Shown here: positions 1 to 64,000 of the stretch, piece by piece
How the letters are laid out: each line of letters starts with the position of its first letter
How positions within the stretch are numbered: position 1 is the first letter of the stretch
NCBI RefSeq assembly: GCF_012222305.1
Contig: NZ_CP035730.1
Coordinates: 2,197,501 to 2,261,500 of the forward strand
Source of the DNA: Sulfolobus sp. S-194
GTDB lineage: Archaea > Thermoproteota > Thermoprotei_A > Sulfolobales > Sulfolobaceae
DNA: 64,000 nucleotides
Direction of reading: 5' to 3'
The notes under the pieces: generated by a model
What the model saw: only the letters and a program-made list of their open reading frames with translations
Told to the model about the DNA's origin: nothing
Database searches by the model: none
Translations under genes and position numbers: made by a program

Positions 1-480
1 GATCACGTCTACTGAGTAGAATTCGGCATCTAGTGCTATTAGGCCCAATGCTAGTATTTGTTTTATTAGGTTTTCAACTATCTTTAGTCTAGTCATTCTA
101 TGTTTGTGAATGCTTATATTAGTGTTTTTCCCTTGTTGTTGCGTAATTCTACGCGTGGCCTTTTTCTGATCCGCTTAGTCCTTCTTCTGGTTTTCCCTTG
201 TTATTGATGTCCGGTCTATTACTATTTTTACGCGTCTTCTTTCACTTAGTTGCTTGATTGTTTTGGTCACGTTTAGCATTTGTTCTATTACTTGTGGTTG
301 TTCTTTCACGTAGTTTCTTACTGTTTGTGGTGATATGCTAAACTCTTTTGCCTTGTTTTCCACGGAATCTTTTGTTAGTGCTGCTGTTACAAGTGTTTTC
401 TTGACTTCTTCCCTTGAAGTTTATGATGGAAAATAATTTTTCCTCGATTTGTACACGTAGTTTAGGGTAGATGTAGTCTG
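1..480 (-). pseudogene. Degenerate IS transposase, left edge of window
   Basis: Read on the minus strand, the stretch encodes recognisable pieces of an archaeal DDE transposase. An N-terminal piece (DYIYPKLR around 480-460) is followed after a frameshift near 420 by a helix-turn-helix-like segment (SISPQTVRNYVKE). A catalytic-core piece (IALDAEFYSVDVI) reaches base 1. The last two pieces share one frame but are broken by a TAA at 175-177, and the join between them looks like an internal deletion, because the usual first Asp region is missing. The family resembles Sulfolobus ISH3/DUF4322-type transposases; that assignment is from memory of family features. The rest of the element lies outside the window. 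Confidence 0.6.
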
Positions 481-735
481 GCTTTGTCAAGTGTTTTTCT
501 TTTAAAGTAATACCACTCCATCTACCTTAACTTTTTCTCTAATTACAAAATTTTCAAGATAATAGTTAATTATTCCTTGTAATTATTTTTGTAAAATGAA
601 TTTGGAGTCTAGGGAAAATGCTAAACTCGTTATGCTTGAATGGTAATGATTTCTTTCGGAAAGTGTATAAAACTTATACAATAGTCGAAAAAAGGACCTT
701 TAGATTACGCATAGGGATTTCTCTTAATAAAAATG
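481..735. other. Intergenic, no gene seen
   Basis: A+T-rich stretch between the transposase remnant and the SPFH module. No reading frame with coding character was seen. A TATA-like run (CTTAATAAAAAT, about 723-734) lies roughly 35 nt before the ATG at 765 and is the likely promoter of that gene. Confidence 0.4.
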
Positions 736-757
736 CTTTTAATCCACGGATTAAAAG
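736..757. promoter_or_regulatory. Perfect 10-bp inverted repeat before the SPFH module
   Basis: The sequence CTTTTAATCC-AC-GGATTAAAAG is a perfect hairpin or operator: 10-base arms with a 2-base spacer, ending 7 nt before the ATG at 765 and just downstream of a TATA-like run. Its position over the expected transcription start suggests a repressor site or an RNA hairpin in the leader. Function is inferred from position only. Confidence 0.55.
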
Positions 758-764
758 TTAAATC

Positions 765-1241
765 ATGCCAAAAGAATTAACCCCACTAGAAAAGTTGCAA
801 TTAATCGTCCCTGGTTATAGAGGATATAAAGTAAAGGACTTAATAAGGCAAGATGATTTTCTAGTTAGGCAGTCTACAATATCTAAGTTGGAAAGTGCAA
901 TCAATAATATTGCTCAGCAAGAATCTCAAATAGCCCAAATAGAGCCTTTCTCTCCTCTTTTAAAGAAAATGGAATATTTACAATCTCAGTTGAGATCTAT
1001 AATTGGGCTAATAAGTTCTCAACAGGGTGGCGGAGCAGATGTTTACGCTAGGTATAAGATACAGACTGAACAGCTTGATGAAATAGTAAATAATGACTTA
1101 CAAATGGTTAGTATTGCTAATGATATACTGAATTTATCAACTTCTACAGAGAACGTGGATGTTATACTTTCTATGATAAGTAAGTTGAGGGAAATTATAA
1201 TGAATAGAAATAAACTTCTCTTCCCCCCGGAGGCAAGATAA
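765..1241 (+). CDS. Hypothetical helical protein of SPFH module
   Basis: This 158-residue protein has no signal peptide or membrane segment. It is predicted mostly helical, with Q/E/I/L-rich stretches at about residues 38-85 and 100-150 that could form coiled coils, and a Gly-Gly-Gly turn near residue 88. I recognise no named domain. The next gene, about 100 nt downstream on the same strand, encodes an SPFH protein and the third a membrane protein, so a role as a soluble partner of a membrane scaffold is plausible but inferred. The start follows a TATA box and a perfect inverted repeat. Confidence 0.75.
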   Translation: MPKELTPLEKLQLIVPGYRGYKVKDLIRQDDFLVRQSTISKLESAINNIAQQESQIAQIEPFSPLLKKMEYLQSQLRSIIGLISSQQGGGADVYARYKIQTEQLDEIVNNDLQMVSIANDILNLSTSTENVDVILSMISKLREIIMNRNKLLFPPEAR

Positions 1242-1301
1242 ATAATTTAACACCTATATAGATTATGTAGACAGCTTATTCTCTTTTCTCTCATACACAA
1301 A

Positions 1302-1314
1302 ATCTTTTTATATT
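1302..1314 (+). promoter_or_regulatory. TATA box for SPFH gene
   Basis: A TTTTTATATTC run sits about 30 nt before the ATG at 1343. This is the usual spacing for a short-leader or leaderless Sulfolobales promoter. It suggests the SPFH gene can be transcribed separately from the gene upstream. Confidence 0.5.
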
Positions 1315-1342
1315 CATATAGTTATTAGTTATTAGATTTGAA

Positions 1343-2284
1343 ATGTCACTCAGAGCTCAAGTTATAAGCACAGAGTTGGAGAATGGTACCTCCTTAATGA
1401 CTCAAGACACAATAATTTATCGATTTCCCAAAGAAAATATAACCTCAAAATCATTATTTATTGTTCAACCTACTGAGAGGTGTATAGTCGTAATTCAAGG
1501 ACAAATTGCTGCAGATCTTCCACCTGGAACTCACAATATTCAATCTCCAGCAAATCCGCTTTCGGCATTTCTTTCAAAGTTTAGATATTCGTCTTTACCT
1601 TACGATACCGTAGTTTACTTCGTATCTATGACAAGGCACGAAGTTAGAGTTGCTGGGATTAGCCAAACTGACGATTTAGTCCCCTTAGAATACGAGGTAG
1701 CAGTATATTTCAGAGTTCAGAATCCTTCACTTCTAGTAACTAATGTACAGTTCGGTTCACAGTATTTTAAAGACGCTGATTTAGCCGGTTATATTAATCC
1801 AATAATAGACCAAGAAGTGAGTCAAGTTCTGAATAACGTAAAGCTTGTAGATGTTTATAAGAAATTTTCTGATATATCTACAGCAGTAACTGCGGGACTA
1901 AAGACTTTCCTTAATGAGATAGGGATAGACTTAATTTCTGTAAGAGTGACAAAGCTAATACCACAAGACCCTGAATTAAGGAGAATATTACAATTGAGGG
2001 ATTTAGGAATAGAAATAAATGATGCAATAAGGCTAGGCTTGGCAAGGATTTTGGCAGAGAGGAGTGATCCGTCAAGCGTTAACATGGCATTAGGTACCCC
2101 ATATTTTCCTCAATTGTCTACAATAGTAATAGGTGGCTATTATATCCCATTCGGAACTCCACCTACACATACAACTCCACCTACTCGTACTGAAGCTCCA
2201 GGGACACCAACTGGAACTCCAGCCCCACCTCAAATACAATCAATTCAATCTGCGCTTAAGGCTGTATTCGGAGGTGGTAAGTAA
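1343..2284 (+). CDS. SPFH/band-7 domain protein
   Basis: The 313-residue protein has an SPFH-like core at about residues 30-225 (prohibitin/stomatin superfamily), including a beta-rich N-terminal half and helical segments such as INPIIDQEVSQVLNN and DISTAVTAGLKTFLNEIGID. The core is followed by a Thr/Pro-rich linker (about 265-295) and a short C-terminal helix ending in GGGK. There is no clear N-terminal membrane helix, unlike stomatins, so it resembles the soluble virion-core-like SPFH proteins. Family members scaffold membrane microdomains or complexes. Neighbours are a helical protein upstream and a multi-helix membrane protein immediately downstream, which could be its anchor. Role beyond the fold is inference. 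Confidence 0.75.
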   Translation: MSLRAQVISTELENGTSLMTQDTIIYRFPKENITSKSLFIVQPTERCIVVIQGQIAADLPPGTHNIQSPANPLSAFLSKFRYSSLPYDTVVYFVSMTRHEVRVAGISQTDDLVPLEYEVAVYFRVQNPSLLVTNVQFGSQYFKDADLAGYINPIIDQEVSQVLNNVKLVDVYKKFSDISTAVTAGLKTFLNEIGIDLISVRVTKLIPQDPELRRILQLRDLGIEINDAIRLGLARILAERSDPSSVNMALGTPYFPQLSTIVIGGYYIPFGTPPTHTTPPTRTEAPGTPTGTPAPPQIQSIQSALKAVFGGGK

Positions 2285-2352
2285 TAAACAGTAGAGAATT
2301 AAGCTGGAGTATTGCGGCGGGAATAGGTTATTCCTTTATTTTAACGATCTTA

Positions 2353-2691
2353 ATGGGGATTGCATACCTTATAGTAAAGGTTTTTTATCCACCGACTTCA
2401 TTCAGTATTATACCAATAATCTCGTTAGTAGAATCTCCAGCACTGGGTATTATTCAGCTAATATTATTAGGGTTAATGGTAGCTTTTGCATACCCCGTTA
2501 GAACTAGAATAGCGGGTGAGTCACTAATAATTGTAAGGAAATTAGCAATAATTGTAGCAGTAGGTTATTTGGTGTTTTCACTTTTACCAGCGGCTTTCAG
2601 AGTACCTTACATACAGACTTATATAGGGTTAATAATAGCAGCTAACGTTTTAAATGGGACTTTTGCAGGAATAGTTAGTTATATAGTTTAG
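2353..2691 (+). CDS. Small integral membrane protein, SPFH module
   Basis: From the first ATG this is a 112-residue protein with about four hydrophobic helices and no recognised domain. The reading frame stays open upstream to a stop at 2278-2280 and encodes a further 24 residues that look like the front half of the first membrane helix (SWSIAAGIGYSFILTIL). No ATG, GTG or TTG exists in that extension, so either translation starts at 2353 or a rare AUA/AUU start near 2284 is used by coupling to the SPFH stop. It is likely co-transcribed with the SPFH gene and could be its membrane partner. Confidence 0.65.
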   Translation: MGIAYLIVKVFYPPTSFSIIPIISLVESPALGIIQLILLGLMVAFAYPVRTRIAGESLIIVRKLAIIVAVGYLVFSLLPAAFRVPYIQTYIGLIIAANVLNGTFAGIVSYIV

Positions 2692-3557
2692 CCTTTTTCT
2701 GGATACAATACGTTTCCTCTATATCTGATAAACCATGGATTTACTATTTAATGATAAATTTATTTATACATGTTAAATATTCTAATTAACAAATATTTTT
2801 ATTAATAAATAATAGAATTTAAATTTAATTACAATATTTATTAACTTATGGACAAATTATACTTTTTATGGCGCGAAAGAAACAATAAACCATTGTTCTA
2901 CTATTTGACTTTTAAAAAAACTTATGGTAAAGTGTTGGAGTGTGGACTACAATTTCATATATTTGAAATTTATTCAAAATTACCTTAAATTATTCTTCCT
3001 TTGAGCACTTTTATTATACAATAAAAGTTCAGATAGGGATTAAAATCATAATATCCTTAAATTATCTACAAACAGAACTAATCATGAACTGAAACTAAAT
3101 TTATACTTTATATAATCTATACTCAATAAACAAAATTGTAATCCACACTCTATAAAGAGTTTTTAAAATTTAAATACCTAGATATATCAATGTGCTACAT
3201 TCTCATTTTCTTATGATAATAAATATCCCTATCGCCATAGATACAATAAAAACTACAATAGTTAGTGCAAGATTTATGGGGAAACTGCTTTATACGTATT
3301 GTACCTAATGAAAGAACAGTTGAGGATTTAGTAATAATGATTTATGAAGTAGTTATGACTAAAGTACTCGTTATCGTGAAAATAACCTCTAGTCTTATTT
3401 TGCTAACTGTGCCTTTACATCTCCATAACCTCGGAATTATAATTGAATATCCTACTTTTCCGCAGAATACACATAGAATCCCTAGTATATAGTGCTTTAG
3501 TAATACGACGTGCATATCTAAGTAAAACTATTTATTTTCTCTTTACTAATTTTTTAG
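2692..3557. other. Long A+T-rich intergenic region
   Basis: This 0.87-kb stretch contains the imperfect inverted-repeat element at 2938-3150. It also contains an open frame at 3265-3492 (75 codons, plus strand) whose translation shows no family signature and no convincing ribosome site; I do not call it a gene. The rest shows no coding character. Confidence 0.4.
2938..3150. mobile_element. Possible MITE with 18-bp imperfect terminal repeats
   Basis: Arms GAGTGTGGACTACAATTT (2938-2955) and AAATTGTAATCCACACTC (3133-3150) are inverted copies with 17 of 18 matches. They enclose a 213-bp A+T-rich segment with no gene. The size and architecture suit a non-autonomous transposon, but I see no clean target-site duplication; flanking AAAGTG/AAAGAG is at best imperfect. 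A decayed element or a large regulatory hairpin are alternatives. Confidence 0.45.
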
Positions 3558-3692
3558 TTGATATTTTCTATTGATTTTACAGCTATTAGTTATCTTGGCT
3601 TAACGGGTCTTATTATAAACATAATTGTAGCGGGCCTAACTTTCATGTTTTATAACGTGATGGGACCTAAGCACAAAAGGAAATATTCATAG
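3558..3692 (+). CDS. Possible 44-residue single-span membrane protein
   Basis: A TTG-started frame encodes one strong hydrophobic helix (about residues 13-33) followed by a basic tail (GPKHKRKYS), consistent with the positive-inside rule. It ends 5 nt before the next small membrane ORF, so the two may form an operon. There is no recognised family, and a short hydrophobic frame in A+T-rich DNA could also be chance or the tail of a decayed permease. Confidence 0.35.
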   Translation: MIFSIDFTAISYLGLTGLIINIIVAGLTFMFYNVMGPKHKRKYS

Positions 3693-3697
3693 TTGGT

Positions 3698-3940
3698 ATG
3701 GTACAGATGGTTGCATATGACGGGGAAAGTACATTAGGAATTTATGTTTATCATTACGGTCTTAGGAAAGAAGTACCTTCTCGTATATTGGTATGTTTTG
3801 CTATTGAGTCGGCTTTAATATTCATAGTCTTAGGTTTATACATAGCCGGAAGAATATTATCGTCTACCATTAGAAAAAGGACTTTAGGATTAATAATCTC
3901 AATTCTTTGGATTCCGTTAACAATACTTGGAATATTATAA
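3698..3940 (+). CDS. Possible 80-residue two-span membrane protein
   Basis: The frame has a hydrophilic N-terminus of about 30 residues and two hydrophobic helices (about 30-52 and 62-79) separated by the basic loop SSTIRKRT. It lies directly after another small membrane ORF on the same strand. No family recognised. An opposite-strand frame over the same bases looks like a shadow. Moderate-to-low support. Confidence 0.4.
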   Translation: MVQMVAYDGESTLGIYVYHYGLRKEVPSRILVCFAIESALIFIVLGLYIAGRILSSTIRKRTLGLIISILWIPLTILGIL

Positions 3941-4027
3941 GGCTGTACAAGGTGCAAGAATACCAGATTACTTGTTCATAGAAACGAGGATTCTGAGATA
4001 TTTTGTTTAAATTTCAATAAACCTTAA

Positions 4028-4035
4028 AGGCTAAG
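4028..4035. repeat. Left 8-bp target-site duplication (AGGCTAAG)
   Basis: AGGCTAAG abuts the left end of the element at 4036 and is repeated exactly at 4165-4172 directly after its right end. That is the footprint of a transposition event. Confidence 0.75.
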
Positions 4036-4164
4036 GATAGTGTCGTCATTTGTATATAATTTCATTAATTGAGGCTAATCTCTATCAAGAGAAGATACTA
4101 AGATAAAGCTATTGTACGCCTTATTTTAATATAGAAATATAAATAGCTTAATGACGACACTATC
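4036..4164. mobile_element. MITE-like element, 129 bp, perfect ends
   Basis: The segment starts GATAGTGTCGTCATT and ends AATGACGACACTATC, perfect 15-bp terminal inverted repeats. It is flanked by a perfect 8-bp direct repeat AGGCTAAG on both sides. It encodes nothing and would need a transposase supplied elsewhere. Sulfolobus MITEs of similar size (SM3-type, about 130 bp, tied to IS5-family elements) are known, but I have not compared sequences. The clean ends and duplication suggest a fairly recent insertion. Confidence 0.75.
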
Positions 4165-4172
4165 AGGCTAAG
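4165..4172. repeat. Right 8-bp target-site duplication (AGGCTAAG)
   Basis: Exact direct copy of the left flank at 4028-4035, immediately after the right inverted repeat of the MITE-like element. Confidence 0.75.
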
Positions 4173-4399
4173 CAAAATTGGCGATCCAGGATTTCACTAT
4201 GCATCCATTCTATTTTGTCACTATGCGATTATATATTTAATAATCGTGGAAAGGGGTTTAACTACAAACTAAATCGCATAATGATATACAATTAATTATT
4301 TCTTCGTGGAATTAGCTAAGAGAATATCGCAATTAGCAATGAACGCTTAAATGACCCATAAAAGGGGAGTAAAAACTACATCGACGTAGACAAGCGAAG
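4173..4399. other. Intergenic with imperfect inverted repeat
   Basis: No gene is seen. TCACTATGCGATT (4218-4230) and AATCGCATAATGA (4272-4284) are inverted copies with one mismatch around a 41-base loop. TCACTATGC also occurs once more at about 4193. Possibly a decayed small element; function unknown. Confidence 0.35.
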
Positions 4400-4410
4400 T
4401 TTTTATACTT
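4400..4410 (+). promoter_or_regulatory. TATA box for HEPN/MNT pair
   Basis: TTTTTATACTT lies about 27 nt before the ATG at 4432, the spacing expected for a leaderless archaeal transcript. Confidence 0.5.
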
Positions 4411-4431
4411 ATTTCCTTTTATATCAAATAG

Positions 4432-4846
4432 ATGGGATCATACGAAAAAGCATATTTACTTTGCAAGAGAGCATTAAGTTATTTAAAAGTTGCTAAAGAT
4501 ACGTTTCATGAAGGACTTTATGATGTTGCCGCAACAAACTGTCAAATTTCTGCTAAACTGATAATAAAGTCTACTTATCTATTTCTTGGATTTATATATC
4601 CTGAAACACATAATATTAGGAAGCTTTTTAAGTGAGTTGGCTAACTTAACTAAACTGGAGGAGATAAACAAGTTAGTTAAGGAAAAAAGAAGAGAACTTA
4701 ACTTAGTAGAGCTTAGCAGATTTGAAGGACAATACTCGTTCATTGATGTTGATTCAGAATTTACATCAGATTGTTTAGATACAGTAGAAAATAGCATATT
4801 ACCTCTAGTGAAGAAAATATGGGGGGATAAATGGTGTGGGGACTAG
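4432..4846 (+). pseudogene. HEPN-domain protein, frameshifted
   Basis: Residues 1-64 in one frame match the HEPN family pattern: an early helix with AKDTFHEGLYDVAATNCQ, a hydrophobic helix, then PETHNIRKL where the family has a conserved Thr-His-x-(hydrophobic)-x-x-Leu. The frame then hits TGA at 4633. Removing one T from the TTTTT run at 4625-4629 restores a continuous protein of about 137 residues ending at 4846 (KLLSELANLTKLEEI onward). The MNT gene overlaps its 3' end by 16 nt, the usual HEPN-MNT toxin-antitoxin arrangement. Either the toxin is inactivated, or the T run is a slippage site or a sequencing error. Confidence 0.7.
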
Positions 4847-5157
4847 ATTACATTAATTATCTAGAAAGTAACTGGAGAATGATTGCTGAAGAGGTTAAGT
4901 CAGTAGCTAAGAAGTTTGGTAAAGTTGATAAAGTAATAGTATTTGGATCAATGATCAAGGGAAAAGTAACCGGGAATAGTGATTTAGACATAGCAGTATT
5001 TTATAACGAAGAGTTAACAGATAAGGAGAAGATAAAGAGAGCTCTGGAAATACTTAATGAAGTAAATGAGGAAATAGCTGTGATAAATATTCAAGTGCTT
5101 ATGAAAAGTGAAGAGGATTTCTTTTTAAAGTTTATTGGAGATTACATCGAAATATAG
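4831..5157 (+). CDS. MNT-type minimal nucleotidyltransferase
   Basis: This 108-residue protein has the nucleotidyltransferase signature GSMIKGKVTGNSDLDIAV at about residues 39-56: a Gly-Ser pair followed by Asp-x-Asp metal ligands. MNT proteins pair with HEPN toxins and act as antitoxins, in characterised cases by adding AMP units to the HEPN protein. The gene overlaps the frameshifted HEPN gene by 16 nt and appears intact. If the HEPN frame is truly broken, this is an orphan antitoxin. Confidence 0.8.
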   Translation: MVWGLDYINYLESNWRMIAEEVKSVAKKFGKVDKVIVFGSMIKGKVTGNSDLDIAVFYNEELTDKEKIKRALEILNEVNEEIAVINIQVLMKSEEDFFLKFIGDYIEI

Positions 5158-5598
5158 TATCACTATCCTTACGATGTCAGTATTGGAATCTCCTTTATAG
5201 CAAGATAAATGAAAACCTGGATCAAACTGAATAGCATTTGTCAGTAAACCCAAAATCACTCCTTGAAAATAAATCTAACGATTTAAAAAGTAATTTCAGT
5301 ATATTAAATGACTAATCATAAAAAGAACTAATAATATTATAAAACAAAAATACTATAATGTGAGACAAGCTAAAATCTTCTCTAGATATCCTCCCCCTTG
5401 ACAAAGATGAATAAGTGAAAAACTCAACTCCTTGAAGAAGTGTAAATCAGGAAATACCTTAACCAAACTAAAGCCTAAATAGACATCCTAATCTTGTATC
5501 TAGATAAATCAAGGTTAATAGCAAAGTATTCCCTCCTACCCTATGACAAACAACCTAAAGCGGTAAAAGACTTAAGCCTAGATAGTAAGACGATAGAA
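5158..5598. other. Intergenic with a coding-like scrap
   Basis: No intact gene was seen. At about 5505-5609 on the plus strand, a short frame reads AKYSLLPYDKQPKAVKDLSL and stops at TGA. It has protein-like composition and may be the tail of a lost gene, possibly transposon-derived. The rest is A+T-rich with many stops in all frames. Confidence 0.3.
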
Positions 5599-6483
5599 TC
5601 ACATTGATAAGTACTTCCACGATAGCAATATTCCTATAGTTGATAAAATTAGTGCGAATAAACCAAGGTAAAGAAAGTCAATTGTCAAGTTTGTCTGTAT
5701 TCCCAGTAGAAGTCCTCTTATTGCACCGTTAGAATAGGTTAAAGGATTTACATAAGCTATGGGCTTTAACCATGAAGGCATTGATTTTATTGGGTAAAAT
5801 GCATTACTGGTAAACAGTAGCGGTAAGTTAAGTAGGTTCATTATTGCCATTTGTGATTGCCAATCGCTTGCTCTTAATGCAAGCATTAGGAAGAGTGATG
5901 ATAGCCCGAAAGACATTAGGAACAATGCTGTATAAACTCCTAAGAAATCTAGGGCGTTAACACCCGGTGCAAACGTCATTCCTAGTAATACTGCAACAAC
6001 TAAGACTATTGTTGCTTGAACTAATGACCTTATAACAGAGTTAAGAACTTTTGCTATAATAATGTTTCCTCTAGGAACTGGGGTAGTTAGAATTCTATCA
6101 AGTACTCCTAATCTTCTATCCCAAACTATTGACATACCACTCTGCATTGATGTAAATAACACTATGAAAGATAGCATCCCTGCAGCTAGGAAGGAGAAGT
6201 AATCAGTAGTTCCGAAGGTCTGTTTAAGTATTTCTTGTCCAATTTGGTCAATTATACTTTTAGGTATTGTTATTCCTGGGAGGTTTATCGATGTGCCAGT
6301 AAATATGCTGCCTAAATTCATAGCTTTTCCAAATAATGCTATCCAGAATATTGGCTGTATTATCGAGAGTAAAAGGATTACTGGTGCTTTATACCATTTC
6401 TTTAATTCCCTAGATGTTAGTGTCCATAAACCGTGATAAGGTGATAAGTTTCTCCTTTCTTCTTTTTGAGCTTCTACTGTCAT
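5599..6483 (-). CDS. ABC-2 type permease
   Basis: The 294-residue membrane protein has about six hydrophobic helices. Its ABC-2 family central region contains RRLGVLDRILTTPVPRGNII followed by helices, and a C-terminal NPLTYSNGAIRGLLLG motif like that of DrrB/NodJ permeases. It forms the membrane channel for the ATPase encoded just upstream; the two genes overlap by 4 nt (ATGA). With a PadR regulator leading the operon, a drug or lipid exporter is likely, although the substrate is unknown. Confidence 0.85.
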   Translation of the reverse strand: MTVEAQKEERRNLSPYHGLWTLTSRELKKWYKAPVILLLSIIQPIFWIALFGKAMNLGSIFTGTSINLPGITIPKSIIDQIGQEILKQTFGTTDYFSFLAAGMLSFIVLFTSMQSGMSIVWDRRLGVLDRILTTPVPRGNIIIAKVLNSVIRSLVQATIVLVVAVLLGMTFAPGVNALDFLGVYTALFLMSFGLSSLFLMLALRASDWQSQMAIMNLLNLPLLFTSNAFYPIKSMPSWLKPIAYVNPLTYSNGAIRGLLLGIQTNLTIDFLYLGLFALILSTIGILLSWKYLSM

Positions 6484-7484
6484 CCTCTCGCCCTCCTTAA
6501 GGTTCTTCTAAATGCAAACATTTCTTGCGAGCTTGCTTCCTCATCTCTTAAACTTTTACCAGTTATTTCCATGTATACCTCATCCATTGTTGGCTCTGTT
6601 ATTGACATTCTAGTAACCTTAATACCATTTTTCATTAAGACTTCTAAGATTACTGGTGCTTTCTCTTCTCCGTTTTTCACTTTTATTCTTATACCATCTT
6701 GAAACTTCTTAACTTCAAGTATACCATCAGTGTAAAGATTGGAAAGAACTCTTAGTGCTTCTTCGTCATTATTTGTTTGTAATGAGATAACATCACCACC
6801 GATTCTTTCTTTCAACTCCTTAGGTGAGCCAATAGCAAGTATTTTACCTTTATCTATTATCGCAATTCTATCTCCGTACATATCCGCCTCTTCTAAATAA
6901 TGTGTTGTCACGAAAATTGTCATTTTGTATTCCTCCTTGAGTTTCATTATGTATTGCCATATTGCGGCCCTTGTTTGTGCATCTAAACCTATTGTTGGTT
7001 CATCAAGAAATAGCACCTTGGGTCTACTAACTAAGGACATTGCAATTTCTAATCTCCTCCTCATTCCACCAGAATAAGTTGAGACTTTTCTATTTGCAGC
7101 ATATGTCAGTTCTACCATCTCTAACAATTCCTTTGCCCTTTCTTCTGCAACGCTTTTCGGAATTCCATAAAGTCCTGCCATCATCATCATGTTTTCCCAA
7201 CCGGTTAAGTCTTCATCAGCGGTATATTCTTGGGGTACCACGCCTATTGACTGCCTAACTTTAGCTGGTTCTTTAATTATATCATAGCCATTAACGATTG
7301 CAGTTCCCTCTGTCGGTTTTAACACTGTTGTTAGCATTTTGATAGTTGTTGACTTCCCTGCTCCGTTTGGCCCTAAGAAACCGAAAATCTCACCGTCATA
7401 AACTTCGAAGTTTATATGATCTACTGCCACAAAGTTGCCGAATTTTTTAGTCAAGTTTATTGCTTTTATCATTACATTACGCAT
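6480..7484 (-). CDS. DrrA-type ABC transporter ATPase
   Basis: The 334-residue protein has the full ATPase core: Walker A GPNGAGKST (about residue 38), Q-loop, signature YSGGMRRRLEIA (about 138), Walker B VLFLDEPTIGLD, and switch His in VTTHYLEEAD. A C-terminal domain of about 80 residues is typical of DrrA-like exporters. It overlaps the permease gene by 4 nt and the PadR gene by 8 nt, so the three are one operon. The first two residues before MIKAINL may not be used; an alternative ATG lies 12 nt inside. Confidence 0.9.
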   Translation of the reverse strand: MRNVMIKAINLTKKFGNFVAVDHINFEVYDGEIFGFLGPNGAGKSTTIKMLTTVLKPTEGTAIVNGYDIIKEPAKVRQSIGVVPQEYTADEDLTGWENMMMMAGLYGIPKSVAEERAKELLEMVELTYAANRKVSTYSGGMRRRLEIAMSLVSRPKVLFLDEPTIGLDAQTRAAIWQYIMKLKEEYKMTIFVTTHYLEEADMYGDRIAIIDKGKILAIGSPKELKERIGGDVISLQTNNDEEALRVLSNLYTDGILEVKKFQDGIRIKVKNGEEKAPVILEVLMKNGIKVTRMSITEPTMDEVYMEITGKSLRDEEASSQEMFAFRRTLRRARG

Positions 7485-7884
7485 TTTCTACCACCCCTTG
7501 TATTTGTTTTAATAATTCTAGAATTTTCTCTTTATGAGGGTAAAGCTTATTTCTGTCAACTTCTTTAAAAAACATTAAGATTCCTTGAAGTTCTTCCATT
7601 GCATCTTCTACTGAGCCAGAATATCTTAAAGGTAAAAGATATTTTATCTCTTCAATTCCTTTCTGTGTAATACTATATTTTCCATCATCTAACTTCTCTA
7701 TAACTCCCTCTTCTTCCATCTTTGCCAGTAAAGGATATACTGAGCCGGGTGATGGTTTCCACCAGCCCCAAGTCATTTTATATATATCATCAATAATATC
7801 GATACCTCTCCTTGGAGACTGCCATAAAAGCCAAAGTATAAGGTTCCTTAATCTCCCTTTCTGTCTAGCTATTAACTCGCTCAT
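7477..7884 (-). CDS. PadR-family transcriptional regulator
   Basis: From the ATG at 7884 this is a 135-residue protein. It has a PadR winged helix (about residues 10-75; GSVYPLLAKMEEEGVIEK is characteristic) and a helical C-terminus for dimerisation. A longer in-frame start at 7947 would run through the TATA region and a palindrome and overlap the CBS gene, so I reject it. PadR proteins repress efflux genes and are released by small ligands. This gene heads the ABC exporter operon, and likely operator palindromes overlap its own promoter, pointing to autoregulation. Confidence 0.85.
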   Translation of the reverse strand: MSELIARQKGRLRNLILWLLWQSPRRGIDIIDDIYKMTWGWWKPSPGSVYPLLAKMEEEGVIEKLDDGKYSITQKGIEEIKYLLPLRYSGSVEDAMEELQGILMFFKEVDRNKLYPHKEKILELLKQIQGVVENA

Positions 7885-7932
7885 ACTATCAGTTTCGATA
7901 GTAATAAATTTAAATTTTTCGATATATCGAAA
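7885..7932 (-). promoter_or_regulatory. PadR promoter with two operator-like palindromes
   Basis: TTTCGATATATCGAAA (7917-7932) is a perfect 16-bp palindrome. ACTATC...GATAGT (7885-7902), directly before the ATG, is a second partial palindrome that shares the TATCGAAA half-site. Between them lies the A+T-rich TATA element TTTAAATTTATT. The two sites flank the TATA box, as expected for repression by the encoded PadR. Binding itself is inferred. Confidence 0.6.
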
Positions 7933-7943
7933 CCAATAGTATA

Positions 7944-8333
7944 TCAATAACTCATTTGCTCTGCTATCATTAGAGAGAAAGCCTTAGCAACGTCTCTTAT
8001 TGATATAACCCCTACACATTTTCCATCTTTTTCAATTATCAAATGTCTAATGTTGTTTCTTGCCATTAAATAGAAAGCGTCATAAATACTCTTGTTGTAA
8101 TCAATCTTTACTAAATTAGTTGAGGCTATTTCAATAGCTGGTGAATTAAGATTTAATCCCTTATGAACGGCATTAACTATGTCCCTCTCAGTGACAATAC
8201 CAGTTATTTTATCTCCATCCTTTAAAACTACAGAGCCCACGTTCTCTTTTATCATTACATCTGATACTTCCTTAATTGTTGAGTTTGAGGGTAGACTTAC
8301 TAAATTTTTAGTAATTAATTGACCTATTATCAT
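7944..8333 (-). CDS. Two-CBS-domain protein
   Basis: The 129-residue protein consists of two CBS motifs (about residues 8-60 and 72-125) with typical GSVVLKDGDKITGIVTERD and RHLIIEKDGKCVGVISIRD segments. Stand-alone CBS pairs bind adenosine nucleotides and act as energy or ligand sensors. A gene for a similar protein lies in the methylcitrate operon at about 38.2 kb. No target is evident; it sits upstream of the PadR operon on the same strand with a short gap. Confidence 0.85.
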   Translation of the reverse strand: MIIGQLITKNLVSLPSNSTIKEVSDVMIKENVGSVVLKDGDKITGIVTERDIVNAVHKGLNLNSPAIEIASTNLVKIDYNKSIYDAFYLMARNNIRHLIIEKDGKCVGVISIRDVAKAFSLMIAEQMSY

Positions 8334-8423
8334 AAATATATATACGCAATAAAACTATTTTAGCTTTTCTATAGAGAAAATAAGGAGAAAAATGATAAAA
8401 AAGAATAAAAGGGAATTTATATA

Positions 8424-8705
8424 TTATCCGTATCTTAAAGATATCCCTAAACCGTATCTTGGGTATTTCCAAATAATGTTATTAAATGGACAAACTATTT
8501 TACAAGCCCCGCACTCAAGGCAATTTTCATATGAGACTATTATTTTTCCTTCAACGAAAGAGTATACATTTGCAGGACAGACTATGATACATGGTGATTT
8601 ATAAGTTTCATGACATTTATTGCAAGTTTGTTGATCTTTTATCTCGAGGTGTGGTTTCTCATCTCTTTTATATCTTAAAGTGTAAAGTCTTTCTTCTACT
8701 CTCAT
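8424..8705 (-). CDS. fixX: FixX-like ferredoxin of ETF-quinone oxidoreductase
   Basis: The 93-residue protein has two Cys groups: CNKCHETYKSPCIIVCP (about residues 28-44) and CLECGACKIVCP (about 64-75), the latter being the FixX cluster motif. It ends in a conserved SLRYG-like tail. FixX supplies the 4Fe-4S cluster that passes electrons from the FixC flavoprotein to quinone. Its start overlaps the end of fixC by 4 nt. All four Cys of the second group are present, unlike the second FixX copy near 26.9 kb. Confidence 0.85.
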   Translation of the reverse strand: MRVEERLYTLRYKRDEKPHLEIKDQQTCNKCHETYKSPCIIVCPANVYSFVEGKIIVSYENCLECGACKIVCPFNNIIWKYPRYGLGISLRYG

Positions 8706-9856
8706 TCTATCACCCCTAAACCTAAGATTAAATGCTTCATAAGCTTACCTAAACTGCTTTTGTAATATCTTAACTTTGAAAAATCTCCTTCAACCCAGCT
8801 AGTTAAGAAATCATTAACAAGATGGGAGTAAAGGCCTATGTTTGGTAATAACTCCTTAACTAGTGGTCTTGATTTTATAACCTTAGATATTTCTCTGGCC
8901 TCGAAAAGCATTTTTGAATAAGAGTAACAGTTCTCAGCTTTCCCGGCTAAGTAACCTGATATAATTGCTGGTCCAATACCGTCAAAAGTTAGTGGATCAA
9001 CCAATCCTAATGCGTCACCAGTAACATAAACTGAGCCTTCACAGGGTTTAAATGATGGAAATCCATTCTCAGGAATTATCTTTGCTGAATACTCCCTTAA
9101 AGAGAAACCTTTTACTAACTCTACATAAGGCATCTTAAATGAATCTAAAAGTTCAAAAGGTCTAATACCCCTAGTTATGATCTCATCAACCCTAGCACCA
9201 ACTCCTATAGCTATTGAGTCCTTGTAAGTATAAATAAAACCGGCTGAGGGAAGAGGATAATCAGATATTATCCTCCAGCTTTCTCCTTCATCTCCCTGTA
9301 GATTAAACCTTTTCTCAACTTCATTTCTAGTAGATGCATAAACCTCTTTTACTCCTAATACAGTTTCCTCATTCTTTAACTCTCTTCTAAACCCTAAGGA
9401 CATTGAAAGTAAAGCATTGGCCCCTTCTGCAATTACTATTTTGTCTCCTTCAACACTTCCCCTTTCAGTCATAACCTTATTACCTTCAATTCCAGTTACA
9501 GTAGTTTTAGTAATTAATAATGCTCCAGCATTCTCAGCCCTTTGAGCTAACCATTTATCGAATTTTAAACGTGAAATTGTATACAGCTTGCTCTTAGGTT
9601 TAACTATAATCTCACTTTCATCATCTTTGCTTCTGAAAATTAGTCTAACTCTTTTTACTATTCTTTCGAATGGGATATCCTTAGTTTCAAAGACTTTAGA
9701 AATTTCAGACTCCCTTATCATTGCCCCAGAAACATTCTTTGCTCCAGGCTCTGAGCCTCTCTCTATTAAGAGTACTTTATACCCATTTTTTGCTAAAGTA
9801 TAAGCCGATGCAGAACCAGAGGGGCCAGCACCGATTACAATTGCATCATATTTCAT
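8702..9856 (-). CDS. fixC: ETF:quinone oxidoreductase flavoprotein, FixC-like
   Basis: The 384-residue flavoprotein has an N-terminal FAD motif (VIGAGPSGSASAYTLAKNG) and the ETF-QO/geranylgeranyl-reductase core, including KNVSGAMI near residue 45 and a second FAD contact VTGDALGLVDPLTFDGIGPA at about 275-294. It accepts electrons from the ETF encoded just upstream and, with FixX, reduces membrane quinone. Genes overlap by 4 nt on both sides, giving an ETF-FixC-FixX operon. A paralogue lies at 25.5 kb. Confidence 0.85.
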   Translation of the reverse strand: MKYDAIVIGAGPSGSASAYTLAKNGYKVLLIERGSEPGAKNVSGAMIRESEISKVFETKDIPFERIVKRVRLIFRSKDDESEIIVKPKSKLYTISRLKFDKWLAQRAENAGALLITKTTVTGIEGNKVMTERGSVEGDKIVIAEGANALLSMSLGFRRELKNEETVLGVKEVYASTRNEVEKRFNLQGDEGESWRIISDYPLPSAGFIYTYKDSIAIGVGARVDEIITRGIRPFELLDSFKMPYVELVKGFSLREYSAKIIPENGFPSFKPCEGSVYVTGDALGLVDPLTFDGIGPAIISGYLAGKAENCYSYSKMLFEAREISKVIKSRPLVKELLPNIGLYSHLVNDFLTSWVEGDFSKLRYYKSSLGKLMKHLILGLGVIE

Positions 9857-11661
9857 TGCGGAACACCCTTTTCTTTAATAATCTTAATTAATTCTGGCAC
9901 TACTTCAAAAATATCTCCTATTACACCATAATCAGAGTTTTGAAATATAGGAGCTTCTGGATCTATGTTTATTGCTATTATTCTTCTTGCTCCAGAAATT
10001 CCTACTAGGTGCTGTACCGCTCCAGAAATTCCAAGAGCGATGTAAAGCTTAGGTCTAATTGTAGTCCCAGTTTGACCTATTTGCCTTTCTTTAGGATACC
10101 AGCCCATATCTGCTAGTGGCTTAGAAACACCTACAACCCCGTTAACTACTGAAGCCAATTCCTCAGCAAGTTTAATATTTTCTGGCGACTTAATTCCCCT
10201 ACCAACGCCTATGACTATATCTGCTTCGGCCAATACATTCCTCTTCTGTAGTTTAGTATAATTCAATACTTTGAATTTCGTAGAAGGATCCTCTATTTCC
10301 TCAACTATGACTTCTCCTTCCTTTGGAATTTTAATGGGATAAAAGACACCGCCTCTTACTGTTATCATAACTGGCTTATGATTAGGGCAAATAATTGTAC
10401 TCATTTCCTTTCCACCGAAATCCGGTCTTGTTGAATAGATTATTCCTTTTTCATCAACATCAAAACTCACACAATCGGCAATCAATCCAGTGTCAACTTC
10501 GATTGCAGTAGTTGAAGCTAATTCCCTTGAATTTCTTGTACCTGGGAAGAAGACGGCTTCAGGTTTATATTTCTTAATAACTTTTGATAAAGCCCTAGTA
10601 TAAACATCATTAATGTAGAATGGAAATCCTTTAACTCTAGCGTAATATACTTTATCAACGCCGTAATTAAATGCCTCTTTAATAATTGGTTTAACTTCAT
10701 CATCGCCAACTATTACACCAGCTAATTTGGTATCTAAGAGATCTGCTATTCTCCTTCCTTCAGACATAATCTCCAATGACACTCTGTTTACCTCATCTCC
10801 GTAATGATCAATATAAACCCAAATTTCACCATTTACCTTAGCCTTTGGTTGAGGTTTAACATATGTTTCTTTTACTTCATTAACTTCCTTTAGTGATCTA
10901 ACAATTTTATCGTAAACCCATTGCGGTGCATCATTACCTCTGTAAATTTCTGGATTCCTTGTTTTTGGTGGTGGATGAACTTTAATTACTTTAGTAGGTG
11001 AACCAGCTAAACCAATTTTATTAGGCTCAGCATCTATGTCATCCTTAGATAATTTAGGTATCTTAACAGTTTTTGATTTAATTAGGCTAAGAATATCAGG
11101 CTCTCTGGGTTTATTTATCGTTTCTAATATTGTAAAAACTGCAGGTAAAGGAACTTCTATTTCCTCTTCCTCGTTCTCTACAGTCCTAACCACTTTAGCT
11201 TTTCCCTCACCGATTTCGACGAATTTTGACACATATCCAACTGAGGGAACTCCTAACCATTTTCCAGTTTGTGGCCCAACTTGCTCAGTTTCTCCATCCA
11301 CCGCTCTTCTTCCAAACAGGTAAATGTCCCCTTCACCAATCTTCTTTATTGCCTTATATAGAGTGTATGAAGTAGCCCATGTATCTGCACCGGCCATAGC
11401 CCTGTCAGTTATTAAATATGCCTCATCCGCACCCATCGCTATTGCTTCTCTTAAGGCATTTTCGGCTTGTGGCGGACCCATTGTAATTACTATAACTTTT
11501 CCACCATACCTTTCTCTAAGCCTGATTCCCTCTTCAATTGCGTGTAAATCTGGTGGGTTAATTACGGCTGGAACTCCTTCCCTTACAAGGTTATTTGTTA
11601 CTGGATCTATTCTTAAATCATCAGCATCTGGAACTTGCTTAATTGAAACAAATATTCTCAT
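9853..11661 (-). CDS. Fused electron transfer flavoprotein, beta-alpha
   Basis: This 602-residue protein joins ETF beta (FixA, about residues 1-245; starts MRIFVSIKQVPD) to ETF alpha (FixB, about 280-600). The alpha half has the FAD-binding region RQIGQTGTTIRPKLYIALG and SGARRIIAINIDPEAPIF. ETF takes electrons from acyl-CoA dehydrogenases and delivers them to FixC. I place the start at the ATG 11661 rather than the preceding TTG; a TATA box lies 29 nt upstream. Fused ETFs are known in Sulfolobales, whereas a second, unfused pair is encoded at 24-25.5 kb. Confidence 0.9.
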   Translation of the reverse strand: MRIFVSIKQVPDADDLRIDPVTNNLVREGVPAVINPPDLHAIEEGIRLRERYGGKVIVITMGPPQAENALREAIAMGADEAYLITDRAMAGADTWATSYTLYKAIKKIGEGDIYLFGRRAVDGETEQVGPQTGKWLGVPSVGYVSKFVEIGEGKAKVVRTVENEEEEIEVPLPAVFTILETINKPREPDILSLIKSKTVKIPKLSKDDIDAEPNKIGLAGSPTKVIKVHPPPKTRNPEIYRGNDAPQWVYDKIVRSLKEVNEVKETYVKPQPKAKVNGEIWVYIDHYGDEVNRVSLEIMSEGRRIADLLDTKLAGVIVGDDEVKPIIKEAFNYGVDKVYYARVKGFPFYINDVYTRALSKVIKKYKPEAVFFPGTRNSRELASTTAIEVDTGLIADCVSFDVDEKGIIYSTRPDFGGKEMSTIICPNHKPVMITVRGGVFYPIKIPKEGEVIVEEIEDPSTKFKVLNYTKLQKRNVLAEADIVIGVGRGIKSPENIKLAEELASVVNGVVGVSKPLADMGWYPKERQIGQTGTTIRPKLYIALGISGAVQHLVGISGARRIIAINIDPEAPIFQNSDYGVIGDIFEVVPELIKIIKEKGVPQ

Positions 11662-11685
11662 CAACTATAATATCTAATCATACGT

Positions 11686-11694
11686 ATATAAATC
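11686..11694 (-). promoter_or_regulatory. TATA box of ETF operon
   Basis: Read on the minus strand, ATTTATATA is centred about 29 nt before the ATG at 11661, fitting a leaderless transcript for the ETF-FixC-FixX operon. Confidence 0.55.
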
Positions 11695-11806
11695 TACATT
11701 TGATATTTTTAAAATCATATTGAATTTTTTAAACAACGCTTTAAGGTAGAGTTTTAATTAAGAAGTATAAAGCTCTAATTAAATACTACATAACGTAAAA
11801 ACTCTC

Positions 11807-11820
11807 TGGTTATAACCAGG
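11807..11820. promoter_or_regulatory. 14-bp perfect palindrome between cut and ETF operons
   Basis: CTGGTTATAACCAG is a perfect palindrome in the 235-base gap downstream of the aldehyde oxidoreductase operon and about 145 nt upstream of the ETF start. It could be an operator for the ETF operon or a small stem near the 3' end of the upstream transcript; nothing here decides between them. Confidence 0.35.
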
Positions 11821-11896
11821 AAGCACAACATATAATCTCGCTTGATAAAAATAGTTAGCTAGAGCAAAAAAGTTAAAAAAGTTAGATTTCTTTCTC

Positions 11897-14131
11897 TTAC
11901 AATATGTCTTCAGGTCTAACTGGTGTCTTTGTAAACCTCTTCCCTAATGCATCTTCTAGTGCTCTAATAATCACGGCGGGTCCAACGATTAATGCTGCTT
12001 CACCTACTCCTTTAGCGCCAGTAGGCCATGCCGATGCGTGAGGTTTTTCAACGAAGTAACTCTCGAACTTTGGTGCTTCAACAGCCGTTGGTATAAAGTA
12101 ATCAGCATAGGTGACAGTTAGTTGCCCATCTTCGTTAATGATAGCCTCTTCATATAACGCTTGTCCAACAGCTTGCACAGCACCACCGTGTATTTGACCT
12201 TCAGCTAATGCTGGATTTATTACATTACCTATATCATCATATGCTTTATATGTTAATACTTTAGGAATACCGTAATCGTTGACTTCAACAACTGCTACAT
12301 GAACACCATACGGGAATGTAACATCACCTGGCAAGATTATTTGGGCTGATATTCCTAGATCTTTACCATAATAGCCGTTTCTAGCTACATCATTCCAACT
12401 TACTTTTTTGCTCTTATCTTTCTTGTTATAGAATTCTCCGTTCTCGTACTCGATTTCCTCTACATCGGCATTTAATAATCTCGCCGCTATTCTCTTCATT
12501 TTTTCTAACACTTCTTTAGAGGCAACCATCGCTGCACTAGCCGCTGCAGCAGCTGTTCTTGAACCATAAGTTCCCATACTGGCTGCAACAGTATCAGTAT
12601 CTCCCCATATTACTTTAATCCTGTTAATATCTATTTGCAAAGTATCGGCAACTACTTGTGCAATTGCTGTTTCTGTTCCTTGGCCATGTGGAGTACCTCC
12701 AGTGATAACTAACACATCACCGTTTTCATCAACCCTAATCTCTCCAAACTCCCAAGGACCAAATCCACTAATTTCTAGGTAATATGCCATACCAACTCCT
12801 ATTTTTCTTCCCTTCTTTCTCTCCTCTTCAGCCCACTTCTTTAATTCATAATACTGGAGTTTCTGTATTCCATCCTTTAGTAAAGCTAAGTAATCGCCAG
12901 AATCATATTTCAGTCCAAATGGGTTTGTATATGGCATTTCATTGACCCTTACTAAATTCCTTTCTCTAATAGTTACGTCATCTAGCTTTAATTCATCAGC
13001 CACAATGCTCATGATTCTCTCTATAATAAACGTTGCCTCTGGTCTACTGGCTCCTCTGTACATAGTAATTGGTGGTGTAGTAGTATAAACAGCCCTACTT
13101 CTTATACTAACACCTCTAATCTTATAAGGTCCCGGTACCATTAGTGGAATTATTGCTGGTTGTAATGGCGCAGTAAGTGTTAAATAAGCACCCAGGTCTA
13201 CTAGTAAGTCGCCTCTTATACCTAATACTGTACCATCGTTCTTTACTGCTACTTCTCCCTTAAACGTATTATGCCTAGCTTCTGATGCCAACATTTCCTC
13301 ACTTCTTGTAGCTGTCCATCTTACAACTCTTCCTAACTTTATTGAAGACGCTATAACGCTAACTTCTTCTGGCATGAAGTTAACTTTGCTTCCAAAAGCT
13401 CCACCAACATCTGGCATTATTACTCTTATTTTACTAGCCGGAATTCCAAATATTCTCGAGAACTCACTTCTAGCTAAATGAGGTACTTGAGTAGAATACC
13501 ATATCGTTAATGTTCCGCCCTCATACCGTGAAACTATACCTCTAGGTTCCATTGGTGATGGAATTAATCTATTATTAGTTATCTCAACTGGGATAACTTT
13601 ATCTGCTTGCTTAAAGGCTTCTTCTACGTTTCCACCGTTAAAGGTTTGATCAAAAGCTACATTAGTTTTTAACTCTTCATGGATTATGACTTTATCTTCT
13701 AAAGCCTCTTCTATCTTTACCACTGGTGGTAATTTCTCATAATCAACGTTCACTTTATCAACAGCGTCTCTAACAACATACTTATTTACACCGATAACTA
13801 TTGCTACAGGCTCACCCGCAAATCTAACTTTATCATCAGCTAATGGCTTTCTGGGAACAAACCTCCACATCCTTGGATCTTCATATGTGTTCCAAATTCT
13901 TATACCGTCTTTTATTAAAGGTGCTAAATCCTTGTAAGTGTATACAGCAACTATACCGGGGACTTTTAATGCATCTGTAATATCTATACTCTTTATTTTT
14001 GCGTGTGAATAAGGACTTCTTACAAATCCAGCATATAGTGATGATATTTGAATATCGTCAACATAAGTGCTTCTACCTGTTACGAATTTATCGTCATAAA
14101 ATCTTTTAACTGATTGACCGACATACTTCAT
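11897..14131 (-). CDS. cutA: Molybdenum aldehyde oxidoreductase large subunit
   Basis: The 744-residue protein belongs to the xanthine oxidase/CO dehydrogenase large-subunit family. It has the aldehyde-oxidase hammerhead domain (about 20-130), the cofactor-contact motif GGAFGSK (about 240), a second cofactor region [14 protein letters not shown], and the catalytic Glu in [12 protein letters not shown] (about 705-717). It lacks the AYRCSFR loop of true CO dehydrogenase ([10 protein letters not shown] is found instead). In Sulfolobus this three-subunit enzyme oxidises glyceraldehyde in the branched Entner-Doudoroff pathway; that substrate is the best guess. It overlaps the small-subunit gene by 4 nt. 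Confidence 0.88.
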
Positions 14132-14619
14132 GCTCTCATCCTCCTAGAAGCATCTTGTACAGCTTTTACTATGTTTTGATAACCAGTACATCTGCAAATA
14201 TTACCGTGCAAACCATCTCTTATCTCCTCTTCTGTTGGTGATTGGTTTTCCTTAAGTAAATAGTAAGTTTGCATAATCATACCGGGTGTACAATAACCGC
14301 ATTGCAAGGCAAAATTATCTTTAAATGCCTCTTGAATTGGATGTAATTTACTATCTGATGATAAACCTTCAATTGTAGTTATTTCTGCACCATCAGCCTG
14401 AACAGCTAAGACTGTGCATGATTTGACTGACTTACCATTCATTAATACCGTACAAGCACCACAGGTAGAAGTATCGCAACCAACTTTTGTCCCAGTTAAG
14501 CCTAGTTCATCCCTTAGGAAATGAACCAATAACATTCTGGGCTCGATATCTCTTTCATACCATACACCGTTAACTTTTACCCTAATTTTAACTTTTTCTC
14601 CTGGTCTAACTAACAACAC
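14128..14619 (-). CDS. cutC: Aldehyde oxidoreductase [2Fe-2S] small subunit
   Basis: The 163-residue subunit carries two 2Fe-2S clusters. The plant-type ferredoxin motif is [23 protein letters not shown] (Cys at about 47, 52, 55 and 67), and the helical-domain motif is [10 protein letters not shown] plus [10 protein letters not shown]. It transfers electrons from the molybdenum site to the FAD subunit. It overlaps its neighbours by 4 and 14 nt, so the order cutB-cutC-cutA forms one operon. Confidence 0.9.
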
Positions 14620-15457
14620 CTAACACCTCCTTTAATACATTTACGGTAACAAGTTGAGTAACTTTCCTTCTATATGAGGAACTCCCTCTTGAGTCTGATG
14701 GAGGGTTAATTGAGCTTGAAACTTTTTCGGCAAATTCCTTGATTTTACTTAATGAAGCTTCACCTAGTAGCATTTTCTCAAGCTCATAGGGTCTATAAGG
14801 CTTATCACCAACCCCAGTATAGGCTACTTTTATATCTTCAACCTTATTACCTTCAACTTTTGTTAATACTGCCATTCCAACTAGGGCAAAGTCTCCAGCT
14901 CGTCTAACAATTTTCTCGTACTTAAATTTGTAACCTTGAAGGACTGGGAATTTTATCTCCCTAAGTATTTCATCTTCTCTCAGTTCAGTAGTAAAGGGGC
15001 CTTTAAAGAAATCCTTTGCAGAAACTTCTCTTTCTCCAGAAGATGAAACCAAAATCATTTTTGCATCATAAGCTAAGGCTACTGCTGGATAATCTGCTGA
15101 TGGATCAGCATTACTTAAACTTCCACCTATTGTACCCATATTTCTAACTTGCATATCTCCAACTTTTGATGCTGTATGTGAAAGTAATGGTAATTTATTG
15201 CTTACAGTTAGATCTTTAACAATATCAGCGTGTTTAATCATAGAACCTATAGACACTGTATTTCCTTCATCTCTTATGAAGTACAATTCCCTAAGAGAGT
15301 TAAGGTCAACAAGAAATTTAGGCTGAATGAGGCGAAACTTTAACATAGGTATTAAACTTTGTCCGCCAGCAAGAGGTTTTGTCCCCCCACCACTCATGAA
15401 ATCTAACGCGTCTGCAAGAGATGATGGTCTATAGTATCCGAATTGAGGAGGAAACAT
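14606..15457 (-). CDS. cutB: Aldehyde oxidoreductase FAD medium subunit
   Basis: The 283-residue FAD subunit has the two flavin motifs of the CoxM/CutB family: [14 protein letters not shown] (about residues 31-44) and [16 protein letters not shown] (about 110-125). A C-terminal CODH flavoprotein domain follows. First gene of the operon; a TATA box is centred about 28 nt before its ATG. Confidence 0.9.
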
Positions 15458-15479
15458 TATAATTTTTTACACCTTACGC

Positions 15480-15489
15480 TATAAAAATT
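15480..15489 (-). promoter_or_regulatory. TATA box of aldehyde oxidoreductase operon
   Basis: The minus strand reads AATTTTTATA, about 23-32 nt before the cutB ATG at 15457. It is the only good promoter element in front of the three-gene operon. Confidence 0.5.
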
Positions 15490-15666
15490 TTTGTATTCGT
15501 TTCGTATAAAAAGTAATTAATGTAAAATATAAACAACTATTCATATTTTTTCTTAGTATTATTATGGTAATAAATAAGGTAAAACTAATTCCAATCTAAG
15601 AGAAAATAGAAAGATAAAAGTGTAATAATTGATTCGATTTAGATTGTATGATGAGTTTTCAATTAT

Positions 15667-16470
15667 TTAACGTTCAATTGGTACACCTACTAAATTACCA
15701 TACTCAACCCATGAACCATCATAGAGTCTAACATTTTTATAGGAAAGAACTTCTTTCAGCACATACCAAACTGCTGAAGCTCTAGCTCCAGTCCTACAGT
15801 ATACTACTATTTCTTTATCCTTATCTATACTAGAAAATATTTTTTCTAGTTCTTCTCTTTCTTTCAAAGTGCCATCTTCATTAAATAAGAGTGTCCAAGG
15901 TATATTCTTGGCATTAGGTATATGACCACTAACTTGCGTTTGCTCACATTTATGTTCTGGTGGAGCAGATGTTAAACCTTCATATTCTTCTCTATTTCTA
16001 GCATCTATTAATTCGACAGAGTTTAACTTTGAAAGTAATTCCCATAAAAATATACGAGAACTCCAATCTACTCTTTTCACAATATAGTTAGATTTTTCCG
16101 ATGGAAGCGTAGCCTTATTTTCTACTGGGTAGCCTTCTTTTAACCATTTATATATACCGCCATTAAGTATGGCCACGTTCTCGTGACCGTAAGCTTTCAT
16201 TAACCAATATGTATAAAATGCGTATCTATTACCCATGTCACTATATAAAACAACAAAATCATTTTCACTGATTCCTAAATTACCTAGTACTTTACTGAAC
16301 TTTTCTGGTGGTGTGAAATCCCTTATCTTGTCGTGAAGTAGTGACTTCCATGGTAAAAGTAAAGCATTAGGTATATGACCTTCATAATAATTAATATCTG
16401 GATCAAAATCTATTTCGAGAATCTTCACTTCATTTAAATTCTCATAAAGCCATTTTACACTTACAAGCAT
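15667..16470 (-). CDS. Two-domain rhodanese (thiosulfate sulfurtransferase)
   Basis: The 267-residue protein has two rhodanese domains (about 1-120 and 140-262). The active Cys lies in the second domain's loop VVYCRTGARAS (about residue 225); the first domain lacks the Cys, as usual. The enzyme moves sulfane sulfur from thiosulfate or mercaptopyruvate to an acceptor. A 20-bp sequence covering its start codon is repeated 60 bp away, upstream of the divergent peroxiredoxin gene. Confidence 0.9.
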   Translation of the reverse strand: MLVSVKWLYENLNEVKILEIDFDPDINYYEGHIPNALLLPWKSLLHDKIRDFTPPEKFSKVLGNLGISENDFVVLYSDMGNRYAFYTYWLMKAYGHENVAILNGGIYKWLKEGYPVENKATLPSEKSNYIVKRVDWSSRIFLWELLSKLNSVELIDARNREEYEGLTSAPPEHKCEQTQVSGHIPNAKNIPWTLLFNEDGTLKEREELEKIFSSIDKDKEIVVYCRTGARASAVWYVLKEVLSYKNVRLYDGSWVEYGNLVGVPIER

Positions 16471-16484
16471 AATTTGAAAGTATA
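16465..16484. repeat. 20-bp direct repeat, copy 1 (rhodanese start)
   Basis: AAGCATAATTTGAAAGTATA covers the rhodanese start codon (the CAT complement at 16468-16470) and the bases just upstream. An exact copy lies exactly 60 bp away at 16525-16544. It may be a duplicated start region or a shared regulator site. Confidence 0.65.
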
Positions 16485-16524
16485 ATATTAGTTAAAAAGG
16501 TTAGCTTTGCATTTATTATAGTTT

Positions 16525-16544
16525 AAGCATAATTTGAAAGTATA
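16525..16544. repeat. 20-bp direct repeat, copy 2 (peroxiredoxin promoter)
   Basis: Exact copy of 16465-16484. It ends inside the TATA-like run GTATATTTATATTC, 31 nt before the peroxiredoxin ATG at 16575. It is well placed for a regulator that acts on both divergent genes. Confidence 0.65.
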
Positions 16545-16574
16545 TTTATATTCATACTCTGTAAGTAGTAATTG

Positions 16575-17042
16575 ATGGTAGAAATAGGAGAGTTAGCCCC
16601 AGATTTTGAGTTACCGGATACAGAATTAAAGAAAGTAAAGCTCTCAGACCTAAAAGGAAAAGTAGTAGTTCTAGCATTCTATCCAGCAGCTTTTACACAA
16701 GTTTGTACTAAGGAAATGTGTACTTTCAGAGACTCTATGGCTAAATTTAATGAAGTAAATGCTGTAGTACTGGGAATTAGTGTTGATCCTCCATTTAGTA
16801 ATAAAGCTTTTAAAGAACATAATAAACTAAACTTTACTATTTTGAGTGATTATAACAGAGAGGTAGTTAAAAAATATAATGTAGCGTGGGAGTTTCCGGC
16901 ACTTCCGGGATATGTCTTAGCTAAAAGAGCTGTTTTCGTAATAGATAAGGAAGGTAAGGTAAGGTACAAGTGGGTTTCAGACGATCCCACGAAAGAACCA
17001 CCTTATGATGAGATAGAGAAAGTTGTAAAATCCTTAAGTTAA
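16575..17042 (+). CDS. Peroxiredoxin, BCP/PrxQ type
   Basis: The 155-residue thiol peroxidase has the peroxidatic Cys in [15 protein letters not shown] (about residue 45) and a second Cys five residues on, the CX4C pattern of PrxQ/BCP enzymes. The rest of the thioredoxin-like fold is intact. It reduces hydroperoxides using thioredoxin-like donors. I choose the ATG over the TTG just before it. The TATA-like run overlaps repeat copy 2, and a poly-T run follows the stop codon. Confidence 0.9.
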
Positions 17043-17063
17043 GTTTTTTTATAGTGATCCCTC

Positions 17064-17858
17064 TTGTTAAGATCACAACTTTATGTCCCAGGTAATAATG
17101 AGAAAATGATTAAGAAAACTGAGAGTATAAACGCAGATTCTTTTATTTTTGATTTAGAGGATGCTGTACCCCTACAAGAAAAGGATAAGGCCAGAGAACT
17201 ACTCTTATCTCTTTTACCCTCCCTAAACATTAGAAGAAGCTTAATTTGCGTTAGAATCAACTCGCTCTCAACTAGAGAATCTATAAAAGATCTTGATTTC
17301 GTGATAAGAAGTGATATTGATTGTATAGTTATTCCAAAAGCCGAAATTGATCTTTCTTTCCTTCATAAAATGACCGGAAAGAAAGTTTTACCAATAATAG
17401 AAACAGCAAAGGGTCTCGTCAAAATTGAAGACATAATTAGGAGTGAAGGAATAATAGGAATAAGCTGGGGCGCAGCTGACTTAGCTGATAGTTTGAAAGC
17501 TAATGTGACTAAGATTGAAGGAAGCGAGTATATAAGATTAAAAATTGTAAGCATAGCTAGGACATACAGCATTCCTCCAATTGATAACGTATTTTTTGAT
17601 GTAAAAGATTTAGAGAGTTTCAAGAAGGAATGTGAATTAGCAAGAGCTTTTGGTTTTGAAGGAAAACAAGTTATTCACCCTAACCAAGTCACAATAGCTA
17701 ATGAAGTGTTTTCTCCAAGTAAAGAAGAAATTGAATGGGCAAAAAAAGTAGTAGAAGAGTATGAAAAATATGCTTCTGCAGGAAGGGGTGCAATAACTAT
17801 AGATGGTAAATTAGTAGATGCAGTTCATTATAGAATTGCAAAAAGAATTTTAGAGTCA

Positions 17859-17864
<6 letters not shown>
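17064..17864 (+). CDS. CitE-like HpcH/HpaI-family lyase
   Basis: The 266-residue TIM-barrel protein has the CitE N-terminus (RSQLYVPGNNEKMIKK), the metal-site region SFIFDLEDAVPLQEK, the Glu in PIIETAKG, and GFEGKQVIHPNQV near residue 215. Family members cleave or form malyl-, citramalyl- or citryl-CoA. No citrate-lyase alpha or gamma subunit is nearby, so a stand-alone acyl-CoA lyase is likely. The start is TTG, supported by GTGATC four bases upstream, which matches the anti-Shine-Dalgarno. Its 3' end overlaps the convergent porB by 6 nt. Confidence 0.8.
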
Positions 17865-18764
<900 letters not shown>

Positions 18765-19915
18765 CCTTTTCCACCTCACTCGGATAGAACCATTCATCAC
18801 TTGTTTTACCTTCAATAAACTTTCTTGTGAGAGAAGAAATTACGTCCTTACCGATAGCTACTCCGCCTAAACCAGTAACTATTCCTTTTATGTTAACATC
18901 TGGTAAAGTTGCTTTTAGTTCTAGATATAAATGTCCTCCTCTACCAAAGCTTACTGACCTATCGAACACTAAGATTCCGTCTTTGTCTCCTAATTTTCTC
19001 TTAATATCTTCTTCATCCCAAGGCCTAATATACCTAATTCTATAGAGACCTATCTTCACTCCCATGTTTCTTAATTCATCTACAACTTGCATAGCGTCTA
19101 AAGACCATGCTCCCATGGATACTATAGCATACTCCGCATCATCGAGTTTGTAAGATTCATTTAAAGAAGAATATGAACCTACTGGGACTACTTTTTTCTC
19201 ATACTCTTTTCCAATTTCTCTAATTACTTCTTTAGAGTTTAATATAGCTAGATGCATTGAATGTCTTAATTTCATGTAATCAATTGGCTGAAACATATTT
19301 CCAATATCAACAGGGTCTTCTGGATCCAGCACATAAGGCTGTTTCCTTGACGGTAAGAATGAATCGACTTCTTCTTGGCTAGGAATATAAACTCTAGTCT
19401 TAGTGTGAGAGAGAATGAATCCGTCCATCCCTACCATCATTGGCAAGAAAACCCTTTCATCCTCAGATATTTTAAAGGCTTGAATTGTTAAATCTAAAGC
19501 TTCTTGAGGAGTTGATGCAAATGCCATAAGCCAACCACTGTCTCTTTCGCTCATAAAATCTGTATGTTCATTCCAAATATTCCACGGAGCTCCAACAGCT
19601 CTGGTACCTACAGTCATAACAATCGGTATTCTGCTACCAGCGACCCACCAAATCATTTCATGCATATAAAGTAGTCCTTGAGATGCAGTAGCAGTATAAA
19701 CTCTTACTCCCGCAGATGCAGCACCATAAACGGCAGCCATTGCAGAATGCTCACTCTCGACTCTAATTACTTCAGCATCTAACTCTCCTTTATCTCTCAT
19801 GGCAGCAAGTTCTTCTATGATATATGTCTGTGGCGTTATTGGATAAATTGCTATCACTTTTACCCTAGACAGTTTAACTCCTAAAGCTACAGCCTCATTT
19901 CCAGAAATTACTTTA

Positions 19916-20179
19916 CTAATCATTTTCGCTCACCATACTTATTGCTTTTACTGGGCACACATTTGAACAAACTCCACAGCCTTTACAATATTCATAATTT
20001 ATTGAAACTTTACCATCAGTTGGTATGATAGTGTTTTCCGGGCACCATAAAAAACAAGCTTTACAACCAATACATTTATTTAGATTAACAACTGGCCTTA
20101 CAATTCGCCAATTTCCAGTTTTACCCCCACCACCTTCAGAGGGTCTACTTACTGGAAAGAACTGATAATTAAGCGACAA
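19916..20179 (-). CDS. porD: 2-oxoacid:ferredoxin oxidoreductase delta subunit
   Basis: The 87-residue ferredoxin-like subunit has two complete 4Fe-4S motifs: CIGCKACFLWCP (about 36-47) and CKGCGVCSNVCP (about 66-77). It relays electrons from the TPP site to ferredoxin. It overlaps porG by 11 nt and porA by 8 nt. Confidence 0.9.
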   Translation of the reverse strand: MSLNYQFFPVSRPSEGGGGKTGNWRIVRPVVNLNKCIGCKACFLWCPENTIIPTDGKVSINYEYCKGCGVCSNVCPVKAISMVSEND

Positions 20180-20723
20180 TTGGACTCACCACCATAGTTT
20201 TCTCATAAGCTATTCTTACTGCCTTCTTGTTTAATTCAGCAATTTTACCTTCAAATTCTTCGTCAATTGCTTTTTCAAGTGAGGATAAGGAGATATAATC
20301 TATGGCTTTAAGAAGCGAACCTAAAACTACTATATTAACTAAAGGCCAACCTGATTTGACTAAACCTAACTCCCTAGCTATTTGGGTTGCATTAACATAA
20401 AATGTAGTATAACTGAGGCCTGGTTCTGAAGCAGAATTGAGAACTACCACCCCCTTTGATTTTAACCCTTTAAGTGGATTAGATATTTTCAACAAAGAGG
20501 GATCTAAAATTACAACATAATCTGGATATTCTATCGGAGAAGTAATTCTTATAGGTTGCGAATCAATTCTACAATAAGCCTCTATCTCTGCGCCTCTCCT
20601 TTCTGCTCCATAAAAAGGAAAGGCTGAACTCCAAAAACCTTCAATATCCGCCGCAATAGCTAACAAATTCGCGGCTGTTACAACACCTTGTCCACCCCTA
20701 CCGTGGAATCTTATTTCGAGCAA
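20169..20723 (-). CDS. porG: 2-oxoacid:ferredoxin oxidoreductase gamma subunit
   Basis: The 184-residue subunit begins with the gamma-domain signature RFHGRGGQGVVTAANLLA and continues with GAERRGAEIEAYCRID. First gene of the operon. The start is TTG with a weak GAGTGG about 8 nt upstream, and a TATA-like CTTTTTAAAG run lies about 35-45 nt before it. The four separate subunits resemble the POR/VOR layout of hyperthermophiles rather than the two-subunit Sulfolobus OFOR. Confidence 0.88.
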   Translation of the reverse strand: MLEIRFHGRGGQGVVTAANLLAIAADIEGFWSSAFPFYGAERRGAEIEAYCRIDSQPIRITSPIEYPDYVVILDPSLLKISNPLKGLKSKGVVVLNSASEPGLSYTTFYVNATQIARELGLVKSGWPLVNIVVLGSLLKAIDYISLSSLEKAIDEEFEGKIAELNKKAVRIAYEKTMVVSPIVA

Positions 20724-20786
20724 TAAAAACCACTCTCAAAATGTAATTTATTTTCCATACTTTAAAAAGTTAAGTATTAAAAAAGT

Positions 20787-21962
20787 TTATGGACTTGGTA
20801 GGCCATAATATGTAATCTTTTCAAAGAAGTTACGTCTAGTTATGATTTCTGATGAGATACCAATTATTGAGGCTGCAATACTTATTAACGGGATAAAGAT
20901 AGAAATTAGCAAGAGTATCAAATACGGTATATGCAGATTTTTCTCTTTCCTTGCAAAACCTATCTCAATAATTCCAAAAACTAAAGGAATTAGCAAAAAT
21001 AACAGAGAGTGTGTGAAGTAAAAACCTAATGGAAACACAGTGAATATAGTGCCTATGAAGGATAATGGAGTATTGGGATTATACCAAGAAGGTGTAGTTT
21101 TTAACATGTATATCATAATGGATGAAAATACAGATAAGGAAATTAGTATAAGTGATAAGTAGTATAAGCTGGGTATTATGAGCTCCAAAAGTAATGAAAG
21201 GAATGATAAACCACCAAAGAACACTTCCCTACTAAGCCAAGAAGATTTTAGATTCATTATAACCCTATAAGCCCTTTCCCTTCTATTAATGTGGAAAATT
21301 GAGGGGATTAAACCAATAGCTAAAAGAATAAGAGAAACTAAGGAATAAAAAGGGATCCTAGTTATAATAACCCCTAGAGAGAGTTCAGAAAGAATTGTGA
21401 AGAGTAAAAGTTCAATATATTTTTCTTCCCTTCTTGTCTTTAGCGGTGAAGCTTTAATCTCTTCCTCTTTTGGCTTCTTTATTTCAAGCTTAGGTTTTGT
21501 AATATCATAAGGTGCTAGATAAGGTGCATCATATTTAGGCTTATCTATCCAACCGAAAGATAGTGCACCAGTAGGACATGATTCAACACAATAAGGCAAT
21601 CCTTCCTTTTTCAAAATTCTTTGCCTACATAAGTCACATTTTGTCATTATCCCTTCATGGTTAAACTTAGGTTCTTCATAAGGGCAAGCCCATTGGCAAT
21701 AACCACAACCTATACATTCATTACCATTTATGTAAACTATTCCCATATCATCTTTATGTATAGCATTGGCTGGGCAAACTTTCATACAAAGAGGAATATC
21801 ACAATGATTACAAGCAATAGAAATACCAATTTTTACCTCATTTTGAAAGACCAATAGGGACCTCCAGTTCAAGTTCCCATAATGTTCATTACAAGCATTA
21901 ACGCAAGCGTTACACACTATGCACTTGTTAGGATCGAATACAAACCCTAGACTTCTCTCCAT
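20787..21962 (-). CDS. DmsB-DmsC fusion: ferredoxin plus membrane anchor
   Basis: The 391-residue protein has two parts. Residues 1-155 are a four-cluster ferredoxin of the DmsB/NrfC type (CIVCNACVNAC, CNHCDIPLCMKVCP, CIGCGYCQWACP, CDLC...CVESCPTGAL). After a charged linker (about 160-195), residues 195-380 form about eight membrane helices like the DmsC anchor. In the usual enzymes these are separate subunits that carry electrons from quinol to a molybdopterin catalytic subunit. No catalytic subunit is adjacent; the only one in the window begins beyond 64 kb. Confidence 0.75.
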   Translation of the reverse strand: MERSLGFVFDPNKCIVCNACVNACNEHYGNLNWRSLLVFQNEVKIGISIACNHCDIPLCMKVCPANAIHKDDMGIVYINGNECIGCGYCQWACPYEEPKFNHEGIMTKCDLCRQRILKKEGLPYCVESCPTGALSFGWIDKPKYDAPYLAPYDITKPKLEIKKPKEEEIKASPLKTRREEKYIELLLFTILSELSLGVIITRIPFYSLVSLILLAIGLIPSIFHINRRERAYRVIMNLKSSWLSREVFFGGLSFLSLLLELIIPSLYYLSLILISLSVFSSIMIYMLKTTPSWYNPNTPLSFIGTIFTVFPLGFYFTHSLLFLLIPLVFGIIEIGFARKEKNLHIPYLILLLISIFIPLISIAASIIGISSEIITRRNFFEKITYYGLPSP

Positions 21963-22068
21963 AACTTAATTTTGTATTGTAACTTTATAAACTTGCCATT
22001 TATAATTCTAAAAAGACCTCCAAATTTTTAAAAAAGGAATAGATTAGAATAAACTTCATAATATAATT

Positions 22069-22311
22069 ATGGATTTTTACTCTATAGCGTTGGTGAGAAA
22101 CTTCATACGTTTTTTGATTGAGGATAATCCTACAGATGAAGAAATAGAAAATATACCACTAGATATAAAGGAAAAAGTATGCTCGTTAAATGATGAAGAG
22201 CTCTTACAATTAGTTAAGGAAACTGAAGAGTTTATTTCAAGTATTAAAAAGGACGAGAAAGAAGTAGTTGAAAAAATAAAAAGCGTTTGCAATAAATTAG
22301 TCTCTGATTAA
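22069..22311 (+). CDS. Small acidic hypothetical protein
   Basis: The 80-residue protein is highly acidic and helical, with no membrane segment and two Cys (about residues 38 and 75). Its composition (E/D/K/I-rich) and its A+T-rich upstream region with an ATG suit a genuine small gene. No family recognised. Its 3' end overlaps the convergent thioesterase gene by 15 nt. Confidence 0.55.
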   Translation: MDFYSIALVRNFIRFLIEDNPTDEEIENIPLDIKEKVCSLNDEELLQLVKETEEFISSIKKDEKEVVEKIKSVCNKLVSD

Positions 22312-22698
22312 ATGCCAAATTCCATTTCCTTTTGCACATAACTCATTATTACCGTCAAAACCCTCAACTTCAACATACGCATATCTTTTAGTTTCTCTTA
22401 CAACCCTAGCTAGAAACGTAAATGGTGGTATTTTCATTGCCTTTAGAAATACTACATTAAACTCTAAAGTATAAGCCTCCTTTACGTCAAGTGTTCTAAC
22501 AGCATAACTGCCAGAGTAATCCATAGCGGCAAATATAATAGCACCATGAAGCATTCCGCCAATTCTACTTAACTCCTCTTTATATTCAAAGGAAAGTTTA
22601 GCCACACCTCTTTCAACTTTTTCAAACTTAGCACCCATAAACCTAAAGAGAGCTTCATTCTCACTAAGAAGTTTATTTACTTCATCTTCAGTTATCAT
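22297..22698 (-). CDS. PaaI-like hotdog thioesterase
   Basis: The 133-residue protein has a single hotdog fold. The active-site helix motif GGMLHGAIIFAAMDYSGSYAV (about 46-66, shown with its His-Gly and Asp) is typical of PaaI/ComA-type acyl-CoA thioesterases. It hydrolyses acyl-CoA to acid plus CoA; the substrate is unknown. It overlaps the upstream acyl-CoA dehydrogenase gene by 4 nt, so both probably act on the same CoA ester. Confidence 0.8.
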   Translation of the reverse strand: MITEDEVNKLLSENEALFRFMGAKFEKVERGVAKLSFEYKEELSRIGGMLHGAIIFAAMDYSGSYAVRTLDVKEAYTLEFNVVFLKAMKIPPFTFLARVVRETKRYAYVEVEGFDGNNELCAKGNGIWHLIRD

Positions 22699-23909
22699 AC
22701 CTTAACACCCATAAATCTATAGTAGAACTGTCTAGCTGCACTTATTCTTTGAATATCGTTTGTCCCTTCATATGTTTTCAAAATTTGTAAATCTCTCAAA
22801 AGCCTTTCTAAGCCTGTTGATACTGAAACCCCATAACCACCATGAACAGTCATTGCCCTCATTACTATTCTTTCAGCAGCTTCAGTAGAATGGAACTTTG
22901 CTAAAGAAGCTGCAATAATATATTCTTGTATTCTTCCCCTTTTATAAAGTGTACCGGCCCAATACGTTAAAAGTCTTGAAGTCTCTAAATCGTCTAGAGA
23001 CTCAGAAACTTTTTGTTGAACTAACTCAAATTCAGCAAGTTTTTTCTCAAATGCGCTCCTCTGAAGAGAATAATTAACTAATTTCTCAAATGCTTGTTGA
23101 GCTATACCTAGAGCTTGCGAAGAAACGATTGTACGTGCATAATCAAAAGATTCTACAGCATACTTAAAGCCCATATCAACTTCTCCAAGAACATTTTCTG
23201 CTGGAACTTTTACGTCTTCAAGCATTATTTCAGCCGTATGTGAAGCTTTCAACCCTGTAGTTTCTATTCTACTAACAGTCTTTACTCCCCATTCTTTCTC
23301 AACAACGAATACTGTTATACCCCTCCATTTAGCCTTAGGATCCGGTGAAGAAGTTCTTGCAGTTATTAAATAGTAATCAGCAATATCTCCATTTGTGATA
23401 AATATCTTTCTCGCATTTAGAACATAATGATCATTAACTTTTTTTGCAGAAGACTTAATTCCAGCTACATCTGATCCCGCATCTGGTTCGGTATTACAAA
23501 AAGCGGCTATTTTTTCACCCTTAGCTGTATCCCTTAAATATTTCTTTTTCAAACTCTCGTTACCCCATTTTAGAATAGCTTGGTTAAACATCCACTGAAT
23601 AAGGAAGAAAGTTGAAAAGGAAGTCCAAATTCTACTTAATTCCTCAGCAGTAACTAAAAGAGATAAATAATCGGCACCTTGTCCATTATATTCTGTGGGC
23701 ACATCGAGTCCGTAGAGTCCTAACTCCTTAGCTCTTTCTCTCAGATCTTTAGGAAAATCTCTTTCTGCCTCCCCCTTCTCTACGTATTTTTTCACTTCAT
23801 TTTCAGCAAAATCCCTAACTGCACTTCTTAATAATTCATGATCTTGTGTTAGATCTATAGTAAAATCCTCTATTGACTTTAAAGGGAATACCATCACATA
23901 TAAATGCAT
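22695..23909 (-). CDS. Acyl-CoA dehydrogenase
   Basis: This 404-residue enzyme shows all family marks: the FAD/substrate loop AAFCNTEPDAGSDVAG (about 145-160), KIFITNGDIADYYL, and a C-terminal MTVHGGYGVS and LQILKTYEGTNDIQR carrying the catalytic-type Glu (about 382). It oxidises acyl-CoA to enoyl-CoA and passes electrons to ETF. It is divergent from a complete ETF-FixC-FixX operon, its likely electron acceptor. A second ATG five codons in is an alternative start. Confidence 0.9.
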   Translation of the reverse strand: MHLYVMVFPLKSIEDFTIDLTQDHELLRSAVRDFAENEVKKYVEKGEAERDFPKDLRERAKELGLYGLDVPTEYNGQGADYLSLLVTAEELSRIWTSFSTFFLIQWMFNQAILKWGNESLKKKYLRDTAKGEKIAAFCNTEPDAGSDVAGIKSSAKKVNDHYVLNARKIFITNGDIADYYLITARTSSPDPKAKWRGITVFVVEKEWGVKTVSRIETTGLKASHTAEIMLEDVKVPAENVLGEVDMGFKYAVESFDYARTIVSSQALGIAQQAFEKLVNYSLQRSAFEKKLAEFELVQQKVSESLDDLETSRLLTYWAGTLYKRGRIQEYIIAASLAKFHSTEAAERIVMRAMTVHGGYGVSVSTGLERLLRDLQILKTYEGTNDIQRISAARQFYYRFMGVKV

Positions 23910-23968
23910 CTAATAACTAAAAAATGTTAAGCAAATAATATTAATGAGTTAAAATCTTGTATTTTTTG

Positions 23969-24690
<722 letters not shown>

Positions 24691-24694
<4 letters not shown>

Positions 24695-25539
24695 TGAAGA
24701 TTATAGCATATTCTGAGGATATAGATTATATAAAGACAGCAGTCTCATACTTTCCTAACGAATATGTAGTAGGGATAAGTAACAAGACAACTAAAGTTGT
24801 AGATGAGTTACATTTACTTGATGATGTAAATGAGGAATTTATTGCCAATTATATAGCATCATTAAAACCTGATGTGGTCGTTACTGGAAGTACCAAGAGG
24901 GATAAGACCGTAGCTGGGGCAGTCGCTGGTTTGTTAAGATACCCAATAATAACTGATGTTATTGACCTATCTGGCAATAAGGCTAAAAGAATAGTTTATA
25001 GCGGAATGGGAATAGCTGAAATTGAGTTTTCTTACCCCGTAGTATTAACAGTAAGTAAGAAAAACATTGAAATAAAAGAAAAGGAAAGCAAAATAATACA
25101 GGTTAAAACTGAGATGAGAAGAGTTAGAAGAGTTGAAATTAAGAGCAAAGGGGAGAGTTCTGTTGATCTTTCATCTGCACAAATTATTGTGTCTGTAGGT
25201 AGAGGAATTGGAAATAAGGAGAACATAAAATACGCTGAAGAATTAGCTAAGGCTTTAGGAGGAGCATTAGGTGGTAGTAGACCAGTAACTGCAGAACTCG
25301 GCTGGTTACCTGAAGATAGACAAATTGGTTTGTCTGGAAATAAAGTTAAACCAAAGCTTTATATTGCATTGGGAATCTCTGGCCAACCGCAACATTTAGC
25401 TGGGATTAAAGATGCTAAAATTATAGTTGCTGTAAATAAAGATAAATCAGCACCTATTGTTGAAAATGCCGATTATATCATCATAGGTGATGCTATAGAG
25501 TTCTGCAAAGCCATGACTGAAAAGGTGAAGAAAAAGTGA
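24691..25539 (+). CDS. etfA: Electron transfer flavoprotein alpha subunit
   Basis: The 282-residue ETF alpha (FixB) is on the short side. The N-terminal domain is reduced, while the FAD-binding domain is complete: VSVGRGIGNKENIKYAEELA, GGSRPVTAELGWLPEDRQIG, KPKLYIALGISGQPQHLAG and NKDKSAPIVENADYIIIGD. ATG-ATG at the start overlaps etfB by 4 nt, with GAGGGTG upstream as ribosome site. Confidence 0.88.
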
Positions 25540-26756
25540 GTTTTGATGCTGATGTAATAATTGTAGGAGGTGGATTATCCGGGTTATCTGCTGGGATAAC
25601 TGCAATAAAGGAGGGTTTGAACGTAATACTTTTAGAGAGAGGAGAATATAGCGGTGCTAAAAACGTATCTGGAGGAAGAATGTATATTCATGCTCTTCAA
25701 AAATTGATACCAGATGCTTTAGAAAGAGCTCCTCTTGAAAGGCCTATCACAAAGGAGACTTATGAATTTTATTGTAAAAATAAGAAGCTGACGTTCTCGT
25801 TTGAGGAAAAGGATAAGAAAAATAGCTATAGTGTGTTAAGGGCCAAATTTGACAGATGGTTAGCTAGTGAAGCAGAAAGCTTAGGTTTACTAATATCCTA
25901 TTCAACATTGGTTACAAATGCATATAGAGAGAATGGTGGAATTACACTGGAAACTAATAGAGGTACTTTAAGAGCACCATTAGCAATTGATGCTTCAGGA
26001 GTAACATCGGTAGTATTTAGGTATTTAGGTCTAAGAAACTTCACACCAGATAAATGGATGTTGGGAGTAAAAGAGATAATTAAAACCAATGTAAATCTCC
26101 CAGAAAGTGAGGGAGAAGCTAGGACCATTGTAGGTTTAATTAGCGGAGTGAAAGGAGGAGGATTCGTTTACACAAACAAGGATACTCTGTCTGTTGGTAT
26201 GGCTGTAACTTTTGATTCCTTACCAAAATCAGAAGTGCCAGCAAAAGATCTAGTAGAAAGTTTCAGGGAAAAACTAGGTATTGAAGGAGAAGTTCTTGAA
26301 TATTCTGCTCATGCAATACCCTATTATGGTTTTAAGAATTTACAACAGCTTTATGCTGATAATTTAATTGCGGTTGGTGACTCTGCTGGATTTTTAATAA
26401 ATGATGGGTTTACCATAAGAGGAATGGACTTAGCAATAGCATCTGGAATGATAGCTGGATTAGCAGCTAAAAAAATCGTAGAGATGAGGGATTTTACTAA
26501 AACGAGCATATACTATGATATGCTAAAAGAAAGTTTTGTACTTAAGCACCTAGAGTTAGCTTACAGTAGATTTGAATTGATAAATAAGGGAACTACTCTT
26601 AACATTTACACAGAGGTACTTTGTGACTTATTATCAGATATGTTTACAGTTACTGAAGATAGAAAGACCTTAATAGAGTATGCCCTATTAAGATTAAAAG
26701 AGAAAGGAATAAGTTTAACCCAAGCAATAAGAGATATGATAAGTGCTGTAAAATGA
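25536..26756 (+). CDS. fixC: ETF:quinone oxidoreductase flavoprotein, second copy
   Basis: The 406-residue FixC paralogue has the FAD motif IIVGGGLSGLSAGITAIKEG, KNVSGGRM, and the second FAD contact VGDSAGFLINDGFTIRGMDLA (about 285-305). The start is GTG with AAGGTGA about 8 nt upstream. It is tightly coupled to etfA and fixX (4-nt overlaps). It serves the split ETF as quinone reductase. Confidence 0.86.
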   Translation: MSFDADVIIVGGGLSGLSAGITAIKEGLNVILLERGEYSGAKNVSGGRMYIHALQKLIPDALERAPLERPITKETYEFYCKNKKLTFSFEEKDKKNSYSVLRAKFDRWLASEAESLGLLISYSTLVTNAYRENGGITLETNRGTLRAPLAIDASGVTSVVFRYLGLRNFTPDKWMLGVKEIIKTNVNLPESEGEARTIVGLISGVKGGGFVYTNKDTLSVGMAVTFDSLPKSEVPAKDLVESFREKLGIEGEVLEYSAHAIPYYGFKNLQQLYADNLIAVGDSAGFLINDGFTIRGMDLAIASGMIAGLAAKKIVEMRDFTKTSIYYDMLKESFVLKHLELAYSRFELINKGTTLNIYTEVLCDLLSDMFTVTEDRKTLIEYALLRLKEKGISLTQAIRDMISAVK

Positions 26757-27022
26757 TACCCCTACTTAAAAGATTAGGATTAAATAAATACTCGGTAGAT
26801 CAAAAGTCACACATAGAAGTTAATACAGATATATGTCTTACTTGCAAAAATAAACCATGCACTGTATCATGCCCAGCTGGTACTTATGAAGCACAGCCAG
26901 ATGGAAGAATTATTGCTCACTATGAGAGATGCTTAGAATGCGGTGGGGCATTGGTTATTTGTCCCTTTGGTGCAATAAAATTTAGGTTTCCAGAGGGTGG
27001 AATATCATATAACTATGGTTAA
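26753..27022 (+). CDS. fixX: FixX-like ferredoxin lacking one cluster Cys
   Basis: The 89-residue protein matches FixX along its length, with CLTCKNKPCTVSCPAGTYEAQ and the conserved tail SYNYG. In the cluster motif, CLECGACKIVCP of the first copy reads CLECGGALVICP here: the third Cys is Ala. Either the cluster is ligated differently (the following Cys before Pro is kept), is 3Fe-4S, or is lost. The gene is otherwise intact and overlaps fixC by 4 nt. It converges with the acyl-CoA synthetase gene. Confidence 0.82.
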   Translation: MIPLLKRLGLNKYSVDQKSHIEVNTDICLTCKNKPCTVSCPAGTYEAQPDGRIIAHYERCLECGGALVICPFGAIKFRFPEGGISYNYG

Positions 27023-28848
27023 CTGGCTAGGGCTTTTTTAATTTCTTCCAAAGCTGAAGGATTTTCAAGAGCACTGACATCTCCCGTAGGTTTCCCTAAT
27101 ATTACTGCTCTTATTAGCCTCCTCATAATTTTTGCATTCCTAGTTTTTGGCAATTCTTTAACAAATATTATATCTTTTGGTGCTAACGCTTTTCCTAGCA
27201 TTCTCTGTACATAATTTAAAAGCTCATCTTTTTTAATCTCCCTATTAGTTACGGCAAAACACAAAATCTCTTCTCCTTTCATAGGATCTGGAACTCCTAC
27301 ACATGCACTTTCAACAACACCTTCATAAGAGTTAATTATTTGCTCAACCTCTGCTGGGCCTACTCTTTTGCCTGCAACCTTAATAGTATCATCACTTCTT
27401 CCAACAATGTAATAAAATCCGTCCTCATCATAATATGCTAAATCACCATGAACCCACACCCCTTCCCACCTACTCCAATAAGTCTTAAGATATCTTTCTT
27501 TATCTTTCCAGAAGCCCCTTGTCATACCTGGCCAGACACTTAATACAACTAACTCTCCCTCAACATTTGCTGGTACATGTTTTCCGTTTTCGTCAAATAT
27601 ATCAGCATGAATACCAGGAGAGAAGCCATTGAAAGCGGTAGGTTTAATTTCATTTATTACATAATTTCCTAATATACCTCCAGAAATTTCAGTGCCTCCA
27701 GAGTAATTAATTATTGGACCTTTAACAGCTTCATATAACCATTTCCAACTTTCATAATCAATTGGCTCACCAGTATTCCCAGCAATCCTAACATCTATCT
27801 TACCTTTCTCAACTTCACTTCTAAAGGCTCTTACTAAACTTGCAGATAGACCTAGTATATCAACCTTCATATCTTCAACAAATTTAGTCAACAAGGAATA
27901 AGTAGTATAACCTTCAATCATTCCAACTTTCCCTCTCAACAGTAAGGCAGAAAATATCATCCAAGGACCCATCATCCAGCCTAAATCGGTAACCCACATA
28001 AGTGTCTCTCCTTTCTTTAAATCAAATTGGAAATAGACATCTGCAGAAGCTTTTATTGGAAAACCATCATGAGTATGCACACACCCTTTAGGTTTTCCAG
28101 TAGTTCCACTAGTATAGATTATCATGAAGGGGTCTTCAGTATCTGTTACTTCTAACCCATCGCCAGCAGTAGATAATACCTCTGAGTAAGTAATAAAATC
28201 CTTATTCTTCTTTCCACCTCTTTCCACAACTACTTTAGTTAGTGTAAGCCCCTCTAAATTTTCTAACGGATTTATCTCTTTCCCTTTTCTTATAGTCATA
28301 TCTGTCGTAAAAATAACTTTCATTCCACTATCTTCAGCCCTAACTCTTATTGGCTCTTTACCGAATCCAGAAAACAACGGTACAGCAACCATTCCAGCTC
28401 TAGCTATCCCTAAAAATACTGGAACTATTTCAGGTATCATTGGCATATAAATTCCTACAGTATCACCTTTCTTTAATCCGAACTTCTTTAACCAGGAAGA
28501 AACTGCCTTAGCTTGTTGAAGTACCTCTGAATAAGTTATTGTCCTTGAATTTCCCTTTTCATCCATCCATTTTATGAAAATTTCTGAAGAATCTGGAATC
28601 TCGTCCCCAATATTTAATTTTCCGTTTATAAACCACTTTGGCCATGGTTTTCCTTGAGATAAATCCAAGACTTTATCGTATTTAGAATAAAACTTTAATC
28701 CTATTCTTTTAACGAATTTGTCCCAAAACTCCTCTGGTTTTTCATAAGTATAAGAAATAAAATGTGATAACTTAGAAATATCGTTTTCTAACATAAAAGA
28801 ATAAACATTGCTTTCCTCAATCCAATCTTTTGTAGGTAACCAACTCAT
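27019..28848 (-). CDS. AMP-forming acyl-CoA synthetase, ACS-like
   Basis: The 609-residue enzyme has the P-loop IIYTSGTTGKPKGCVH (about 243-258), the second core motif with YSGGTEISGG, the hinge HGDLAYYDEDGFYYIVGRSD (about 467-486), and the catalytic Lys near the end in KTRNAKIMRR. It activates a carboxylic acid to acyl-AMP then acyl-CoA. Last gene of the thiolase-DUF35 operon (4-nt overlap), so it likely activates or re-activates that pathway's substrate. Confidence 0.88.
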   Translation of the reverse strand: MSWLPTKDWIEESNVYSFMLENDISKLSHFISYTYEKPEEFWDKFVKRIGLKFYSKYDKVLDLSQGKPWPKWFINGKLNIGDEIPDSSEIFIKWMDEKGNSRTITYSEVLQQAKAVSSWLKKFGLKKGDTVGIYMPMIPEIVPVFLGIARAGMVAVPLFSGFGKEPIRVRAEDSGMKVIFTTDMTIRKGKEINPLENLEGLTLTKVVVERGGKKNKDFITYSEVLSTAGDGLEVTDTEDPFMIIYTSGTTGKPKGCVHTHDGFPIKASADVYFQFDLKKGETLMWVTDLGWMMGPWMIFSALLLRGKVGMIEGYTTYSLLTKFVEDMKVDILGLSASLVRAFRSEVEKGKIDVRIAGNTGEPIDYESWKWLYEAVKGPIINYSGGTEISGGILGNYVINEIKPTAFNGFSPGIHADIFDENGKHVPANVEGELVVLSVWPGMTRGFWKDKERYLKTYWSRWEGVWVHGDLAYYDEDGFYYIVGRSDDTIKVAGKRVGPAEVEQIINSYEGVVESACVGVPDPMKGEEILCFAVTNREIKKDELLNYVQRMLGKALAPKDIIFVKELPKTRNAKIMRRLIRAVILGKPTGDVSALENPSALEEIKKALAS

Positions 28849-29273
28849 TTAACCCTCACTATTAATGGTATTTTGTATTCAAGTATTTCAACTTCTTTTC
28901 CAATATTTGCCTCACCTTCAACGTATCCTAGTAAACCACCGTGAGTACCTTCAAATCGTATTAACGCTATGACTTGAGGCTTTTCTAGCTTATTCCCCTC
29001 ATCGTCCTTATAAATAACCGTATAAGTATCTATGTAAGGCCTTGAAGTAACCTCAACAAAATCGTTTTTAACGAAACATTCCTCACAATAAAGCCTAGCT
29101 GGAACATATATTCTTCCACATCTAGGACATTTTCCTCCTATAATTTTCTTTTGCTTTAACCCATTAAAGAATTCTTCACCAGCAACACCTACAGTATAAA
29201 CATATTCTTCAGCTTCCATTATTTCGTGCCATGATAATAATTTATCTTCAATACCAATCTTATCCCAACTCAT
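28845..29273 (-). CDS. DUF35 zinc-ribbon/OB-fold protein B
   Basis: The 142-residue protein has a rubredoxin-like zinc ribbon CPRCGRIYVPARLYCEEC (about 50-67) followed by an OB-fold (about 70-140). DUF35 proteins bind thiolase-fold enzymes and organise acyl-CoA binding. It overlaps a second DUF35 gene upstream and the acyl-CoA synthetase downstream by 4 nt each, and is thus one of two non-identical DUF35 subunits. Confidence 0.85.
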   Translation of the reverse strand: MSWDKIGIEDKLLSWHEIMEAEEYVYTVGVAGEEFFNGLKQKKIIGGKCPRCGRIYVPARLYCEECFVKNDFVEVTSRPYIDTYTVIYKDDEGNKLEKPQVIALIRFEGTHGGLLGYVEGEANIGKEVEILEYKIPLIVRVK

Positions 29274-29767
29274 TCTACCACCCTAAAGCACTCAATATCG
29301 TTTATGCTTCCAACCCTCTCTTCTTTCCATACAGCCTTAACTTTCTTTCCAAATAAACTCATATTTTTCACATCCTCAAAATCTGCACAGATTCTATGGA
29401 ACAAACCTGGGAAAACCCAATCTTTATCTCTCGAAGGAAATAATCTAATTACTCCAACAATCTCTGGTTTCTCTATTCTCTCTCTAGTCCATGAAATAAA
29501 GCTTGCAACAACAGTTTCCACTATACCTTCATCCTTAACTTCAATCCACTCGTCTGTGGGTCTAAAACAATCGTCACAGTACATTCTTGGCGGTACATAA
29601 ACTCTTCCGCATTTATTGCATCTTCTACCAATAATCTTCTTCTCCTTTAAACCTAGCAAAAACTTGCTATAGGCTTGACCAGCACTATATGCGTACTTAG
29701 CATTTGGCTTATATACGATCGTATTCACTTTCTTTAAATCTTCTTCTTTTAATGGAGTCCCATCCAT
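29270..29767 (-). CDS. DUF35 zinc-ribbon/OB-fold protein A
   Basis: From the ATG at 29767 this is a 165-residue protein with the zinc ribbon CNKCGRVYVPPRMYCDDC (about residues 51-68) and an OB-fold. A longer frame from 29827 would overlap the thiolase gene by 49 nt, but GGGGTGAGAAG directly before 29767 is an excellent ribosome site, so the shorter form is preferred. Likely partner of the thiolase-fold proteins encoded upstream. Confidence 0.85.
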   Translation of the reverse strand: MDGTPLKEEDLKKVNTIVYKPNAKYAYSAGQAYSKFLLGLKEKKIIGRRCNKCGRVYVPPRMYCDDCFRPTDEWIEVKDEGIVETVVASFISWTRERIEKPEIVGVIRLFPSRDKDWVFPGLFHRICADFEDVKNMSLFGKKVKAVWKEERVGSINDIECFRVVE

Positions 29768-29778
29768 CTTCTCACCCC

Positions 29779-30954
29779 TTAATTTCTCATAACTATAACA
29801 GTTGAGGCTTGCATTAAATCTCCCCAAGCTTGGGCTACGCCAGTATGTACTGGTCTCTTAACTTGCATTTTTCCAGCAATCCCCTTAAGTTGCCAATATA
29901 TACTTATAACCTTCATTAAGCCAGCAGCTGCAATAGGATTACCAACGCCTAGTAATCCACCTGATGGAGAGCTTGGAATCTCTCCATCTATGTCAAACAC
30001 GCCTTCTTTAAGAAACTTAGGTGCTTCTCCTCTTTTAGTAATCATTAGTCCCTCTATGTGATGTAATTCTTTATAATCGAAGGGATCATAAGGTTCTATA
30101 ACATCAATTTCTTTATTCGGTCTTTCAACTCCAGCCATTTTATATGCCATTCTAGCTGCGTATTCCAGGTATCTAGGATAAGCTAATTCTCTACCGGTCC
30201 ATTCTGTATTATCTAGTGTCCAACCCACACCTTCAATCCATACTGGAGTATCAGTATATCTACGTGCAACATCTTCACTTACAATAACCATTGCAGCTGC
30301 ACCGTCACTAACTGGGCTCGTGTCTAAAAGTTGTACCGGCCAAACCAGAACCTCACTCTTTAAAACATCATCGACTGTTATATTTGCGGCGGCTTGAGCG
30401 TAAGGATTATTAAGGGCATTCTTTTTGTTTTTAACGGATACTAAAGCTATATCCTCTTTTGTAATTTTATTAACGTGCATGTATCTGTGCATTTCCATTG
30501 CGAATATCCATATCAGATTAGGATTCAAGGGCTTTTCTAAAATTGGATCCCATATATATCTGAATATTGATTGTGGATGAGGTCTAGCTGGACTCATCTT
30601 TTCCTCCGCAACAGCTAAAACTTTCTCACATAAGCCACTAGCAACGTGGTACCAGGCTGTATTAGGAACCATAACTCCAGTAGCACCACCCACATAAACT
30701 CTACTTACCATTTTCCTAACTCCCCCAGAACCGTGAGCTAAATATTCTCCTTTCATATGTACCCCATCAAAAGCATCAGGGGCACTACCAATTACAACGC
30801 AATCAATATCTTTTAGCTCTAAACCAGCCTCATCCAAAGCTTTCCTAGCAGCTTCCCAAGCCAATTCTTGTGGAGTCTCTAACATTCTCCTTCTAAATAA
30901 CGTTAATCCAGCACCTATTACAGCTACCCTTCTAAAATATAAATTCGTCTTCAT
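29779..30954 (-). CDS. Thiolase-fold protein lacking catalytic Cys (1)
   Basis: The 391-residue protein has the SCP2-thiolase-like fold: ARKALDEAGLELKDIDCVVIG, YAQAAANITVDDVL, DTSPVSDGAAAMVI and a C-terminal GNPIAAAGL. The nucleophile Cys of thiolases (usually C-A-S-G) appears as G-A-T-G, and the usual Gly-His-Pro near the C-terminus is Gly-Asn-Pro. It is therefore unlikely to be a classical thiolase. Similar Cys-less proteins paired with DUF35 (Ltp2-like) act as aldolases in steroid side-chain breakdown. Its start overlaps the preceding thiolase-fold gene stop. Confidence 0.8.
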   Translation of the reverse strand: MKTNLYFRRVAVIGAGLTLFRRRMLETPQELAWEAARKALDEAGLELKDIDCVVIGSAPDAFDGVHMKGEYLAHGSGGVRKMVSRVYVGGATGVMVPNTAWYHVASGLCEKVLAVAEEKMSPARPHPQSIFRYIWDPILEKPLNPNLIWIFAMEMHRYMHVNKITKEDIALVSVKNKKNALNNPYAQAAANITVDDVLKSEVLVWPVQLLDTSPVSDGAAAMVIVSEDVARRYTDTPVWIEGVGWTLDNTEWTGRELAYPRYLEYAARMAYKMAGVERPNKEIDVIEPYDPFDYKELHHIEGLMITKRGEAPKFLKEGVFDIDGEIPSSPSGGLLGVGNPIAAAGLMKVISIYWQLKGIAGKMQVKRPVHTGVAQAWGDLMQASTVIVMRN

Positions 30955-32063
30955 TATCTACTCACCACTCCAACAACACCTGTAAAAGTAGGAATTCCTC
31001 TCCAACTTGCCACTACAGCTTTATCAACAACTCCTTGTCTTAAATACTCTACAGCATCCAATAATAACGATAATCCGCTAACTTCTAATGGTCTACCCTT
31101 AGCCAAATGGCCACCTAATGGATTAACCTCAATCTTCCCTCCTTTTTCAAACTCACCTTCTCTTAAATCCTTTACAGCATTATCACTCAAACCTAAGCCT
31201 TCAACATGCTGAAGCTCTTTATAACTATAAGTATCGTCAACAAAAGCAGCCTTTATTTCTTTTACATTTACTTTCGCCATGCTATAGGCTTCCTTCGAAG
31301 CAATTTTCATGTATCTTGCCTCTCCTAATTCTGAAAGTTCTATTGTTGAATCAGTAGCAGAATATATTCCATTAATCCATACGGGAGTATCAGTATATTT
31401 GCGTGCAACATCCTCACTAGCTAATATAACGACAACTGCTGCATCAACGAAACGCGAAATATCCAAATCCGTCAGTGGATATATTGTGTATTCTTTATTT
31501 ATCACATCTTCTAAACCAATATTAGCCGCGTAAGAGGCTCTTGGGTTTTTAAGACCATTATACTTATTCTTTATAACAACTTTAGCAAAATCTTCTCTAG
31601 TTGCACTCCTTAGCTTCATAAACTTTAATGCGTCTAAACCAGCAAGAAAATGAACGTTCTTTGCTCCAATCCTATACATAGGATCAAAGGCGAATTCTAT
31701 TATATCTCTCATTGTTAGAATATCACTAGGTTTTGCATGGGATTCTACTACAGTTATATTTGCCAATCCAGATTTTATGTGCATAACTCCATGAAGTATT
31801 CCTTGCAATCCATCACCGGTTACAGTCATTGTAGGTCTCATAGCACCACCAATAGGGTCCGGGGCAAATTCATCAGATATTGCAATTCCTTCCCAAAAAT
31901 CTTCTTGGCATGAAATAAAAGTATCGACGTCAGTTCTAGGATTTATATGTCCAGCATCTTCATATGCTCTAACAGCTGCTTCAAACATCATTTCTCTAAA
32001 TGACACGTCTTTAGTATTAGGCCTAAAACCGTACCATCCTACCCCTATTATAGCTACTTTCAT
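30954..32063 (-). CDS. Thiolase-fold protein lacking catalytic Cys (2)
   Basis: The 369-residue thiolase-like protein is the first gene of its operon. It shares the family layout (ASYAANIGLEDVI, ISRFVDAAVVVILASEDVARK) with its neighbour. Again the Cys is absent (TVTGDGLQGILHG at the nucleophile region), and the C-terminal motif reads GGHLAKGRPLEVSGL, with Arg instead of the catalytic His. The two proteins share ASEDVARKYTDTPVWI-type segments, suggesting ancient duplication and a heteromeric complex. The reaction is unknown; an aldolase or structural role is inferred. Confidence 0.78.
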   Translation of the reverse strand: MKVAIIGVGWYGFRPNTKDVSFREMMFEAAVRAYEDAGHINPRTDVDTFISCQEDFWEGIAISDEFAPDPIGGAMRPTMTVTGDGLQGILHGVMHIKSGLANITVVESHAKPSDILTMRDIIEFAFDPMYRIGAKNVHFLAGLDALKFMKLRSATREDFAKVVIKNKYNGLKNPRASYAANIGLEDVINKEYTIYPLTDLDISRFVDAAVVVILASEDVARKYTDTPVWINGIYSATDSTIELSELGEARYMKIASKEAYSMAKVNVKEIKAAFVDDTYSYKELQHVEGLGLSDNAVKDLREGEFEKGGKIEVNPLGGHLAKGRPLEVSGLSLLLDAVEYLRQGVVDKAVVASWRGIPTFTGVVGVVSR

Positions 32064-32412
32064 AAAAAATCACAACTATTATATCTCTCAAAAACTATTA
32101 AATTTTTCTTATATAGTGAATATCTCATTTTACTTAAATTGATTTAATTATTAATATATTGCCTATAATTCTTAAAATAAAGAAATTTTATTACTTAACG
32201 TTTACCTTATTGACTTTATTTCAAGTATAGAGAATATCGTTTATTTATAAGCTTTAAGAAGATAGCTAATGAATACTTTCTGTCTATGAAATATATTAAA
32301 TGATTACATAATTTAAAGAGCGTCTTATATAATTTGAAATTACTTAATCTAACGCTAAGATATTATTCATATCTACACTAATTTTATACATAAAGAAATC
32401 ATATACTTAATT
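32064..32412. other. A+T-rich divergent intergenic region
   Basis: This 349-base gap lies between the divergent thiolase operon and the VapBC remnant. It holds the two promoters (a TTTAATAG-like element on the minus strand before 32063, short TATA-like runs before 32413). No gene, RNA or repeat was recognised. Confidence 0.4.
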
Positions 32413-32637
32413 ATGTCAACCATAATAAGTGTAAGAGTGAGGCAGGAGTTGAAAGAAAAAGCTGAGAAATTGGGAATTAACATTAGGGAAGTTGTAGAGA
32501 GGGCTTTAGAGGAGGCAATAAAAGAGAAAGAAAATGAGGAGATTGAGGAAACCGTTAGAAAAATTAAGGAATTAATGAAGGATATTAGTGAGGATGAATG
32601 GATTGCCTTAATAAGGGAAGATAGATATGAGAGATGA
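32413..32637 (+). CDS. vapB: VapB-type antitoxin
   Basis: The 74-residue protein begins with a ribbon-helix-helix-like segment (TIISVRVRQELKEKAEKLGI, NIREVVERALEEAIK) followed by a charged helix that would wrap the toxin. It overlaps a PIN-domain toxin gene by 11 nt, the classic VapBC order. The antitoxin appears intact although the toxin is truncated. Confidence 0.8.
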   Translation: MSTIISVRVRQELKEKAEKLGINIREVVERALEEAIKEKENEEIEETVRKIKELMKDISEDEWIALIREDRYER

Positions 32638-33013
32638 GTTTTTATTAGATGCCTCAGCATTATACCCTATACTTAGCTACATAGATAAGATAGACGTTAC
32701 TAAGATTTATGTAATTCCTTTGACCTTTTACAAAGTTGGAAACGCAATATGGAAGGAATATTATCTGAAAAATAAGGATCCAATCACATTATGTGCTCTC
32801 TTTCAGAAGTTTATGAGTAAACTTAAACTCCTTGACAATCCACCAGCTGAGGAAATAATGAGAGTTACATCAGAAAAAGAACTGACTTTTTACGATGCTA
32901 CGTACGTTTATTCTGCTGAATCCTATGGGCTATTTTTAGTCTCATAAGACAAAGAGTTAGTAAAGAAGGCTAATACACTCTCGCTTAAAGATTTTATAAG
33001 CAAATCATCTTAG
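32627..33013 (+). pseudogene. vapC: VapC PIN-domain toxin with nonsense codon
   Basis: The frame encodes a PIN domain with the first acidic residue in FLLDASALYPI, the second region VGNAIWKEYYL, and the third in LTFYDATYVYSAE. It is then stopped by TAA at 32945-32947 just after LFLVS. The same frame continues without further stops, reading DKELVKKANTLSLKDFISKSS to TAG at 33011-33013. Intact PIN toxins have an acidic residue in this last segment (T/S-x-D-x-x-L), so the stop removes part of the active site. A single base change (for example GAA to TAA) explains it. Confidence 0.75.
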
Positions 33014-33150
33014 CTGATATTTACTATGCAACGTTCTAAAGAGGTAAAATCAAGATTATTACCCATTGAGTAGCGAAACCTTATAACGCCAGCAGAAGAT
33101 GTTCAAATAAGGGATTTTAGATATTAAGAGAAGAAAAAGTCTTCTGTTAG
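33014..33150. other. Short intergenic with possible gene scrap
   Basis: Between the broken VapC and the convergent acyl-CoA dehydrogenase, a plus-strand frame reads MQRSKEVKSRLLPIE, a TAG stop, then RNLITPAEDVQIRDFRY and a TAA. It has protein-like composition with one stop, so it may be a decayed small gene. I cannot name it. Confidence 0.3.
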
Positions 33151-34275
33151 TCACTCATCGAGTATTTTGTCTATCCCATACCTCATCAAAACTTTATTAA
33201 TAATTGACAATTGTACTTCGTCAGTCCCTTCTCCAATTCTAGTTAATCTAACATCTCTAAACGCCCTTTCAACTTTACTTCCTTTAGCATATCCTAAACC
33301 ACCCATAATTTGCAATGCAGTATCTATAATGTTTTCAGCTATATTTGAAGATACGAACTTTAAAGCTGAAATTTTTCCTTCAATTTCAAATAATTTGTCT
33401 AATGGATATTTTGAAATTTCCCTTACCATACTCTCAACAGAGTAAAGACTAGCTACAGACTTAGCTAAATACCATTGAATACCTTGTTTCTCAATTAATT
33501 TTGAACCAAATAATTCCCTTTGCTTACTCCACTGTATAGCCTCTTCAATAGTACAAATACTTAATCCTATGGCTATTGCTGAAATAGCAATCCTACCTAC
33601 TAATAAAGCGTATTTTACAACTCTCCAACCACCATTCAACTCACCAACAATGCTATCTTCTCCAACTTCGCAATCGTTTAACTCTATTTCTGCAGTTCCC
33701 GTTCCCCTATTCCCCATTACCTCTATTTTCCTTGTAGTAATACACTTATTTCTGGGAACTAGAAAAACAGTAAGTGTTTTTTCCTTTAATTTGGGATCAC
33801 CTGTTCTTGCCACTATTAAGAAAATGTCTGCATAAAGTCCTTGAGTAGTCCACATTTTTCTACCATTAATAACCCAACTACCCTTAACTCTTTCTGCCTT
33901 TGTTATTATACTTCCAGCATCACTACCGCAACAAGGCTCGCTTAAGCCGAAACCACCTATTAACTCACCTTTTGCAAGCTTATCTAAGATCTCTTTTTGT
34001 TCTTTATTTCCAAACATTCTAATGGGTTCGGTTACTAGCTCACCTTGGGCATCTTGTATTAAGGCCACAGAACCGCTGGCTTTTGCTATTTCCTCAATTA
34101 TATTTACAGTGTCATATAATGTTAATCCCTCATAGAGTGGTGATAAATAACCAAGCTCGCCCATTTTCCTAACTAACTCCCTTGGATAATAATCCTCTCT
34201 ATCAATTTTTTCTGCTAATGGCTCAATTTCCCTTTTAACAAATTCCTTCACAGATGATAAGATTAGTTCATTCAT
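33151..34275 (-). CDS. Acyl-CoA dehydrogenase (second)
   Basis: The 374-residue enzyme carries GGFGLSEPCCGSDAGSI (about 107-123), KMWTTQGLYADIFLIVART, LQIMGGLGYAKGS and the Glu-containing RIGEGTDEVQLS near residue 353. It differs clearly from the other copy in the window and so probably has a different chain-length or branched substrate. It stands alone, divergent from an acyl-CoA synthetase gene with which it shares a 73-base promoter gap. Confidence 0.9.
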   Translation of the reverse strand: MNELILSSVKEFVKREIEPLAEKIDREDYYPRELVRKMGELGYLSPLYEGLTLYDTVNIIEEIAKASGSVALIQDAQGELVTEPIRMFGNKEQKEILDKLAKGELIGGFGLSEPCCGSDAGSIITKAERVKGSWVINGRKMWTTQGLYADIFLIVARTGDPKLKEKTLTVFLVPRNKCITTRKIEVMGNRGTGTAEIELNDCEVGEDSIVGELNGGWRVVKYALLVGRIAISAIAIGLSICTIEEAIQWSKQRELFGSKLIEKQGIQWYLAKSVASLYSVESMVREISKYPLDKLFEIEGKISALKFVSSNIAENIIDTALQIMGGLGYAKGSKVERAFRDVRLTRIGEGTDEVQLSIINKVLMRYGIDKILDE

Positions 34276-34348
34276 AATTATAAGTTATCAAAGAAAAATA
34301 ATAAATCATTGTCATAAAACATAAAAATAAAGTATGAGATAATATTGT

Positions 34349-36214
34349 ATGGAAGCGGAATTTTATAGTTTACAAAAAATTAGAAAATTAAGTGAGGAAG
34401 CAGTAAAAGACCCAGAAAGTTTCTGGAAGGATAAAATGCATTTGATCTCATGGTTTAAAGAACCAGAAAAAATACGGGAAGGGGAACCACCATTTGAGAA
34501 ATGGTTTGTTAATGGTTATACTAATATTTCTTATAACGCAATTGATAGGCATTTAGATAAATCTGAAAAAGTAGCCTTCTACTGGATAAATGAAAAATTA
34601 GATACTAGGAGTATAACTTATAGAGATTTGTATTGTGAGGTAAATAGGGCTTCTTACGTTTTGAAGGAATTAGGGATAAAGAAAGGTGATGCAGTATCTC
34701 TTATCATGCCTAGTATTCCAGAGGCAATCTACATGTCCTTAGCTGTACATAGGTTAGGCGCAACATTAGTAATCCATTATCTAGGTTTAAGTGAGGAGAC
34801 ATTAACGTATAGACTAAATGATTGTAATTCTAAAGTTTTAATAGTTGCTAGTAAGGGTTTCAGAAATGGAAATGAAATAAGGATAAAAGATTTTGTGGAT
34901 AAACTTCTTGATTCTAGGAAAACGCCAGTAGAGAAAGTTTTAGTCGTGAAAAGAGGTTATGATGATTTTAACGTTACAAAGAGGGACGTTATATACGAAG
35001 AGGTAAGACCTAGGGGAAGAGTTTATGTTGATCCAGTCTGGGTAGAGTCTAACGAGCCTTCAACAATTTATTATACTTCTGGAACCACGGGTAGACCTAA
35101 AGGTTTATATCACTCTACAGCTGGATATGTGATAGCATTAAATTACGCTTTTAAATCCCTTATGGGTCCTAAAGAGAATGACATATGGTGGACAATATCT
35201 GAATTAGGTTGGCCAGTATGGCCAATGGCAAATTTATACACGATACCAGTAATGGGAATACCTGGAGTGCTTTTTGAGGGATATATAGGATATAAACCGG
35301 ATGTGTTCTCTAGGATAATTGAAAGATTTGGAGTTAATTTAGTATGGAGTTCGACAACAACGTTATATACATTAAAGAGCCTTGGTGAGGAATCAGTTAA
35401 ATCTGGAGATACTTCAACGCTAAGAATCATTTTGAACACTGGAGAACCATTAAATCCTGGAGCGTGGAAGTGGTTAAGAGATAATATGCCTAACGTTACC
35501 ATTGCAGATGCATATTGGATGACTGAACATCTATTTCCAGTTGCTGGAACACCTTTTGGAATAGGAGAGATTCCTTACAAGGCGGGTTCTGCTGGAATTA
35601 GATTCCCAGGTAGTGATTTTAGAGTAGTAGATGATGATGGAAAAGAACTACAAGCGAGCAAAAAAGGATACATTGTACTAAAGCCTATTAGTCCAGCTTT
35701 AGCAAAAATGCATAATGATACTAACGGAGAAAGAATTTTAAAGACCTATTGGTCAAGATTTCCCGGATATTTCTATACCGGTGATTACGGTTACGTAGAT
35801 GAGGACGGTTATCTTTACGTTTTAGGAAGAGCTGATGATGTAATAAAGGCTGGAGAAAGAATAGGCACTTTAGAAGTAGAAAGTGTAGTTGTAACGCACC
35901 CAGCAGTTGCTGAAGCAGCCGTGGTAGGTTATCCAAAGGAAGGAGGAGAAGGAATTTTAGTCTTAGCTGTGGTTAAGAAGGGATATCCAATGAGTGATGA
36001 TTTGGCCAATGATATAAAATCGTATCTAAGAAATAGTGGGTATATAGTAGATAAAGTATATTTAGTAAGAAGATTACCAAAGACAAAGAGTGGTAAAATA
36101 ATGAGGAGATTAATAAGAGCTCTGGTAAGAAATGAGGAGATTGGTGACATCTCTACTTTAGATGATCCAAGTATATTAGAGGAGTTAAAAAGTATACTAA
36201 GTGAGAAAGATTGA
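34349..36214 (+). CDS. AMP-forming acyl-CoA synthetase (second)
   Basis: The 621-residue ACS-family ligase has the P-loop IYYTSGTTGRPKGLYHST (about 244-261), DAYWMTEH (about 387-394), GDYGYVDEDGYLYVLGRADD (about 475-494) and the catalytic Lys in KTKSGKIMRR. The N-terminal FWKDKMHLISWFKEP block is typical of acetyl/propionyl-CoA synthetases. The methylcitrate-type genes 1 kb away suggest propionate or a related short acid as substrate; Sulfolobales also use such enzymes in the 3-hydroxypropionate/4-hydroxybutyrate cycle. Overlaps the amidohydrolase gene. Confidence 0.88.
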   Translation: MEAEFYSLQKIRKLSEEAVKDPESFWKDKMHLISWFKEPEKIREGEPPFEKWFVNGYTNISYNAIDRHLDKSEKVAFYWINEKLDTRSITYRDLYCEVNRASYVLKELGIKKGDAVSLIMPSIPEAIYMSLAVHRLGATLVIHYLGLSEETLTYRLNDCNSKVLIVASKGFRNGNEIRIKDFVDKLLDSRKTPVEKVLVVKRGYDDFNVTKRDVIYEEVRPRGRVYVDPVWVESNEPSTIYYTSGTTGRPKGLYHSTAGYVIALNYAFKSLMGPKENDIWWTISELGWPVWPMANLYTIPVMGIPGVLFEGYIGYKPDVFSRIIERFGVNLVWSSTTTLYTLKSLGEESVKSGDTSTLRIILNTGEPLNPGAWKWLRDNMPNVTIADAYWMTEHLFPVAGTPFGIGEIPYKAGSAGIRFPGSDFRVVDDDGKELQASKKGYIVLKPISPALAKMHNDTNGERILKTYWSRFPGYFYTGDYGYVDEDGYLYVLGRADDVIKAGERIGTLEVESVVVTHPAVAEAAVVGYPKEGGEGILVLAVVKKGYPMSDDLANDIKSYLRNSGYIVDKVYLVRRLPKTKSGKIMRRLIRALVRNEEIGDISTLDDPSILEELKSILSEKD

Positions 36215-37026
36215 TAGATTTTCACTTCCATGCTCCTATAAAGGAATTCTTAGATTTTTTAGGTGAATATAAAGAATCAACAATGAGATATTTTAATGCG
36301 AAGTTTGATATAAAAAGCTTGAGAGAAAGCCTAGATGAGACCGAAAGTTTAGGGATTAAGAGAGTTGTTTTATTACCCATAGACTCTACAACTTTTTTAG
36401 GAAGAAAAATACCTAATGAGATTGTTTGTAACAACACAGATGATAGAATAATAAGATTCGTGTCAGTAGATCCTTTAAAACCTACTGCTGAAGAAGAATT
36501 AAAACGGCTCATAAAAGAATGTGAACCTAAAGGAGTAAAATTTCATCCACAGCTTCAAGGATTTAACCCACTAGATGAAAGAGCATTAAGATTATACTCC
36601 ATCTTAGATTCAAATGGTCTTGTAGCTGTTTTTCATACGGGAACTTCTGGAGTAGGTGCCGGTGAAAGATCAAATATTAGACTTGATTACGGTAGACCAA
36701 TACACTTTGACGAAATAGCAATAAGATTTCCCAGAATGAAGATAATATTAGCACATTTTGGTTGGCCATGGACTGAAGAAGCTATAGCGATAGCACTTCA
36801 TAAACCTAATATATACTTAGATTTGTCTGGTTGGTTACCTAAATACATACCAGAAGTGATATGGAAATATGCGAAAAGATTGCAAGATAAACTTATTTTT
36901 GGAAGTGATTATCCTCTAATCTCACAAGAGAGATGGTTAAACGAATTTGAGAAAATAAACTTGCCAGGAGATATTAAAGAAAAAATCTTTCAAGGAAACG
37001 CAGAAAGAATATTGGAAAAAAGTTAA
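36211..37026 (+). CDS. Amidohydrolase-like metal-dependent hydrolase
   Basis: The 271-residue TIM-barrel protein of the ACMSD/amidohydrolase-2 family has the first metal motif DFHFHAP, KFHPQLQG (about 108-115), a His in ILAHFGWPW (about 186) and the late Asp in IFGSDYPL (about 231). It could be a decarboxylase or hydrolase; the substrate is unknown. The start is TTG overlapping the preceding stop (TTGA), with GTGAG just upstream, so it is translated with the acyl-CoA synthetase gene. Confidence 0.8.
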   Translation: MIDFHFHAPIKEFLDFLGEYKESTMRYFNAKFDIKSLRESLDETESLGIKRVVLLPIDSTTFLGRKIPNEIVCNNTDDRIIRFVSVDPLKPTAEEELKRLIKECEPKGVKFHPQLQGFNPLDERALRLYSILDSNGLVAVFHTGTSGVGAGERSNIRLDYGRPIHFDEIAIRFPRMKIILAHFGWPWTEEAIAIALHKPNIYLDLSGWLPKYIPEVIWKYAKRLQDKLIFGSDYPLISQERWLNEFEKINLPGDIKEKIFQGNAERILEKS

Positions 37027-37038
37027 AAAGAAGAAAGT

Positions 37039-38178
37039 TTATCTTAACTCTATAGGTTTAAATTCTCTTTTTTCTGGACCGATATATAATGCTCTGGGTC
37101 TAATGAGTCTGTGTTGTTCTTCTACATATTCAATTATATGAGCTAACCACCCTAATACCCTTGATAAAGCGAACAGTGAAGTGAACATATATATTGGGAA
37201 GCCTAAAGCGTAAAATACTATACCGCTGTAAAAGTCAGTATTAGGATAAATATGCTTATTACCGAATGTATCAACCCCTAATTTCTCTATTCTTTCGGCA
37301 ATCTCATAATATTTTTTAACATTGTCGTTCTTTTCAGCAAAGGATCTAGCTAATGTCTTAAATATTTTTGCTCTAGGATCGTAAGTTTTGTATACACGGT
37401 GTCCGAACCCCATAAGCCTACTTTTTCCTTTTATTATTTTCTCCTCAAACCATTTGTCTGCATTTTCGACAGAACCTATTTCTACAAACTGTTTGAAAGC
37501 TTCCTCAGCTGCACCACCATGCAAAGGACCTTTTAGTGCAGCTAATGCTGCAACAATACATGAATACATGTCTGAAAGTGTTGATGAAGCAACTAAGGCT
37601 GCTGTTGTTGAGGCTGGAACTTCATGATCTGTATATAAGATTAGTGAAGCATCCATAGCTTTTATCTCTTCTTGAGTAGGCTTTTTACCAAACGTTGTAG
37701 TTAAGAAACTTTCAGCATAGCTCTCTGATGGTTCTGGGATTTTGGGTCTTAATCCCTCTTTAGCTCTATAAATGTTTGCAGTGATTGTTGCAGTTTTTGC
37801 AATAATTTGAACAGCTAATTCCTTATTAGTAGCTTTGTTCCATTTTGGATCATATATTGAAGCTAATATACCAAATGCAGTCTCCATCATTCCTATTGCA
37901 TCACAACTTCTAGGCATCGAAAATATCGTTGATATAACTTGTTCTGGGACTTCAAAACTTTCATTTATTATACCTTTAATCTGATTTAATTGCTGCTTGT
38001 TAGGTAATTCACCATAAAGCATTAAATATATCAACTCCTCGTAGGAAGCATAGTTAACTAAATCATTAATATCATATCCTCTATATCTTAGGATACCGTT
38101 AATACCGTCAATGTAAGTTAATCCAGTAGTTTTTATAATTACATTTTCTAATCCTCTACTTACTTCCACACTCATCAA
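37039..38178 (-). CDS. Citrate or 2-methylcitrate synthase
   Basis: The 379-residue archaeal-type citrate synthase has the two catalytic His (GPLHGGAAEE, about 220; GFGHRVYKT, about 258) and the Asp in PNTDFYSGI (about 310). It condenses acetyl-CoA or propionyl-CoA with oxaloacetate. It is the last gene of an operon with PrpD, PrpB and a CBS protein, which argues for methylcitrate synthase activity. Sulfolobus citrate synthases can use both substrates, so it may serve both cycles. It overlaps the CBS gene by 4 nt. Confidence 0.9.
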   Translation of the reverse strand: MMSVEVSRGLENVIIKTTGLTYIDGINGILRYRGYDINDLVNYASYEELIYLMLYGELPNKQQLNQIKGIINESFEVPEQVISTIFSMPRSCDAIGMMETAFGILASIYDPKWNKATNKELAVQIIAKTATITANIYRAKEGLRPKIPEPSESYAESFLTTTFGKKPTQEEIKAMDASLILYTDHEVPASTTAALVASSTLSDMYSCIVAALAALKGPLHGGAAEEAFKQFVEIGSVENADKWFEEKIIKGKSRLMGFGHRVYKTYDPRAKIFKTLARSFAEKNDNVKKYYEIAERIEKLGVDTFGNKHIYPNTDFYSGIVFYALGFPIYMFTSLFALSRVLGWLAHIIEYVEEQHRLIRPRALYIGPEKREFKPIELR

Positions 38179-38606
38179 TCACCACCTATCCATTCTTCTA
38201 CTTTATCTACGTTAGAAAGTATAGATAAAATATGTTTTTCCCCTATGATATCTCTTATTGATACAACGCCAATAGGTTTACCAGATTTGTCAACCACGAT
38301 AAGATGTCTAATACAATGCCTACTCATTAACTCGGCTGCAACGTTAATCGGTGAATCTTCATCTATAGTTATTAGATTTTTAGTCGTACCTAACTCTTCA
38401 ACCGGTTTGTTTAAGTCTTCCTCTCTTGCAACAGCCTTAAGTAAATCCCTTTCGGTAAAAATTCCAATAAGCTTATCACCATCAAATATTAAAATAGAGC
38501 CTACGTTTTCCTTAGCCATTATCTTAACAGCATCCCTAGCACTAGTCCCTTTTTGCACCTTAATTATCGGTTTATTTATTAGTAATTTGATTTTATTCGG
38601 CGTCAT
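38175..38606 (-). CDS. Two-CBS-domain protein in methylcitrate operon
   Basis: The 143-residue protein has two CBS motifs (about 10-65 and 75-130; GSILIFDGDKLIGIFTERD and RHLIVVDKSGKPIGVVSIRD). It is translationally coupled to the citrate/methylcitrate synthase (4-nt overlap), suggesting nucleotide-dependent control of that enzyme or operon. It resembles the CBS protein at 7.9-8.3 kb. Confidence 0.85.
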   Translation of the reverse strand: MTPNKIKLLINKPIIKVQKGTSARDAVKIMAKENVGSILIFDGDKLIGIFTERDLLKAVAREEDLNKPVEELGTTKNLITIDEDSPINVAAELMSRHCIRHLIVVDKSGKPIGVVSIRDIIGEKHILSILSNVDKVEEWIGGD

Positions 38607-38629
38607 AATTTTTATATCTCTTTCGTAAA

Positions 38630-39472
38630 CTATAAATCTTTCGCAAGTTGCTTATCTAAATTCTCATAAAAGTAATAATTAATAATTTCATACTGCTCCT
38701 TCCTAGTCATCATCTTATCCATTAAAGATTTTTGAGATCCTTCTTTAAGAAGGACCTCTAAAGCCTCTTTCATGGCTTTTGCTGCAACTCTGAAAATTGT
38801 TACTGGAAAGATAACATATTTATACCCCATTTCTTTAAATTCACTAGCAGTTATTAATGGTGTTTTACCAAACTCTGTCATATTAGCTAATAATGGTGCT
38901 CTGACTTCCTTAGCAAACTTGGAAAATTCCTCTTTGCTTTCTAGTGCCTCTGGAAAAATTATATCAGCACCAGCCTCTAAATATATCTTAGCTCTTTCAA
39001 TAGCATCTTCAATACCATTTACCGCTCTTGCATCAGTTCTAGCAATTATTAACATATCTTTTCTGGCCTTTATTGCCGATTTTATCTTAGCAACCATATC
39101 TTTAGGAGTTACTACTTCTTTCCCTTCCAAGTGACCACATTTCTTTGGAAGAACTTGATCCTCAATCTGAATAGCATTGGCACCAGCTTTTTCCAAAACT
39201 TTCACAGCTCTATAAACATTTATAACTTCTCCGAAACCTGTATCAGCATCAACGATAATTGGAATATCTGTAACTTCTCTAATTCTTCTAACCATTTCTG
39301 CTACTTCATCTAACGTTATTATGCCAAGATCTGGCAAGCCGTAGGAAGACGTTAAAGCTCCTCCAGATAAATACACTGCTTTGAATCCTACTTTTTCAGC
39401 TAGCAATGCTGTAAAAGGATTAAATACACCAGGAATAATTAGGAAATCAGACTTTCGTAAGATTTCTGACAA
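38630..39472 (-). CDS. prpB: Methylisocitrate lyase-like protein
   Basis: The 280-residue isocitrate-lyase-superfamily protein has the hallmark LPKKCGHLEGKE (KKCGH, about 109-113), VDADTGFGE (metal-binding Asp, about 78-86) and IARTDARA. It splits 2-methylisocitrate to pyruvate and succinate. At about 280 residues it is PrpB length, not the long isocitrate lyase. The start is TTG with GGTGAGG upstream; it overlaps prpD by 26 nt. Confidence 0.88.
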   Translation of the reverse strand: MSEILRKSDFLIIPGVFNPFTALLAEKVGFKAVYLSGGALTSSYGLPDLGIITLDEVAEMVRRIREVTDIPIIVDADTGFGEVINVYRAVKVLEKAGANAIQIEDQVLPKKCGHLEGKEVVTPKDMVAKIKSAIKARKDMLIIARTDARAVNGIEDAIERAKIYLEAGADIIFPEALESKEEFSKFAKEVRAPLLANMTEFGKTPLITASEFKEMGYKYVIFPVTIFRVAAKAMKEALEVLLKEGSQKSLMDKMMTRKEQYEIINYYFYENLDKQLAKDL

Positions 39473-40742
39473 AATCCCTCACCTTCATATTTTCTATTTC
39501 CCAAACAAGCTTAATTTGATTTTCTGAAAGACCTAAAAGCTTAGCTTTTTCTTCAATTTCCTCATCACTCATAGGATTTGCAGAATGCCCTCTAGGAACT
39601 CTTACTTCACTTTCATAAGTCCCCTTGTCTGTAATTACTATAACTCTAGTAGGTAGCTCTTTAGGATAAACAGAGGTGTAATCGTCCCTCTCTACGACCT
39701 CAATTTTCTTCATTAAACTAACTACTTTAGGGTCTTCAATTAAGTTATAAGAATCCAACCAGAAACGCTTTGTTAGTAAAGTAACTGCTGTAATAAATGG
39801 TAAACTGTGATCGGCAGTCTCTTTATTTTTGGGATTCCATTTATCTTCACTATCAGCCAATATTGTCTTACCAGCTTCATAAGTTTCTACAATTACTTTC
39901 TTTATTTCACCCTCATATTTTAGTTTTAACGCTGCCTCGACAGTGGCTTCGGCGTGGTATTCAACTGGGTACTTTTTAATGAAAGTCTTGAGAATAGATC
40001 CGCTCTTAATATTTTCGAAAGTTGATAAATCAAAATCCCTAGCTATAATATTAAAGAATCCAAAAACTCCAGAAAACGGTTTATCTGGTGCAGTAAATCC
40101 GTTTTTAGCTAAAAGAGTTGCAAATACTGAATTTCTTACAGCCTCAGCAGTAGCCCCAGCTTTCCACATTGATAATTTACCAGATCTAGATTCCCTAAGT
40201 GCTATATGAGGAACGATGGTTAAAGATATCGCGTTCTTAGTCTTTTCTTTATCAAGATTAAGGAGACGAGAGAGTGCTGAAGTAGAAGCTATTTGAAGGA
40301 AATTGACATGATCATATCCCTTCTTTCTTAAACTTGTACTATCACAGAGCCTCACACCAATTTCATAACCCACGATAATACTCTTTAATAGTTCCTCACC
40401 AGAGATATCAAACACACTAGCTACAGATAATAGACCTCCTATCATATCACTAGGATGTAAAGGCTCTTTACTCAAATACGTATCATTAAAGTCTAAATAG
40501 CGTATAAGCAAGGTATTATAAAACGATGCAAAATCTACAGTAGCTTCCCCTCCGCTTAAAAGAGGAGAATTTCCTGCAAAGAGATTTGATGTTTCTCTTA
40601 AAATTTTTGCTGGTGGCGAATTAATTGATGCTAGAGCTACAGCAATACTGTCAAGCAATCTTCTTTTAGCCTCATGAAGCATTTCATCTGAAAAATCATC
40701 TGCAGAAACCACATACTCGGCTATTTTATCTGAAAGCTCCAT
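39447..40742 (-). CDS. prpD: MmgE/PrpD 2-methylcitrate dehydratase-like
   Basis: The 431-residue MmgE/PrpD family protein has the family segments RLLDSIAVALAS, GYEIGVRLCD and MWKAGATAEAVRNSVFATLLAKNG (the last a recognised family stretch around residue 190, here given as two overlapping parts). PrpD dehydrates 2-methylcitrate. First gene of the operon prpD-prpB-CBS-citrate synthase, divergent from malate dehydrogenase, so oxaloacetate supply and use share a promoter region. Confidence 0.87.
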   Translation of the reverse strand: MELSDKIAEYVVSADDFSDEMLHEAKRRLLDSIAVALASINSPPAKILRETSNLFAGNSPLLSGGEATVDFASFYNTLLIRYLDFNDTYLSKEPLHPSDMIGGLLSVASVFDISGEELLKSIIVGYEIGVRLCDSTSLRKKGYDHVNFLQIASTSALSRLLNLDKEKTKNAISLTIVPHIALRESRSGKLSMWKAGATAEAVRNSVFATLLAKNGFTAPDKPFSGVFGFFNIIARDFDLSTFENIKSGSILKTFIKKYPVEYHAEATVEAALKLKYEGEIKKVIVETYEAGKTILADSEDKWNPKNKETADHSLPFITAVTLLTKRFWLDSYNLIEDPKVVSLMKKIEVVERDDYTSVYPKELPTRVIVITDKGTYESEVRVPRGHSANPMSDEEIEEKAKLLGLSENQIKLVWEIENMKVRDFVRNLTKV

Positions 40743-40814
40743 AACTTTCTTTTTGAAACTACCAATATAAACTTTTTGAGATAAATTTAAATAATCAAAT
40801 AGAGAATTTTAAAC

Positions 40815-41750
40815 ATGATAAACATGACAAAGATCGCTTTTATTGGAATTGGAAAGATAGGTCAGACAATAGCCTTTAATACTATAATGGACGGTTACGC
40901 TGATGAAGTCATGATCTATGATATTATCCCAGAATTACCTGAAAAATTCGAACACGAACTTAGACATGCTCTTGCATCTAAAAGACTTAAAGTTGAACTT
41001 TTATCTACAAATACTTTGGATGACATTACTGGTGCCGATATTGTAGTTATTACTGCTGGTAAACCAAGAAAACCTGGTATGAGTAGAAGAGATCTATTTG
41101 TAGATAATGCTAAAATAATGATGGATTTAGCTAACAAATTACCTAAGAAGAATCATGGAGCCGTTTATATTATGGTTTCTAATCCCGTAGACATGATGGC
41201 CTCAATATTTGCAAGATATTCTAAGGAATTCGTAATTAGTACTGGAGACCAAGTAGAGACGATGAGGTTAAGGGCATATATAGCTAAAAAGCTAAAGATA
41301 CCAGTTTATAGAGTTAACGGATTTGTAGGTGGAGAGCATGGTGAAGATGCTGTAGTATTATGGAGTACTGTAACAGTTAACGGAAAACCCTTCTCAGAGG
41401 ATTTAGGACTTACAAAGGCAGAAGTTGAAGATTACGTAAAGAAGATCCCGGGTGAAATAATTAGAGTTATGGGAGGTACTACATGGGGTCCAGGTACTAT
41501 TATAGCTGAGTTAATAAGAGCAGTAGCACTTAATGAGAATAAAGTTATGTCAATAGCTACTCCAAGACAATTTGAAGACGAAATAATTCATGTCAGTGTG
41601 CCCACAGTAGTTGGAAGTTCAATAGGCCCCTCATTAGAAAACTTACTAGATGAGAAAGACAGATGGAACTTAATGGCTTCAATGAAAGACTTCTATAATG
41701 TATATAAAGAGAATTTGAAACACTTAGAAACTTCTATCCAGGCACAGTAA
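40815..41750 (+). CDS. mdh: Malate dehydrogenase
   Basis: The 311-residue L-lactate/malate dehydrogenase family protein has the Rossmann motif [12 protein letters not shown], the substrate loop [16 protein letters not shown] (Arg where LDH has Gln, favouring malate), NPVDMM, and the catalytic His in GGEHGED (about 180). It interconverts malate and oxaloacetate. A TATA element (TTTAAATAAT, 40786-40795) fits a leaderless start at 40815; a second ATG nine bases on is an alternative. Confidence 0.9.
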
Positions 41751-41783
41751 AATCTATTATAAGCTTATCACCTATTTTTTCTT

Positions 41784-42293
41784 GTGAAGATACTACTTGT
41801 TGATTACGATAATACACTTTTTAATACCAATGAATGTGTAAAAGCATCGACAAAAGAATTATGGGGTATTGAAGCTGATAGTGAAGAGATTAGAAAAATA
41901 AAAAGAGAGGGAAAGAGTGCTGTTTACTCTCTAGCTTACACAAAGTATAGCCACTTGGCAAAGCCCAATCTTAATATGATTAATTACATAAAAGATAGGA
42001 TTAAAGAAGGTGACTTGGTTTTTGTATTAACAGCTAGACATTGTTCTGTTAGACCTTATGCTGACTTCTCCCTATTATCTCACGGAGTTATAGTTAGTGG
42101 AATTATTTGTAGAAATGATGAGGAGATGAAGTTGAAAGACGAAGAATGGAAAGCAAAAATCATCTCTTTATTTAAGGGTGAAATAGAAGTTTACGACGAC
42201 AAAGAAGAAAATTTAATTTATTTCGGTAAATTTTTCAAGGATATAAAATATTTCCTAGTAAAAGAAGATGAAATTATACCATATAATATATAG
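41784..42293 (+). CDS. HAD-like phosphatase, small
   Basis: The 169-residue protein has HAD motif I VDYDNTLFNT (both Asp present), a motif II Thr in VFVLTARH, and a late acidic pair in EVYDDKEENL (motif IV). The absence of a large cap suggests a polynucleotide-phosphatase-like or small-molecule phosphatase; the substrate is unknown. The start is GTG, 33 nt after malate dehydrogenase ends. Confidence 0.7.
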   Translation: MKILLVDYDNTLFNTNECVKASTKELWGIEADSEEIRKIKREGKSAVYSLAYTKYSHLAKPNLNMINYIKDRIKEGDLVFVLTARHCSVRPYADFSLLSHGVIVSGIICRNDEEMKLKDEEWKAKIISLFKGEIEVYDDKEENLIYFGKFFKDIKYFLVKEDEIIPYNI

Positions 42294-42357
42294 TTATATA
42301 TAGTTCTATTTTGTTTACTTAGATAAGTCTTAAAATCCTATTGACTAGTGTAAATAT

Positions 42358-42573
42358 ATGAAATTTATTTTAGTGACTTCGGCCTTAATGATTCTTTTAT
42401 CTTTTCTAATATGCCCAAATCTCGTATATCTACCATTAATACCATTAATCCTCTATATGCACAGAATCAAAATAAAACCGTATTTGACAGCAATATTATT
42501 GCTCCTCAGTTTACCGCTAGATAATATGGTAATTTACGGAACAGTTTTAGAGTTAGTATTAATTTCAGGGTGA
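42358..42573 (+). CDS. Small hydrophobic protein upstream of uppP
   Basis: The 71-residue, almost entirely hydrophobic protein has two to three membrane helices and a short basic loop (HRIKIKP). It ends 4 nt before the uppP start, with GGGTGATAAA between acting as the uppP ribosome site, so the two are co-transcribed. No family recognised; a helper of UppP is possible. Confidence 0.55.
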   Translation: MKFILVTSALMILLSFLICPNLVYLPLIPLILYMHRIKIKPYLTAILLLLSLPLDNMVIYGTVLELVLISG

Positions 42574-42577
42574 TAAA

Positions 42578-43372
42578 ATGAATCTTTTTGATACAATATT
42601 AATCGGAATCGTGCAAGGGATTTCAGAATGGTTACCTATAAGTAGTAAAACACAAGTATTGATATCATCACATTTCCTCTTAAATTTACCAATAGCAATA
42701 GCTTACTCTTTCGGATTATTTATGGAAATGGGGTCTATAGGTTCTGCCACAATCTATTTCAGAAAAGATATACTGACGGTATTTAAAGATAGAAAATTAT
42801 TGTTTTATCTTGCGATAATAACTATAATAACTGGTTTAGTTGGAGTACCACTTTACATAATCTCAGATAAATTACTTAACAACGCATATGATCCCTCAAT
42901 TCCCATGATAATTCTAGGAATAGCACTAGTCATAGATGGTTTGTATATAAAATACTCTAGGATTAAAGTCAGAAATTTTAAAGAATTAAATTTAAAAAAT
43001 ATAATACTTATAGGAATAGCACAAGGACTGGCTGCCTTACCAGGTGTAAGTAGATCTGGAATGACAGTATCAACAATGTTATTTTTAGGAATTAAACCTG
43101 AAGATGCTTTCAGATACTCATATCTGGCTTATATTCCTGCAGCAGTAGGTGCTGTAGGAACGACAATATTATTATCTAAAACTAACATATTTTACGTTAT
43201 ATCTTTAATTGGCATAGAAGGAGTATTAGTTTCAGTCGCATCTGCATTTATCATAGGAATGCTAACAATAGATCTATTGTTAAAATTTGCTAAGAGGAGA
43301 AATATTTATGTAATAGACTTTACTTTAGGGGGAATAGCAATAGCAATAAGCGTTTTAACTCTACTTCTCTAA
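42578..43372 (+). CDS. uppP: Undecaprenyl-diphosphatase-like UppP/BacA
   Basis: The 264-residue membrane protein has the two family signatures GIVQGISEWLPISSKTQ (about 10-26) and LPGVSRSGMTVSTMLFLG (about 154-171), containing catalytic Glu, Ser and Arg residues. It dephosphorylates polyprenyl diphosphate to recycle the lipid carrier. In archaea this is presumably dolichol-type carrier for N-glycosylation, since there is no peptidoglycan. Confidence 0.88.
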   Translation: MNLFDTILIGIVQGISEWLPISSKTQVLISSHFLLNLPIAIAYSFGLFMEMGSIGSATIYFRKDILTVFKDRKLLFYLAIITIITGLVGVPLYIISDKLLNNAYDPSIPMIILGIALVIDGLYIKYSRIKVRNFKELNLKNIILIGIAQGLAALPGVSRSGMTVSTMLFLGIKPEDAFRYSYLAYIPAAVGAVGTTILLSKTNIFYVISLIGIEGVLVSVASAFIIGMLTIDLLLKFAKRRNIYVIDFTLGGIAIAISVLTLLL

Positions 43373-43937
43373 TTTTTCTCAGCGAACCCATCCTCATTAA
43401 AGGAGACTTTCGCCTCTAATCCCCGATTATTATTGCTAGAGTGCCAGCATTCCAACTTCTTAGTCCGTTAGAGTAAAGATATTTAGTAAGGCCCATAAGA
43501 GCTTAGGTTTTTCCTTAAGCCCTTATTGATCGTCATAAAAGAGGGGTGCAGTAGCGGTATTAAAAGTGAGGAGAAGTTTTGCCATGGGTAAATACTACAC
43601 TATCACATCGTTTAAGGAAAATGATTTTGAAGAAATGGTTTGTACTATATGAAATTCTATAAAAAGCATCAGTTCTGAAGATTTTATCAGATTTTCTACA
43701 AACATGTAGTTAAATGTAAATTTTTAACGTGACTATTTAAGGACTTTAAGTGTAAATACGTAAAACATATAAGGTAAAAAATTGGAATTTCTACGAATAA
43801 CGAATATTTTTCATTAGACAGGAGTAAATTTATCATTTTCTTTCAACATTAATATACTCGCCTTATTACTAGGACACAAGTCGAGCTCGTAAAGGTTATT
43901 TACATAAACTCTCTTTGTAGAGTACTTAATTTATAAC
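43373..43937. other. Intergenic with possible transposase tail
   Basis: The 565-base gap holds no intact gene. On the minus strand near 43375-43470, two overlapping frames read GLRSWNAGTLAIIIGD and EAKVSFNEDGFAEKN. These have the look of the C-terminal tail of an IS605-type OrfB with frameshifts, but the match is from memory and weak. The remainder is A+T-rich; a short stem at about 43510-43530 (AGCTTAGG/CCTTAAGC) is imperfect. Confidence 0.3.
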
Positions 43938-44306
43938 TTATGTTACCGAACTAATAATTGTTTGGATAAATTCGTCCATTTTCTTTAAAACCTCGCTCTC
44001 AATATTATACTCTTTAGCTATCTCACTCGGTAATTTATAAGCAATGTATGTTTCCCTAGCCTTTTCCCACATAGCTATTCTCAAAGGAAGATCGTAAGAG
44101 ATTTCAATCTTCTTTTGCATTAAAATAGTGCCTACCCTAGGGTTTCCGAAATAAAGGACTTTACATTTATTTAATTCTAATCCTACCTCTTCAGCGTTCT
44201 TTTTATGATCTATTTCAGCAAACAATATGGCATTTAATCTTTTTATTTCATTTTTTATCTTTTCTTCACATTCATTAAAGCTAAATTTACATTTAACGAT
44301 ATGCAT
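43938..44306 (-). CDS. DUF302-domain protein
   Basis: The 122-residue protein contains the DUF302 signature: ILFAEIDHKKNAEEVGLEL, followed by VLYFGNPRVGTILMQ and YDLPLRIAMWEKARETYIAY (about 50-93). The family is widespread in sulfur-oxidising and other prokaryotes and is of unknown function. It has no membrane segment and stands alone. Confidence 0.8.
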   Translation of the reverse strand: MHIVKCKFSFNECEEKIKNEIKRLNAILFAEIDHKKNAEEVGLELNKCKVLYFGNPRVGTILMQKKIEISYDLPLRIAMWEKARETYIAYKLPSEIAKEYNIESEVLKKMDEFIQTIISSVT

Positions 44307-44391
44307 AAGCAGAGCTAAGCTAAAAATAGAAATAAATTTTTCCCCAGATTATGGAAGAAAAATAAATACCATAAATTCTCTATAGCTCCCT

Positions 44392-44574
44392 ATGAAAAGT
44401 AAAACTGTTATATTCGCTCTACTAGAAATCTTAGGAGTAGGAATAGTATATTTAGGATTTAAAACAATAGGGGAAGAATCCATAGCCTTAGGAATAGGGG
44501 GATTGTTATTAATGATAGTAGTAGGATGGTATTTCACAAAATGTGACACTTCTGCACAACCTAAACAGAACTAA
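44392..44574 (+). CDS. Small two-helix membrane protein
   Basis: The 60-residue protein has two hydrophobic helices (about 5-24 and 29-48) and a short polar tail with one Cys. An A+T-rich promoter-like region precedes it. No family recognised; compact two-helix proteins of this kind are common in Sulfolobales. Confidence 0.5.
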   Translation: MKSKTVIFALLEILGVGIVYLGFKTIGEESIALGIGGLLLMIVVGWYFTKCDTSAQPKQN

Positions 44575-44989
44575 ACATAATTTCATCTGACTTGAAAATT
44601 CTAGAATATTGAGAATATTATCGACTAATATAACTTGAACTTGTGGAATACTCAAAGATTAACTACTAACTTCTCTTTTTAAGGACTCAGCGAAAATAGT
44701 TCTTTGTTTAAGTGCGGTACAATTCAACAATATTTATACCCTAATTCCATCTTGAACTCACCTACTAAGCTAAAAATTTAAATTTGTTAGAGTAACAGTA
44801 TGTGAGCCTCTGACTATTATAACTTTAAGCTAATCCGAGACTGAAATATAGAGCCTCTTAAGAGATCTTAACAGTTACCCTAAAATCATAGGCTTAATTG
44901 GGAAAAACTATGTAAAACACTCTCATATAAAGATAATATTTAGAAATGAGTTAAAGTACTCTAAAAATTACGTAAAGACTACTATAACC
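44575..44989. other. Intergenic, nothing recognised
   Basis: A 415-base A+T-rich stretch lies at the 3' end of the cobalamin operon. No gene, RNA or clear repeat was seen. Confidence 0.4.
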
Positions 44990-45976
44990 TTAATGTGATT
45001 TAACAATCTTTTCAGCTTCTTCCTTTAACTTCGGATTTACCTTTGCCTCACTAAGTACTCTTTTAATTTTCTCTACTAAAATTTCTTTTTCTTCCTTAGA
45101 CGAGGTATTATAAGCCTCAATTAGAACTTTTAAGTACTCCTCTCCAAATATCTTATCCATCATATACCTAAGTTCAAAGTACTTTAACTTATCAACTAGT
45201 TCGGCTGTTCTAAAGCTAGTGTAATGTTTAGGATCGTAAGTACTCGATCTAACTAAACCCTTATATTTTTCTGGTCTAACAATCTTACCAACGATAATTA
45301 CTGCATCTCTAGTTATTTTCTCCTTCTTTACCTTCTCAGCAATATCTCTTAATTCACCTAAAATTATCTTTTGCTCACCCCACCATGTGGCCTTATATAC
45401 TACAGCAACTGGAATATCATCAGATACCCCTACTTCTCTTATTTCTTCAACGACCTTATCAATTACATGAACCCCAGTATAAATGACAAGTGAAGCCCCC
45501 TTATTTAGGAGGGGAGCGTAGTCCCTTATAGAGCCTTCCATTGGAACTGAAGCTGAAGCCCTAGTTATTATCACAGTTTGAGATACCTTAGGCAATGTTA
45601 ATTCAATACCTAAAACTGAAGCTGCAGCAATTGCGGCAGTAATTCCAGGCACTAACTCATAATCTACTCCAGCGTCTTGTAATGCCCACAGTTCTTCCAT
45701 CAAAGCACCGTATATAGAAAAATCACCAGACTTCAGTCTAGCAACTAATTTTCCTTCTTTAGCTCTCTTTATCATAAGTTCAGTTATTTCCTCTAGGGTT
45801 AGCTCAGCAGTATTTACAATTTCAGCATCTTTTCTAGCCCACTTTAATACCTCTGGGTTTATCAAAGAACCTGCATACAAAATTACATCTGCGTCTTCAA
45901 TGTAATTTTTTGCCTTGACAGTTATTAATTCTGGGTCTCCAGGACCGGCACCAATAAAGACTACTTTACCTTTCAA
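44990..45976 (-). CDS. cbiF: Cobalt-precorrin-4 C11-methyltransferase
   Basis: The 328-residue SAM methyltransferase has the N-terminal GAGPGDPELITVKAKNYI, the loop RLKSGDFSIYGALMEE (about 81-96) and VPGITAAIAAASVLG, the CbiF/CobM pattern. It methylates C-11 of the corrin ring. About 70 residues of helical, Lys/Glu-rich sequence follow the usual end at about residue 255, an unusual extension. It overlaps cbiL by 11 nt; last gene of the operon. Confidence 0.88.
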   Translation of the reverse strand: MKGKVVFIGAGPGDPELITVKAKNYIEDADVILYAGSLINPEVLKWARKDAEIVNTAELTLEEITELMIKRAKEGKLVARLKSGDFSIYGALMEELWALQDAGVDYELVPGITAAIAAASVLGIELTLPKVSQTVIITRASASVPMEGSIRDYAPLLNKGASLVIYTGVHVIDKVVEEIREVGVSDDIPVAVVYKATWWGEQKIILGELRDIAEKVKKEKITRDAVIIVGKIVRPEKYKGLVRSSTYDPKHYTSFRTAELVDKLKYFELRYMMDKIFGEEYLKVLIEAYNTSSKEEKEILVEKIKRVLSEAKVNPKLKEEAEKIVKSH

Positions 45977-46634
45977 CCTTTTTCACCCCGATTAACATTG
46001 AAAAATAATCTCTATCAAAAGTACCATCCCAAGGAATAATTTTCTCCCCTTCTAAATAACACCTTCTAGCATAAAAAAGCTCATACCCTTCCTTCAAAAT
46101 CTCTGCTATTTTATCAAGGTTTTCATTACCTTTAATTACTACAATACTTTCCACCTTATTTTTAACTTCTTGTATTAGAGAAATTCTACTTGAGGGGGTT
46201 ATCAAAATGGCATCATCACCCAAAGCTAAGGAGAGTTCAAGTTTAGAAGCACATGAAGTGACAGAACTAACTCCCGGAATTAACTCTATTTTATCAAAAC
46301 AAGAAAGGAACTTTTTGACTCTGAAAAATGTTGAGTATAATGTAGGATCACCTAAAGTGATAAAGGCTGAAACTTTACCTTTCTCTTGACAAATTGTTTT
46401 TCCAATTTTTTCAAGCTCTTTTTCGTCTACTTCTTTAGCCATCGGAAATCCTAGTGTTACTATTTTAGCGTCTTTTTTTCCATAAATCTGAATAATATTG
46501 TAAGATAAACTTCTATTGGTTCCAGTAGAATAGGGAACAAAAATAACATCTGCAATTGATAAAATCTTCATTCCCTTAACTGTTATTAGCTCAGGATCCC
46601 CAGGACCTAGACCGATAACATAAAGCTCACTCAT
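45966..46634 (-). CDS. cbiL: Cobalt-precorrin-2 C20-methyltransferase
   Basis: The 222-residue methyltransferase has YVIGLGPGDPELITVKGMKI, AFITLGDPTLYSTFFRV (about 90-106) and IPGVSSVTSCASKLEL, the CbiL/CobI pattern. It adds the C-20 methyl group, which is later lost on ring contraction. It overlaps cbiT by 4 nt and cbiF by 11 nt. Confidence 0.88.
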   Translation of the reverse strand: MSELYVIGLGPGDPELITVKGMKILSIADVIFVPYSTGTNRSLSYNIIQIYGKKDAKIVTLGFPMAKEVDEKELEKIGKTICQEKGKVSAFITLGDPTLYSTFFRVKKFLSCFDKIELIPGVSSVTSCASKLELSLALGDDAILITPSSRISLIQEVKNKVESIVVIKGNENLDKIAEILKEGYELFYARRCYLEGEKIIPWDGTFDRDYFSMLIGVKKVER

Positions 46635-47209
46635 GGTTTCTCACCGTAAACAATAAAGATCGGATTACGAGAAATCATAGCATAGCCCTTACTTGTCTTC
46701 ATACCTTTAGCTATAATGACTTCTATAACTTCAGTCTTATATCCCATTTGATTAAGAGTTGATAAGGCATTATTCACAGTTTCCAATAGTATAGCATCAA
46801 TAACTATTCTTCCACTGTTCTTCAGCTTTTTATCACTAGAGAGAAGGATTTCCTCAAGTCTCTCAGTACCTCCAACGAATATTGCATCAACTTCACTGTT
46901 TATACTATCTAAAGCTTCAGGAGCTTCTCCCTCGATGATTGTTACATTATTAAGTTTGAATTTTTCTATGTTTTTTCTGGTAAGTTCTATAGCTTCCTTA
47001 TCCTTTTCAACAGCCCAAACCCTACCTTTTTCCCCAACTATTAAACCAGCCTCAACAGTGACACTTCCGGTCCCACTACCTATATCAATAAATTTAGCGC
47101 CAACAAATAGTCTTGCCTTTGAAAGGGCTAAAACTCTTATTTCCTCCTTTGTCATTGGTATCTTTTCGACTCTTATAAATTCCTCATCCGGTATTCCAGG
47201 TAGTCTCAT
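46631..47209 (-). CDS. cbiT: Cobalt-precorrin-6B C15-methyltransferase (decarboxylating)
   Basis: The 192-residue Rossmann methyltransferase has PGIPDEEFIRVEKIPMTKEE at the start and SAM motif FIDIGSGTGSVTVEAGL (about 40-56), characteristic of CbiT. It methylates C-15 and decarboxylates the acetate side chain, working with CbiE. It overlaps cbiD and cbiL by 4 nt. Confidence 0.9.
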   Translation of the reverse strand: MRLPGIPDEEFIRVEKIPMTKEEIRVLALSKARLFVGAKFIDIGSGTGSVTVEAGLIVGEKGRVWAVEKDKEAIELTRKNIEKFKLNNVTIIEGEAPEALDSINSEVDAIFVGGTERLEEILLSSDKKLKNSGRIVIDAILLETVNNALSTLNQMGYKTEVIEVIIAKGMKTSKGYAMISRNPIFIVYGEKP

Positions 47210-48270
47210 AAATCGCCCTCCTCAGCTAAAACTTCTCCTTCTTCAGAAATAATGGATACACCTAACTTAACACCATTTTTTGCAATCTTCTTTAACCTCT
47301 GAAGAACTCTTTTAGCTATTACGCCGAATAGTGCCTTTCTTTCTTCTAATGAGAGATATGTAATTGCTTCTGTTACAGTAGCAGAGTTAGCTATTTTCTC
47401 TACCTTTTCAATATTTAGTTTAGCTAGAACTGCTGCATGGGTTAAGGTCTCTATTCGTGCATCACCATATTTGCTATGAGTGTTCATTAAACCAGAGGCA
47501 ACTTTAGTTATTTTCCCCGGTAAACTAACTAAAACTATGTGGGTAAAACCTTGCTCAATTGCTAGCCTTATAGAATCACCTACTCTATCACCTATCTTTA
47601 CCACATTATCACCGTAATGTTTCCTAGCAAACTCAAAGCTTGTATTCCCTGGTGCTAAGATTAGCTTCTTATTCCCTAAAGCTCTAACAACACATATCTC
47701 ACTTTTTATGTGCTCAAGATATTCATCATCACTGACAGGATACTCTATACCAGTGGTTCCTAAAATTGAAATACCGTTAATAACTCCAACATCCTTATTC
47801 ATTGTAAGTTCGGCTATTTTTTCACCATCTGGAACTTCAATTCTAACTTTTACGCCACCAAGGGTTACTTCCTTTATAGCATCTATTATCATTTGCTTAG
47901 CAATTGGATTTATTGCTTTTTCACCAACCTCTACTTTAAGCCCAGGTTTAGTAACTACACCTATCCCATTTCCTCCTTCTATAAAAATTCCAGAATCGCA
48001 TCTTCTACTACAGCTAACAATCTTTAAGCCGTTTAATACATCTGGGTTATCCCCAGAAAATTTTGTAACTGTAGCACAGTATTCCTCTTTTCTTCTTTCA
48101 TAATTATCTACAGCAATTTCTAGTCTTAAGCCAATTGGAGTTGGAATTGTAACACTTTTAGGAGTTTCATTACGAAATAAATAGATAACAGAAGCCTTCG
48201 CTGATGCTGCTGCAGTAGCCCCAGTTGTTATTCCAAATCTTTTAAGAGTTGAAAGCATTGACATAATCAT
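47206..48270 (-). CDS. cbiD: Cobalt-precorrin-5B C1-methyltransferase
   Basis: The 354-residue CbiD has FGITTGATAAASAKASV near the start (family TTGsCAAAAAKAA), GGNGIGVVTKPGL (about 97-109) and LGTTGIEYPVSDDEY. Methionines at residues 1, 3 and 5 are all possible starts; GAGGT before the first best suits the ATG at 48264. It overlaps cbiH by about 29 nt at most. Confidence 0.9.
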   Translation of the reverse strand: MIMSMLSTLKRFGITTGATAAASAKASVIYLFRNETPKSVTIPTPIGLRLEIAVDNYERRKEEYCATVTKFSGDNPDVLNGLKIVSCSRRCDSGIFIEGGNGIGVVTKPGLKVEVGEKAINPIAKQMIIDAIKEVTLGGVKVRIEVPDGEKIAELTMNKDVGVINGISILGTTGIEYPVSDDEYLEHIKSEICVVRALGNKKLILAPGNTSFEFARKHYGDNVVKIGDRVGDSIRLAIEQGFTHIVLVSLPGKITKVASGLMNTHSKYGDARIETLTHAAVLAKLNIEKVEKIANSATVTEAITYLSLEERKALFGVIAKRVLQRLKKIAKNGVKLGVSIISEEGEVLAEEGDL

Positions 48271-49003
48271 ACCTCGACGTATAACCCCTTGGAGTTATTA
48301 TTTTACCATTACATATATATGAACGAGAATTACCAACAATCATCATAGTAACCATATTTATTTTATCGAGATATTTTTTCCACTCTGATAAGGTAGTTAC
48401 AATAACTTCCTCATTTTCCCTATAAGCACCTTTTACTATACCAACTGGTGTTTCACCTTTTCTGTACTCAGCCATTATTTCCATTGCCTTTAAAAGTAAA
48501 GGCTTATTTATGGGATTGTAGAGGGCAATTACAAAGTCACCTTCAGCAGCTTTCCTAACCCTGTGAAGAATTTCTTCTGCAGGTACTAAGAGGTCGCTTA
48601 AGCTAATCACCGCAAAGTCCATTGATAATGGTGAACCTAATCTTGCTGCAGCAGCTAAAGCTGCAGTAACACCGGGTATAATTTCAAAGTCGACATTAAC
48701 ATTATTAACACACATCATTTCAAGTGTTGGTGGTGCCATTCCGTAAACTTGGGGATCACCACTAGAAACTAAAGCGACAGTATGACCCTCTAAAGCTTTC
48801 TTTATTGCCATTTTAGCCCTATATAATTCCTCTTTCATCCTTGCTGTGATAACCTCTTTTCCATCGGTTAAATCCTTAATCAAATCAGCATAAGTTGTAT
48901 ATGCAATTATAACGTCACTTTCTTTTATAGCCTCTAGCATTCTTAAAGTCCGATTTTTTTCATCTCCAGGACCAATACCGATTATGTAAATTTTACCCGC
49001 CAT
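48242..49003 (-). CDS. cbiH: Cobalt-precorrin-3B C17-methyltransferase
   Basis: The 253-residue methyltransferase starts IYIIGIGPGDEKNRT, with VALVSSGDPQVYGMA (about 76-90), IIPGVTAALAAAARLGSPLS and ALYNPINKPLLL, matching CbiH/CobJ. It performs the C-17 methylation with ring contraction. It overlaps the cbiX-cbiC fusion by 11 nt. Confidence 0.9.
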   Translation of the reverse strand: MAGKIYIIGIGPGDEKNRTLRMLEAIKESDVIIAYTTYADLIKDLTDGKEVITARMKEELYRAKMAIKKALEGHTVALVSSGDPQVYGMAPPTLEMMCVNNVNVDFEIIPGVTAALAAAARLGSPLSMDFAVISLSDLLVPAEEILHRVRKAAEGDFVIALYNPINKPLLLKAMEIMAEYRKGETPVGIVKGAYRENEEVIVTTLSEWKKYLDKINMVTMMIVGNSRSYICNGKIITPRGYTSRYDYVNAFNS

Positions 49004-49994
49004 AACTCCTCACCATCCTAATTAACTCATTCATGATGGATACTGCTATACTACTGCCACCGTAAGTTCCTCTTAAGACTATACATGGTATGCCAGATTT
49101 TATTAAATCCTCCTTAACCTCAACGGCATTTGTAAATCCCGGTGGAGTGGCAATAACCAAAGGTATCTCCATACCTTCTTTCCTTATCTTTAAAACTTCA
49201 GCAACAGCAGTTGGAGCGTTTCCAATAACCACAATCTTTGGATAAGATAAACCAAGTCTTATACCAGCCGCTGTTCTAGTAATTTTCATTTCCTTAGCTA
49301 GTTCTAAGGCTTTATCTAGATAATTTTCAACTTTGTCCCATCTTATTCCAGCAGAAACCATCTTTACATCAGTCAAAATCGGAATACCAGATTTCAAACC
49401 TTCTATTCCAATATCAATTGCATCTTGCGAAATATAGATTTTATCAGCTATATCGAGATTACCAGACGCGTATACAGCTCTGGCTATTATCTCTATTTCT
49501 CTGTTATCTACGTATGGGAATCGTTCTCTAACTTTTTCCTTGATAAATTTCATTGTTCTTTCCTCAATTTCTTCTGGGTCTTCTATATACTCATTTTCTT
49601 GTTGGGGAAACGCTGTAGAAACTCTGTAAAAAAGTGCTAATTTCACCAGGTTTGAGTCAGCTAAAGGCTTTGTAAAATAGACGTTAATTTCTTTACCCTC
49701 ATACGTACTCTTAACCCATTTATAAAACTCACTAACACCAAAACTTCCCATAATGTCCTTCGCTACATGATTTCCCCTTCCTAAAAAAGCCAAAGCAAAG
49801 ACGATGTGATTAATTCCCTTTGATAACAATTCTGAAACAATATTCCTCCAATTAGGTTCAGTATATTCATTATGTGATAAAAAAACTGGTACTTCTAGCT
49901 TTTCTTCTATGTATCTTGCCAGATTTACCATGTCCTCTACAAAGGTATTTCTTCTAGAACCATGAGTGATTATTATAATAGCTGAGTTATTCAC
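48993..49994 (-). CDS. CbiX-CbiC fusion: cobaltochelatase plus precorrin-8X methylmutase
   Basis: From GTG at 49994 the protein has 333 residues. Residues about 5-115 are a small CbiX-type chelatase (IIIITHGSRRNTFVEDM with the metal-binding His, and FLGRGNHVAKDI). Residues about 130-330 are CbiC/CobH (EIIARAVYASGNLDIADKI, SAGIRW, AAGIRLG and IGNAPTAVAEVL). The fusion joins cobalt insertion with the final methyl shift, the first and last steps of ring construction. A longer frame to a TTG at 50045 exists, but a TATA-like TTTTTATAT about 28 nt before the GTG supports the shorter start. Confidence 0.85.
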   Translation of the reverse strand: MNNSAIIIITHGSRRNTFVEDMVNLARYIEEKLEVPVFLSHNEYTEPNWRNIVSELLSKGINHIVFALAFLGRGNHVAKDIMGSFGVSEFYKWVKSTYEGKEINVYFTKPLADSNLVKLALFYRVSTAFPQQENEYIEDPEEIEERTMKFIKEKVRERFPYVDNREIEIIARAVYASGNLDIADKIYISQDAIDIGIEGLKSGIPILTDVKMVSAGIRWDKVENYLDKALELAKEMKITRTAAGIRLGLSYPKIVVIGNAPTAVAEVLKIRKEGMEIPLVIATPPGFTNAVEVKEDLIKSGIPCIVLRGTYGGSSIAVSIMNELIRMVRSYGG

Positions 49995-50029
49995 GATATT
50001 GGATAGCTTATCCAAATATAAAAATATTT

Positions 50030-50698
50030 CTAAGAAAAGGAACAAGGAGGAATATAAACTATAGTAAGATCACTAAATTTCAGATCACGAGTTATAATCT
50101 CGTCAACAGCAAAATTATACACTTTTTCATCTTGATATGTTAACTTTTCCATTATAGTCAAAGTAATAGAATTACAGCCATATTCTCTCAACTTCAACGC
50201 AATCTTTTTAACACCATCTGGATAAGGTTCTGGGTTGATTAAAATTCCTCTACCAGTATTCAGAAACTTCTTAATTTCATCGTAATTAATTTCGCCCCTA
50301 ACATGAAAAGTGAGAAAAACTATTTCTGAAAGGTCTTTTCCTATAATATGCAATGCTCTAATTATTGATGACACGCCCGGTATAATCGCTAATTCTACTC
50401 TGTTCTCTATACATAATTTCTTCAACTTATTTAATAATTGAAAATCAGAAACAGCAGGATCACCATGATTAAGAAAAGCCACATTCTCGTCCTTAGCTAA
50501 TTTTATGATCTCGTTAAGTTGTCTCTCCTCTTCTTTATAATTTAGTCTGATTATTTGTTTACCTTGAATGTAAGAAGAAAAACGCTCTATTACACTTCCC
50601 CAGCCAGTAACAACTTCACTATTCTTCAAAATCTCTAATCCCTTAACAGTAATTAAATCTGGGTCACCAGGTCCAACGCCAATTACATAAAGAGTCAT
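50030..50698 (-). CDS. cbiE: Cobalt-precorrin-7 C5-methyltransferase
   Basis: The 222-residue SAM methyltransferase has YVIGVGPGDPDLITVKGLEI, VAFLNHGDPAVSDFQLL (about 88-104) and IPGVSSIIRALHIIG. The CbiE subtype is supported by the FHVRGE segment and by the presence of CbiT, with which it acts. It overlaps cbiG by 4 nt. Confidence 0.85.
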   Translation of the reverse strand: MTLYVIGVGPGDPDLITVKGLEILKNSEVVTGWGSVIERFSSYIQGKQIIRLNYKEEERQLNEIIKLAKDENVAFLNHGDPAVSDFQLLNKLKKLCIENRVELAIIPGVSSIIRALHIIGKDLSEIVFLTFHVRGEINYDEIKKFLNTGRGILINPEPYPDGVKKIALKLREYGCNSITLTIMEKLTYQDEKVYNFAVDEIITRDLKFSDLTIVYIPPCSFS

Positions 50699-51657
50699 TC
50701 AAATCCCGCTATAGCTATAGTTATTTCATTATTATAAGTAATTTTTCTTAAAAGTAATTTAGCCCCATTACCACCAGCTATTAACGCTGAAACTTCTGCA
50801 ACACCTTTCAGACCAATTTCTTTTAGCTTTTCAGATTGTGGTGATAGACACTCATCGTTAAATGTCTCTATTTCGTCCCTAGTAACCAATCTAAATGCAA
50901 TTCCAAGTTCGTCAGCAACGATTTTTACTTTTTCTCTAATAGATGAGATAATTTTAACCCTATTTAAGGGTAAATTAAGTTTACTCAAAGTTTCAAGAAT
51001 ACCTTTCCTTATTACGTCTGGGTCAGTTTCAATTTTACTACCAATTCCTATAGCAAGCTTATAAGGTTTTAAATATACTGTATTTTCCTCATATCTTTCG
51101 GGTTCTTTTTCAACCAGAACTACTTTATATTTACACTCCTCACCTATTACATATCCCTTAACTTCTTCTGGTATTTTTTCTAAGCCTTGTACGCAAACCT
51201 TTTCCCCTCTTAATAAGGCTGAAGTTACTTTAACTATTTCTTTTACATTGAGTATTTTGCAGAATAATTTACGCGAAAATTCTTCTACACTGGTTACTCC
51301 AAAATTTTCACTAGCTGTAGTTATTATCGCTTCCGCATCCAACAATTTACTTATTAATAAGGCTAAATCATTTGCACCCCAATGAGCTCCTAGTATTGGA
51401 ATAACATATCTCCCAGAATCATCTATTACAATAACTGCAGGATCTACATCTTTACTTTTAGCATAATTACAAATAGTTCTAACAGCACCACTTAAAGCCA
51501 TTGTAAAAATTATGGCATCGTAACATTTCCATATATACTCAAAGTTAGCCTCAGAATACTTAAAGACGTACACTGGATAGTCCTTTCTTAATGCTTCCTT
51601 AAGCTTGTCTGCAATATCTTCCTTTGAAGCGTAAATGATAGCAATGCCTCTCCACAA
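50695..51657 (-). CDS. cbiG: CbiG cobalamin biosynthesis protein
   Basis: The 320-residue protein has the three CbiG regions: N-terminal AIIYASKEDIADKL, the central DDSGRYVIPILGAHWGANDL (about 98-117) and the C-terminal KLAIGIGSKIETDPDVIRKG plus EVSALIAGGNGAKLL. It hydrolyses the cobalt-precorrin-5A lactone. First gene of the corrin operon and directly adjacent (0-base gap) to the peptidase gene upstream. Confidence 0.88.
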   Translation of the reverse strand: MWRGIAIIYASKEDIADKLKEALRKDYPVYVFKYSEANFEYIWKCYDAIIFTMALSGAVRTICNYAKSKDVDPAVIVIDDSGRYVIPILGAHWGANDLALLISKLLDAEAIITTASENFGVTSVEEFSRKLFCKILNVKEIVKVTSALLRGEKVCVQGLEKIPEEVKGYVIGEECKYKVVLVEKEPERYEENTVYLKPYKLAIGIGSKIETDPDVIRKGILETLSKLNLPLNRVKIISSIREKVKIVADELGIAFRLVTRDEIETFNDECLSPQSEKLKEIGLKGVAEVSALIAGGNGAKLLLRKITYNNEITIAIAGFE

Positions 51658-52473
51658 TTAGATTTCTCCCTCAAAAACAAAGACTCTAACTATATTCTTA
51701 TCCTTTACTCCCCTTGCCATTCCAACAGTGTTATAATAAGCAGCAGCATATCCTTTATAATCTATCCCAATTAAGCCTACATTACCTTTTCCAAATAGTT
51801 CAGTAATCTTATTGACAACAGCCTTAACAGAATCCTCTATTGAGAAACCCATGGAAACTAACATATCTACTTCTTTAGCCGGTAAGACCCTAAGAATTAT
51901 TTCACCAATACCAGTAGAAGAAACTGCGACTCTAGGAGTCGCATAGTATCCAGCACCAGGTATGGGGGAATCACCAACCCTACCTGGTAATTTACCAGAA
52001 ATTCCTCCAGTACTAGTCCCAGCTACTAAATTACCTTGTTCATCTAAAGCAACAGCACCGACAGTATCTCCACCATTATTTCCAATGAATTTAGTTATGG
52101 ATTTTTCGCCCCTCTCGCCAACCAAGATAACGTGCCTACCATCAAGCATAACCTTTAGTGCTTCTTTTATAGGATTTTTGGCCTTAACCGAAGCCACAGC
52201 ACCTACTTTCCAACTATTACCATGCATAATTCCAGCATCCATTTCAACTTCTCCTTCAGCATTCTTAACGCTCCCTATTCCAGCATCAAATATTCCAGAG
52301 TCTTCCATATATGCAATAGCCTCAACAGCGGCTTCAATAGCACTACCTTTTTTAAATTCTTCATAACCTCTTTCTAATGCTTTTTTGATCTCAATAAGTC
52401 CTTTTTCATGATCTCTTTTACTCCAATCTCCCGCTCCTCCATGAACAACTAAAATAGGTTTTGTGTATTTCAT
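51658..52473 (-). CDS. Isoaspartyl peptidase / L-asparaginase, Ntn type
   Basis: The 271-residue precursor starts [17 protein letters not shown], has INAGIGSV-like [20 protein letters not shown] (about 61-80), and the autocleavage site with nucleophile Thr in [15 protein letters not shown] (about 138), then [20 protein letters not shown]. Cleavage gives alpha and beta chains. It removes isoaspartyl dipeptides, useful at high temperature where Asp isomerises. It abuts cbiG. Confidence 0.88.
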
Positions 52474-52517
52474 AATAGAAAAGAAGATTTAAAATAAGAA
52501 AAGGTTTTGAAAAAACT

Positions 52518-53723
52518 CTAATTGATTTTCAATTCATTTACCTTTAAAGTTTCTGGTCCTATAACCAAACCAATTATAGCAAGTAAAGCACCAATCGTTA
52601 ATATCGTTAGGGCTGAATAGCTAACTGGCATTATTTTACCTAATAAAGAGATATAAATTTGAGCAAAACCAGCTATAAAGAATGCACCGTTATAGGAAAA
52701 TCCTACACCCGTAGCCCTACTATATGTTTTAAACCTTTCAGCCAGATAGGCTGGGGTAATTGCTGAAGGTAGATTGATTAAGAATCCAAAAGCCGTTATG
52801 AGAAAAGTTAGATTAGATGTTGCCGAGTAAAGGTAAAGTAATACCCCAGCAATTATTGAGAGAATGGAACCTATGATAGCCATACTTTTTCTCCCAACGT
52901 AGTCTGACAAGAAACCAGAAAGGATCATTGCAGGAATTCCTACTAAGTTCATTATCAGTGCTAGGAAACCGTAAACTGATGAAGGTAACTTTAATACGTT
53001 ACCTAAAAATACTGGTACAAATTGAGGGCCAGAATAAATCATTAACCAAAATCCTATCATTACTAAAATCGTCTGGAATAATGGTCTTAGTCCCTGTGCC
53101 ACAGACTTTTTCTCAGATTTTAAGTAAATCTCTGACTCTGTAACTTTATACCTTATAATTATAGCTAGAATAGCCGGGAGAATACCTATGAGAAATACTA
53201 TTCTCCAACCCTCAGCTACTAGGAATGTCGGATTCTTAGCAAAATAAGTGAAAAGTAAGTCTACTATTACAAATCCCACTAATGTACCAGACTGCGTTAT
53301 GCCAGAAAATAGTCCCCTACGAGTAAATACGCTTTCCATTGCAAGCGTGAAACTTGATGAAACATCTCCACCGATAAAAATTCCCTGAAAAACTCTTAAA
53401 ATGCTAAGGAGTACGGTAGCCAAGACTCCAATTTGGTAATATGTTGGAAGAAACGCCGTTAAACCTATTGCTAAGGAGTAGCCTAAAACTGTGATAGTTA
53501 AAATTGATTTCCTTCCCTTCCAGTCTGCGAAGAGTCCAAAAATTAGTGAGCCTATTGGTCTAAATATAACAGTAAACACTATTGGAAGAACCGCACCTAA
53601 TAAACCTAGGGTGGGGTAAAAAAGTTTCCCTAAAATTGTTGATGTTATTACTACAGCCCCTAAATCATAAGAATCCATTACCCACGATAAATAAGCTCCC
53701 ATAAAGTTTATTTTCCAGTTCAT
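52518..53723 (-). CDS. MFS transporter, metabolite:proton symporter type
   Basis: The 401-residue protein has 12 predicted helices and the MFS loop signature [16 protein letters not shown] between helices 2 and 3 (about 64-79), repeated as [15 protein letters not shown] in the second half. [11 protein letters not shown] is like the shikimate/alpha-ketoglutarate permease subgroup. Likely imports an organic acid with protons; the substrate is unknown. Confidence 0.85.
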
Positions 53724-53809
53724 AAATTGAAAATCAAGTTTATATTTTAAAAATTATGTTTTAACGTCTAATGAGTAGTTTTATTAAGTAATGTTAATTA
53801 AAAGATCTC

Positions 53810-54367
53810 ATGTTTGGATTACTCCTTGCCATCATATTTCTTGTAATAGATATTGTAATTTCTATTTGGAATAGCTATAATGCTGGAAAAATATACGCCT
53901 ATAGAAAAGGATTAGGAGGAGTTGTGTATACTTTAGGAGGATTCTTACCAATATCATACGTGTTTGTTATAATAGTCACAGTAATATTTGCCTACTTAGG
54001 TTATCTTTCGTTCTCAGATGTGGTTTTTCTTTTAAGCTTTAGTTTCTTGTTTTTCGGCTTGGCAATAGTAATGTGGGGTATAATCGCTACAACTTTTTCT
54101 TTTATAGCTACAGTAAAGGGGAAGGATTGGAAGGCTGGACTAATTACTGTGTATAATGCATTTGCGACAATTTTTGACGCTTATGAATATATAACTGGTT
54201 TTCTCTCAGCTTGGAAATCGGTAAGAAGAGCTATAGATTCATCCGATTTCTCTATAATAGACGTTATAGCAGTAATAGCTATCGCAGTTGGAATAGGATT
54301 TGTCATATCTTATGTCGCATTTAAAGAAGGTCTGAAAAGTGAGCAGAAAGTAAGGTATATATTCTGA
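53810..54367 (+). CDS. Hypothetical multi-span membrane protein
   Basis: The 185-residue protein has about four membrane helices (residues 1-18, 45-65, 70-105 and 150-170) and an internal hydrophilic region. No family recognised. It lies 69 nt upstream of a KaiC-like ATPase on the same strand, so functional association is possible. Confidence 0.65.
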   Translation: MFGLLLAIIFLVIDIVISIWNSYNAGKIYAYRKGLGGVVYTLGGFLPISYVFVIIVTVIFAYLGYLSFSDVVFLLSFSFLFFGLAIVMWGIIATTFSFIATVKGKDWKAGLITVYNAFATIFDAYEYITGFLSAWKSVRRAIDSSDFSIIDVIAVIAIAVGIGFVISYVAFKEGLKSEQKVRYIF

Positions 54368-54436
54368 TTTTTAGAACGTACAAAAATCAGATTTAGTTGA
54401 TTTAATTTTATTAGTTATTCATTCAATCTTTAAATA

Positions 54437-55279
54437 ATGAAGGTCCCAAGAGTTAGAACATATATACCCGGGTTTGATGAAATACTTTATGGTGGAATAC
54501 CAGAGAGAAATATAGTTTTGATTTCTGGAGGCCCAGGTACTGGAAAATCTATTCTAGGTAAGCAGTTTCTTTACAACGGGTTACTAAAGAAAAATGAGGC
54601 CGGGATATTTGTAGCGTTAGAAGAACATCCAGTTTCCGTAATTAGGAGCTTTAAGCATTTTGGCTGGGATATTACGAAATACGAGAAAGAAGGAAAGTTT
54701 GCAATAGTTGATGTATTTACAGCAGGTATTGGCTCGATGGCGCAAAAAGAAAAATATGTTGTTAAGGACGTAGATAACGTTGGGGAATTAACTGGTGTAT
54801 TGAGAGACGCCATAAGGAATTTAAACGCAAAGAGAGTTGTTATTGACTCAGTAAGTACACTCTATTTAAGTAAGCCAGCAATTGCAAGGTCTATTGTAAT
54901 GCAACTAAAGAGAGTTATTGCTGGATTAGGCTGCACTGCAATGTTTATTAGCCAAGTGTCAGCCGGAGAAAGGGGATTTGGAGGACCTGGTGTTGAACAT
55001 GCGGTTGATGGAATCGTTAGACTTGACCTAGATGAATATGAGGGTCAGTTATATAGGTCAGTAATAGTTTGGAAAATGAGAGATAGTAAAATATCAATGG
55101 TTAGACATCCAATGGACATCACAGATGAAGGGATCATAATACAGTGGGATAAATACTTAAGGATAACTAACGTTAAGGCTGAGATACAGCCTTTACCTCA
55201 AAAGGAGATTGAAGAAATGAAAAAGGCTGTTGAAGAGACAGAAGAAGTCGTACAAGAAACTGAAGTAGAAGAAGAATAA
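54437..55279 (+). CDS. KaiC-like RecA-superfamily ATPase
   Basis: The 280-residue single-domain ATPase has Walker [14 protein letters not shown] (about 30-42), the paired Glu in [10 protein letters not shown] (about 61), Walker [13 protein letters not shown] (about 131-142), and the KaiC-type C-terminal core. An unusual, strongly acidic tail (about 255-280, rich in Glu) follows. Sulfolobales have several such RadA/KaiC paralogues implicated in recombination or signalling; which role applies here is not clear. A TATA-like element lies about 28 nt before the ATG. Confidence 0.85.
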
Positions 55280-55287
55280 TCTTTTTC

Positions 55288-56619
55288 TTAGTCTTCCTCC
55301 TCTTTACTCATATCTATTATCTCAGCAATTAGGAACCCAGCTATTAGCCAAAGTAAGAAAATATCTAAAGTTAATGGAACAGTACCTCCAACAGATGCGG
55401 AAAAGATTACCAAAGTTACTATTACTGCTGATATAGAAAGTGCTAGTTGTAAGATTCTTTTTCTAGCTCTCTTTAAAGATATTTTAAATAAAGAGAAATC
55501 AGCCGCCAAATGAACATATAAGTTAGCAAATAATGAGATTAAACCGACTAGGGCGAAAGCATTTGCTAAGTTAAAACCGCTTATAACTGTAGCTATAAAT
55601 GAAATAATCCAATAGGATGCTACAGCGACAGAGACAGCATAAAAAGGTTCATTCTTTTCTGTTAACTTAGCCAATATAGCGGGTAAAAAATCATGATATG
55701 CCATTGCAAATATGGTTCTAGATGTGGAAAAGATATATGTTAAAGTAGCTAGTACACCATCGTTTGCTGCAGCAAATAATACAAATGCTAATGTTAATAA
55801 TCCAAATCTATATTCTATCAAATGTATCAAATCAATATTAGTTATAGAGATATGAAAATAAATTATATGATCTATAATTGAATAAATATCAAAAGCAGCA
55901 AGTAGTCCTCCAAGCAAAATTACAGTAATTATTGCCCTAGGAACAGTTTTCTTAGGATCTTTAACTTCTCCAGATAATGGAGTTATTGAACCATAACCTG
56001 TTGGAATGCTGGAACCGAAAACTATAGCTAAAGCTACTTGATCTAATGGTGGGATTTTTACAAATGGATTATAAAAAGTAAATTTAGTAGTATATAAGAA
56101 TGAACCGGCTATAAAAGATAACATGAATATCTCTAAAACACTTGCAAAAATTGCATACCTAAATGAGGGTTTTTTACCTAGTAGTGCCAGAGTAGAAGAT
56201 ATACCAAGAATAATTGAAAGTATCATAAAAGGATTTATACTGAGTATTTCACTTAAAACAAAAGACGCGCCTAAAGCATAGGCTACACCATAAAATGAAG
56301 AATAAAGCAAATAAGTCCATCCAGTTTCAAAACCTAAACGTTTAGTTAAAGAATAATACGCGTAAAGATAATATCCGCCCTCTTGAGTAAATTTTGTTGA
56401 AAGCCTATATACAACAAGACCGTTAATAAGAACTAAAAGAGTTCCTAATATAACAGCAATTGGGGCGAAATATCCTCCTTCCTCAAAAGCTAACAGACCG
56501 TAAACTAGAACGCTTAAAAACGGGGATTGACCACCAAGGCTTAAAAATACGAGATCTCTTAGACCTATTTCCCTTTTAGGTTCTTTCAGCTTTTCCGTTT
56601 TTTCAGACGATTTTGACAT
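55288..56619 (-). CDS. APC-superfamily amino acid permease
   Basis: The 443-residue protein has about 12 membrane helices and the APC N-terminal segment GLRDLVFLSLGGQSPFLSVL, and a conserved PLSGEVKDPKKTVPRAI loop (about 213-229) typical of amino acid transporters. It likely imports amino acids or a polyamine. It converges with the KaiC-like gene (8-nt gap). Confidence 0.85.
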   Translation of the reverse strand: MSKSSEKTEKLKEPKREIGLRDLVFLSLGGQSPFLSVLVYGLLAFEEGGYFAPIAVILGTLLVLINGLVVYRLSTKFTQEGGYYLYAYYSLTKRLGFETGWTYLLYSSFYGVAYALGASFVLSEILSINPFMILSIILGISSTLALLGKKPSFRYAIFASVLEIFMLSFIAGSFLYTTKFTFYNPFVKIPPLDQVALAIVFGSSIPTGYGSITPLSGEVKDPKKTVPRAIITVILLGGLLAAFDIYSIIDHIIYFHISITNIDLIHLIEYRFGLLTLAFVLFAAANDGVLATLTYIFSTSRTIFAMAYHDFLPAILAKLTEKNEPFYAVSVAVASYWIISFIATVISGFNLANAFALVGLISLFANLYVHLAADFSLFKISLKRARKRILQLALSISAVIVTLVIFSASVGGTVPLTLDIFLLWLIAGFLIAEIIDMSKEEED

Positions 56620-56662
56620 CTATTTAACTCTTCACTCTTCTTCATTTTTAAAATTTACTTGT

Positions 56663-57190
56663 TTATTCGTACTTTTTCTTTACTTGTAACCTAACTTTAT
56701 ATTTATTTTTCCCCGCTTCAACTATATCATAATCAACAACATAACCTGTGCATTCCCTATGTACTGATATCTTATCTTCTGACAGCGTTAATTTAGGGTC
56801 TCCGCAGTTAATTAGTAGTTCCTTGAGCCTATCTTCAACTTCATCCCTAGAAGACACATAAAATTCACTGTACATTCCATCAGATGTTATAGAAGAAAAG
56901 GAGGATTTATAAAATATGAAATTAAATACCAAGAGGGATATGAAGGTATCTATGACAGAAAATATTATAGCGAAAGTAGGAAGTAAATTCCCTAATATTG
57001 GTACTTTAAGAACATAATAAGCTAAAAGTATGTAGAATGCTGAAGCAATAGTAGCGGAAAGTAAAACTGAAAAAACACCTTTCTTATACTCCTTATTAAG
57101 AAATGATGACGCAAAACCAAGTATTAAACCGCTAAATATTGGTATCCACCAAATTGCTAGAGCTAAAGGTATTGTATATTTAAGTTTCAC
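56663..57190 (-). CDS. Hypothetical membrane protein
   Basis: The 175-residue protein has about four hydrophobic helices in residues 1-95 and a soluble C-terminal domain (about 100-175) with paired Cys (INCGDPKL and RECTGYVVDYD). No family recognised. It lies upstream of the permease gene with a 43-base gap, perhaps in the same transcript. Confidence 0.65.
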   Translation of the reverse strand: MKLKYTIPLALAIWWIPIFSGLILGFASSFLNKEYKKGVFSVLLSATIASAFYILLAYYVLKVPILGNLLPTFAIIFSVIDTFISLLVFNFIFYKSSFSSITSDGMYSEFYVSSRDEVEDRLKELLINCGDPKLTLSEDKISVHRECTGYVVDYDIVEAGKNKYKVRLQVKKKYE

Positions 57191-57312
57191 TTGTATTTTC
57201 TCTCAATAACTGTTTTTAAGTCTATCTATTATTTTGACTACATTTAAAAAGTTAAATTAGTTTTTATCAGTTAAACTTAAAATGAAAAAAGTGATTTTTT
57301 AAATGATAAAAA

Positions 57313-57654
57313 ATGGCAAAGTTCCTACTTGTAGTTAAATCCCAAGATCAATTGAATGTTAACACAGCAGTTAACGTAGCACAAGGGCTAAAAATGATGG
57401 GAGCGGAAGATGTCAAAATGGTATTTCTAGGACCTGGAATAACAGCATTAAATAAGAAAAATGATATATCACAAATATTGAGTAAAGCTAGTGAAAATCT
57501 TAGAAAAATGAGTATTAAAGTATATGCTTGTGAGATGGCAATGAAAAACTACAATGTTAACAGAGATGATCTAATCTTCTTTGACGAAATATCAAGAGGA
57601 GCTGACGTAATAGTTAAATTTGCAAACGAGGGTTATACAATACTAACCTTCTAA
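57313..57654 (+). CDS. DsrE-family protein
   Basis: The 113-residue protein has the DsrE fold: VKSQDQLNVNTAVNVAQGLKM, VFLGPGITALNKK and the Cys-bearing KVYACEMAMKNYNV (Cys about residue 77). DsrE-type proteins transfer sulfur or interact with sulfur-carrier proteins. It converges with, and overlaps by 12 nt, the last gene of the molybdoenzyme operon, consistent with a link to sulfur metabolism. Confidence 0.8.
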   Translation: MAKFLLVVKSQDQLNVNTAVNVAQGLKMMGAEDVKMVFLGPGITALNKKNDISQILSKASENLRKMSIKVYACEMAMKNYNVNRDDLIFFDEISRGADVIVKFANEGYTILTF

Positions 57655-58056
57655 AGTCGTTAGAACTAAATAAGCACCATTTTTAACTAATGTAACCGTA
57701 TCTAATATTTGGTTTTTTGTTAGTCCCTCGGAAAACACAATCTTACCTATTTGAATACTTTTTGGTATTTCAGCATCTGGAGGTATTAGGAAAAACTCCA
57801 AATTCATTCTCATTAAATCTAGCTTTATCCTCTTTAATAAGGATGGATTCTTTTTTAATTTATCAACATCTAGGTCAATTATTACTGTAATTATATAAAA
57901 GGTAGAGTTTGGATTAGTCCTAATTATTGAGACTTTTACACTATTCTCTACGGGGGGAGAAACAGTTATATGGAAATACGCATTACCAGAAGTCACTTTT
58001 TCAACCTTCATACCTAATTCTAAAAACCAATTATATATTTCAGTGTCTGTAGCCAT
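57643..58056 (-). CDS. DUF2299-like hypothetical protein
   Basis: The 137-residue soluble alpha/beta protein has features of archaeal DUF2299: N-terminal EIYNWFLELGMKVEKVTSG, then VNNSV-type strands and a C-terminal helix. The assignment is tentative. It is the last gene of the molybdoenzyme operon, 1 nt after the HAD-like gene with AGGTG as ribosome site. A chaperone-like role is suggested for this fold, but not shown here. Confidence 0.6.
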   Translation of the reverse strand: MATDTEIYNWFLELGMKVEKVTSGNAYFHITVSPPVENSVKVSIIRTNPNSTFYIITVIIDLDVDKLKKNPSLLKRIKLDLMRMNLEFFLIPPDAEIPKSIQIGKIVFSEGLTKNQILDTVTLVKNGAYLVLTTLEG

Positions 58057-58057
58057 T

Positions 58058-58660
58058 TTATGTACACCTTAGAGCTGAATCTCCCATACTTGAATCAACT
58101 TTATGTTGTGCAGTTGACTCTGCTAAAGACGTTATAGATTTTAGAATATTATCCGGTTGTAAATTAGTTGGGAAGGGATATTGCAGATTATTGCGATTCA
58201 ACCAGTAAGCCTTAAATCCTATAGACTTCGCCACTATTATATCCTGTGGATTCGAAGATATTATAGTAATAGCTCCTTTAACACTATTAGTCCTTTTAGC
58301 AAGGTAGTCAAAAAATTCTGGCGAAGGCTTGTATCTCTTTATTTCCTCAGCCGAAATAACATCTTGAACAAACACATCTATATTATTTCTTAGTAAAAAT
58401 TCTTTAACAAATCTCTTCTCAAAATTAGTAATTATAAAGATTCTAGCCCTATAACTTATTTCCTCTAACAATAACGAATCTTGATAAATTTCTAGCTTAT
58501 CTAATTTAACTCCTTTCGCTTGCAATAGAACAGAATAGGGAACATAAACCTTAGCTAGCGTATAAGTAGTAATTACGCATTGCAACTCGTTTATATCTTT
58601 AGTTACATTATCTGGTACTTTAGCTATTGTATTTAGGAAATTAAATGCGAATACGTACAT
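58058..58660 (-). CDS. Haloacid-dehalogenase-like protein lacking nucleophile Asp
   Basis: The 200-residue HAD protein has a type-II dehalogenase motif set: FIITNFEKRF (motif II), RYKPSPEFF with Lys (motif III, about 129-137) and ISSNPQDIIVAKSIGFKAYW (motif IV, about 152-171). Motif I, normally D-x-x-G-T, reads NFLNTI at residues 7-12, so the Asp nucleophile is Asn. It is probably a catalytically dead or altered family member. It sits 2 nt after the large Fe-S gene with GGAGGT as ribosome site, hence a dedicated partner of the operon. Confidence 0.78.
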   Translation of the reverse strand: MYVFAFNFLNTIAKVPDNVTKDINELQCVITTYTLAKVYVPYSVLLQAKGVKLDKLEIYQDSLLLEEISYRARIFIITNFEKRFVKEFLLRNNIDVFVQDVISAEEIKRYKPSPEFFDYLAKRTNSVKGAITIISSNPQDIIVAKSIGFKAYWLNRNNLQYPFPTNLQPDNILKSITSLAESTAQHKVDSSMGDSALRCT

Positions 58661-58662
58661 AT

Positions 58663-60129
58663 TTATTTACCTCCTTTCAGCTTCAGGTAATTCTCGAGCC
58701 AAACCTTCGTTAACATTTTTTGTTTACACTCATTACACACATCGGTATACTGTGCCGTACCAGAAAATCCCATACCTATCAGAAGGGAATCTACCTTATT
58801 TTTAACCTTTACAGAACCTATCGGCTTACCACAATATCTACACTTAGCAAGAACAGCCTTATTTACAGTAATCTTCTTTAACTCCTTTATTTTAGCAAAC
58901 CTCTCAACTTTTATAGCGTTCTCTGGACAGTTTTTAACACATCGTTGAGAACCAATACACATTGGAATATTATACTCAAGCGACATGGTATCACTAATAT
59001 TCTTCAAATCAGGGACCATCATTTGACAAGCCCTTACGCAAACACCACATAAAACACACTTTTCTGGATCTATAGAGACGAAATAGATATCTGGAACTTC
59101 TGCTTCTTCGTCGAGCTTCACCTTATTCCTCATTTCTTCAATAGCCCATAAGTATAGGTTTCTTCTCCTATACTTCCTCAATGGTAATTCTTCTGGTATT
59201 AAGGATTTCCTTAGCTCATTTTTTAACTTAAGGTTTTGTAACTCCTCAATCTTAACTTTATAAATAGGTAGTTTTGAGCCAGGAAAATAAACCGGAATTT
59301 CATCTAATCTCTTTTTTTCAATCTCACTAATTTCATTATCAATTAGTAACACTGGGACTAACCCAGATGCATAGGTAATATAAAGGAAAATATCTGGAAC
59401 TGAGGCCAAAGATGGTACTAATAAGGGATAATAACCCTCTTGTAAAGGAATATCCTTAAATTTAGTAAATATTATAGCTTTAGCCTTCTCATCATAATAA
59501 TTTATACTGTTAATGAAATAAACCAACTGATCAGTTGTAAATGTTGGCATCTCTAAATAACCTAGATACCCTTTAGCAGTACAATAACCGCAATATGAAC
59601 AATTCTCCGGGGAAGTTACTCCAACTCCCTCAACAGTTTTAGCTAATACCCCTTTAGGACATGAAGAAATAAGTGTATTAATTTCCCTTTCAGCAAAGAT
59701 AGAATCGAAGAGAACAGGATAAGGCATATATTCATAAAGCTTAAACTTAATTAGTGAACGCCTTGAAATAGTAACATTTTTTACGGGCTGTAATCTATAT
59801 ACAAGTTCTTGTCTTGATAGCTTTCTTATGTAAGCCATAAGTAAAGCAAATCTATAATTCTCACTTTTATCAAAAAACCAAGAAAGGGGTAAAACCTCTA
59901 TTGCTAGAGGATTTAAGCCTAGTCTTTCATCTGCATCAGCAACAAACTTACTCATATCGTACTCGGAAACTATTAGAAGACCTTGTAATTCGTTATCTCT
60001 AACATCATTAGCTAAATAATCACCAAATTCAGCTACATAAGGAATTCCACTTTCTTTATAAATTTTAACTAAAAATTCGTCTTTCAAAAATTCTCTGACC
60101 TTCTTGCTAACAACTAATCCAATATTCAA
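58663..60129 (-). CDS. Large iron-sulfur protein of molybdoenzyme operon
   Basis: The 488-residue protein carries an isolated Cys group CPKGVLAKT...CSYCGYCTAKG (about 164-190), two ferredoxin motifs CVLCGVCVRACQ and CIGSQRCVKNCP (about 357-402), and a C-terminal zinc-ribbon-like CRYCGKP...CNECKQK (about 430-478). No membrane helix is seen. At about 56 kDa it resembles SreD of the Acidianus sulfur reductase locus in size and type. The start is TTG overlapping the TorD stop, with GGTGGTGG upstream. It probably carries electrons to the catalytic pair. Confidence 0.72.
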   Translation of the reverse strand: MNIGLVVSKKVREFLKDEFLVKIYKESGIPYVAEFGDYLANDVRDNELQGLLIVSEYDMSKFVADADERLGLNPLAIEVLPLSWFFDKSENYRFALLMAYIRKLSRQELVYRLQPVKNVTISRRSLIKFKLYEYMPYPVLFDSIFAEREINTLISSCPKGVLAKTVEGVGVTSPENCSYCGYCTAKGYLGYLEMPTFTTDQLVYFINSINYYDEKAKAIIFTKFKDIPLQEGYYPLLVPSLASVPDIFLYITYASGLVPVLLIDNEISEIEKKRLDEIPVYFPGSKLPIYKVKIEELQNLKLKNELRKSLIPEELPLRKYRRRNLYLWAIEEMRNKVKLDEEAEVPDIYFVSIDPEKCVLCGVCVRACQMMVPDLKNISDTMSLEYNIPMCIGSQRCVKNCPENAIKVERFAKIKELKKITVNKAVLAKCRYCGKPIGSVKVKNKVDSLLIGMGFSGTAQYTDVCNECKQKMLTKVWLENYLKLKGGK

Positions 60130-60776
60130 TTTTTACCACCACCTAGTAAGTAAGAATTCTCGAAATCAATCCACTTTTTCAATTCCCTACACACAATTTT
60201 AAAAATATCAGATCTAGGGTCATTAATTACATCATTAATCCAATCTGGAATCCATCCTTGTATATGAGTTATAAAGAAATTTTTCTGATCCATTAAGTTC
60301 TTATAAACATCCCTTCTTTCTTGTCTCAAAGCTATCTCTTCTTTAATTAAGTAAGCCATGAATGCGAGAATATTAGAAATATGATCTTCTTCAAATACAA
60401 ATTGATTCATGTAATTTAACTTTAATCTTCTTGAGCTGTAGAAACGCATAATATCATCCTTTCTAAACTTTGCTACTCTTTCTCCCATTAACGAAAAGAA
60501 ACGTTTACTTTCAACTGGTGTTAAAGGTTTGACCCCAAGACCAGTTAAAAAAAGAGTCGTGTATTCAATCAGATAATCGCTTCTTTTAGAATCTGATAAT
60601 TTTTCCCATATAGTCTTAAAATTAACAACAGAATTTATTTCTTGAATATCTTTTATCTTCTCTAGTTTTTTCATTAGCTGGGTATAATCCTCTTCATAAT
60701 AATTATAAAGAAATAAGTGTGAAAAAGTGTCATATATTAAAAATCTCATAGAAGAGATTTCAAGAAGGGAAGACAT
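60126..60776 (-). CDS. TorD-like molybdoenzyme chaperone
   Basis: The 216-residue all-helical protein has the TorD/DmsD family marks LTPVESKR, EEDHISNILAFMAYLIKEE (about 130-148) and FFITHIQGWIPDWINDV (about 174-190). It guides cofactor insertion into, and protects, the catalytic subunit. I choose the ATG at 60776 (AGGTG 8 nt upstream) over one 33 nt earlier that would overlap the upstream gene more. It corresponds to the SreE chaperone in Acidianus. Confidence 0.8.
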   Translation of the reverse strand: MSSLLEISSMRFLIYDTFSHLFLYNYYEEDYTQLMKKLEKIKDIQEINSVVNFKTIWEKLSDSKRSDYLIEYTTLFLTGLGVKPLTPVESKRFFSLMGERVAKFRKDDIMRFYSSRRLKLNYMNQFVFEEDHISNILAFMAYLIKEEIALRQERRDVYKNLMDQKNFFITHIQGWIPDWINDVINDPRSDIFKIVCRELKKWIDFENSYLLGGGKN

Positions 60777-60789
60777 ATAAAAAACACCT

Positions 60790-61602
60790 TTAACTTGAAG
60801 AATTACCATTCTGTTCTGTATATGTAGAATTATTTCCTTGAGAACCTAAAATAACTACACCGTTTGAAGTCCATACGTTATAATATTCTGACTGGCTTAG
60901 TAATTCAACATCATTATCAGCAGCATATTCGCTACGCCATGGTAAATAACCACTAGCTGGGTTAGCACCAGTTTCAGGACCTAGAACAAATCCACCTTTA
61001 TCTATAAACAATATATTACCAGGATCAGTTGGATCCAATCTATCAGCCCAAATTCTCGCTTGAACCATACAGCCGTGGATACATGCTGGAATTCTTTCTT
61101 CTGGAGGTAACGTTGGATCATAGATTCTATCAAAGCAGTGTGTACACTTCTTTGTTACACCTTCAACATAATCGAAGAATCTATTACCATAAGGACATGC
61201 ATAAATACAGTATTTAGTTCCTATGCACTCATTATAATCAACTAAAACTATACCGTCCTCTTCTCTCTTAAATGTAGCACCCACCGGACATACTGGTACA
61301 CATGGAGCATTCATACAATGGAAACAGTTTATTGGAATGTTGTAAACCTTAGTTTGAGGATAGTTACCAACTTCAACATAAAGTACTCTTAGCCAGAACA
61401 TAACGTCCAATTCTCCATAGGGATTTAGATCTGGTAAAGGCCCGAACATTCCAGAAGTGTTCCATTCTTTACATGACATTTGACAGCCGGCACAGCCAAA
61501 ACATTTGTTCAAGTCTGTTATTATAGCATAGTTTTTCTTTGGTGTGAAAGGAAGGGATTTTTGAATTCCACCTTCTTTCGGATTTAGAGTTATAGAGGAC
61601 AT
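60790..61602 (-). CDS. Four-cluster ferredoxin subunit of molybdoenzyme
   Basis: The 270-residue DmsB/PsrB-type subunit binds four 4Fe-4S clusters: [15 protein letters not shown] (about 35-49), [14 protein letters not shown] (about 93-106), [12 protein letters not shown] (about 126-137; second Cys position altered to Thr-Lys-Tyr spacing) and CTHCFDR...CIHGCMVQA. It passes electrons between the catalytic subunit and a membrane partner or other donor. A perfect GGAGGTGAT precedes the ATG. It would correspond to SreB. Confidence 0.85.
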
Positions 61603-61637
61603 ACGAAATCACCTCCAAGCATATTCATAAAAAAGGA

Positions 61638-64000
61638 CTAACTTGATGAAGATTCACCTGCAAACCCATACCTTATTTTATAATTACCTAGTTTGTAATC
61701 ATTAGACGCTAAAGAGTAAGGAGCTACATAACTCCATAGAGATGTAGACTGCATATTATTAGCATTAAATCTTAGATGCGGTATATCTACCGCTTGTGCA
61801 AATGGTGCACCATTACTTGCACCACTTACACTTATTTGACCGCTCATTTGGTTAACAATTACTGACAATATATCTTGATTGGAGAAATCCTGGCCCATAT
61901 AAACAAACCTATTGGCTGTAACACTTGTTTTAGTGGCTGATACTTTACCAACAATTTTTATTCTGCTATCATGCCATGCAGTTTGTCCAGTTATGGGATC
62001 TAAATACATTATTGGGAAAGCGTTATCACTCTGTGGTAACAATTGACCACCTCTAGATGGTGGCATGTATGATATATTAGCCCAGTTGTTCAATATACTA
62101 TACTTTACTTGCGGAGAATCTGGGGTCATACCTCTAAAGTTTGGTAAAGCTTGAGCTGAAACCACTACCCAAGCTGCACCAGGTCTAGTTGCATTATCTA
62201 AGAATGCTATGGCTGTTAATGTAGTCCTTAGTCCTCCAGACCATGGTTCATTAACAGCTTCAAATTGTACAAAATCACCGCTTTGAATTCCCATACTTTT
62301 CACATAAGGATCAGCAGAACTTAACATAACTGGAGTATATGGCATTATTGCAGTCAGCCATGGTACATTAAAACTCCATGAATGGTAAGTCCTATCATGT
62401 CTCCTTACAAAGAATGTTAATGGGTATTCATTTAAGTCAATACCATCAGAAGTAATTTCTGATTTCCACGCAGGAGGTGGATAATAGCCTCCGAATGGTC
62501 TATGATAATCAAGTAAATTCTTAGCTAAAGCTTGACCATATGAATCACTGGGTAAGACACTTTTAACTAAAAATTGCGAGTTACCAGTTTTCAGATAGAA
62601 ATAGTAATAAGCCGCATTATATCCTTGCCATTTCCCAGCAGCAGCCAATCTGAACTTCTGTAAATATTCTAAGTAAATCCTATGAACATAGGGCAAACCA
62701 ATTGGCCCGTAGGCTCCAGGCATATAAGCACCCCAACCCTTGAAGTAGAACATGTTTACGTTTCTCATATACCTTATTGATGGTGGTAAGACATAAACTG
62801 CTCCTCCTTTTCCGACCTTCACAAATCCTGGGTTAATATCCTCTAATGTCATTTGTCCGGCTGCATACTTTGTTATTATATTTTGAAGCATTTGTTTTAA
62901 TTTAGGCTGGAATTTAACTGGAATTCTAAAGTAATGTTCAATACCACTAGACCTTTGATTAGCGGCAATCTTATAGGTTGGAGCTGTTGAGAAGTTTTGT
63001 CCTTGAGGTACGCTATTTAATATTTGATTTATAACATCTTGTTGATTGGCACCATTGGGTACAAAAGACGCATATAGCTTTAGTTGTTGAGGATTAGGTG
63101 ACTGTTTACCTTCAGCATCTGTAAGTATGTACTCAAAGTTACTTCCGTAGCCAGCTATTAAAATTCCGCCCTTTAAAATAAACATACCAGATGATATTAA
63201 TCCGGGCTGACCTTGTTGTAATATTGTTGTCCCAGTTACTGGGTCGTGAATAGTTACTGGGCTAATTAATGGTAAACCAGTTACAGGATCTTGTGTCGTA
63301 TAATGTGGATTCTTAGTTGGATCAATAGTATTACTTTGATTTGGATATATTCTTAAGAGCCATGCTAATGTTAATAAGAAATCACCAGCACTTAAAACTG
63401 GATACATTGCTGGTAACACTGGCCAGTTTAATGAATCAGATGGTCCTTGAGGTAAGCTGGTTGGTCTATCGAAGGTAGAATGAAAACCATAAATTTCTAG
63501 GAAGGATAAGTCTGGAATTACTAAATCTACTACATTATTTGTCTCTTGCATAAATAAATCTATACTTATCGTGAATGGAATAATATAATTTCCATTATTA
63601 TCTTTCTCTGTTACTTTCTGTAAAAGATCTGTTAGAGTATAAGCATTATTCCAGTAAGGTGCTGTAATATACCACATCATTGCTTGAACAGTATAAGGAA
63701 CGACTTGATTTGGATATTTATTCATAAAATATGTTGTATACGCAACAGCGCTAATTGATCTTTGAGTTGTTAACGGAATTTCCCAACTATATCCTCTATC
63801 TACTAGTAGAGGTCTTCCAGTCTTATAAATTACCAAATCATCCGGACCATCTGGGAATCCATAAGGACCAGCACCAACTATTTCTACGTTTTTAATATCT
63901 ACAGTACCGTCATTATAAATGTATTCTGTCTTTAGGAATCCAGACCTAGTCTTAGGGAATGTTAAATTACTTCCTTGAATTGCACTTGTAATGTCTGGAT
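61638..64000 (-). CDS. Molybdopterin oxidoreductase catalytic subunit, partial
   Basis: The open frame continues past the TTG at 63836 to the window edge, giving at least 787 residues; the N-terminus with the cofactor-binding Cys and Fe-S site is outside. Visible parts match the DMSO-reductase family: [20 protein letters not shown] (substrate-domain region), [13 protein letters not shown] and the C-terminal beta-barrel with [20 protein letters not shown]. It most resembles sulfur/polysulfide or tetrathionate reductase type enzymes; the following genes match Acidianus SreABDE, so SreA-like is my best guess. Catalysis at the cell exterior is likely but cannot be checked here. Confidence 0.75.

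What the first reader, a model, noticed from the sequence alone, without database searches (positions are those of the whole stretch)
4028..4172. Intact MITE footprint: 129 bp, 15-bp perfect ends, 8-bp target duplication
Both terminal repeats and the flanking AGGCTAAG duplication are perfect, so the insertion is recent and its transposase family should be identifiable. It may be a new MITE family or a variant of an SM-type element.
Basis: partly seen in the sequence, partly recalled or inferred. Interest (0 to 1): 0.5.

Follow-up and report, generated by a model that had tools for sequence, protein, structure and literature searches.

The report
Archaeal mini-transposon from IS1-type element
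A 129-base stretch of this archaeon's DNA is one of dozens of copies of a miniature jumping element that carries no gene of its own and was probably moved by an IS1-type transposase, and its relatives tend to land on the ends of a second kind of jumping element, in at least one case giving a hybrid that seems to jump as a unit.

Summary
It is a real MITE: at least 41 scored copies in the same genome, 59 extracted, 13 with exact edge duplications against 0.25 expected, and a 93% sibling in another genus whose empty site survives in a third species. The guessed parent is wrong. IS5/ISC1058-like elements have unrelated ends. An apparent 1266-bp parent is a MITE copy split by an ISC1217-type insertion. 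The ends match a 750-800-bp IS1-family element (30-35 bp at 97-100%, 8-9-bp duplications), of which the window's genome yielded only broken copies. This IS1/MITE lineage favours the outer 8-9 bp of the inverted repeats of an ISC774-like IS6-type element and its 213-bp MITE (also in the window, 2938-3150). One nested product with identical internal junctions sits at two different sites in two species, each with its own perfect 8-bp duplication, so the hybrid itself probably moved. 'Recent' is only partly supported.

The parts
4028..4035 (.). left copy of the 8-bp target-site duplication AGGCTAAG
   Evidence: exact direct repeat with 4165-4172
4036..4050 (+). left 15-bp terminal inverted repeat GATAGTGTCGTCATT
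   Evidence: 100% complementary to 4150-4164; identical to the first 15 bp of IS1-family relatives such as L128, L129, L130
4051..4149 (.). non-coding interior, 99 bp; window-copy RNA fold z-score -5.26
   Evidence: no ORF of 80 aa or more; fold; no match of the inner core (positions 31-95) to the parents at blastn E<=1
4130..4164 (-). 35-bp end that matches the terminal sequence of the IS1-family parent (97% over 35 bp to L130; 100% over 30 bp to L129)
   Evidence: also (94% over 35 bp to the broken own-genome copy L051)
4150..4164 (-). right 15-bp terminal inverted repeat
4165..4172 (.). right copy of the target-site duplication AGGCTAAG
2938..3150 (.). second MITE, 213 bp, IS6/ISC774-type ends (arms 2938-2963 / 3125-3150, 85% complementary, starting GAGTGTGGA); its family is the preferred target of the 129-bp family; both target sites are empty in this copy
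   Evidence: sister copy L188 (98%) has a perfect 9-bp duplication TGTAAAAGT

Best explanation
The 129-bp segment is a non-autonomous MITE derived from, and mobilised in trans by, an IS1-family insertion sequence of about 750-800 bp (Zn-ribbon + HTH + IS1-type transposase) that is widespread in this family of archaea. The transposase would bind the shared terminal repeat (GATAGTGTCGTCATT plus about 15-20 subterminal bases at one end), and insertion into a staggered cut of 8-9 bp gives the AGGCTAAG duplication. Shown: the anatomy, the copy number, the end match to the IS1 element, equal duplication size, shared target preference, past mobility of a sibling copy. Inferred: that this transposase performs the reaction, and that the MITE arose by internal deletion and replacement. 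The same lineage prefers to insert at the outermost 8-9 bp (GAGTGTGGA) of the inverted repeats of an IS6/ISC774-type element and its 213-bp MITE. Nested products keep IS6-type ends, and at least one such chimera appears to have moved as a unit (inferred).
For: Anatomy. Copies: 41 scored in the own genome. 13 of 59 extracted copies with exact edge duplications versus 0.245 expected. Ends: 97% over 35 bp to L130 and 100% over 30 bp to L129. Parent protein of L127 (244 aa) scores 107.2 bits against NCBIfam transpos_IS1, cut-off 100. Of 18 parents with clear ends, 9 have exact 8-9-bp duplications. Shared target: 32 of 118 MITE flanks within 2 mismatches of GAGTGTGGA-like 9-mers versus 0.56 expected further out, and 8 of 18 parents have AGTGTGGA/TCCACACTC within 1 mismatch next to an end. 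Mobility: the 93% sibling L155 in another genus has TATGTTCC on both sides, and G014 shows the uninterrupted site with one TATGTTCC. Chimera: same two internal junctions in G000 and G030 at different sites, duplications CTTAATTT and GTTAACAT.
Against: Only one end matches the parent beyond the 15-bp repeat in the window copy; the other end and the core do not match the sampled parents clearly, so the interior may come from an unsampled parent. No intact copy of the parent was found in the own genome; those found are truncated or frame-broken, so present activity is doubtful. 46 of 59 copies lack an exact edge duplication. PF03400 scores just under its cut-off for the parent (22.9 against 24.1).
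Confidence: 0.9

Rival explanations
1. One reading: a MITE of the IS5 family (ISC1058-like), i.e. a variant of an SM3-type element mobilised by an IS5 transposase.
For: Size and 8-9-bp duplication fit; the literature ties SM3A to ISC1058 (PMC3718332, passages seen).
Against: IS5-type elements of 1056-1057 bp with 9-bp duplications in G013 (6 of the 30 loci examined) end in TGCTTTGT, not GATAGTGT (the transposase of one, L231, identified as IS5 at 170 bits). None of the 20 DDE_Tnp_1 loci of the own genome has matching ends of its own.
Confidence: 0.03
2. A deletion derivative of an ISC1217-type IS, as the 1266-bp element at genome position 2780187-2781452 suggests (MITE ends at both sides of a DDE_Tnp_2 transposase).
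For: The 1266-bp segment has both MITE ends and MITE sequence over 34 + 100 bp around a DDE_Tnp_2 (ISC1217) gene.
Against: Eight other ISC1217-type copies at 92-96% in the genome start at positions 26-41 of this segment, and seven of them end at 1166-1182 (the eighth stops at 1031); the two MITE pieces overlap by about 5 bp, as expected for the duplication made by an insertion into the MITE.
Confidence: 0.02
3. A functional hairpin RNA or regulatory repeat kept by selection, not a transposon.
For: The RNA folds far better than shuffles (z -5.26); the terminal repeats are well kept across copies.
Against: The z-score follows from the inverted repeats themselves; exact duplications at 13 of 59 copies, an empty site for a sibling, and ends shared with an IS are transposon marks; no Rfam family in the window. 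Secondary uses as a terminator or small RNA are not excluded.
Confidence: 0.05

Closest known systems
IS1-family insertion sequence of Sulfolobaceae (796 bp in L127-L129; probably the type called ISC796, a name recalled and not tested)
   Same: 15-bp terminal repeat identical, one end 97-100% over 30-35 bp, 8-9-bp duplications, same preferred target GAGTGTGGA
   Different: The MITE has no gene; its core and the far end beyond 15 bp do not match the sampled IS
SM1-SM4 MITEs of Sulfolobus solfataricus, SM3A of S. islandicus (PMC3718332, PMC10969869, passages)
   Same: Short non-coding elements with terminal repeats, dozens of copies, mobilised in trans
   Different: SM3A is ascribed to ISC1058 (IS5) and is given as 164 bp in PMC3718332; here the parent is IS1-family. 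No SM reference sequence was available, so sequence identity with any SM element is untested
ISC774-type IS6-family IS and its 213-bp MITE
   Same: Lives in the same genomes; source of the target sites
   Different: Ends GAGTGTGGACAACAATTT; a different transposase family (NF033588 transpos_ISC774, 195.7 bits, cut-off 200)
IS elements that target other mobile elements: IS1111 in QMITE2 of Coxiella (PMC10969869, passage); IS4321/IS5075 in the inverted repeats of Tn21-type transposons (recalled; search listing only)
   Same: An IS that inserts at a set place in another mobile element
   Different: Those are IS1111/IS110-group enzymes with RNA-guided targeting (recalled); here a DDE IS1-type element and its MITE, with target duplications

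Membership tests
MITE (non-autonomous DNA transposon) | short, no transposase gene, terminal inverted repeats | tested here: met
   129 bp, 15-bp perfect repeats, no ORF of 80 aa or more
MITE (non-autonomous DNA transposon) | target-site duplication at insertion | tested here: met
   AGGCTAAG here; 13 of 59 copies exact versus 0.245 expected
MITE (non-autonomous DNA transposon) | multiple dispersed copies and past mobility | tested here: met
   41 scored copies; empty site of sibling L155 in G014
MITE of the IS1 family | ends shared with an autonomous IS1-family element | tested here: met
   97% over 35 bp (L130), 100% over 30 bp (L129); IS1 transposase in L127 above the NCBIfam cut-off. The left end matches over 15 bp only
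MITE of the IS1 family | duplication of 8-9 bp as for the autonomous element | tested here: met
   9 of 18 parents with exact 8-9-bp duplications
MITE of the IS1 family | mobilisation by that transposase in vivo | not testable with these tools
   needs an experiment
IS5 / ISC1058-type MITE (including SM3A) | ends shared with an IS5-family IS of about 1058 bp | tested here: not met
   ends TGCTTTGT versus GATAGTGT; tested on IS5 elements of matching size in G013, not on the ISC1058 reference itself
SM3A as a named element | sequence identity with the published SM3A | not testable with these tools
   no SM3A sequence on hand
ISC1217-derived MITE | ends shared with ISC1217-type elements | tested here: not met
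   eight further full or nearly full copies lack the MITE ends

The most novel reading that the evidence does not exclude
An archaeal IS1-type element and its MITE preferentially insert into the outer ends of an IS6/ISC774-type element and its MITE. The nested products keep IS6-type ends around an IS1-type MITE and become new, chimeric mobile units: one chimera of about 310 bp with identical internal junctions is found in two species at different sites, each with its own perfect 8-bp duplication. MITE families could thus arise by nesting and capture, not only by deletion of a parent.
Probability: 0.6. Interest if true: 0.5.

Novelty: new member of a known kind. Interest (0 to 1): 0.35.

Why it matters
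The 129-bp copy itself is an ordinary MITE, but the family assignment changes: here a MITE of SM-like size belongs to IS1, not IS5. The wider pattern matters more. Target choice at the ends of a second element family explains why many copies have no direct duplication but hotspot or inverted flanks, and it offers a concrete route by which one MITE captures another and makes a new mobile unit. That is testable with sequence alone in more genomes and with a transposition assay.

Tried and rejected
IS5/ISC1058 parent: rejected. ISC1217 parent: first looked convincing, rejected because it is an insertion into a MITE copy. ISC1173-like elements (name recalled, from their length) found by PF03400 (L123, L125): an IS1-type transposase but ends GGGG(A/G)TGTTCTCA, so not the parent. 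Phage and plasmid records: no match; viral contigs: no exact match for two 26-mers; genome contigs: none for a 28-mer, two loci for a 26-mer, in Sulfolobales archaeon Acd1 and Metallosphaera yellowstonensis. Rfam: nothing in the window. Empty site of the window copy itself: the flanks 3516-3947 and 4388-4791 have relatives in congeners, but the stretch around the insertion does not align, so it stays untested. Not a full census: only part of the first-look candidates was scored in each genome search, and the 59 copies come from 55 loci chosen; three of them (L023, L115, L118) match over only part of the element, their far edges were extrapolated, and they were kept in the counts. The hotspot 9-mers were chosen after looking at the flanks, so the 32 versus 0.56 is descriptive; the independent check is the 213-bp search, where 8 of the 15 copies examined (out of 31 matches), found without reference to the MITE, have an IS1-type end flush against them (in two of the eight, L200 and L208, at the internal junction of the chimera). 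Organism name: not established; the IS name ISC796 is recalled. Papers: no text of Redder 2001, Brugger 2004, Blount and Grogan 2005 or Filee 2007 was read; 'ISC796' occurs in no paper of the library, and the searches listed no IS1-derived MITE of Sulfolobales, which is not proof that none is published.

Full report
Observation. The feature is exactly as described. At 4036-4050 and 4150-4164 lie 15-bp perfectly complementary arms, and AGGCTAAG stands directly outside both (4028-4035, 4165-4172). The window is part of a 2,789,526-bp single-contig genome, G000. A search of that genome with the 129 bp gave 41 matches of 82-100% identity, with only 40 of 117 candidates scored. The 15-mer with up to two mismatches occurs 57 + 52 times against 3 + 6 for the reversed control.

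The family in its own genome. From 55 loci I extracted 59 copies (a selection, not a census; three match only in part and their edges were extrapolated). 46 of them fall in one cluster whose consensus is 128 bp; the window copy is 95% identical to it, and its nearest copy is 98% identical. Exactly at the edges, 13 of 59 have a perfect 8-9-bp direct repeat, against 0.245 expected if left and right flanks are paired at random. The RNA of the window copy folds much better than shuffles (z -5.26), as any sequence with such ends would.

False parent. A 1266-bp segment in the same genome has both MITE ends and a 349-aa DDE_Tnp_2 (ISC1217) gene. It is not the parent: the eight other ISC1217-type copies at 92-96% begin at positions 26-41 of that segment and, seven of them, end at 1166-1182 (one stops at 1031), and the two outer pieces are the two parts of a MITE overlapping by about 5 bp. 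It is a MITE copy with an ISC1217-type insertion inside.

IS5 tested. Of 20 DDE_Tnp_1 loci in G000, none has the MITE ends as its own terminal repeats (L043 is the nested case above). In a related genome, G013, six of the 30 loci examined (30 loci from five genomes were returned; all were scanned) delimit clean elements of 1056-1057 bp with 9-bp duplications and ends TGCTTTGT; the transposase of one, L231, is IS5 (170 bits, cut-off 140). These have the size expected of ISC1058 (read from the name), and their ends are unrelated to those of the MITE.

True parent. The MITE's right 35 bp match one end of an element of about 750-800 bp: 94% in the broken own-genome copy L051 (788 bp, frames of 84 and 149 aa), 97% over 35 bp in L130 and 100% over 30 bp in L129. 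The intact gene in L127 (796-bp element, 244 aa) scores 107.2 bits with NCBIfam transpos_IS1 (cut-off 100); Pfam shows the InsA zinc ribbon and an IS1 domain just below their cut-offs. 22 of 31 family genomes have a match to this element at E <= 0.001, short end-only matches included. Of 18 copies with clear ends (of 29 loci tried), 9 have exact 8-9-bp duplications. In G000 the matches listed are truncated or broken. In the window copy the left end matches the parents at high identity only over the 15-bp repeat, and the core (positions 31-95) matched none of the 15 trimmed parents.

Mobility of a sibling. In G013, a genome of another genus, a copy 93% identical to the window's lies in an intergenic stretch, flanked by TATGTTCC on both sides. 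G014, of the same genus as G013, shows the uninterrupted site with a single TATGTTCC. G012 carries a 91% copy with a 9-bp duplication GGATAGAAT. For the window copy itself the test fails: flanking stretches have relatives in G029 and G030, but the DNA around the insertion does not align.

Target preference. Copies without direct repeats are often bordered by GAGTGTGGA-like 9-mers: 32 of 118 flanks within two mismatches of four such 9-mers, against 0.56 expected from positions further out (the motif was chosen after inspection). The IS1-type parents do the same: 8 of 18 have AGTGTGGA or TCCACACTC within one mismatch beside an end. This 9-mer is the outer end of another element family. The window holds one: 2938-3150, 213 bp, beginning GAGTGTGGACTACAATTT and ending AAATTGTAATCCACACTC; a 98% sister has a perfect 9-bp duplication TGTAAAAGT. 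Longer relatives of 834-877 bp with the same ends carry an open frame, and the frame beside L127 scores 195.7 bits (cut-off 200) against NCBIfam transpos_ISC774, IS6 family. Of 15 copies of the 213-bp type examined from the genus search, 8 have an IS1-type end flush against them (in L200 and L208 at an internal point, see next paragraph), and in one more (L194) the nesting is reversed, the 213-bp element sitting in an IS1-type end with duplication TGTCTTCA. Of the 59 MITE copies, 11 have IS6-type sequence within 80 bp.

Chimera. One nested product, IS6-type end (GAGTGTGGA-like) + IS1-type MITE + remaining 172 bp of the 213-bp element, occurs in G000 (315430-315729) and in G030 (1766772-1767071) with the same two internal junctions. 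Beyond the chimera the flanks do not align, and the outer duplications differ: CTTAATTT in G000, GTTAACAT in G030. The simplest reading is that the chimera moved as a unit through its IS6-type ends; two independent nestings with the same junctions are less likely. Two short nested forms, L058 and L028, also have exact duplications outside the end pieces (0.125 expected among 59).

Known versus new. MITEs in Sulfolobus are well known (SM1-SM4, SMN1; PMC3718332 and PMC10969869, passages seen). SM3A is ascribed there to ISC1058. Here the parent is IS1-type. I could not compare with SM or ISfinder sequences. IS elements that target other mobile elements are known from the IS1111/IS110 group (PMC10969869 passage on IS1111 in QMITE2; IS4321 recalled). 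I found no paper in this library describing the same for IS1-type archaeal elements (listings only), which is weak evidence of novelty.

Verdict. Observation confirmed; MITE confirmed; family reassigned to IS1; 'recent' partly supported. The copy is a new member of a known kind. The nesting and capture pattern is the part worth a specialist's time.

Noticed in passing
window 2938-3150: A second MITE, 213 bp, with ISC774/IS6-type ends; its family is the preferred target of the 129-bp family.
   Followed up: yes
window 4432-4632 and 4831-5157: A HEPN-domain frame cut short by a stop (PF05168, 52.1 bits) followed by an MntA-like nucleotidyltransferase (PF18765): a HEPN/MNT toxin-antitoxin-like pair with a broken HEPN gene, just downstream of the MITE.
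   Followed up: partly
window 4194-4340: Short direct (TCACTATGC at 4194 and 4218) and inverted repeats, and weak multi-copy matches in congeners for about 4227-4340: possibly a third small repeat.
   Followed up: no
L043 1188-2453 (genome 2780187-2781452): A MITE copy with an ISC1217-type IS inserted inside it; easily mistaken for the parent.
   Followed up: yes
flanks of L010, L017, L106 (left side) and L003, L018, L030 (right side): Several MITE copies abut a stretch ending TATATAGGA, in L017 and L030 preceded by a shared longer sequence; another element family, not identified.
   Followed up: no
L123 1341-2513 and L125 1341-2504: 1164-1173-bp elements with an IS1-type transposase but different ends (GGGG(A/G)TGTTCTCA), with 8- and 9-bp duplications.
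   Followed up: partly
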